A stretch of 34,084 nt of DNA from Candidatus Acutalibacter pullistercoris (GCA_019115285.1 DXDU01000094.1:1-34084); one strand, 5' to 3'; shown: positions 1-34,084, counted from the first letter of the stretch. Notes: generated by a model from the sequence alone, not told the origin. A program made the numbers and translations.

Positions 1-547
1 TGTCGGGGTACACGCCGTGGATGTTGCCGATGCCGGCAGCCAGCATGTCCACGCCCAGGTCGGCGATCATCTTGCACTCGTCGGGATCGGCCACTTCGCC
101 GCCGCCCACGACGCCGTCTTCCTCGCCGCCGATGGCGCCCACTTCAGCTTCCACGGAGATGCCCTTCTCACCGGCGATGCGGATGATCTCCTTGGTCTTC
201 TCGATGTTCTCGTCGATGGCGTAGTGAGAGCCGTCGAACATGACGGAGGAGAAGCCGGCCTCCATGGCGCTGAGAGCGCCTTCGTAGGTGCCGTGGTCCA
301 GATGGAGGGCCACGGGAACGGTGATGTTCAGGGTCTCCACCATGGCCTTGACCATGGCGGCCACGGTCTTGAAGCCGCACATGTACTTGCCGGCGCCTTC
401 AGACACACCCAGGATCACAGGGGAGTTGCACTCCTGCGCGGTGAGCAGGATGGCCTTGGTCCACTCCAGGTTGTTGATGTTGAACTGACCGACGGCGTAC
501 TTGCCGGCCTTGGCTTTTTGGAGCATTTCTTTCGCAGAAACTAACAT
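1..547 (-). CDS. fba: Class II fructose-bisphosphate aldolase (N-terminal part; runs off the window edge)
   Basis: Reverse-strand translation from ATG at 547: MLVSAKEMLQKAKAGKYAVGQFNINNLEWTKAILLTAQECNSPVILGVSEGAGKYM...LHLDHG; RBS GGGAGG upstream. Confidence 0.93.
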   Translation of the reverse strand, partial: MLVSAKEMLQKAKAGKYAVGQFNINNLEWTKAILLTAQECNSPVILGVSEGAGKYMCGFKTVAAMVKAMVETLNITVPVALHLDHGTYEGALSAMEAGFSSVMFDGSHYAIDENIEKTKEIIRIAGEKGISVEAEVGAIGGEEDGVVGGGEVADPDECKMIADLGVDMLAAGIGNIHGVYPD

Positions 548-678
548 AATAGTTGCCTCCCAGGAGAAATTTTTAACAACTGAGTTCATTATAGCCGACC
601 CGCGGCCAAAAATCAAGGGCAGGCCGCACAATTCTCCCCGGCTTTCCTCCATCCGGGGAAATTCGCCCCCAAGGGGGG

Positions 679-1725
679 TCAGTTCTTCTCTTTGCGCTGC
701 AGCAGCACGGCGGCGATGATAATGCCCCCCTTAAAGGCGGTGCTCAGATAGGGGTCCACGCCGATGAGGTTCAGGAGGTTGTTCATCACGGCCACGATCA
801 GGGTGCCGAAGACGGTGCCCACCACAGACCCCCGGCCGCCGGACATGCTGGTGCCGCCCACGATGACGGCGGCGATGGCGTCCATCTCAAAGCCGCTGCC
901 GGCGCTGGCGTAGTCCATAGAGCCGATGCGGGAGGTCTGGATGATGGCGGCCCCGGCCACCAACAGCCCTGTGAGGGCGTACACCCGGCGCTTCACCTTC
1001 CGGACGTTGACGCCGGAGAGGCGGGTGGTCCGCTCGTTGGAGCCGATGGCGAACACGTACCGGCCGAAGGTGGTCTGCTTGGAGATCAGATACATCACCA
1101 CGGCGGCAATGGCCCAGTACAGGATGGGCATCAGCTGCATGCCGCCGATCTGGAACCGGGCGATCTCTTTATAAGGATCGGGCAGGGTGGGGCTCTGGGT
1201 CTTCATAAAGTACTGGGTGACGCTGCGCAGGATCTGCATGGTGCCCAGCGTGGCGATGAAGGGGGGCATCTTGCCGTTGGAGATGAGCAGGCCGTTGCCC
1301 TCCCCCAGCAGGCTGCCGAAGGCGGCGGCGGCCACCAGGGCGATGAGGATGGCCGGGATGCCGGAAATGCCAATGGCTCCAAGCCAGCCGTTGGGGCCCT
1401 CATCCAGCAGCACCATGGTGAAGGCGCCCACAGCCACGTACACCGAGCCCACCGACAGATCGATGCCCCCGGAGATGATGACGAAGGTCATGCCCAGGGC
1501 GATGATGCCGATGGCGGCGTTGCCCCGGAGGATGGAGATCCAGTTATTCAGCCAGCTCATAAACCAGCCGCCGAAGCCCTCGTAACTGGAGTTGAAGGTG
1601 AGGGCCAGGGTCTGCACCACCACCATGACGATGAGCGCGATCCCCGTGCTGAACAAGGGGTTCGTCTTCCACAACTGCTGGAACCGGGCCAGCAAACCCA
1701 ACTTTTCATTCTTTGCCTTATCCAC
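679..1725 (-). CDS. Sugar ABC transporter permease (RbsC-like)
   Basis: 348 aa multi-TM protein with GGIDLSVGS motif; overlaps the ATPase gene start-to-stop. Confidence 0.93.
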   Translation of the reverse strand: MDKAKNEKLGLLARFQQLWKTNPLFSTGIALIVMVVVQTLALTFNSSYEGFGGWFMSWLNNWISILRGNAAIGIIALGMTFVIISGGIDLSVGSVYVAVGAFTMVLLDEGPNGWLGAIGISGIPAILIALVAAAAFGSLLGEGNGLLISNGKMPPFIATLGTMQILRSVTQYFMKTQSPTLPDPYKEIARFQIGGMQLMPILYWAIAAVVMYLISKQTTFGRYVFAIGSNERTTRLSGVNVRKVKRRVYALTGLLVAGAAIIQTSRIGSMDYASAGSGFEMDAIAAVIVGGTSMSGGRGSVVGTVFGTLIVAVMNNLLNLIGVDPYLSTAFKGGIIIAAVLLQRKEKN

Positions 1726-3226
1726 TGACAGCCACCCTCTCTACTGTTTCTCCGCCCGTTGCCAGGCGCATGATCTCCTGGTCGGTCATCTCATCCCCTC
1801 GAAGCTCCCCCTGCACAGCGCCGTGGTACATGACCACCGCCCTGTCGCAGATGCGGATGATCTCCTGGGCTTCGCTGGAAAGCACCACCACCGCCATGCC
1901 CTGATGGGCCAGGTCCAGGATGGTGTCGTAAATATCCTCTTTGGCGCCCACGTCCACGCCCTGGGTGGGGTTGTCGAAAATAAGCACCTTGGGCCCGGCG
2001 TTGAGCCACTTAGCCAGCACCACTTTCTGCTGGTTGCCGCCGGACAGGCTGCCGATGAGCCGCTCTTCCCCATCCATTTTGATCTTCAGGCCGGCCACTT
2101 CCCGCTGGAAGGCCTGGCGCACCTTGGGCCAGGAGATCCACCCGGCCTTGGCGTTTTTGGGCCAGGTGACGATGGAGCCGTTCTCCAGGATGCTCATGTC
2201 CTTGATGATGCCATTTTCCTTCCGGTCCCGGGGCACGTAGCCGATGCCCAGGTCCACCGCCTGCTGGGTGCTGCGCACAGTCACAGGCTGGCCCATCAGG
2301 TAGATCTGCCCCTGGTACTTGCCGGCGCTGCCGAACACTGCCTGGAACAGCTCGCTGCGGCCGTCTCCCAAAAGCCCGGTAAAACCCAGGATCTCCCCGG
2401 CCCGGACGGAGAAGGAGATGTGGGAGAACCGGCCGGGCTGGCTCAGGTCCTCCACCCGCAGGACTTCCTCCCCCAGGATCCGCTCTTTCCGCAAAGACTC
2501 GGTGCGCACCTCGTGGCCCACCATGTACCGGGCAAGCTCGTCGGTGTTTGTCTCAGAGACTTTCCCCGCGGCCACCATCACCCCGTCCCGGAGCACGGTG
2601 TACCGGTCGCAGATCTCCATCACCTCCCCCAGCTTGTGGGAGATGAACACCATGGCCACCCCCTGCTCCCGCAGGGTGCGCATCATGGCGAAGACCCGCT
2701 GGATCTCCGGCTCGGTTAGAGAGGTGGTGGGCTCGTCCATGATGATGATAGAGGCCTCCATCAACAGGGCCCGGGCGATCTCCACAATCTGCTTGTAAGA
2801 GGCGTCCAGGTCCCGGACCATGGTCCTGGGGTCCAGGTCTACCCCCATGCGCTCGAACACGGACTGGCACTTGGCGCACATGGCCTTGGCGTCCAGCAGG
2901 CCGAACTTGCCCTTGAGCTCCCTGCCGATGAACATGTTCTCGAACACCGCCAGGTCGTTGACCAGGTTCAGCTCCTGGTGGATGAAGGCGATGCCGGCCG
3001 ACAGGGAATCTCCGGGCACCCGGAACTCCACCTGCCTGCCGTCCAGGGAAATGGTCCCCCGATCCGCCGGAAGCACCCCGCCCAAAATGTTCATCAGCGT
3101 GGACTTTCCCGCGCCATTTTCCCCCAGCAGGGCGCAGATCTCGCCGCCGGAGAGGGAAAAATCGATGTCTTTCAGCACGTCGTTGGCTCCGAAGGATTTG
3201 GTGATATTGCGCATTTCCAGCGTCAT
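1718..3226 (-). CDS. Sugar ABC transporter ATP-binding protein (RbsA/MglA-like, two ABC domains)
   Basis: GENGAGKST Walker A, LSGGNQQKV signature, MDEPTTSL. Start taken as MTLEMRNITKSFG rather than the longer ORF, which runs through a hairpin. Confidence 0.93.
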   Translation of the reverse strand: MTLEMRNITKSFGANDVLKDIDFSLSGGEICALLGENGAGKSTLMNILGGVLPADRGTISLDGRQVEFRVPGDSLSAGIAFIHQELNLVNDLAVFENMFIGRELKGKFGLLDAKAMCAKCQSVFERMGVDLDPRTMVRDLDASYKQIVEIARALLMEASIIIMDEPTTSLTEPEIQRVFAMMRTLREQGVAMVFISHKLGEVMEICDRYTVLRDGVMVAAGKVSETNTDELARYMVGHEVRTESLRKERILGEEVLRVEDLSQPGRFSHISFSVRAGEILGFTGLLGDGRSELFQAVFGSAGKYQGQIYLMGQPVTVRSTQQAVDLGIGYVPRDRKENGIIKDMSILENGSIVTWPKNAKAGWISWPKVRQAFQREVAGLKIKMDGEERLIGSLSGGNQQKVVLAKWLNAGPKVLIFDNPTQGVDVGAKEDIYDTILDLAHQGMAVVVLSSEAQEIIRICDRAVVMYHGAVQGELRGDEMTDQEIMRLATGGETVERVAVSG

Positions 3227-3251
3227 AAAGTATCCTCCGCTCTCGTTTTGG

Positions 3252-3283
3252 AAAAAGGCTATGGAGGATTCCATAGCCTTTTT
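3252..3283 (-). terminator. Hairpin between the substrate-binding protein and ATPase genes (partial terminator/attenuator or mRNA stabiliser)
   Basis: Perfect 14-bp inverted repeat AAAAAGGCTATGGA-ggat-TCCATAGCCTTTTT. Confidence 0.75.
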
Positions 3284-3338
3284 CTTCGTTCATTTCAGTT
3301 CTTTCAGTTTCCTCCCCTGGGGAAGGAAAGGATGAAGC

Positions 3339-4406
3339 TTAGTAGGGAGCGCTCTCGTCCAGGAACTCTTCCACATTCTCCCGGTCCACCACGGTGGTGG
3401 GGATGATCTTCTCCTGCTCCACTTCCTCGCCCTGCATGATGGACACGGCCATATCCACGGCGTCCTCGATCATGGAGGGGCTGTACAGAGCGGACTGGAT
3501 CCAGATGTCCTCGTTCTCGGGCATCATGTTGAAGTACTCCTGCATGCCACCGCCGCCGGTGACGACCTTGATGTCGGTGCGGCCGGCCTCTTCGATGGCC
3601 TGCAGCACGCCGATGGAGGTCTCGTCATCCATGGAGAACACGGCGTCGATCTGGGCGTTGGCAGCCAGCACGTCAGAGAAGTCGTTCAGGCCGGCCTCGC
3701 GGGTGAACTCGGTGGCGTAGGTGATCACGTTCATGTCGGGAGCGATCTCGGCGATCTTCTCCTCGAAGCCCTTCTGGCGCAGCTCGGAAACGGAGCCGGA
3801 AGAGGGCACGTTCAGCATGACCACAGTGCCGGTCTCGCCGATCTTGTCCACGATGTACTCGGCGCAGGCGGAGCCCATGCCCTCGTTGTCGCCGGCCACG
3901 TGGTACACGCCCTCGGCGTCGATGACGATGTCAAAGTTCACAACGGGGATGCCCTCGTCGATCAGGGACTGGATGGGGTCCTCCATGCCTTCCCACTGGG
4001 GATAGGCCACAACGGCCTGGGCGCCCCAGGTCTTCAGCTGGTCGATCTGGTCGGTCATCTCCTCGGCGTTGCTGCTGGTGAGCAGGTTGTACTCCAGCAC
4101 GCCTTCCTCCTGCAGCTGCTCGCAGCGCTCCTGGGCGAAGTAGGCCACGCCGGAGACCCAGCCGTGGGTCACAGCGGGAGCCAGGATGCCCAGCTTGAAG
4201 GGCTCGTCGGTGCCGGTGGTCTCCTCAGTGGAGGCCTCCTCGCTGCTCTCCTCAGAAGCTTCGCTGCTCTCTTCGGCCTGGCTGCTCTCTTCCGTGGCGG
4301 AAGAGGTGGAGCTGGTGTCAGAAGAAGAGGACTGACTGTCGGTCCCGCAGGCCACCAGGCCGCAAACAAGCAGCAGGGCCAGGACCAGGGAAAGTACCTT
4401 TTTCAT
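3339..4406 (-). CDS. Sugar ABC transporter substrate-binding lipoprotein
   Basis: Lipobox LLVCGLVACG, Ser/Glu-rich linker, periplasmic-binding-protein fold sequence. Confidence 0.92.
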   Translation of the reverse strand: MKKVLSLVLALLLVCGLVACGTDSQSSSSDTSSTSSATEESSQAEESSEASEESSEEASTEETTGTDEPFKLGILAPAVTHGWVSGVAYFAQERCEQLQEEGVLEYNLLTSSNAEEMTDQIDQLKTWGAQAVVAYPQWEGMEDPIQSLIDEGIPVVNFDIVIDAEGVYHVAGDNEGMGSACAEYIVDKIGETGTVVMLNVPSSGSVSELRQKGFEEKIAEIAPDMNVITYATEFTREAGLNDFSDVLAANAQIDAVFSMDDETSIGVLQAIEEAGRTDIKVVTGGGGMQEYFNMMPENEDIWIQSALYSPSMIEDAVDMAVSIMQGEEVEQEKIIPTTVVDRENVEEFLDESAPY

Positions 4407-4489
4407 CTTGCGTTTTCCTCCTAGGTATATGATACCTCATAGTTTCAGCGGCTCATCCAGAAAAGGACCGGCCGCCGCTTCCGTGATGT

Positions 4490-4518
4490 ATTATAGCAAA
4501 GGCGGTTCCGTTTTTCAA
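4490..4518 (-). promoter_or_regulatory. Sigma-A promoter of the ABC transporter operon
   Basis: Reverse strand TTGAAA-N17-TATAAT. Confidence 0.75.
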
Positions 4519-4583
4519 GGGATAGTTGCTACTTTCTCCCCCCTTTTTTCAGAAAAAACTCACTTGTTCCCCTGGGGAAGGGC

Positions 4584-4611
4584 TTGTTTTTTTGTCAGGG
4601 TGCGCTACAAT
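4584..4611 (+). promoter_or_regulatory. Candidate promoter of the uxaC operon
   Basis: TTGTTT-N16-TACAAT upstream of an AAGGAGG RBS and the uxaC ATG. Confidence 0.6.
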
Positions 4612-4652
4612 GTTAGATAAGACCACTCACACAGGTAGAAGGAGGAGCGCCT

Positions 4653-6059
4653 ATGCGACCTTACATCCACAAAGACTTCCTGCTGTCCACCCCCGCCGCC
4701 CGGGAGCTTTACCACCGCTTTGGGGAAGGCCAGCCCATTTTCGACTTTCACTGCCATTTAAGCCCCAAGGAGATCCGGGAGGACCAGCGGTTTGAGACCA
4801 TCACCCAGGTGTGGCTCTCGGGGGACCACTACAAGTGGCGGCTCATGCGGGCAAACGGGGTGCCCGAGGAGCTCATCACCGGGGACGGGGACCCCTACGA
4901 GAAGTTCTTAGCCTGGGCCCGCACCGTGGAAAAGAGCGTGGGAAACCCCCTCTACGCCTGGACCCACATGGAATTGAAAAACTACTTCGGGGTAGAGGAA
5001 CTCCTCAGCGAGAAGACCGCCCCCGCCATCTGGCAGGCCTGCAATGAAAAGCTGCAAGAGCCCGGCTTCTCCGCCCGGGGGCTGATTGTACAGAGCAATG
5101 TAAAGGCCCTGTGCACCACCGACGACCCGGTGGACAGCTTAGAGCACCACGCCGCCCTGGTCGCTGACGGCAGCTTCCCGGTGCAGGTGCTCCCCGCCTT
5201 CCGGCCGGAGACCGCCCTGCACCCGGAGCAGGCAAACTTCCGGGACTGGGTGGGCCGTTTGGGGCAGGTCACCGGCAAGGCTATCGCTTCCCTCTGCGAT
5301 CTGGAAGAAGCCCTTTCCCAGCGGGCTTTCTATTTTAAAGAGAGAGGCTGCCTCATCGCCGACCAGAGCCTGCAGTCCCCGGACTTTACCGCAGGCACCA
5401 GGCAGGAGGCGGAGGCCGCTTTCCAAAAGGCACTCTCCGGGGAGGCCCTCTCCCCCGCCGAACAGAACGCCTACCAGACCCAGCTTCTGATCAGCCTGGG
5501 GCGGCTGTACAAGAAAGCGGGCTTTGTGATGCAGCTCCACTTCGGGGTGCTGCGCAACACCAACTCACGGATGTTCCCCCTCACCGGGCCGGACGCGGGC
5601 TTTGACTGCGTGGGAGACGGGGTCAGCGCCGCCTCCATGGCCGCCCTGTTCGACGCATTGGACAAGACGGACGAGCTGCCCCCCACGGTGATCTACTCCC
5701 TGAACGCCTGCGACGACGATAAGCTGGCCAGCGTCCTGGGGGCCTTCCAGCAGGGGACCTTCCCCCAGAAGATGCAGCTGGGAGCGCCCTGGTGGTTCTC
5801 CGACCACAAGGACGGCATGGTGAAGATGATGAAGGCCTTGGCCAACACCGGGCTGCTCTCCGGGTTTATCGGCATGCTCACCGACTCCCGCAGCTTCCTC
5901 TCCTACGCCCGGCACGAGTACTTCCGCCGGGTGCTCTGTAACCTGCTGGGCCAGTGGATGGAGGACGGGGAGATCCCCCAGGACTACGAGCTCGTCGGCC
6001 CCATGGTACGGGACATCTGCTACGGCAACGCCGCCGCCTATTTTGGCCTAGGGAAATAA
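4653..6059 (+). CDS. uxaC: Glucuronate isomerase
   Basis: 468 aa; IHKDFLLSTPAARELYHRF...PIFDFHCHLSPKEI is characteristic of UxaC. Confidence 0.96.
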   Translation: MRPYIHKDFLLSTPAARELYHRFGEGQPIFDFHCHLSPKEIREDQRFETITQVWLSGDHYKWRLMRANGVPEELITGDGDPYEKFLAWARTVEKSVGNPLYAWTHMELKNYFGVEELLSEKTAPAIWQACNEKLQEPGFSARGLIVQSNVKALCTTDDPVDSLEHHAALVADGSFPVQVLPAFRPETALHPEQANFRDWVGRLGQVTGKAIASLCDLEEALSQRAFYFKERGCLIADQSLQSPDFTAGTRQEAEAAFQKALSGEALSPAEQNAYQTQLLISLGRLYKKAGFVMQLHFGVLRNTNSRMFPLTGPDAGFDCVGDGVSAASMAALFDALDKTDELPPTVIYSLNACDDDKLASVLGAFQQGTFPQKMQLGAPWWFSDHKDGMVKMMKALANTGLLSGFIGMLTDSRSFLSYARHEYFRRVLCNLLGQWMEDGEIPQDYELVGPMVRDICYGNAAAYFGLGK

Positions 6060-6062
6060 GCC

Positions 6063-6386
6063 GTGAACGACAGGAAGGAGCTCCTCAGGAAAGCCGCCGG
6101 AGCGGCTGCGGTCCTGGTCCTGCTCACCGGGGTGATGACCGGCGCGCTGTGCGCCGCGTGCCAGGGGATGCTGGCCCTCTACCGCGCCTACCCGCCCCTG
6201 CCGCCGTTCCAATACCGTGCCCCCATCCTGCTGGGGGTAGGGTTGGTGATTGTTCTGCTGGTCCATCTCACCGGCTGGTTTTTGGCCCGGCGCAAGCTCT
6301 TCCGAAGCAAGCTAACGGGGTCGCTTTTGGCTGCCGCCGCCGTGGGGATCGGCATAATTCTCCTGCGGCTTATTGTATTCCATTGA
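6063..6386 (+). CDS. Small membrane protein of unknown function
   Basis: GTG start, 107 aa, two to three hydrophobic segments, tightly packed in the operon. Confidence 0.7.
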   Translation: MNDRKELLRKAAGAAAVLVLLTGVMTGALCAACQGMLALYRAYPPLPPFQYRAPILLGVGLVIVLLVHLTGWFLARRKLFRSKLTGSLLAAAAVGIGIILLRLIVFH

Positions 6387-6412
6387 AACTCTGTTAAGAA
6401 AGGACGATACCT

Positions 6413-7267
6413 ATGATAAAGTTACCCTTTTCCATCGACCTGAACGGCAAGGTGGCGGTAGTCACCGGGGCGGGGGGCGTGCTGTGCAGCATGTTCGCCC
6501 GGGCTTTGGCCCAGTGCGGGGCCAAGGTGGCCCTGCTGGACATCAACGAGGAGGCGGCCCGCAAAGCCGCCGGGGACATCGCCGCCGAGGGCTTTGCCGC
6601 CAAGGGCTACGCCTGCGACTGCCTGAGCAAGGAGAGCTGCCAGGCCGCCAGGGAGCAGATCCACCGGGACTTCGGCCCCTGCGATATCTTACTCAACGGG
6701 GCGGGGGGCAACAACCCCCGGGCCACCACAGACAAGGAGTACTACGAGGACGGGGACCTGCTGGACCCGGAGGTGAAGAGCTTCTTCGACTTAGAGCCCG
6801 CCGGGGTGGAGTTTGTGTTCAACCTGAACTTCCTGGGGGTGTTGCTGCCCACCCAGGTCTTTGCCCAGGACATGCTGGAGAAGAAGGAGGGGGCCATCCT
6901 CAACATCTCCTCCATGAACGCCTACACCCCCTTGACCAAGATCCCCGCCTACTCCGGGGCCAAGGCCGCGGTGAGCAACTTCACCCAGTGGCTGGCGGTG
7001 CACTTCGCCGGGACGGGCATCCGGGTCAACGCCATCGCCCCGGGCTTTTTGGTATCCAACCAGAACCGCTCCCTGCTGTTCCATGAGGACGGCACCCCCA
7101 CCCCCCGCACCGGGAAGATTTTGTCCGGCACCCCCATGGGCCGCTTCGGCGACGCGGAGGAGCTGGTGGGCGGCGTGCTGTTCCTGCTCTCCAAAGAGGC
7201 GGCCAGCTTCATCACCGGGGTGGTGCTGCCCATCGACGGCGGTTTCAGCGCCTATTCCGGCGTATGA
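6413..7267 (+). CDS. SDR-family oxidoreductase, D-mannonate oxidoreductase type
   Basis: TGAGGVLCSMFARALAQ nucleotide-binding motif, YSGAKAAV catalytic motif, NNPRATT; context next to uxaC. Confidence 0.85.
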   Translation: MIKLPFSIDLNGKVAVVTGAGGVLCSMFARALAQCGAKVALLDINEEAARKAAGDIAAEGFAAKGYACDCLSKESCQAAREQIHRDFGPCDILLNGAGGNNPRATTDKEYYEDGDLLDPEVKSFFDLEPAGVEFVFNLNFLGVLLPTQVFAQDMLEKKEGAILNISSMNAYTPLTKIPAYSGAKAAVSNFTQWLAVHFAGTGIRVNAIAPGFLVSNQNRSLLFHEDGTPTPRTGKILSGTPMGRFGDAEELVGGVLFLLSKEAASFITGVVLPIDGGFSAYSGV

Positions 7268-7581
7268 GCACCCTGCCTCAGCGGGTCTACCAACTGGTGG
7301 CCCAAATCCCCAAAGGGAACGTGGCCACCTACGGCCAGCTGGCCCTGCTGGCGGGTAGCCCCCGGGCGTCTCGGATTGTAGGGGCGGCGCTGTACCGGGC
7401 CCCCACCGGCCTGCCCTGCCACCGGGTGCTGTACCGGGACGGAACTTTATGCTGCGACCAGGCCTTTGGGGGGAAGGAGATCCAGCGGCAGCTGCTGGAG
7501 GCCGAAGGTATACCTTTCCTCCCCGACGGGCGGGTGGATTTGAAGCGCTGCCTGTGGCCAGGCCCGAAGGAACAACCCTGA
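7264..7581 (+). CDS. MGMT / alkyltransferase-like protein
   Basis: GNVATYGQLALLAG...PTGLPCHRVLYRDG, PCHRV active-site motif; overlaps the upstream stop (ATGA). Confidence 0.88.
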   Translation: MSTLPQRVYQLVAQIPKGNVATYGQLALLAGSPRASRIVGAALYRAPTGLPCHRVLYRDGTLCCDQAFGGKEIQRQLLEAEGIPFLPDGRVDLKRCLWPGPKEQP

Positions 7582-7600
7582 GCAAAGGAGTGATACGAAA

Positions 7601-7834
7601 ATGAAAGCCGTGACCCATTTTATGGGATGGGCCGCCCTGGTGGGCGGGGCCGTCCTCGGCATACTGAGCCTGCTCGCCGGAGGGGTGCTGCAATTGGTGA
7701 TGTGGATCTTCCTGGGGCTGGTGCTGGCGGTGATCCTGTTCGCCCTCACCGAGGTGCTGGGACGTCTGGAGGAGCAGCAGGCCCTGCTCCAGGAGCTGCG
7801 CGGCACCAAAGAGAAAAAAGAGCCCGCGGAGTAG
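7601..7834 (+). CDS. Small two-TM membrane protein
   Basis: 77 aa, RBS AAAGGAG, hydrophobic segments plus charged tail. Confidence 0.6.
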   Translation: MKAVTHFMGWAALVGGAVLGILSLLAGGVLQLVMWIFLGLVLAVILFALTEVLGRLEEQQALLQELRGTKEKKEPAE

Positions 7835-7895
7835 ACGCACAGCACGCCGTGTCCTGGCATCGCCCGGGGAGCGCTGCGAATGCAACTGGAAAGAT

Positions 7896-7924
7896 GGGAC
7901 GTGCCCTGTGGGCGCGTCCCTTTT
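7896..7924 (+). terminator. Rho-independent terminator
   Basis: GGGACGTGCCC-tgt-GGGCGCGTCCC-TTTT. Confidence 0.8.
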
Positions 7925-7984
7925 GTTACCCCTGAAAAAGGGGGAAAAGATTGGAAAAAACTTCTAAAGCGGCAAAAACAACTC

Positions 7985-8013
7985 TTGTGTTTTTCGGGCA
8001 CAGTTGCTATAAT
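7985..8013 (+). promoter_or_regulatory. Sigma-A promoter of the phosphoribosyltransferase gene
   Basis: TTGTGT-N17-TATAAT. Confidence 0.75.
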
Positions 8014-8069
8014 AGAAGAAACACCCTCTCCCTGGGCTGCCGGGGAAGGGGCAGGGAGGTAGAATCACT

Positions 8070-8708
8070 ATGGAAAACCGCGTACTGAAAATCACCTCGA
8101 AACACGAGAGCGTCCCCCTGAAGTACATTCACGGGCATTTCGCCACCAATCACTCCCATATCAACTGCTACCTGGACATGACCACCCTGAAGACCCGCCA
8201 GAGCGAGGCGGAGCGGGCGGCCAAAGCCCTGGTGCGGCCCTACGTGGTCACCACCATTGTGGACACCATCCTCTGCCTGGACGGCACCCAGATCATCGGG
8301 GCCTACCTCTCCCAGGAGCTGAGCCACGCGGGCCTGGCCTCCATCAACGCCCACCAGACCATCTATATCATCACCCCCGAGTACGACGCCACCAGCCAGC
8401 TGCTGTTCCGGGACAACACCCAGCCCATGGTCCGGGGCAAGCACGTGCTCATCCTCACCGCCTCGGTGACCACCGGCATCAGCGTGGCCAAGGCCATGGA
8501 CTGCGTGGAGTACTATGGCGGCACCACCGCGGGCATCTGCTCCATCTTCAGCGCCCAGGACGAGATCGCCGGGATGCGGGTGCACTCTGTGTTCACCCCG
8601 GAGGACATCCCCGACTACGCCACCTACCCCAGCCACGACTGCCCCCTGTGCAAGCAGAAGCAGAAGTTAGACGCCCTGGTCAACAGCTACGGCTACTCCA
8701 AGCTGTGA
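8070..8708 (+). CDS. Phosphoribosyltransferase (orotate phosphoribosyltransferase-like)
   Basis: 212 aa; VLILTASVTTGISVAKAMDCVEYYGG matches a PRTase PRPP loop region. Confidence 0.8.
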   Translation: MENRVLKITSKHESVPLKYIHGHFATNHSHINCYLDMTTLKTRQSEAERAAKALVRPYVVTTIVDTILCLDGTQIIGAYLSQELSHAGLASINAHQTIYIITPEYDATSQLLFRDNTQPMVRGKHVLILTASVTTGISVAKAMDCVEYYGGTTAGICSIFSAQDEIAGMRVHSVFTPEDIPDYATYPSHDCPLCKQKQKLDALVNSYGYSKL

Positions 8709-8758
8709 TCGTTCCTCAAAACAAAGAGGCATCCCCGGGAAGGCCCAGGGATGCTTTT

Positions 8759-9409
8759 TTATGGCCGGTCCTCCTCTTTTACCAGCAAGGTGAACCGGGA
8801 ACGGCTGGTGCGCAGCAGCCCCTCCCGGGCCATGTTCCCCAGCTCGTGGGACAGGGCGCTGCGGTCTACCTCCAAGTAGTCCGCCAGCTGCTGCCTGGTA
8901 AAGGGGATGGTAAACTCCCGGGAGCCGTTCCTCGCCGCCTCGAAGGAGAGATACGACAGCACCCGGCCCCGGATGGTCTTGGAGGAGGTGTGGAAGATCC
9001 GCCGGGAGAGCCGCAGGTTTTTCTCCGCGGTGAGCAGCAGCAGGTTCCGGAGCAGCCTGGGGTCTCTCCCCAGCTTCCCCGGGGACAGGAACAAGGCCTT
9101 CCCCGCCTCCGCCCCGGTGACGCTGACCTGCAGCGGTTCCTCGGGGAGCAGGGCATAAGTCTCGGCGAAGACTTTCCCCGGCCCCAGGCTGTCCAGCACG
9201 CTCCTGTTCCCCCAGAAGTCGTGGTGCTCCACCGTCACCCTGCCGGCGAGCACCACCCCCATGCTCTGGGTGCGCTCCCCCGCGGAGAGCAAGGTCTCTC
9301 CCCGCTGAAAGTACCGCTCCCTGGCCCCCACCTGAGACAGCAGGCTTTCCCACTCCCCTTCCGGCACCCCGGCGAACAAAGGGCACCCCACCAGCGAAAA
9401 AAGTTCCAT
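8759..9409 (-). CDS. Crp/Fnr-family transcriptional regulator
   Basis: N-terminal cNMP-like beta barrel, C-terminal HTH (FTRQQLADYLEVDRSALSHELGNMAREGLL). Start chosen after the AAGGAGGAG RBS. Confidence 0.9.
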   Translation of the reverse strand: MELFSLVGCPLFAGVPEGEWESLLSQVGARERYFQRGETLLSAGERTQSMGVVLAGRVTVEHHDFWGNRSVLDSLGPGKVFAETYALLPEEPLQVSVTGAEAGKALFLSPGKLGRDPRLLRNLLLLTAEKNLRLSRRIFHTSSKTIRGRVLSYLSFEAARNGSREFTIPFTRQQLADYLEVDRSALSHELGNMAREGLLRTSRSRFTLLVKEEDRP

Positions 9410-9422
9410 GGCTCCTCCTTTT

Positions 9423-9438
9423 TGTTGGAAGTACAACA
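9423..9438. promoter_or_regulatory. Operator-like dyad between the Crp/Fnr promoter and its start codon
   Basis: TGTTG-gaagta-CAACA inverted repeat. Confidence 0.45.
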
Positions 9439-9452
9439 TATTTTCTCCGCCC

Positions 9453-9481
9453 ATTCTAGTATACTAAGGCCGTAAAGTCAA
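9453..9481 (-). promoter_or_regulatory. Sigma-A promoter of the Crp/Fnr-family gene
   Basis: Reverse strand TTGACT-N17-TAGAAT. Confidence 0.75.
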
Positions 9482-9510
9482 GGACAGCCACAGAAAGGAG
9501 CCACCACACC

Positions 9511-10215
9511 ATGATCCGGAAGATCATCCACATCGACCAAGAGAAATGCAACGGCTGCGGCGCCTGCGCCACCGCCTGCCACGAGGGGGCCATCGCCATG
9601 GTAGAGGGCAAGGCAACCCTCCTCCGGGAAGACTACTGCGACGGCCTGGGGGACTGCCTCCCCGCCTGCCCCACGGGAGCCATCACGTTTGTGGAGCGGG
9701 AAGCCGCCGCCTACGACGAAGCCGCGGTGAAAGAGCACCTGATGGAGAGACAGCAGCCCGCTCCCCTGGCCTGCGGCTGCCCGGGGACCCACTCCCGGGA
9801 GCTGCGCCGGCAGGAACCGCCCCAGGCCGCACCAGCCGCCGTTCCCTCCCAGCTGGGTCAGTGGCCGGTGCAGATCAAGCTGGCCCCGGTGAACGCCCCC
9901 TACTTCCAGGGCGCCCACCTGCTCATCGCCGCGGACTGCACCGCCTACGCCTACGGCAATTTCCACCAGGACTTCATCAGGGGGAAGATCACCCTCATCG
10001 GCTGCCCCAAGCTGGATGAGGGGGATTACACAGAGAAGCTCACCGCCATCCTGTCCCAGAACGACATCAAGAGCCTGACGGTGGTGCGCATGGAGGTGCC
10101 CTGCTGCGGCGGCATCCAGCGGGCGGCGGTAACCGCCCTGCAGAACAGCGGCAAGTTCCTCCCCTGGCGCGTGGTCACCCTCTCCACCGACGGCAGGGTC
10201 CTGGAAGACCTGTAA
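9511..10215 (+). CDS. 4Fe-4S binding (ferredoxin-domain) protein
   Basis: CNGCGACATACHEGA and CDGLGDCLPACPTGA clusters; divergent from the Fnr-like regulator. Confidence 0.92.
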   Translation: MIRKIIHIDQEKCNGCGACATACHEGAIAMVEGKATLLREDYCDGLGDCLPACPTGAITFVEREAAAYDEAAVKEHLMERQQPAPLACGCPGTHSRELRRQEPPQAAPAAVPSQLGQWPVQIKLAPVNAPYFQGAHLLIAADCTAYAYGNFHQDFIRGKITLIGCPKLDEGDYTEKLTAILSQNDIKSLTVVRMEVPCCGGIQRAAVTALQNSGKFLPWRVVTLSTDGRVLEDL

Positions 10216-10233
10216 CACCCCCGCAGACACACC

Positions 10234-10264
10234 AAGAGCCTTCCCCCTCCGGGAGGGCTCTTTT
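10234..10264 (+). terminator. Rho-independent terminator
   Basis: AAGAGCCttccccctccGGGAGGGCTCTTTT hairpin. Confidence 0.75.
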
Positions 10265-10282
10265 CATGGGGTAAATCTCAAG

Positions 10283-10693
10283 TTATGTTAACCAACTTTT
10301 TGGTCTTCTCCCTCCAAAAGGTATTTTCTGAGAAATTTCATTCACCTGCCTTCCCGCTGCACCGCCTGTGCCACTCAGCTTGTACCCCCATACACAGCCT
10401 TCCCACAAGCCTTCCCTACTAGGGAGCGTTCAGATCACTATTTAGGTTTATGTTAACCAGCCTGGCGAGCTACACCCGGGAGCTTCTCAACTGTCCTGCG
10501 CTTGACACCCTGTCCCAGCGTCCAATCAATCGGTATTATGTTAACAAGCAGCATCCAACTTCCGCCCTGCTCACTCCACGCCGCGATTTCCTCCCAGAAC
10601 AGGGCAAAACCTGCCAGCCCTGTTCCCACAGCAAAAGAGCCCCCAGTCTGCTGGGGGCTCTTTCCTTAGTGCCGAATTTGGAGTTATGTAAAT
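10283..10693 (+). repeat. Four dispersed copies of a TTATGTTAAC-like motif in non-coding DNA
   Basis: TTATGTTAACCA (10283), TTATGTTAACCA (10448), TTATGTTAAC (10536), TTATGTAAAT (10684). Confidence 0.7.
10634..10663. terminator. Bidirectional terminator hairpin
   Basis: AAAGAGCCCCCAG-tctg-CTGGGGGCTCTTT perfect 13-bp stem. Confidence 0.85.
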
Positions 10694-10721
10694 CTGTTGT
10701 CCAACCGCCGGGCTTGCGGCA

Positions 10722-12788
10722 TTACCTCGCTCCCCACCCGGTGTTGGGCCTTCTGCCCATGGTGAGCACCAGCTCCCCGCCCTGAATGAGGTCCTGGTGG
10801 CGGAGGAAGGGCGTCTCCAGGGGCTTGCCGTTCAGGGACGCCGCCTGGATGTACCGCAACCCCTCCCCGGCCCCTTTGCTCACCACCCGGAAGACCTTGC
10901 CGTGTTCCAGCAGCAGCTGGGCCTCATCGAACAGGGGGGTGCCCAGGGCGTACTCCGGCTTGCCGGGGCACACGGGGTAGAACCCCAGGGCGGAGAACAC
11001 CAGCCAGCTGGACATTGCTCCCCCGTCCTCGTCGCCACAAATGCCTGTGGGGGAATCGGTAAACCACAGGTCCATCAGCTCCCGCAGGCGGCGCTGGGCC
11101 TTCCAGGGGGCGCCGTAGTAATCGTACAGATAGGGGATGTGGAAGGAGGGCTCGTTCCCCATGGAGAACTGGCCCATCAGGCCGGTGGAGTCCGGGAACT
11201 GCCCCAAAAATAGGTACTTGCTCTTCCCCGCCTGGTGGAACCCCTCCCGGAAGAGCTGGTCCAGCTTCTCCACGGCCTTCTCCTTGCCGCCCATGAGCTC
11301 CGCCAGCCCTTCCGGGTCGTGGAACACCGACCAGGTGTAGGTCCAGGTGTTGTTCTCGGCGGTGTAATCCCGGCCCCCCAGGCCTCCGCCGAATTTGGGA
11401 TCGAACCCCTCCACCCAGGCGCCGTCTATGGCCCGGGGCGCCATCCACCCCAGGTCCTCCCGGTAGAGGCTGCGGTAGCCCTGGGCCCGGCGGTAGAACA
11501 GGGCCGCCTCCTCCCCGCGGCCCAGGTGCTCCGCCAGCTTTCCGGCGCACCAGTCATCGTAGCAGTGCTCCAGGGTGACCGCCACAGCCTGCCGCCTCTC
11601 AAAGGGGTCCGCCTGGGGATCGTTCTCCGGCTCTCCCTGCTGCAAGGCGGGGTAATAGCCCTTTTCCCAGTAGCACCGCTCCTTCTCCCCGGCAGGCAGC
11701 CCGCACCGCCAGGGGAGCATGGACTGCTCCAAGGCGTTTTTCCGTATGCCCTCGTAGGCGGCGGCGTAGTCGGCCTCCACCCCCTTCGCCAGGGCGTCGG
11801 CGAACAGGGACGCCCCGTGGAAGCCGATCATAAAGGGCCGGTCCCCTTCCACCCCGGGGAAGCAGGGCATCAGCCCGCTCTCACGGGTCATCTCCACATA
11901 GCTTTGCAGGATCTCCCGGTGGCGGGCCGGGTCTAACAGAAGCTGCAGGGGGTGCATGCACCGGAAGGAGTCCCACAGGCCGTCGTTGCTGTAGAACACC
12001 CCCTTGTGCACCTTCCCGTCAAAACCGCTGTAATGGGCATCCCCTTCCGTGTAGTCGGTCATCCGCTGGAAGGCCCGGTACAGCCCGGTGTAGAACACCG
12101 TCTTCTTCTCCTGGGTGTTTCCGGTGACCAGCACCTTCCCCAGCTGCCTGTCCCAGATCTGCCTGGCCTGTTCCCAGAGGGCGTCGAAGCTTTTCCCGGC
12201 GGCCTCTTCCAATAGGCTCGCCCTGGCCCGCTCCGGGGAGATCAGGGAGAGCCCTCCGGCCACGGTCACTCTCTCGCCCACCGCCAGGGTCACCTCACCC
12301 TCCCCCTGGGACACCACCTGGTACGGCCCCTCCACGGAGACGCACAGGAATTGGGTCACCGGCCGCAGTGTCCCCTGCAGGGGCAGCTGGGCGAAGAACA
12401 GCTCCCCCTCCCGCCAGACTTTCCCCTGGGGGAAGGCCAGCCGCAGCCTGTCCTGCCCTTGGAACCGGTGGACGCAGCAGTGCCTTGTCACCGTGGACTC
12501 CGCCAGGATACCATAGGGGTCCAGCTCCAGCCGATGGACGTAGCAACGGGACTCCTCCCGGCTGTGGTCCAGATAGTTTGTAAAGTCATCACCCTTGCCA
12601 GGCGTGGCGATTCCCTCCCCAAAGGGGAAGCCCACCACTCGGTCGTTGCAGTAGTAGTCGCCGCAGTCCCTTACCACCGGAGCGCTGCGGGCCTTGCCGT
12701 AGGGCAGCAGCACCTCGGGCCTGGTGGAGGTGAGCATGTGGGAGATGGTACCAATATAGGGGTTTACATAGTCCGCTAGATGTGTCAT
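10722..12788 (-). CDS. GH92-family glycosidase (alpha-1,2-mannosidase type)
   Basis: YVNPYIGT..., YSNDGLWDSFRCMHPLQLLLDP, GNEPSFHIPYLYDYYGAPWKAQ, GICGDEDGGAMSSWLVFSALGFYPVCPG. Confidence 0.93.
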   Translation of the reverse strand: MTHLADYVNPYIGTISHMLTSTRPEVLLPYGKARSAPVVRDCGDYYCNDRVVGFPFGEGIATPGKGDDFTNYLDHSREESRCYVHRLELDPYGILAESTVTRHCCVHRFQGQDRLRLAFPQGKVWREGELFFAQLPLQGTLRPVTQFLCVSVEGPYQVVSQGEGEVTLAVGERVTVAGGLSLISPERARASLLEEAAGKSFDALWEQARQIWDRQLGKVLVTGNTQEKKTVFYTGLYRAFQRMTDYTEGDAHYSGFDGKVHKGVFYSNDGLWDSFRCMHPLQLLLDPARHREILQSYVEMTRESGLMPCFPGVEGDRPFMIGFHGASLFADALAKGVEADYAAAYEGIRKNALEQSMLPWRCGLPAGEKERCYWEKGYYPALQQGEPENDPQADPFERRQAVAVTLEHCYDDWCAGKLAEHLGRGEEAALFYRRAQGYRSLYREDLGWMAPRAIDGAWVEGFDPKFGGGLGGRDYTAENNTWTYTWSVFHDPEGLAELMGGKEKAVEKLDQLFREGFHQAGKSKYLFLGQFPDSTGLMGQFSMGNEPSFHIPYLYDYYGAPWKAQRRLRELMDLWFTDSPTGICGDEDGGAMSSWLVFSALGFYPVCPGKPEYALGTPLFDEAQLLLEHGKVFRVVSKGAGEGLRYIQAASLNGKPLETPFLRHQDLIQGGELVLTMGRRPNTGWGAR

Positions 12789-12850
12789 GATAGATACTCC
12801 TTTTCTTTTTCCCAAAAGCTGGGAACGCCTCGGGAAAGACGCCCCACCCT

Positions 12851-12879
12851 AGTATAGGGGATGGCCTCTCCCGGCGCAA
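12851..12879 (-). promoter_or_regulatory. Candidate GH92 promoter
   Basis: Reverse strand TTGCGC-N17-TATACT. Confidence 0.5.
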
Positions 12880-13007
12880 GAGGAAAAGCGCTGGCTCATG
12901 TTTCTTTGGGAGCGGGACACCCTAAGGGAACCCCCCAGGGAAAATAAGTCAGATTTGGAAAAATAGGATACAATAGGAGTAGATTACAGCAAAAAGGAGT
13001 GGATCTC

Positions 13008-13850
13008 ATGGAACGAACCATCACTGCGGAACAGACAGCGCGCTTCGCCCAAGCATTGCAGGCCGCCGACCGCGCCCCCGGCACCATAGAAAACTACCTC
13101 CGCCACATTAGGGCCTTTGCCCGGTGGCTGGGGGACCGCCCCCTCCTCCCGGAGAGCGCCGCCCAGTGGCGGGACAGCCTTTTGGAGCAGGGCTACACCC
13201 CCGGCACTGTCAACAGTATGATCGGGCCATTGAACCGGTTCTTCCAGTTTCTGGGGTGGAATGAGTGTAAAGCGAAACAGCTTCGCATCCAGCGGCAGCT
13301 GTTCCGGGAGAACCAGAAGGAGCTCACCCGGGGAGAGTACCACCGGCTGCTGTCCACGGCACAATCGTCCGGCCGGGAGCGATTGGCGCTTTTAATGGAG
13401 GCCATCTGCGCCACGGGGATACGGGTCAGCGAGGTGCAATATCTGACAGTGGAGTCCGTTCGGGCTGGCAAAGCCGAGATTTCTTTAAAAGGAAAAATCC
13501 GCACCATCCTCATCCCGGGGAAGCTGCGGAAGAAGCTCCTTTCCTATACAAAACGAAAAAATACCGCCTCCGGGCCGGTGTTCCGGACCAGAAGCGGCTG
13601 TCCAATCTCCAGAAAGCAGATTTGGGCGGAGATGAAGTCTCTCTGCAAAAAAGCCGGGGTGGCGGCCAGCAAGGTCTTCCCTCACAATCTCAGGCACCTG
13701 TTTGCCCGGGTGTTTTACCAGGCGTCGAGGGATGTCGCCAAACTGGCGGACGTGCTGGGCCACAGCTCCATCGAGACCACCAGGATCTACCTGATCTCCA
13801 CCGGGCGGGAGCACGAACGCACCCTCAACCGACTGGGGCTGGTCACCTAG
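13008..13850 (+). CDS. Tyrosine-type site-specific recombinase (intact catalytic set)
   Basis: ATGIRVSEV (Arg I), LKGKIR (Lys), HNLRH, LGHSSIETTRIYL (His/Tyr). ATG at 13008 preferred over GTG 12999 because of RBS spacing. Confidence 0.95.
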   Translation: MERTITAEQTARFAQALQAADRAPGTIENYLRHIRAFARWLGDRPLLPESAAQWRDSLLEQGYTPGTVNSMIGPLNRFFQFLGWNECKAKQLRIQRQLFRENQKELTRGEYHRLLSTAQSSGRERLALLMEAICATGIRVSEVQYLTVESVRAGKAEISLKGKIRTILIPGKLRKKLLSYTKRKNTASGPVFRTRSGCPISRKQIWAEMKSLCKKAGVAASKVFPHNLRHLFARVFYQASRDVAKLADVLGHSSIETTRIYLISTGREHERTLNRLGLVT

Positions 13851-13851
13851 G

Positions 13852-13869
13852 CAATCTGAATAGATTGTC
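13852..13869 (+). repeat. Left inverted repeat of a putative invertible segment
   Basis: CAATCTGAATAGATTGTC; exact reverse complement at 14136-14153. Confidence 0.95.
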
Positions 13870-13941
13870 AGGAGACAGGGGCTATTCGATACATAGGAAT
13901 CGATATAATTGGTAGAAAATAAAGCTGTTATTCCATATCTG

Positions 13942-13976
13942 AAAAATAAAAAGCCCCTGAACCCGAAAGTCCAGGG
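13942..13976 (-). terminator. Intrinsic terminator inside the invertible segment, currently on the minus strand
   Basis: Reverse strand CCCTGGAC-tttcgg-GTTCAGGG-GCTTTTTATTTTT. Confidence 0.7.
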
Positions 13977-13999
13977 AAAAACACGCAGGAAACAGGCCG

Positions 14000-14023
14000 G
14001 TTGCCAAATTATTTACGCAACCA
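14000..14023. promoter_or_regulatory. Dyad-symmetric operator-like element inside the invertible segment
   Basis: GGTTGC-caaattatttac-GCAACC, upstream of the promoter. Confidence 0.4.
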
Positions 14024-14058
14024 GGCTTACTTTTTTGCGTTTAATATGCTAGATGTGC

Positions 14059-14087
14059 TTGTTTTTTTCACAACACCGTGGTACAAT
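14059..14087 (+). promoter_or_regulatory. Promoter inside the invertible segment, facing the downstream operon
   Basis: TTGTTT-N17-TACAAT with extended -10 TGg; same style as other promoters in this window. Confidence 0.75.
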
Positions 14088-14135
14088 ATCCACAAGCACT
14101 GGGAACATTGCTGTCTTTCAACACCAACCTGTAGC

Positions 14136-14153
14136 GACAATCTATTCAGATTG
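14136..14153 (-). repeat. Right inverted repeat of the putative invertible segment
   Basis: GACAATCTATTCAGATTG, exact reverse complement of 13852-13869. Confidence 0.95.
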
Positions 14154-14179
14154 TTGTCAGGTGGCACAGGAGGTGATCG

Positions 14180-14998
14180 GTAACGGATAGGACCCAAGAA
14201 AGCGCGGACCTCCGCTGGGAACAAGTGGAAGAGTATTTGCAGGAGCTGGGCCGGAAAGGCTGCGCTCCCGAGACGCTTCGCTCGTACCGGTGGAACCTGC
14301 AAGCGTTCTACAAAACGCTGCCGGAGGGCAGACTGCAGCCTGGGGCCACCCAGCGCTGGCGGGATGACCTTTTGCAGCAGGGCTACCAGCCCAACACGGT
14401 CAAGCACCGGCTGTCTTCGGTAAACGGGATGCTCTCTCACCTGGGGCTGTGGCAGTACCAGGTGGAGAACCTGCCCACCGTGGACCCAGACCTGCAGCCC
14501 TCTCTCTCCAGAGGAGAGTACCTGCGGCTGCTGCGGGCGGCTCGATCGCTGCGAAAACCCAAAGCCTATTTGCTTTGCAAGGTGATCGCCAGCACGGGGC
14601 TTGCGGTAAACTGCATGGACGCCGTGACCGTGGAGGCCGTGAAGGCCCGAGAAATCCCGCCGGTGACGGGAAAAGGGCGACCGCTCCCCCTGCCAGGGAC
14701 TTTGGCGGAAGAACTGCTGCAGTACGCAGGCGACCAGGGAATCTCCTCTGGCCCCCTGTTTGTTACCAGGACCGGCCGGCCCCTGAGCCGTGCCAACATC
14801 ACCCTGGCGGTGCAAAAGTTGGCGGAAGAAGCAGGCCTTCCCCCAGAAAAGTGCAACCCCCGGTGCCTGCAGCGGCTCTATCACACCACGCTGCAGGGCA
14901 TAGAGGACAACGTGGCGCGGCTGGCCCGGCAGGCCTACGAAAGCCTGCTGGAGCAAGAACAGCTGGCCATCGGCTGGGAGGGGGGATTCCTGCGGTAA
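14180..14998 (+). CDS. Degenerate tyrosine recombinase paralogue (predicted catalytically inactive); start codon uncertain
   Basis: Homologous to the 13008-13850 product (e.g. LSRGEYLRLLRAA vs LTRGEYHRLLSTA). Arg I region is STGLAVNCM, HxxRH region is PRCLQRLYH, terminal GHxxxxTTxxY region lost. AGGAGG RBS points to a GTA codon at 14180; first canonical start is GTG 14225. Confidence 0.85.
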   Translation, partial: VTDRTQESADLRWEQVEEYLQELGRKGCAPETLRSYRWNLQAFYKTLPEGRLQPGATQRWRDDLLQQGYQPNTVKHRLSSVNGMLSHLGLWQYQVENLPTVDPDLQPSLSRGEYLRLLRAARSLRKPKAYLLCKVIASTGLAVNCMDAVTVEAVKAREIPPVTGKGRPLPLPGTLAEELLQYAGDQGISSGPLFVTRTGRPLSRANITLAVQKLAEEAGLPPEKCNPRCLQRLYHTTLQGIEDNVARLARQAYESLLEQEQLAIGWEGGFLR

Positions 14999-15051
14999 CA
15001 AGCGCCACGTAAGACAAAACGACCTACAAATTTTAGAAATGAGGTGCAAAC

Positions 15052-18000
15052 ATGAAGCGAATGAAAAAACTGTTGGCATTCCTGCTGGCTGCCATGCTTC
15101 TGTTAAGCATGATCCCTATCTCGGCGAGTGCGTATACCACCGCAAATGTTTCGGGGTATAACATCAATGTGAGATATTCTAAAACAGACCTGGAAACATC
15201 CCGCGATGTTGATATGACCGCAAAAGTAATGTATCAAGGTCAGCTTTTAGGCACTCTGTCCATACCAGACGTTAGGCCTGAATACAACATGACATTTTCG
15301 GTTACGGGTGGCAACTACGAAATTGAAGATGTTGTGTTGACTGAAGGCGGCACTGCGCTTAGTTACATCGAGGGAGATTCCACTTCAATTACTTATCAAT
15401 TTACTGGTGACTGGGATTACCATAGCACCGCAACTGTGGAAGTAAATCTCTGCCCGCCTTATGAAAACCCCACCATTGTTGACAGGATTGATACAGCTGG
15501 ATTAATTGAATACAGAGCTTACGAGCCTGCTCTCCTGAAATTTTTAAAGCTCAATGGTGTTACTGTAGACGAATCCACTGAAATTACTGATGTCGATGTT
15601 CATTTTGTCAAGAATTATGTTTTGGGAAGCGGCGAAGCTGGCTTCGGCGATACACCCACTGGCGCAGGTCGCTTACCGTATTTTGTCGCCGTATATTCTG
15701 GCGCAGTTGATGCCGGTCAGCCAGAAAACTTCCGTTATTTGAAAATCTCTTATGAACTAGGAGATGGAACTATTGGTTCCGCGAAAGTTTATTCGGGAGA
15801 CTTACGGTTTGTCAACAAGTCCACCCTTGGAGGCAATTACCCTATCTACGAGATCGAAGCCGACAATGATGACATTTACAGCGTCGCTTTCTATAAGCAG
15901 GTTGGTGGCACTACCTCCACATGGGATCTATACGACCTACACTTTGTTGAGCGCGGCAACAACTTTGCCGACCATAAAATGCCTTCTAACCCCACGTATG
16001 GTGGCAGCATCACCTTCATCAACTGGGACCATAACGAAAATGGCGGCGACCCCTTCCTCCCCTACGAGGACATCAACGAAGACACCGTGCTTTATGGGCA
16101 GGTGCTGGTTGCAGGGAATCAGGGCGGCACAGTGCTCCACGTAATGAACACCGAGAATGCCCTTCTTAATCGTTACCTTGAACTTTATCAGGCCCAGGAA
16201 GGCGCAGACCAGAACACAACTATCAGTGACGTGGAGATCAATACCATTATGGTCTCTAGCGCCACTCAAGAAAAGAACACAAATCCCGACTTCCGTGAAA
16301 ACGGATGGAATGATGGCCATACTCATTATGTAGTACACAATCGCGAAGTACCCGGGACCGCCGCCGAAGGCTGGAATCACCATATTGCTCTTACAGATAT
16401 CGCATCTGTAACCATCAACGGTAAAGTTGGTGACAAAGAATTTAAAGTGGAAATCCCAGTGAGCGAAAACCCTGGAGACTTCAGTGTCGTCAGTGTTGAC
16501 AGTATGGAAGGCGGTGTCATGGGCATTATTGCCGAGCTGATCATCAACCCCAAGCCCGCTGACCCTGATTATGACGACTGGGGCGACGAAGAGAACCCCA
16601 CTGGCGACGACCTGTACGCCCAGACCGGCGTAGTTGTGGACTGCACCAACGGGACCGCCGGCCACACCGACGGCGAGTACGAGCTGGTGAGCACCGAAGG
16701 CACCATGAAGTGGTCTACGGAACAGAACGCCTACGTGTACGAGATTGAGGTTAAGCCTGACGCCTACGTTGGCAAGTACAACACGGAAAACACGGGCACC
16801 ACCCACACCCTCTCCCCCGACAACCAGTCCGGTACCATCGTTCTGGTGTTTAGGGACGGCAAATGGTCTGCGGTGGACGGCGAGAGCACCGTTACCTTTA
16901 CCGTTACCTGCGAAGGCGAGCAGGGTGGCGGCGACCCTGGCACGGAGCCCGAAAAGCCTGATGAAGAAGTAATCGCAACAAACTTTGGTGAGAACGCTGT
17001 AAAGGTTTTCTGCACTTGGAAGCCTGATAATCACGTTTCTAAAACCTATAATTTAACTGCTGATGCCATTGATGTTGGCGAGCCCTACCCTGACGGAGAT
17101 ACATACTACTGCGACGTTACCATTTTCGCCGCTTCTTTTGTGAGCCAGTACACGCCCGACGGCGTTAAGCACGAGCTCGCTGATGCATCCAAGAACACTG
17201 GGAGCTTCAAGCTTTACTATGACGGCGACGGCGCTAAGTGGCTGCTTGCTGAAGGTCAGAACAAGCCTTATGTGATCTTCGAAGTAACCTGCAAGGATGG
17301 CGGCAGCGGCGGAGAGCCCGAGGAACCCAATGAGCCCACTGCGCCCACCTACGATGATCTGGAAGACCTGATCAAAGTCACTGTTGACTGCACCAACACT
17401 CAGATCAATCCCGCGCACCCCAACGGGAACTATGAATTAATGCAGGGCACCTATGATGTGGTGAAGGCTTCCACTGGTGACACCTGGACCGTTACCGTTC
17501 GTTCCGGTGATTATATCGTCAATTACGAGAAGGAGAACGGCAACGTACCCCACGGCCTGACCAACGATACCGACACAGGCAGTGAAACCGTCTCTGTCGT
17601 CAAAGAAGGAGATGACTGGAAGCTGGCCAACGGCAGCGCTCCCACCACCATCACTTTCGAAGTGAAGTGCGGCAGCACTATTGTCGAGGTCCCCGGTGAG
17701 GGCGAAGACCACTGGTACCCTGTGTACGTGGACCCCGAAGACCCCACCGATCCGGACCAGACTGGCGTGTCCGATCTGTTGGAGACCGACGACCACATTC
17801 AGTACCTGTTCGGCTATCCCGACGGCAGCTTCGGGCCCGATCGGAACATGACCCGCGCCGAGGCCGCCCAGATGTTCTACAACCTCTTGAAGAACAAGAA
17901 TGTGGACGCTGAGCCCGCCTTCGACGACGTGCCCGAAGGCGCCTGGTACGCCACCCCCGTCAATGTCATGGCGGAGCTGGGCATTGTAAACGGCGTTGGC

Positions 18001-18414
18001 GACGACAAGTTCGAGCCCAACCGGGAGATCACCCGCGCTGAGTTCACCACCATGGCCATGCGCTTTGCCAAGGTGCCCTCCGGCGGCGTCAACATCTTCA
18101 CCGACGTGAACCCCGACGATTGGTTCTACAGCTACGTGGTCAACTCCATCCAGTACGGCTGGATCGAGGGCTACGGCGACGGCACCTTCCGTCCCGACCG
18201 GCTGATCACCCGCGCTGAGGTGACCACCATCGTCAACCGCATGCTGGACCGCCAGGCCGACATGGCGTATGTGATCCAGCACAGGGCCGAACTCAACCAG
18301 TTCACCGACCTGACCACCGAGCACTGGGCTTACTACACCATTGTGGAAGCCACCAACGAGCACGACTACAAGAAGCCTGCCATCGGCGAGGACTGGACCT
18401 CTCTGAAGAAGTAA
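15052..18414 (+). CDS. Large secreted surface protein with three C-terminal SLH domains
   Basis: Signal peptide MKRMKKLLAFLLAAMLLLSMIPISASA; SLH motifs FGYPDGSFGPDRNMTRAEAAQM, VNGVGDDKFEPNREITRAEFTTM, IEGYGDGTFRPDRLITRAEVTTI; three ~105-aa internal repeats. Confidence 0.95.
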   Translation: MKRMKKLLAFLLAAMLLLSMIPISASAYTTANVSGYNINVRYSKTDLETSRDVDMTAKVMYQGQLLGTLSIPDVRPEYNMTFSVTGGNYEIEDVVLTEGGTALSYIEGDSTSITYQFTGDWDYHSTATVEVNLCPPYENPTIVDRIDTAGLIEYRAYEPALLKFLKLNGVTVDESTEITDVDVHFVKNYVLGSGEAGFGDTPTGAGRLPYFVAVYSGAVDAGQPENFRYLKISYELGDGTIGSAKVYSGDLRFVNKSTLGGNYPIYEIEADNDDIYSVAFYKQVGGTTSTWDLYDLHFVERGNNFADHKMPSNPTYGGSITFINWDHNENGGDPFLPYEDINEDTVLYGQVLVAGNQGGTVLHVMNTENALLNRYLELYQAQEGADQNTTISDVEINTIMVSSATQEKNTNPDFRENGWNDGHTHYVVHNREVPGTAAEGWNHHIALTDIASVTINGKVGDKEFKVEIPVSENPGDFSVVSVDSMEGGVMGIIAELIINPKPADPDYDDWGDEENPTGDDLYAQTGVVVDCTNGTAGHTDGEYELVSTEGTMKWSTEQNAYVYEIEVKPDAYVGKYNTENTGTTHTLSPDNQSGTIVLVFRDGKWSAVDGESTVTFTVTCEGEQGGGDPGTEPEKPDEEVIATNFGENAVKVFCTWKPDNHVSKTYNLTADAIDVGEPYPDGDTYYCDVTIFAASFVSQYTPDGVKHELADASKNTGSFKLYYDGDGAKWLLAEGQNKPYVIFEVTCKDGGSGGEPEEPNEPTAPTYDDLEDLIKVTVDCTNTQINPAHPNGNYELMQGTYDVVKASTGDTWTVTVRSGDYIVNYEKENGNVPHGLTNDTDTGSETVSVVKEGDDWKLANGSAPTTITFEVKCGSTIVEVPGEGEDHWYPVYVDPEDPTDPDQTGVSDLLETDDHIQYLFGYPDGSFGPDRNMTRAEAAQMFYNLLKNKNVDAEPAFDDVPEGAWYATPVNVMAELGIVNGVGDDKFEPNREITRAEFTTMAMRFAKVPSGGVNIFTDVNPDDWFYSYVVNSIQYGWIEGYGDGTFRPDRLITRAEVTTIVNRMLDRQADMAYVIQHRAELNQFTDLTTEHWAYYTIVEATNEHDYKKPAIGEDWTSLKK

Positions 18415-18434
18415 GCTTCTCCCCTATGTAACAG

Positions 18435-18466
18435 AGATCCCCCGGGCAACCGGGGGATCTTTTTTT
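18435..18466 (+). terminator. Rho-independent terminator of the surface protein operon
   Basis: AGATCCCCCGG-gcaa-CCGGGGGATCT-TTTTTT. Confidence 0.9.
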
Positions 18467-19064
18467 ACTTCTTGTCGAAGGCCGGGTTAAAGGCGTAGAA
18501 GTTCTTGCTGTCCAGCTTGTCGGTGAGAATCCGCAGCGCCTCGCCGAAGCGCTGGTAGTGCACCACTTCCCGCTCCCGCAAAAACTTGATGGGGTCCCGC
18601 ACGTCCGGGTCGTCGGCGAACCGCAGGATGTTGTCGTAGCTGAGCCTGGCCTTCTGCTCGGCGCCCAGGTCCTCGTGCAGGTCCGCCAAGGGGTCCCCGG
18701 TGACCGAGAAGGTCTGGGCGCTAAACGGCATTCCAGAGGCCGCCACCGGGTACACCCCGGCGGTGTGGTCCACAAAGTAGTCGTCAAAGCCCTGGGCCTT
18801 AATCTCCTCCGGCGTCATACCCCTGGTCAGCTGGTAGACGATGGCCCCCACCATCTCCAGGTGAGACAGCTCTTCCGTGCCCACGTCGGTGAGAATGGCT
18901 TTCAGCTCCGGGTAGGGCATGGCGTACCGCTGGCTCAGGTACCGCAGCGAGGCCCCAATCTCCCCGTGGGGCCCGCCGTACTGGGTGATGATCATCTTCG
19001 CCAGGCGCGGGTTGGTGTTCTTAATGCGAATGGGGTACTGCAGCCGCTTTTCGTAGACAAACAT
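18465..19064 (-). CDS. cotJC: Spore coat protein CotJC (manganese catalase family)
   Basis: MFVYEKRLQYPIRIKNTNPRLAKMIITQYGGPHGEIGASLRYLSQRY. Confidence 0.94.
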   Translation of the reverse strand: MFVYEKRLQYPIRIKNTNPRLAKMIITQYGGPHGEIGASLRYLSQRYAMPYPELKAILTDVGTEELSHLEMVGAIVYQLTRGMTPEEIKAQGFDDYFVDHTAGVYPVAASGMPFSAQTFSVTGDPLADLHEDLGAEQKARLSYDNILRFADDPDVRDPIKFLREREVVHYQRFGEALRILTDKLDSKNFYAFNPAFDKK

Positions 19065-19316
19065 TCAGTTCCCCTCCTTTTCCCAGGGCCACGGGTCGCT
19101 GACCCAGGCCCACCGGCTGGTGTTCTGGCTCAGTTCCCCCATAGGGCCGAACTGCTCCTCGTACTCTTTCGTCAGCTTGGCGGCCCGGGCCTCGTACTCC
19201 TCCAGCCGCTTGGCCGCCTCTTTGTGGTTGGGGTGGGTGTCCAAAAACAGGTGCAGCTCCCAGCAGGCGAACCTGGCGGCGTACACCCGTTTGCGCAGCA
19301 GCCGTTCCTCCGTCAT
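19065..19316 (-). CDS. cotJB: Spore coat protein CotJB
   Basis: 83 aa, ELHLFLDTHPNHKEA; between cotJA-like and cotJC genes. Confidence 0.9.
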   Translation of the reverse strand: MTEERLLRKRVYAARFACWELHLFLDTHPNHKEAAKRLEEYEARAAKLTKEYEEQFGPMGELSQNTSRWAWVSDPWPWEKEGN

Positions 19317-19516
19317 CTGGGCTCCCCCCTTCTCCCCAAAAACGGTTTATCCAGCGCCGGGAACAGCGTCCCGGCGTCCAAGGCCCGGTCGGTGGGCAGC
19401 AGGTCCCCCGTCCACTGCTGGTAAGGCACGTAAGCCATGCCGGGCACCGGGTCCCGGGGCAGCGGGGGCAGCGTCTCGTACAGGCCGCAGGCGGCGCCAG
19501 TCATCTCTTCCGCCAA
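19313..19516 (-). CDS. cotJA: Spore coat-associated protein CotJA
   Basis: PVPGMAYVPYQQW...ALDAGTLFPALDKPFLG. Confidence 0.88.
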   Translation of the reverse strand: MAEEMTGAACGLYETLPPLPRDPVPGMAYVPYQQWTGDLLPTDRALDAGTLFPALDKPFLGRRGEPR

Positions 19517-19603
19517 TGGTATCTCCCCTTTCTCTCTTTTGGGAACAGGCCCAGGGCCTTGTCCCCTTGCTACAGGGTATGCCCCAAGGGGAGATTGGGT
19601 TCC

Positions 19604-19645
19604 AAAAAAAAAGAGCCGGCTCCGAAGAGCCGGCTCTCTCTTTTT
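19604..19645. terminator. Bidirectional terminator
   Basis: AGAGCCGGCTC-cgaa-GAGCCGGCTCT flanked by A and T runs. Confidence 0.85.
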
Positions 19646-19651
19646 AGTTTC

Positions 19652-20083
19652 TCACATGGCGTCTAAATCGGACTGCTCCAGGATGAAGAAGCCGTTGGCC
19701 TTCAAGGTCTCGGCGGCCTTCTCCCCCTGGCTGACCCGGATGATGACGTAGGCCCTGCCCTTGTCCCGGCTGATGAAGGCGTACATGTACTCCATGTCGA
19801 AGCCCTTGTCCGCCAGCAGGCGCACGGCAGAGGCAAAGCACCCCGGCCGGTCGTCAAACCCTACGGCGATGACGTTTGTCAAGGACACGGTCATGCCGTG
19901 AGACTTCAGGGTCTCCACGGCCTGCTTGGGCTTATCAACGATCACCCGCAGAATGCCGAAATCGCTGGTATCCGCCACGGAGATAGCCCGGATATCCACC
20001 CCGGCCTCGGCCAAAGCCTCGGTGATCTCCGCCAGGCGGCCCGGCTTGTTCTCCACGAACACAGAAAGCTGCTGGATCTGCAT
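19652..20083 (-). CDS. Tandem ACT-domain protein
   Basis: MQIQQLSVFVENKPGRLAEITEALAEAGVDIRAISVADTSDFGILRVIV; second ACT repeat DDRPGCFASAVRLLADKGFDMEYMYAF. Confidence 0.9.
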   Translation of the reverse strand: MQIQQLSVFVENKPGRLAEITEALAEAGVDIRAISVADTSDFGILRVIVDKPKQAVETLKSHGMTVSLTNVIAVGFDDRPGCFASAVRLLADKGFDMEYMYAFISRDKGRAYVIIRVSQGEKAAETLKANGFFILEQSDLDAM

Positions 20084-20189
20084 ACTGTCAACTCCTTCCA
20101 AAACTGGGGCTGCCCCTCGAAGGGGCGCCGTCTTTCACGTTCTCCCTGGTCTCAGTATACCACAGCCCAGGGGCGTTGTCGAGATAAAA

Positions 20190-21494
20190 TCAAACCATCT
20201 TCCGCCGGTCGATGACCCGCTTGGCCTTGCCCTCGCTGCGCTCGATGGTCTTGGGACCAACCAGGGTGATCTTGGCGGCGATGTTCAAGGTGGAGTGAAG
20301 GGCGTCGGCGATGGTGCGCTCCACCCGCTCCAGGTTCCGCACGGTGTCGGAGAACATGCCCTCGTTCATCTCCACCTGCACCTCCAGGGTGTCCAGGTTG
20401 TTCTTCCGGTCCACGATCATCCGGTAGTTGGGGTCCATGCCCAAGTCCAGCAGCACGCTTTCAATCTGGCTGGGGAACACGTTGATGCCCCGGATGATGA
20501 GCATGTCGTCGGTGCGGCCCTTGGGCTTGGTCATGCGCACAGTGGTGCGGCCGCAGGCGCACTTCTCGTGGGTGAGAGAGCAGATGTCCCTGGTGCGGTA
20601 CCGGATGAGAGGCAAGGCCTCCTTCCCGATGCAGGTGAACACCAACTCCCCCTCTTCCCCGTCGGGCAGCTGCTCCCCGGTGGCGGGATCGATGATCTCG
20701 GGGTAGAAGAAGTCCTCCTGGACATGCATGCCGTTTTGCTCCTCGCACTCGCAGGCCACGCCAGGGCCGGCGATTTCAGACAGGCCGTAGATGTCGTAGG
20801 CCTTGATGGCAAGGGCCTTCTCAATCTCCCGGCGCATCTCCTCGGTCCAGGGCTCGGCGCCGAAAATGCCAATGCGCAGCCGCAGGCTCTTGGGGTCGAT
20901 GCCCTTGTCCCGCACCGTCTCCCCGATGTACATGGCGTAGCTGGGGGTGCAGGCCAGGATGTCGGAGCCGTAGTCCTGGAGGATCTGCACCTGGCGGTTG
21001 GTGTTGCCGGAGGACACGGGGATGACGGTGGCCCCCATCTTCTGGGCGCCGTCGTGCAGCCCCAAGCCGCCGGTGAACAGGCCGTAGCCGTAGCTCACGT
21101 GGACGAAGTCCTCGTGGTTGCCGCCGCAGGCCACAATGGAGCGGGCGGCGGAAGTGGCCCACACGTCCAGGTCACGCTCGGTGTAGGCCACCACGGTCTG
21201 CTTGCCGGTGGTGCCGGAGGAGGCGTGGACCCGGGCCAGGTCGTCCCGGGGCACGGCCACCAGGCCGAAGGGGTAGGTGTCCCGCAGGTCCTGCTTGGTA
21301 GTGAAGGGCAGCTTTGTCAAGTCGTCGATGGTCTGGATGTCCTCGGGCTTGAGGCCCATCTCGTCGAAGCGCTTGCGGTACAGGGGAACCTTCTCATAGC
21401 AGCGCTTCACCATCTCCCGCAGCCGCTGGGACTGTATCTCCCGCAGCTCCTCCCGGGAGGCGCACTCGACCTCAGGCTGAAAATAATTTGGCAT
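20190..21494 (-). CDS. paaK: Phenylacetate-CoA ligase family protein
   Basis: ASSGTTGKQTVVAYT, YGLSEIAGPGVACEC, GRTDDMLIIRGINVFPSQIE. Confidence 0.93.
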   Translation of the reverse strand: MPNYFQPEVECASREELREIQSQRLREMVKRCYEKVPLYRKRFDEMGLKPEDIQTIDDLTKLPFTTKQDLRDTYPFGLVAVPRDDLARVHASSGTTGKQTVVAYTERDLDVWATSAARSIVACGGNHEDFVHVSYGYGLFTGGLGLHDGAQKMGATVIPVSSGNTNRQVQILQDYGSDILACTPSYAMYIGETVRDKGIDPKSLRLRIGIFGAEPWTEEMRREIEKALAIKAYDIYGLSEIAGPGVACECEEQNGMHVQEDFFYPEIIDPATGEQLPDGEEGELVFTCIGKEALPLIRYRTRDICSLTHEKCACGRTTVRMTKPKGRTDDMLIIRGINVFPSQIESVLLDLGMDPNYRMIVDRKNNLDTLEVQVEMNEGMFSDTVRNLERVERTIADALHSTLNIAAKITLVGPKTIERSEGKAKRVIDRRKMV

Positions 21495-21563
21495 GGGGGT
21501 TCGTTCCTTTCTCTGTGTAGGGTCACCGGGTCGGGCCCGGAGAAGTGACTAATGTAGTAGAGC

Positions 21564-22133
21564 TCACGCGTTCCAGCCCAGGTCGAAGGCCTTTTTATTC
21601 AGCTCCAGGAACTTCTGGGGCACGCAGCGCTCCACGGCAGAGAGCCACAGCTCCTTGTCGCCGCCCAGACGCTTTGCCATGGCGCCCATGAGCACCACGT
21701 TCACAGCCTTCTGGGAACCGGCCTGCCGGGCCAGCTCCAGGGCGTCCACCGCCAGCACATCCACGCCCTTTTTCTCCATGTCCTCCAAGATCCCCTGGGG
21801 ATATTCCTTCTCCCCGGTGACCACGGGCATGGGGTCGATGCGCTGGGTGCTGGTGATGACGGTGCCGCCCACCTTCAGGTAGGGCAGGAACCGGGCGGCC
21901 TCCAGCTGCTCGAAGGCCAGCACCACGTCGGCCTCCCCCGTCTCGATCACCGGGGAGTAGACCTTGTCTCCATAGCGGACGTAGGTCACCACAGACCCGC
22001 CCCGCTGGCTCATGCCGTGGACCTCGCTGACTTTCACGTCATAGCCCTGGTCCATCATGGCGTCGCCCAGAATACGGCTGGCAAGCAAGGTGCCCTGCCC
22101 GCCCACGCCGACGATCATTACGCTTTTTACCAT
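21564..22133 (-). CDS. iorB: Indolepyruvate oxidoreductase subunit beta
   Basis: MIVGVGGQGTLLASRILGDAMMDQGYDVKVSEVHGMSQRGGSV. Confidence 0.93.
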   Translation of the reverse strand: MVKSVMIVGVGGQGTLLASRILGDAMMDQGYDVKVSEVHGMSQRGGSVVTYVRYGDKVYSPVIETGEADVVLAFEQLEAARFLPYLKVGGTVITSTQRIDPMPVVTGEKEYPQGILEDMEKKGVDVLAVDALELARQAGSQKAVNVVLMGAMAKRLGGDKELWLSAVERCVPQKFLELNKKAFDLGWNA

Positions 22134-22215
22134 AGTTATCACCTTTTTCTCTGGTGTTAAGATCCTGCATGGAGCACCGGCCGGATGTCTCACCCTGGCT
22201 GGCGCCCACCCCCTG

Positions 22216-22308
22216 CCCCCTCCCGCGCATTTCCCTGGCGATGGCTTTTCGCCAAGAGGCGCGGGAGGGGGAGGGGATTTTTCGAAAGGGGGCGGAGCCC
22301 CCTTTCGA
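22216..22308. repeat. Intergenic palindromic element between iorA and iorB
   Basis: 13-bp stem CCCCCTCCCGCGC/GCGCGGGAGGGGG with nested TGGCGA/TCGCCA, then TCGAAAGGGGGC-gga-GCCCCCTTTCGA. Confidence 0.8.
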
Positions 22309-22394
22309 TGTCCTCCATTCGGGGGCCTTTTTATTCGCGAGGAAAGAGGCGCTGCCGTATGCCGGCGGCAAACCAGCCCCTCCTGGCGGCGGTC

Positions 22395-24119
22395 TTACCC
22401 GATGGCCCCCTTGGGGCACAGGCTCTCGCAGACGCCGCAGCCCACGCACTGGGTGCCGTCGATGACGGCCTTGCCGTCCCGGTAGCTGATGGCGGGACAC
22501 CCGATGCCCAGGCAGGCCTTGCAGCCGACGCACTTGTCCTCCGCCACGGAGAGGGGCGGGTTGTGCTTCACGTACTTCAGCAGGGCGCAGGGCCGGCGGC
22601 TGATGATGACAGAGGGCTCCTCGGCGGCCAGCTCTTCCTTGAGGACAGCCATGACCTGCTTTAAGTCGTAGGGGTCCACCACGGTGACCCGGCGGATGCC
22701 GATGGCGTGGCACAGTGCTTCCAGATCCACGGCGGTGGCGGGCTCGCCCTTGATATTGAAGCCGGTGGTGGGGTTCTGCTGGTGGCCGGTCATGCCGGTG
22801 ATGGAGTTGTCCAGCACGATGACCACGGAGTTGGAGCGGTTGTAGGCGATGTCGATCAGGCTGGTGATGCCGGAGTGGGCAAAGGTGGAGTCCCCAATGA
22901 CGGCCACGCTCTTTTTCTCCCCTTCCGCTCCCCGGGCTTTGTTGTAGCCGTGGAGGGCGGACACGGAGGCGCCCATACAGATACAGGAATCCATGGCGCC
23001 CAGGGGAGCACTGGCCCCCAGAGTATAGCAGCCAATGTCCCCGCTGACGTAGACCCCCGCCCGCTTCAAGGCGTAGAACACGCCCCGGTGGGGGCAGCCG
23101 CAGCACATGACGGGAGGCCGCACGGGAATGGCAGCCTCCAGGGACAGGCTCTCGGCCTCCTCCCCGGAGAGGAGCTTGCGCACGATCTTCTGGGACAGCT
23201 CCCCGCACCGGGGGAACAGGTCCTTGCCGATGACTTTCATCCCCAGGGCCTTGCAGTGGGTCTCGATGAAGTCGTCCAGCTCCTCAGCCACATACACAGT
23301 CTCGCACCGGGCGGCGAAGTCCAGCAGGAGCTTCTCGGGCAGGGGCCACACCAGGCCCAGCTTGCAGTAGTTGACCTTGTCCCCCATGGCCTCCTTCACG
23401 TACTGGTAGGCCACGCCGGAGGTGATGACGCCGATCTTCGCCCCGTTGTCCTCGATCCTGTTGAGCTCGGTGGTCTCCCCGTAGGCGATGAGGGCCTGGG
23501 TGCGGGCCTCTACCTTCTCGTGCTTGGGCTTGGCGAAGGCGGGGAGCATCACGTTCTTGGCAGGGTTCTTCACGTAGGGCTTCAGGCCCGCCTCCTGGCG
23601 GTCCTCCGTCTCCACAATGGACCGGGAGTGGGCCACCCGGGTGGACAGCCGCAGGATCACCGGGGTGTCGAACTGCTCGGAGAGCTGGTAGGCCAGCTTG
23701 GTGAACTCCTTGCACTCCCTGGAGTCGGAGGGTTCCAGCATGGGGAGCTTGGCGGCCTTGGCATAATTCCGGGAGTCCTGCTCGTTCTGGGAGGAGTGCA
23801 TCCCGGGATCGTCGGCCACAGCCAGCACCATGCCGCCGTTTACGCCGATGTAGCTCATGGTGAACAGGGGGTCGGCGGCCACGTTCAGACCCACGTGCTT
23901 CATGGCGCAAAAAGACCTGGCCCCGCCGATGGAGGCGCCGCAGGCGGTCTCGGTGGCCACTTTCTCGTTGGGGGCCCATTCGCAGTAGATCTCCGGGTAC
24001 TTTACAGCGCTCTCGGTGATCTCGGTGCTGGGAGTGCCGGGGTAGGCGGAGACCACTTTCACCCCGGCCTCGTACAGGCCGCGGGCAACGGCTTCGTTGC
24101 CCAGGTACAGTTGTTTCAT
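22395..24119 (-). CDS. iorA: Indolepyruvate ferredoxin oxidoreductase subunit alpha
   Basis: AYPGTPSTEI, GDIGCYTLG, GDSTFAHSG, C-terminal CVGCKACLGIGCPA and CVGCGVCESLCP clusters. Confidence 0.95.
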   Translation of the reverse strand: MKQLYLGNEAVARGLYEAGVKVVSAYPGTPSTEITESAVKYPEIYCEWAPNEKVATETACGASIGGARSFCAMKHVGLNVAADPLFTMSYIGVNGGMVLAVADDPGMHSSQNEQDSRNYAKAAKLPMLEPSDSRECKEFTKLAYQLSEQFDTPVILRLSTRVAHSRSIVETEDRQEAGLKPYVKNPAKNVMLPAFAKPKHEKVEARTQALIAYGETTELNRIEDNGAKIGVITSGVAYQYVKEAMGDKVNYCKLGLVWPLPEKLLLDFAARCETVYVAEELDDFIETHCKALGMKVIGKDLFPRCGELSQKIVRKLLSGEEAESLSLEAAIPVRPPVMCCGCPHRGVFYALKRAGVYVSGDIGCYTLGASAPLGAMDSCICMGASVSALHGYNKARGAEGEKKSVAVIGDSTFAHSGITSLIDIAYNRSNSVVIVLDNSITGMTGHQQNPTTGFNIKGEPATAVDLEALCHAIGIRRVTVVDPYDLKQVMAVLKEELAAEEPSVIISRRPCALLKYVKHNPPLSVAEDKCVGCKACLGIGCPAISYRDGKAVIDGTQCVGCGVCESLCPKGAIG

Positions 24120-24173
24120 GGTGTTTCTTCCTCTCTATGGTGATTCACAATAAACAAAGGGAATACGGGCAGC

Positions 24174-25496
24174 TCATGCCTCCGGCTGGTTGCGCAGATC
24201 CAGCACACGCCTGGCCTTGCCCTGGAAGCGCTCCAGGCTCTTGGGAGAGACCAGGGTCACCCGGGTCTCCAGGCCCAGCACGCTCTTTAACCGGTCGTGG
24301 ATCTTCTTCTGCAGCGCTTCCAGGCTGCGGAAGTTCTCCAGCAGGCTGCCGTCGATGAGCTCCACCTTCACTTCCAGGTTGTCCAGGAAGTTCTTCTTCC
24401 GCACCACCAGCTGGTAGTGGGGACCCACGTTCTCCATGCCCACCAGCACGCTCTCAATCTGGCTGGGGAACACGTTCACGCCCTTGATGATGAGCATGTC
24501 GTCAGTGCGGCCCATAACCTTGTCCATGCGCGCGTGGGTGCGGCCGCAGGGGCAGGGCTCGTAGTGCAGGCGGGTGATGTCCTTGGTGCGGTAGCGCAGC
24601 ACGGGCATGCCCAGGCGGGTCAGGGTGGTGACCACCAGTTCTCCCGCCTCCCCGGGGGCCTTGTGCTCCAAGGTGTCCGTGTCGATGATCTCAGGCAGGA
24701 AGGCGTCCTCGGCGAAGTGCAGCCCCTGGCGGAGGTGGCACTCCCCGGCCACCCCAGGCCCGGTGAGCTCTGTCATGCCGTAGTTGTCGGAGACGGTGAT
24801 GCCCAAAGTCTCCTCGATCCGGGCGCGCATCTCCTCAGTGCAGCCCTCGCTGCCCAGAATGCCGTGCTTCAGGCTGGCATAGGCCTCTTTGGGATAGGGA
24901 CTCTCCGCCACCAGCTCTCCCAGGTACAGGGCGTAGCTGGGGGTGGCCACCAGGCCCGTGACCCCGAAGTCCCGGAGCATCATCAGCTGTTTCTCCGAGT
25001 TGCCGGAGCTGGCGGGGATCACCGTGGCCCCCACTTTCTCCAGGCCGAAGTGGAGCCCCAGGGCCCCGGTGAACAGCCCGTAACCAAAGGAGATCTGAAC
25101 AATGTCCTCCTCGGTGACGCCTACGGCGGTGACCAGCCGGGCCACATAGTCGGACCAGTGGTCGATGTCCTCCTTGGTGTAGGCCCCCACCGTGGGCTTC
25201 CCCGTGGTGCCAGAGCTGGCGTGGATGCGCACGATGTCCTTCATGGGCACGGCCAGCAGGCCGAAGGGGTAGTTGTCCCGGATGTCGTCCTTGGTGGTGA
25301 AGGGGATGTACTGGATGTCCGACAGGGTCTTGATCTTGCTCCCGGAGGTGATGCCCGCGGCCCCCAGGCGCTCGTGGTAGAAGGGGACGTTGTTGTAGCA
25401 GTAGTCCACCATCCACCGCAGCCGCTCCAGCTGCAGCGCCTCGATATCGGCGCGCTTCATGGTCTCGATGTCTTTTTGGAAAAACCTGGTCTCCAT
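24174..25496 (-). CDS. paaK: Phenylacetate-CoA ligase family protein (second, diverged paralogue)
   Basis: ASSGTTGKPTVGAYT, YGMTELTGPGVAGEC, GRTDDMLIIKGVNVFPSQIE. Confidence 0.93.
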   Translation of the reverse strand: METRFFQKDIETMKRADIEALQLERLRWMVDYCYNNVPFYHERLGAAGITSGSKIKTLSDIQYIPFTTKDDIRDNYPFGLLAVPMKDIVRIHASSGTTGKPTVGAYTKEDIDHWSDYVARLVTAVGVTEEDIVQISFGYGLFTGALGLHFGLEKVGATVIPASSGNSEKQLMMLRDFGVTGLVATPSYALYLGELVAESPYPKEAYASLKHGILGSEGCTEEMRARIEETLGITVSDNYGMTELTGPGVAGECHLRQGLHFAEDAFLPEIIDTDTLEHKAPGEAGELVVTTLTRLGMPVLRYRTKDITRLHYEPCPCGRTHARMDKVMGRTDDMLIIKGVNVFPSQIESVLVGMENVGPHYQLVVRKKNFLDNLEVKVELIDGSLLENFRSLEALQKKIHDRLKSVLGLETRVTLVSPKSLERFQGKARRVLDLRNQPEA

Positions 25497-25739
25497 GGTT
25501 TTTTGTCCTTCTTTCCCAGCCGTCCCGGCCTCTCCTGGGCGGGAGACGGTTTCTCTGCCGCTTTTTGCGCTTTAACTCGAAAAAGCAGTTCTATTTATTT
25601 TACCGTATTTTCCCCCTTATTGCAAGGGCGGCAGGGGCAAAATTCGTGGTTTTTACAGAATTTCCGGGTAGTTTCGCCCTGTGCGGCCAGGGAGGGCGGA
25701 CCTTCGTGCCTCTCCCCCACCCCCATCTGGGCCCCACCT

Positions 25740-25832
25740 CCGCCCTCTCCGCCCCCGGGTCCCCCGGGGACAGGCCGCCCGCCTGGGGCGGGCGGCCTGG
25801 TTTCGCCCCCAGGGCGAAACCGGAGAGGGCGG
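25740..25832. repeat. Cloverleaf-like intergenic palindromic element
   Basis: 12-bp outer stem enclosing three perfect hairpins (7, 13 and 9 bp), each with a 3-nt loop. Confidence 0.88.
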
Positions 25833-25866
25833 CTCCGGCTCCCTGCCCCTTGCCAGAGAGAGCGCT

Positions 25867-26739
25867 TTACGCCCCTTTGCCTTCCCGGAAGTCCGCCATC
25901 TTCTGGCACAGCCAGGGCAGGTGGCACTCGAACTTGGGCCCCATGCGCAGGTCGCCCCCCACCTGGTGGGTGGTGACGATCACCCGCTGGGTGTAGTCCA
26001 CCGCCAGCTGGCAGGCCTGGGGCAGGGTCATGCCGTTTAGAAGCCCCGCCACCAGGGTGGAGCCGAACACGTCTCCCGTGCCGTGGTAGGAACCGGGCAC
26101 CCGGTCCGACAGAAGCCACTGGGGCTCCTCCTGGCCCCGCTCCAGGCAGGCCGCCCCCAGGCAGCCCTCCTCCTGCCACACCCCCGTGAGCACCGCCATC
26201 CGGGGGCCCAGGTCCAGCAGCCCGTGGAGGATCTCCCTCACGTACTCCCGGGTGTAGGGGCCCTCCCGGTAGGGCAGCCCCAGAATATGGCAGGCCTCGG
26301 TGAAGTTTGGCATCACCAGGTCGGCGCCGCGGCACAGGGTGCCCATGCCGTCGGCCATCTCCTTAGTGTACGTGGCGTAGAGCTTTCCTGCGTCCCCCAT
26401 CACCGGGTCCACGGCCACCAGGGTGCCCTCCTCCCGGAACAGGGAGAAGATCTCCGACACCAGGCCGATCTGCTCCGGGCTCCCCAGAAAGCCGCTGTAC
26501 AGCGCCTCAAACCGGCAGCCCTCCTTTTTCCAGTGGCGGGCCATGGGCAGCAGGTCCTCGGTCAGGTCCCGGTAGGTGTAGCCCGTAAAGCCCCCGGTGT
26601 GGGTGGAGAGCACCGCCGTGGGCATCACCGCCGTCTCCACCCCGCAGGCGGAGAGAATGGGCAGCGCCACGGTGAGGGAGCACTTCCCCATCCCGGACAG
26701 ATCGTGTATAGCGGCGCACCGCATGTTCCTGTATGTCAT
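25867..26739 (-). CDS. Pyridoxamine/pyridoxal kinase
   Basis: IHDLSGMGKCSLTVALPILSACGVETAVMPTAVLSTHTGGF; VDPVMGD; GTGDVFGS. Confidence 0.93.
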   Translation of the reverse strand: MTYRNMRCAAIHDLSGMGKCSLTVALPILSACGVETAVMPTAVLSTHTGGFTGYTYRDLTEDLLPMARHWKKEGCRFEALYSGFLGSPEQIGLVSEIFSLFREEGTLVAVDPVMGDAGKLYATYTKEMADGMGTLCRGADLVMPNFTEACHILGLPYREGPYTREYVREILHGLLDLGPRMAVLTGVWQEEGCLGAACLERGQEEPQWLLSDRVPGSYHGTGDVFGSTLVAGLLNGMTLPQACQLAVDYTQRVIVTTHQVGGDLRMGPKFECHLPWLCQKMADFREGKGA

Positions 26740-26797
26740 AAGGCATCAGCGTCCTTTCGTAAGGCAGATTCCAGGCCCCAGGGGGCCCGCTCCCAAA

Positions 26798-26826
26798 ATA
26801 GTAGTACAACCGGGAGGCAAAGTCAA
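26798..26826 (-). promoter_or_regulatory. Promoter of the pyridoxamine kinase gene
   Basis: Reverse strand TTGACT-N17-TACTAT. Confidence 0.7.
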
Positions 26827-26854
26827 CGGTGGGCCCAAAACCAGGGACTGCGCC

Positions 26855-26883
26855 TTTACAAACAGGAAAAAAAATGCTAGACT
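26855..26883 (+). promoter_or_regulatory. Promoter upstream of the small ORF and metG
   Basis: TTTACA-N17-TAGACT. Confidence 0.6.
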
Positions 26884-26930
26884 AGGAGGAGTTTTGGCAG
26901 CGACTCTGTTGCGGAAAGGAGGCCTGTCCC

Positions 26931-27038
26931 ATGAAAGGCCGCAACTCCAAAATGAAAGGGCTTTTCGTGCGGGGGACCGCCGTCGTCCTGGCGGTGCTCA
27001 TGGCCGCTACGGTGTTCTCCGCCCTGGTCTTCCGCTGA
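26931..27038 (+). CDS. 35-aa single-TM miniprotein (absent from the ORF track)
   Basis: RBS GGAAAGGAGG then ATG: MKGRNSKMKGLFVRGTAVVLAVLMAATVFSALVFR*. Confidence 0.65.
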   Translation: MKGRNSKMKGLFVRGTAVVLAVLMAATVFSALVFR

Positions 27039-27197
27039 CCGGCCCGCTCCACAGATTTTCAGAAAAGAGGTGGCCTGTGTGCCCCAGCCCGTCCAGCTCC
27101 TCCCTGGGGAGCGAATGCCCGGGGCGTCGGGGAGCTCTTTCCCCGGCGCCTGACTGACTTTGGTTTTTCATCACCCCAGCAAGGAGAGAATGAGTTT

Positions 27198-29156
27198 ATG
27201 AACAGCAAAGGAAAGTATTACCTCACCACCGCCATCGCCTACACCTCCGGCAAGCCCCACATCGGCAACGTGTACGAGATCGTCCTGGCCGACGCCATCG
27301 CCCGCTTTAAGCGCATGGAGGGCTACGACGTGTTCTTCCAGACCGGCACCGACGAGCACGGCCAGAAAAACGAGCTGAAGGCCGCCGAGCAGGGCCTGAC
27401 CCCCAAGGAGTTCGTGGACCAGGTGGCCGCCGTCATCAAAGAGCAGTTCGACTTGATGAACGTCTCTTACGACCACTTCATCCGCACCACCGATGATTAC
27501 CACGAGAAGGAAGTCCAGAAGATCTTCAAGTACCTCTACGACAAGGGGGACATCTACAAGGGCGCCTACGAGGGCCTGTACTGCACCCCCTGCGAGAGCT
27601 TCTGGACCGAGAGCCAGCTTGTAGACGGCAAGTGCCCCGACTGCGGCCGGGAAGTGCGCCCTGCCAAGGAGGAGGCCTACTTCTTCAAAATGAGCAAGTA
27701 CGCCCAGCGGCTCATCGACTATATCAACGACCATCCGGAGTTCATCCAGCCCGTGGCCAGAAAGAACGAGATGATGAACAACTTCCTGCTCCCCGGCCTG
27801 CAGGACCTGTGCGTGTCCCGCACCAGCTTCAAGTGGGGCATCCCCGTGGAGTTCGACCCCAAGCACGTGGTGTACGTCTGGCTGGACGCCCTGACCAACT
27901 ACATCACCGGCATCGGCTACCACTGCGGGGAGCAGTCCACCGAGCAGTTTGAGAAGCTCTGGCCCGCCGACCTGCACCTCATCGGCAAGGACATCATCCG
28001 GTTCCACACCATCTACTGGCCCATCTTCCTCATGGCCCTGGACCTGCCCCTGCCCAAGCAGGTGTTCGGCCACCCCTGGCTCTTGATGAACGGCGGCAAG
28101 ATGAGCAAGAGCAAGGGCAACATCATCTACGCCGACGACCTGGTGAACACCTTCGGCGTGGACGCAGTGCGGTACTTCCTGCTCCATGAGATGCCCTACG
28201 ACAACGACGGCAACCTGACTTGGGAGCTGGTGTGCGAGCGCACCAACTCCGACCTGGCCAACGTCCTGGGCAACCTGGTCAACCGCACGGTCTCCATGAG
28301 CAACAAGTACTTCGGCGGCCTGGTGGAGAACACCGGCGTCACCGAGGAAGTGGACGGGGACCTGCGGGCCGTGGCCGCCGCCTGCCGGGACAAGGTGGCG
28401 GAGAAGATGGCCACTCTCCGGGTGGCGGACGCCATCACCGAGGTGCTCAACCTCTTCAAGCGCTGCAACAAGTATATCGACGAGACCATGCCCTGGGCCC
28501 TGGCCAAGGACGAGGAAAAGAAGCCCCGCCTGGCCCAGGTCCTCTACAACCTGGTGGACTGCATCGCCCTGGGGGCCAGCCTGTTAAAGCCCTTTATGCC
28601 CGAGACCGCCGAGAAGATCTTCGCCCAGCTGAACACCCACGCCAGAGACTGGGAAGACCTGGACAAGACCGGCCTGTACCCCTCCGGGGGCAAGGTCACC
28701 GACCAGCCCCAGATCCTCTTCGCCCGCCTGGACGTCAACGAGGTGATGGAGCAGGTGCTGGCCATGGAAGAGGCCAGAAAGCCCCAGCCGGAGATTGAGG
28801 TGGAGCCCCAGCTCACCGAGGCCGTGGACTTCGACACCTTCTGCAAGTGCGACTTCCGGGTGGTGAAGGTCAAGGCCTGCGAGGCGGTGAAGAAGAGCCA
28901 GAAGCTCTTGAGGTTCACCTTGGACGACGGCACCGGCACAGACCGGCAGATCCTCTCCGGCATCCACGCCTGGTACGAGCCGGAGGACCTGGTGGGCAAA
29001 ACATTGGCTGCCATCGTCAACCTGCCTCCCCGGAAGATGATGGGCCTGGAGAGCTGCGGTATGCTCCTCTCCGCGGTGCACAAGGAAAAGGGCCAGGAAG
29101 CCCTGCACCTGATGATCCTGGACGACAGCATCCCCGCGGGGGCCAAGCTCTGCTGA
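27198..29156 (+). CDS. metG: Methionine-tRNA ligase with C-terminal tRNA-binding domain
   Basis: TAIAYTSGKPHIGN, KMSKSKGN, C-terminal FCKCDFRVVKVKACEAV. Confidence 0.97.
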   Translation: MNSKGKYYLTTAIAYTSGKPHIGNVYEIVLADAIARFKRMEGYDVFFQTGTDEHGQKNELKAAEQGLTPKEFVDQVAAVIKEQFDLMNVSYDHFIRTTDDYHEKEVQKIFKYLYDKGDIYKGAYEGLYCTPCESFWTESQLVDGKCPDCGREVRPAKEEAYFFKMSKYAQRLIDYINDHPEFIQPVARKNEMMNNFLLPGLQDLCVSRTSFKWGIPVEFDPKHVVYVWLDALTNYITGIGYHCGEQSTEQFEKLWPADLHLIGKDIIRFHTIYWPIFLMALDLPLPKQVFGHPWLLMNGGKMSKSKGNIIYADDLVNTFGVDAVRYFLLHEMPYDNDGNLTWELVCERTNSDLANVLGNLVNRTVSMSNKYFGGLVENTGVTEEVDGDLRAVAAACRDKVAEKMATLRVADAITEVLNLFKRCNKYIDETMPWALAKDEEKKPRLAQVLYNLVDCIALGASLLKPFMPETAEKIFAQLNTHARDWEDLDKTGLYPSGGKVTDQPQILFARLDVNEVMEQVLAMEEARKPQPEIEVEPQLTEAVDFDTFCKCDFRVVKVKACEAVKKSQKLLRFTLDDGTGTDRQILSGIHAWYEPEDLVGKTLAAIVNLPPRKMMGLESCGMLLSAVHKEKGQEALHLMILDDSIPAGAKLC

Positions 29157-29195
29157 GGACACTGTCCCCATCCCCATTTTTCTCGAGGTGATACA

Positions 29196-29966
29196 GTGAG
29201 GAACATCTTCGACTCTCACGCCCACTACGACGACAGCCAGTTCGACTGCGACCGGGAGGAGCTTTTAGGCCGCGGCCTGCCCCAGGCCGGGGTCGCCGGA
29301 GTGGTGAACATGGCCGCCGACCTGGCAAGCTGCCAGACCACCTGGGAGCTCACCCAGCGGTACGACTACTTCTGGGGGGCGGCGGGCATCCACCCGGAGG
29401 AGGCAAGAGACCTGCCGGAAGACTGGCTTGCCCAGGTAAAAGGGTGGCTCAAAAAGCCCAAAATGGTGGCGGTAGGCGAGATTGGTCTCGACTACCACTG
29501 GCTGGACGCCTGCCCCAAGGAGCGGCAGCAAGAGGTGTTCGGCCAACAGCTGGAGCTGGCAAACAAGCTCTCCCTGCCTGTGGTGGTCCACGACCGGGAG
29601 GCCCACGCCGACACCCTGGCCTTCCTGCGGAAGCACCGGCCCCAGGGGGTGCTCCACTGCTTCTCCGGCAGCTGGGAGACCGCCAAAGAGATCTTAAACC
29701 TGGGGCTGTACATCGGCCTGGGGGGCGTGGTCACCTTTAAAAACGCCCGGCACCCGGTGGAGGTGGCACAGAACGTCCCCCTGGACCGGCTGCTCCTCGA
29801 GACAGACTGCCCCTACATGGCCCCTGTCCCCCACCGGGGCAAGCGGAACGACTCCTCCCTCATCCCCCTGGTGGCGGAAAAGATCGGGGAGCTGCGGGGC
29901 ATGGACCCCCAGGAGATCCTGGACATCACCCAGGAAAACGCCAAACGGCTGTTCCACATTGGATAA
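29196..29966 (+). CDS. TatD-family metal-dependent hydrolase
   Basis: FDSHAHYDD, GEIGLDYHW, HCFSGS, LLLETDCPYMAP; GTG start. Confidence 0.94.
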   Translation: MRNIFDSHAHYDDSQFDCDREELLGRGLPQAGVAGVVNMAADLASCQTTWELTQRYDYFWGAAGIHPEEARDLPEDWLAQVKGWLKKPKMVAVGEIGLDYHWLDACPKERQQEVFGQQLELANKLSLPVVVHDREAHADTLAFLRKHRPQGVLHCFSGSWETAKEILNLGLYIGLGGVVTFKNARHPVEVAQNVPLDRLLLETDCPYMAPVPHRGKRNDSSLIPLVAEKIGELRGMDPQEILDITQENAKRLFHIG

Positions 29967-29984
29967 AGAAAGGGAGCGCACTGC

Positions 29985-30632
29985 ATGGAAGCCTCTGCTC
30001 AGATCGCCGGCAGCCGGAAATACGGCGCCAGCATCACCTACCCCTACGGGAAAAACCTGTACGTGAACATGACAAACCACTGCTGCAACAACTGCGACTT
30101 CTGCCTGCGGAAGAACAGCCCCGGCAGCCTCTACGCCGAAAACCTGTGGTACCAGGGGGGCGAGCCCACCAAGGAGGAGATCTGGGAGGAGCTGTCCTCC
30201 CGGGACCTGAACCAGTACTGCGAGGTGGTGTTCTGCGGCTACGGGGAGCCCGCCTGCCGGTGGGACGACATGATGTGGCTGTGCGACAAGATCAAAGAGG
30301 CCGGGTCCCATTTGATTCGCATCAACACCAACGGCCTGGGGGACCTGATCACCGGGCGGCCGGTGGCGGAGGAGTTGGACGGCCGGGCTGACACCGTGTC
30401 CGTCAGCCTGAATGCCAGCACCCCTGAAGGCTACGACCGCCTCTGTCACAGCAAGTACGGCCTGCAGGCGCTGCCCGCCATTTTGAAGTTCACCGCCATG
30501 GCCGTGCTCAACGTCCCCCATGTGCGCATGACCGTGGTGAGCACCATGCCCAAAGAGGAGATAGACGCCTGCCGGGCCCTGTGTGAATCCATCGGCGCCG
30601 ACTTCTTCGTGCGGGAGTACATCGAGACATAA
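29985..30632 (+). CDS. TatD-associated radical SAM protein
   Basis: NHCCNNCDFCLR (CxxxCxxC-type cluster motif), VVFCGYGEPACR; adjacent to tatD. Confidence 0.9.
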   Translation: MEASAQIAGSRKYGASITYPYGKNLYVNMTNHCCNNCDFCLRKNSPGSLYAENLWYQGGEPTKEEIWEELSSRDLNQYCEVVFCGYGEPACRWDDMMWLCDKIKEAGSHLIRINTNGLGDLITGRPVAEELDGRADTVSVSLNASTPEGYDRLCHSKYGLQALPAILKFTAMAVLNVPHVRMTVVSTMPKEEIDACRALCESIGADFFVREYIET

Positions 30633-30637
30633 AAAAG

Positions 30638-30911
30638 CGCCTGGTCCCACGGCCAGGCGTTTTCTTTTGGGCGAGTCAGGGCCGGAAGAGCTCCTCCACC
30701 GGCACCTGGTACAGCTGGGCCAGGGTGAACAGATCCACCGCGCTGGGGGTGGTCTTCCCTGTCTCCCAACAGGGCAGGCCAGACGCCTGGTCCCACGGCC
30801 AGGCGTTTTCTTTTGGGCGAGTCAGGGCCGGAAGAGCTCCTCCACCGGCACCCGGTACAGCTGGGCAAGGGTGAACAGATCCACCGCGCTGGGGGTGGTC
30901 TTCCCTGTCTC
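30638..30911. repeat. Near-identical ~128-bp direct repeats (30638-30765 and 30784-30911, 146-bp period)
   Basis: Both contain CGCCTGGTCCCACGGCCAGGCG terminator plus the 3' end of an HTH gene; two substitutions seen. Confidence 0.93.
30675..30780 (-). pseudogene. Truncated duplicate of an XRE HTH gene 3' end
   Basis: Reverse translation ...GLPCWETGKTTPSAVDLFTLAQLYQVPVEELFRP vs intact YYETGKTTPSAVDLFTLAQLYRVPVEELFRP. Confidence 0.8.
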
Positions 30912-31046
30912 GTAGTAGGTGTAAGCGGAGCGGGACAGCCCCAGCTCCCCCGCCACCTGCCGCTGAGAGAGCCCCGCCCTGTCCCGGTATCGGCGCAGGT
31001 TCTCCCGCAAGTTGAGGCGCAAAGCCTCCTCGTGAAGTTTTTGCAC
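30822..31046 (-). CDS. XRE-family HTH regulator
   Basis: RENLRRYRDRAGLSQRQVAGELGLSRSAYTYYETGK; GTG start after AAAGGAGG. Confidence 0.88.
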   Translation of the reverse strand: MQKLHEEALRLNLRENLRRYRDRAGLSQRQVAGELGLSRSAYTYYETGKTTPSAVDLFTLAQLYRVPVEELFRP

Positions 31047-31198
31047 ATTATCTCCTCCTTTCCTCAAGAATACCACACCTTATGATATTGTGCAACACTT
31101 TTGTGCCACAAATTTATAGTGCATCTTTTGTTTCTTTTGCGCGTTACACTATTTGTCGTACGGGAAACATTTGAAGACTAGAACTTGTGGAGACCCCT

Positions 31199-31393
31199 AT
31201 GAAAGAATTCCGGATCCCTCAAAAGATACCGAAGCAGCCAACTTCGACGAATAAATCCATCCGCTTCCCCAACGATCTCATCGATCAGGTGGAGGCGGCC
31301 ATTCAAGGCACCGACTGCACCTTCTCCGCCTTTGTCATCGAGGCGGTGCGGGTGGCCCTGGAGAACCTCCGGGAACAGAACGCGGAACAGTGA
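31199..31393 (+). CDS. Small ribbon-helix-helix-like protein
   Basis: KSIRFPNDLIDQVEAAIQGTDCTFSAFVIEAVRVALENL. Confidence 0.75.
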   Translation: MKEFRIPQKIPKQPTSTNKSIRFPNDLIDQVEAAIQGTDCTFSAFVIEAVRVALENLREQNAEQ

Positions 31394-31425
31394 AAAGGCC
31401 CCCAGCGCCGGCTGGGGGCCTTTTT
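31394..31425. terminator. Terminator
   Basis: AAGGCCCCCAGC-gcc-GGCTGGGGGCCTTTTT. Confidence 0.85.
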
Positions 31426-31521
31426 CTTTTTCCCTCCGGGCGTTCCTCCCCGGAGAGTGAACAAACAGCCCCCAGGCACAAGCGCTGGAGGCTGTTTTGC
31501 TCAAATCGGCGGGAAGGCGGC

Positions 31522-32523
31522 TCAGGCCAGGTATCCCACCTTTTTCATCACCTTCTGCAGGGTCTTCCGGGCGATGCGCTCCGCTTTGGGGGCGTTGTCC
31601 CGGTAGCACTGCTCCAGGTAGGCCTTGTCGGCGATGAGCTGCTGGTACCGCTCCTGAATGGGCCGCAGCTCCTGGATCACGGCCTCGGCCACGGCGGGCT
31701 TGAAGTCCCCATAGCCCTTGCCGGCGAACTCCTGCTCCACTTCCTCCATGGTTTTCCCGGTAATGGTGGAGTAGATGGCCATCAGGTTGCTGACCCCGGG
31801 CTTGTTCTCCGGGTCGAAGCGCACGGTGGCGTCAGAGTCTGTCACCGCCCGCTTGAACTTCCGCAGGATGGTATCCGGGTCGTCCAGCACGGTGATAAAG
31901 CCGTTGACGTTCTCGTCGGACTTGCTCATCTTCCGGGTGGGGTCCTGCAGGGACATGATCCTGGCCCCGTGCTTGGGGATGATGGGCTCTGGCACCACGA
32001 AGGTGGGGCTGTACAGGCCGTTGAACCGTTCGGCGATGTTCCGGGTCAGCTCCAGGTGCTGCTTCTGGTCGGCGCCCACGGGGACGTAGTCCGCCTGGTA
32101 CAGCAAGATGTCCGCGGCCATCAGGCAGGGGTAGGTAAACAGCCCGGCGTTGATGTTGTCCGCGTGCTTTGCGGACTTATCCTTGAACTGGGTCATCCGG
32201 GACAGTTCCCCGAACTGGGTGTAGCAGTTTAAAATCCAGGCCAGCTGGGCGTGCTCTGGCACCTGGCTCTGGATGAAGAACACGCTCTTTTCCAGGTCGA
32301 TGCCCATGGCCAGCAAAAAGGCGTAGGCCTCCAGCACGTGGCGGCGCAGGGCGGCGGGCTCCTGCCGCACAGTGATGGCGTGCAGGTCCGCCAGGCCGTA
32401 GACGCACTCGTAGTCGTCCTGCAGGGCCACAAAGTTCTTCAGGGCCCCCAGGTAGTTGCCCAGGGTAAAGGTGCCCGTGGGCTGAATCAGGCTGAGGACC
32501 CGTTTTTTCTGTTGCGCTTCCAT
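31522..32523 (-). CDS. trpS: Tryptophan-tRNA ligase
   Basis: SLIQPTGTFTLGNYLGALKN, KMSKSDENVNGFI. Confidence 0.96.
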   Translation of the reverse strand: MEAQQKKRVLSLIQPTGTFTLGNYLGALKNFVALQDDYECVYGLADLHAITVRQEPAALRRHVLEAYAFLLAMGIDLEKSVFFIQSQVPEHAQLAWILNCYTQFGELSRMTQFKDKSAKHADNINAGLFTYPCLMAADILLYQADYVPVGADQKQHLELTRNIAERFNGLYSPTFVVPEPIIPKHGARIMSLQDPTRKMSKSDENVNGFITVLDDPDTILRKFKRAVTDSDATVRFDPENKPGVSNLMAIYSTITGKTMEEVEQEFAGKGYGDFKPAVAEAVIQELRPIQERYQQLIADKAYLEQCYRDNAPKAERIARKTLQKVMKKVGYLA

Positions 32524-32535
32524 GTGATTCTCTCC

Positions 32536-33729
32536 TTACTTGGTCATTTCCTCGTAGGTCTTCGCCAGTAGGCGGATGCCCTCGGTGAGCTGCTCGTCGG
32601 TGGGGGTGGAGAAGTTGATCCGGAAGGACTGGCAGGGCTCGCTCTCATCGGTGAGGAAGGCGGTGCCCGGCACCACGCAGACCTTATTCTCCGTGGCTTT
32701 CTTCACAAAGTCCAGCATGTCCACCCCGTCGGGCAGGGTGCACCAGGCGAACAGGCCGCCCTCGAAGGAGTGCCAGGTGATGCCCAGGGGCTTTAAGTAC
32801 CGCTCCATGGCGGAGAGCAGCAGCTGGCTCTTCCGGCGGTAGATGCCCCGCAGCCGCTCTAAGTGGGCCTCGTAGTCGTACTCGGTCATAAACCGGTGGC
32901 AGACGATCTGGGCCCACATGTTGGAGTGCACGTCCTCGCCCTGCTTGCACACCACCATCTTCTGGATCACCTCTTTGGGCCCGATGGCGTAACCCACCCG
33001 CATGCCGGGGGAGATCACCTTGGAGAAGGTGCCGGCGTACACCACCACGCCCTCCCGGTCCAGGGACTTGATGGAGGGCACGTCCTCCCCGGAGACCCGC
33101 AGGTCGCCGTAGGGGTTGTCCTCCAGGATCACCACGCCGTGGTCCCGGCACAGCTCATAGACTTTCTTCCGCTTCTCCAAACTCATGGTGATGCCAGAGG
33201 GGTTCTGGAAGTTGGGGATGGTGTACAGGTACTTCACGTTGGGCTGGGTGTTCAGGGCCTCTTCCAGCTTCTTCGTGTCGATGCCGTCCTCCTCCATGGG
33301 GATGCCCACCAGCTTTGCCCGGTAAGAGCGGAAGGTGTTCAGAGACCCGATAAAGCTGGGGGCCTCGCACAGCACGGTGTCCCCCTCGTTTAAAAGGGTC
33401 TTGGTGAGCAGGTCCATCACCTGCTGGGCCCCGCTGGTGATGAGGATGTCGTCGTTCTCCGTTCCCACCTGGTGCTTTTTCCCCATGTACTCCATCAAGT
33501 GCTTGCGCAGGGGGGCGTATCCCTCGGTGACGCCGTACTGCAGCGCGTCGATGGGGGCATTCTTGAGCAGGTCCGCGCTGAGGGCGGACACGGCGTCGTA
33601 GGGGAAGGCGTCTGGGGCAGGGTTGCCCGCGGACAGGGGGATGACGCTGGGGTCGGACGAATTTTTCAGGATCTCCCGGATGGCGGAGGGCTTTAAACTC
33701 CGCACCCGGTCGGAAAACTGGTATTCCAT
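32536..33729 (-). CDS. PLP-dependent class I aminotransferase (MocR/LysN-like fold type I)
   Basis: IPLSAGNPAPDAFPYDA, PNFQNPSG, YAGTFSKVISPGMRVGY; 12 nt upstream of trpS. Confidence 0.92.
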   Translation of the reverse strand: MEYQFSDRVRSLKPSAIREILKNSSDPSVIPLSAGNPAPDAFPYDAVSALSADLLKNAPIDALQYGVTEGYAPLRKHLMEYMGKKHQVGTENDDILITSGAQQVMDLLTKTLLNEGDTVLCEAPSFIGSLNTFRSYRAKLVGIPMEEDGIDTKKLEEALNTQPNVKYLYTIPNFQNPSGITMSLEKRKKVYELCRDHGVVILEDNPYGDLRVSGEDVPSIKSLDREGVVVYAGTFSKVISPGMRVGYAIGPKEVIQKMVVCKQGEDVHSNMWAQIVCHRFMTEYDYEAHLERLRGIYRRKSQLLLSAMERYLKPLGITWHSFEGGLFAWCTLPDGVDMLDFVKKATENKVCVVPGTAFLTDESEPCQSFRINFSTPTDEQLTEGIRLLAKTYEEMTK

Positions 33730-33764
33730 ACGGTTCTCTCCTTTTTGATTTGGTTTGAAAAAGA

Positions 33765-34018
33765 AAAATCCCGCCCCACGTATGGGACAGGACAACACAG
33801 CCTGCGGTACCACCCAACTTGGCTGGGGAAAGACTCCCCGGCCCGGCTCTCTCCCTTAACGCGGGACCACGTCGGCCATACTGGGGGTTTCCCCTGTTCC
33901 GGCACGCCCTCCCGGGTCCATTCGCCAGGGCTTCCCTGCCGCGCTCTCACCTGCCCGCGGCTCTCTTTGAGGGAAATTCTCCCGCTACTTCTCCCGTTCT
34001 CCGGTTTTCTCTTTTCTT
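33765..34018 (-). ncRNA. T-box riboswitch, predicted tRNA-Trp specific
   Basis: Reverse strand T-box TGGGTGGTACCGCAGG (33801-33816), terminator TCCTGTCCCA-tacg-TGGGGCGGGATTTTT, AGTAG/AGAGAG/GGTGAGAGC stem I features, specifier region GCGAA-TGG-ACCCGGGAG (TGG at 33918-33920). Confidence 0.9.
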
Positions 34019-34025
34019 CCCGACT

Positions 34026-34054
34026 ATTATATGCCCCAGGGCGGCAAAAGTCAA
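34026..34054 (-). promoter_or_regulatory. Promoter of the T-box/aminotransferase/trpS operon
   Basis: Reverse strand TTGACT-N17-TATAAT. Confidence 0.85.
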
Positions 34055-34084
34055 ACCCTATTTCCCAAATGCCCGCCCCTCCCC

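Follow-up and report, generated by a model that had tools for sequence, protein, structure and literature searches.

Putative promoter-inversion switch of an SLH surface-protein operon and an apparently undescribed family of catalytically dead recombinases in Clostridia

The inversion of a promoter by an adjacent tyrosine recombinase is a known, fim-like kind of switch. The fim order is fimE-fimS-fimA, in which a tyrosine recombinase gene lies directly upstream of the invertible segment and the surface operon follows. The locus described here lies in a 34,084-nucleotide stretch of DNA of Candidatus Acutalibacter pullistercoris, a clostridial gut bacterium (hereafter the window, contig C35 of a 2.02-Mb assembly that is 87% complete). 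It resembles fim in its recombinase, its promoter-bearing segment of about 300 bp and its surface operon, and also in that the promoter, when OFF, would face the recombinase gene. It differs in that its Xer-like recombinase is full-length and carries a SAM-like domain at the N-terminus, its dyad sites are longer, intrinsic-terminator hairpins lie inside the segment, an SLH protein takes the place of pili and a dead recombinase paralogue is part of the operon. The invertible element of the Escherichia coli fim switch measures 314 bp and carries repeats (PMC8777976).

Two further systems are close to this locus. In the CwpV switch of Clostridioides difficile, a large protein of the cell wall is controlled by RecV through the inversion of DNA between short repeats (PMC2784873). 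Short-repeat inversion, a large surface protein and a clostridial host are common to both; however, the cwpV promoter lies outside the inverted segment, a terminator within that segment does the work, and the recombinase is unlinked, whereas here the promoter lies inside and the recombinase is adjacent. The second comes from work published in 2025 on a gut community of defined composition, which describes 33 invertons, 32 of them from Clostridia and most strongly associated with a single group of tyrosine recombinases, with a tyrosine-type recombinase adjoining nearly all members of inverton group 139/invertase group 35, and with read-supported flipping in, for example, Intestinimonas butyriciproducens (PMC11892184). 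The invertons of that set are likewise clostridial and, in nearly all cases, have a tyrosine recombinase next to them, and the switch in the window probably belongs to it; dead paralogues and SLH proteins go unmentioned in the part of the text that was searched.

A third point of reference is the XerC/XerD-dif system. The recombinase of the window matches XerA/XerD models but scores below the curated XerD cut-off. It is associated with two local, inverted sites that are private to it, and not with chromosome dimer resolution. What is new at this locus is not the promoter-inversion switch but the conserved family of dead paralogues.

The recombinase, its sites and the segment between them

From left to right, the locus consists of a tyrosine recombinase gene, an 18-bp repeat, 266 nt of intervening DNA, a second repeat that is the inverse of the first, the dead paralogue, the SLH protein gene and a terminator-like hairpin. 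The original prediction for this DNA had listed an intact tyrosine recombinase ending at position 13850, perfect 18-bp inverted repeats, AT-richer DNA between them, and a recombinase paralogue, taken to be inactive, with no terminator between it and the gene of a 1120-aa SLH surface protein, and all of these elements were borne out.

The recombinase gene (12999-13850, plus strand) encodes a XerA/XerD-like protein (Pfam Phage_integrase, 8.8e-25), the proposed invertase, in which all six catalytic residues are present, as they are in 76/76 active relatives. One base past its stop codon begins the left repeat, CAATCTGAATAGATTGTC (13852-13869, plus strand), a dyad around the asymmetric 6-nt spacer TGAATA; the right repeat (14136-14153, minus strand) is its inverted copy. 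The two are complementary at 18/18 positions, 266 nt apart, against a score of at most 9 when the same DNA is shuffled, and the core CAATCTGAATAGATTG occurs just twice in the 2.02-Mb assembly, both times at these repeats. Across the family the sites are near-palindromic dyads with the consensus ACATAA-N6-TTATGTtG, which is similar to dif half-sites and agrees with the XerA/XerD similarity of the recombinase.

The segment itself (13870-14135, 266 nt) has a GC content of 41%, compared with 61% for the window. A sigma-A-like promoter, TTGTTT-17-TACAAT (14059-14087, plus strand), points towards the operon, and the end of its -10 element lies 48 nt from the right arm. This promoter had been predicted at exactly these positions and it is present there; considered alone, however, it is within chance (p=0.13 in shuffles) and absent from a strict consensus scan, so it was rejected as stand-alone evidence and becomes convincing only through the comparison with related loci given below. 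Two hairpins resembling intrinsic terminators share the segment with the promoter. One (13954-13977, minus strand; 10 pairs, then CTTTTTATTT) now faces left and, in an in-silico inversion, faces the operon; the other (13996-14028, plus strand), formed by GGCCGGTTGCC...GCAACCAGGCT and followed by TACTTTTT, faces right in the present orientation and lies upstream of the promoter.

To the right of the segment, the dead paralogue is followed by the last gene of the operon (15052-18414, plus strand), which encodes a secreted surface protein of 1120 aa with SLH domains (Pfam SLH, 4.1e-33) and a signal-peptide-like N-terminus. A sequence scan between these two genes detected no right-facing terminator-like site, and a strong terminator-like hairpin of 13 pairs, 8 of them G-C, marks the operon end (18433-18462, plus strand). 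An open reading frame on the minus strand (14027-15079), which overlaps the segment and the paralogue, was set aside as a shadow of the coding paralogue.

Layout and orientation of related loci

Related recombinases were gathered from searches of the genus, family and order and from one scan of GTDB genomes, and 76 distinct proteins with all catalytic residues and sufficient downstream DNA were taken in. Loci were collected as a recombinase preceding a segment in the same direction, and the gene order is therefore built into the sample. Among these Clostridia recombinases, 73/76 are followed by a pair of inverted repeats in the layout recombinase, site, segment of about 235 bp, site, operon; recombinase-linked repeats of the kind predicted for the window are thus conserved in its relatives. 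In the 73 loci the repeat pair begins a median of 11 nt past the recombinase stop and the segment has a median length of 235 nt. Repeat scores in an earlier locus set were 13-32 for most loci, against typically 8 for shuffled downstream DNA; a few pairs score just 9-11, each of which is weak individually.

The repeats were located blind to promoters, and each segment was searched over its full length, on both strands, for its best candidate promoter site. The -10 element of that site sits 20-60 nt inside the arm it faces in 67/73 segments, the promoter of the window among them in its geometry, whereas shuffles gave a mean of 14.7 and a maximum of 26. In 22 loci, the window included, the promoter faces the operon; in 48 it faces the recombinase, and in three its direction is ambiguous, so that both the ON and the OFF orientation are found among relatives, where the original prediction had proposed to look for them. 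Homologous pairs of segments align forward if their promoter states agree and in reverse complement if they differ, a rule that holds for 80/80 pairs, including 20/20 pairs of opposite state. The loci L139 and L143 illustrate this: their recombinases are 90% identical, and their segments share 184 identical positions (of 225 and 221) only after one of them is reverse-complemented. Setting the direction of alignment against the direction of the promoter yields evidence of inversion from single assemblies, without reads.

There is thus strong comparative evidence that the segments of related loci invert, and we infer from family membership that the segment of the window does so as well, with the adjacent enzyme as catalyst. 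Considering the layout, the two orientations and the reverse-complement homology across relatives, the segment is almost certainly an invertible promoter that is here ON, and a flip switch driven by the enzyme very probably toggles the large surface protein. The original proposal of a recombinase-encoded invertible promoter, now ON for a surface operon, is supported in this way. Four features of a fim-like inverton were found: repeats, an outward promoter (by comparison), an adjacent recombinase and both orientations (in the family, across species).

In the proposed mechanism the recombinase (12999-13850) would invert the 266-nt segment between the repeats 13852-13869 and 14136-14153. In the present ON state the dead paralogue and the gene of the SLH protein would be transcribed from the segment promoter, and read-through from the recombinase gene would be blocked by the hairpin at 13996-14028, insulating the operon. 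After inversion in silico (OFF) the promoter would read to the left and enter the recombinase gene at its 3' end, with the hairpin at 13954-13977 facing the operon; an antisense transcript across the recombinase gene in the OFF state is a general prediction for these loci.

The catalytically dead paralogue family

The paralogue (14183-14998, plus strand) belongs to a family of pseudo-recombinases. Its start is uncertain between an in-frame ACG at 14183 and a GTG at 14225, and is probably upstream of the latter: a start at the GTG would cost the protein a conserved helix at its N-terminus, coding similarity in the same frame extends back to about 14183, and the ACG is the sole candidate that is suitably spaced from the AGGAGG at 14168-14173. 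The protein lacks the complete R-K-H-R-H/W-Y catalytic set of tyrosine recombinases. Throughout its family the nucleophilic tyrosine is absent (30/30 sequences), the second histidine (H-II) is replaced by Arg in 25/30 and the first Arg is lost in 24/30.

Where the catalytic residues have been lost, the family has conserved motifs of its own. Under midpoint rooting all 30 dead sequences fall into a single clade (support 1.0), and, at 36-52% identity among members, they share invariant non-catalytic motifs, namely K-C/G/A-N/T-P-R-C-L-x-K/R-L-Y (KC[NT]PRCL-type) and the EQ-rich LEQEQxxxGW. A profile built from the first dead members separates them from active recombinases with zero overlap (at least 243 bits against at most 209). 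An AlphaFold2 model of the paralogue (pLDDT 90.5) is predicted to have the two-domain fold of tyrosine recombinases, with a Foldseek TM score of 0.66 to DNA-bound lambda integrase, and in this model a single long C-terminal helix covers the region of the former histidine and tyrosine. The net charge of the catalytic C-domain is +4.6 in dead proteins as opposed to +17.1 in active relatives, which suggests weaker contact with DNA. Judged by these sequence features, the dead paralogue is a member of a conserved pseudo-enzyme family, neither a decaying nor an incidental relic.

The family is uncommon (9/396 genomes of the order at the profile threshold). It extends outside the family of the window's own host and spans several families of Clostridia, and relatives of the paralogue were found in Firmicutes bacterium CAG:94, uncultured Neglecta, Oscillibacter and Oscillospiraceae MAGs, which places the window in the vicinity of the Oscillospiraceae. 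No known family accommodates the dead protein: Pfam and NCBIfam return weak N-terminal SAM-like or XerA-like similarity, and PHROGs just integrase. The open-licence literature yielded no fitting description of an inactive recombinase in a phase-variable operon, and the family is apparently undescribed in the searchable literature and in these three databases. A phage-like origin was rejected, as viral contigs contributed zero loci for the active protein and one, L164, for the dead gene.

The commonest place of the dead gene is first in a switched operon. In such operons it is followed further on by SLH proteins (the window, L033, L051 and L053) or by the capsule and exopolysaccharide genes Wzz, tyrosine kinase and CpsB (L034 and L035). 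The four-part cassette of active recombinase, flip segment, inactive paralogue and SLH protein, as originally predicted, is present in the window but does not describe the family at large: the dead gene may come last, behind the SLH gene (L152, L153), occur in tandem (L057) or lie downstream of a serine recombinase which, with repeats of its own, replaces the tyrosine recombinase (L052). At L146, L096, L149 and L154 it has no neighbouring invertase; at L146 it comes after an SLH gene, at L149 it adjoins csrA and at L154 it precedes fliF. At L164 it is paired with a SARP-type regulator.

Possible roles of the dead protein

Promoter invertons rank among the main sources of surface variability in gut bacteria. 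A conserved pseudo-enzyme that descends from an invertase, and whose gene is read from the very switch concerned, would be a direct candidate for control of their flip rate and bias. The dead paralogue may be a modulator, since it keeps the fold and the oligomer-forming parts while the tyrosines are gone and its catalytic domain has lost the greater part of its positive charge. Taken as a whole, a promoter inverted by the recombinase, an operon that is ON and a conserved pseudo-enzyme encoded in it, for which a modulating role is proposed, make up the best explanation, which we consider probable. Its more specific form, in which the paralogue would modulate its own switch, likeliest by associating with the active recombinase or obstructing it and thereby stabilising ON, is plausible at somewhat under an even chance. 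Narrower still is the proposal that the dead paralogues are dedicated anti-recombinases, made in the ON state only, which by capping or poisoning the active enzyme would form an operon-encoded feedback lock on ON; this is possible, though on the doubtful side.

The states of the assemblies bear on the question of bias. By adjacency only, a first count gave ON in 10/17 loci with a dead gene against 12/53 others (p=0.008); once three loci with the dead gene further down the operon were added, dead-bearing operons were ON in 11/20 and others in 11/50 (Fisher p=0.011), and the excess recurs within family f1 (p=0.018) and within the genus (p=0.022), all three Fisher tests being uncorrected for relatedness among loci that share ancestry, with groups set after the first look and adjusted once and with the assembly consensus as a crude measure of state. 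The excess gives a faint hint that the dead protein holds the switch ON.

The dead genes at L146, L096, L149, L154 and L052 misfit a role confined to poisoning a neighbouring tyrosine recombinase, and genes of this kind without a tyrosine invertase leave room for action in trans. It is tentatively conceivable, and the most serious of the alternatives, that the switch works as proposed while the dead paralogue serves as a regulator in trans, controlling transcription or further surface and flagellar operons rather than the inversion of its own segment. The contexts at L146, L149 (csrA), L154 (fliF), L164 (SARP-type) and L052 (serine recombinase) would fit such a regulator, but positive charge is lower than in active relatives in both domains, which is against strong DNA binding, and most dead members are still inside recombinase-switched operons. 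Homology to the adjacent invertase, the retained two-domain fold and the usual proximity to an active enzyme could equally be read as the marks of a structural partner, occupying half of each synapse and setting direction in the manner of a non-catalytic, FimE-like bias. This we consider unlikely, given that the sites are near-palindromic dyads, that at least 50 cassettes work without a dead paralogue, that the invertase at L052 is of the serine type and that a tetramer with two dead subunits would be unable to finish both strand exchanges.

The two remaining alternatives are very improbable. Truncated or frameshifted members (L045, L097 and L150) are what a decaying duplicate that survived by chance would leave behind, but 30 mostly open frames in one clade across several Clostridia families, whose non-catalytic motifs are invariant although identity is 36-52%, speak against decay. 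That the promoter is fixed, the repeats around it and its two-way terminator being relics of an earlier recombination, draws on the fact that the evidence for flipping comes from relatives and not from the same strain, but it is at odds with an intact recombinase, perfect repeats and two orientations across loci that are related exactly by reverse-complement homology, and with the published flipping, supported by reads, of clostridial invertons that are linked to a group of tyrosine recombinases (PMC11892184).

As a tentative best guess, the dead paralogue would be a non-catalytic modulator by which the recombinase-driven switch is biased or locked. That the two cassettes in this genome act on one another is unsupported, since their spacers differ and the site core of the window is unique in the genome; the second active and dead pair (contig C142, L032) is in the OFF orientation.

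The two cassettes of the window's genome

A second cassette with an active and a catalytically dead recombinase is carried by contig C142 of the same genome (locus L032), where it lies in the OFF orientation; the contig stops directly past the dead gene and its sequence does not reach the target genes. Neither dead gene, in the window (14168-14185) or in L032 (1155-1180, minus strand), has a usual start codon at a good Shine-Dalgarno distance, and the expected start position is occupied in both by an in-frame ACG, a position where their relatives carry ATG or GTG. The divergent neighbour gene in the window (10722-12815, minus strand) encodes a 697-aa product that, judged by eye, looks like an alpha-mannosidase-type glycoside hydrolase.

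Variation of the switch among related loci

In L052, the position of the tyrosine invertase is taken by a serine recombinase (5066-5838; Pfam Resolvase, 6.8e-29) accompanied by its own 15-bp inverted repeat pair, and downstream of it lie two genes, one for a dead tyrosine recombinase and the other SLH-like. In two further loci (L039:7107-7450 and L041:8592-8952) the recombination site is present three times rather than twice, so that each of these segments could undergo either of two alternative inversions, or a deletion.

Dead recombinases and a possible regulator in other settings

Dead recombinase genes also adjoin the flagellar-type genes csrA (L149:4346-5447) and fliF (L154:4843-9150), with no invertase near them in either locus neighbourhood. 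Single-recombinase switches, all OFF, head operons in L040 (2807-3625), L042 and L044, in which the first gene encodes a zinc-ribbon/AP2-like protein, possibly another operon-borne regulator, and is followed by sugar-transferase genes.
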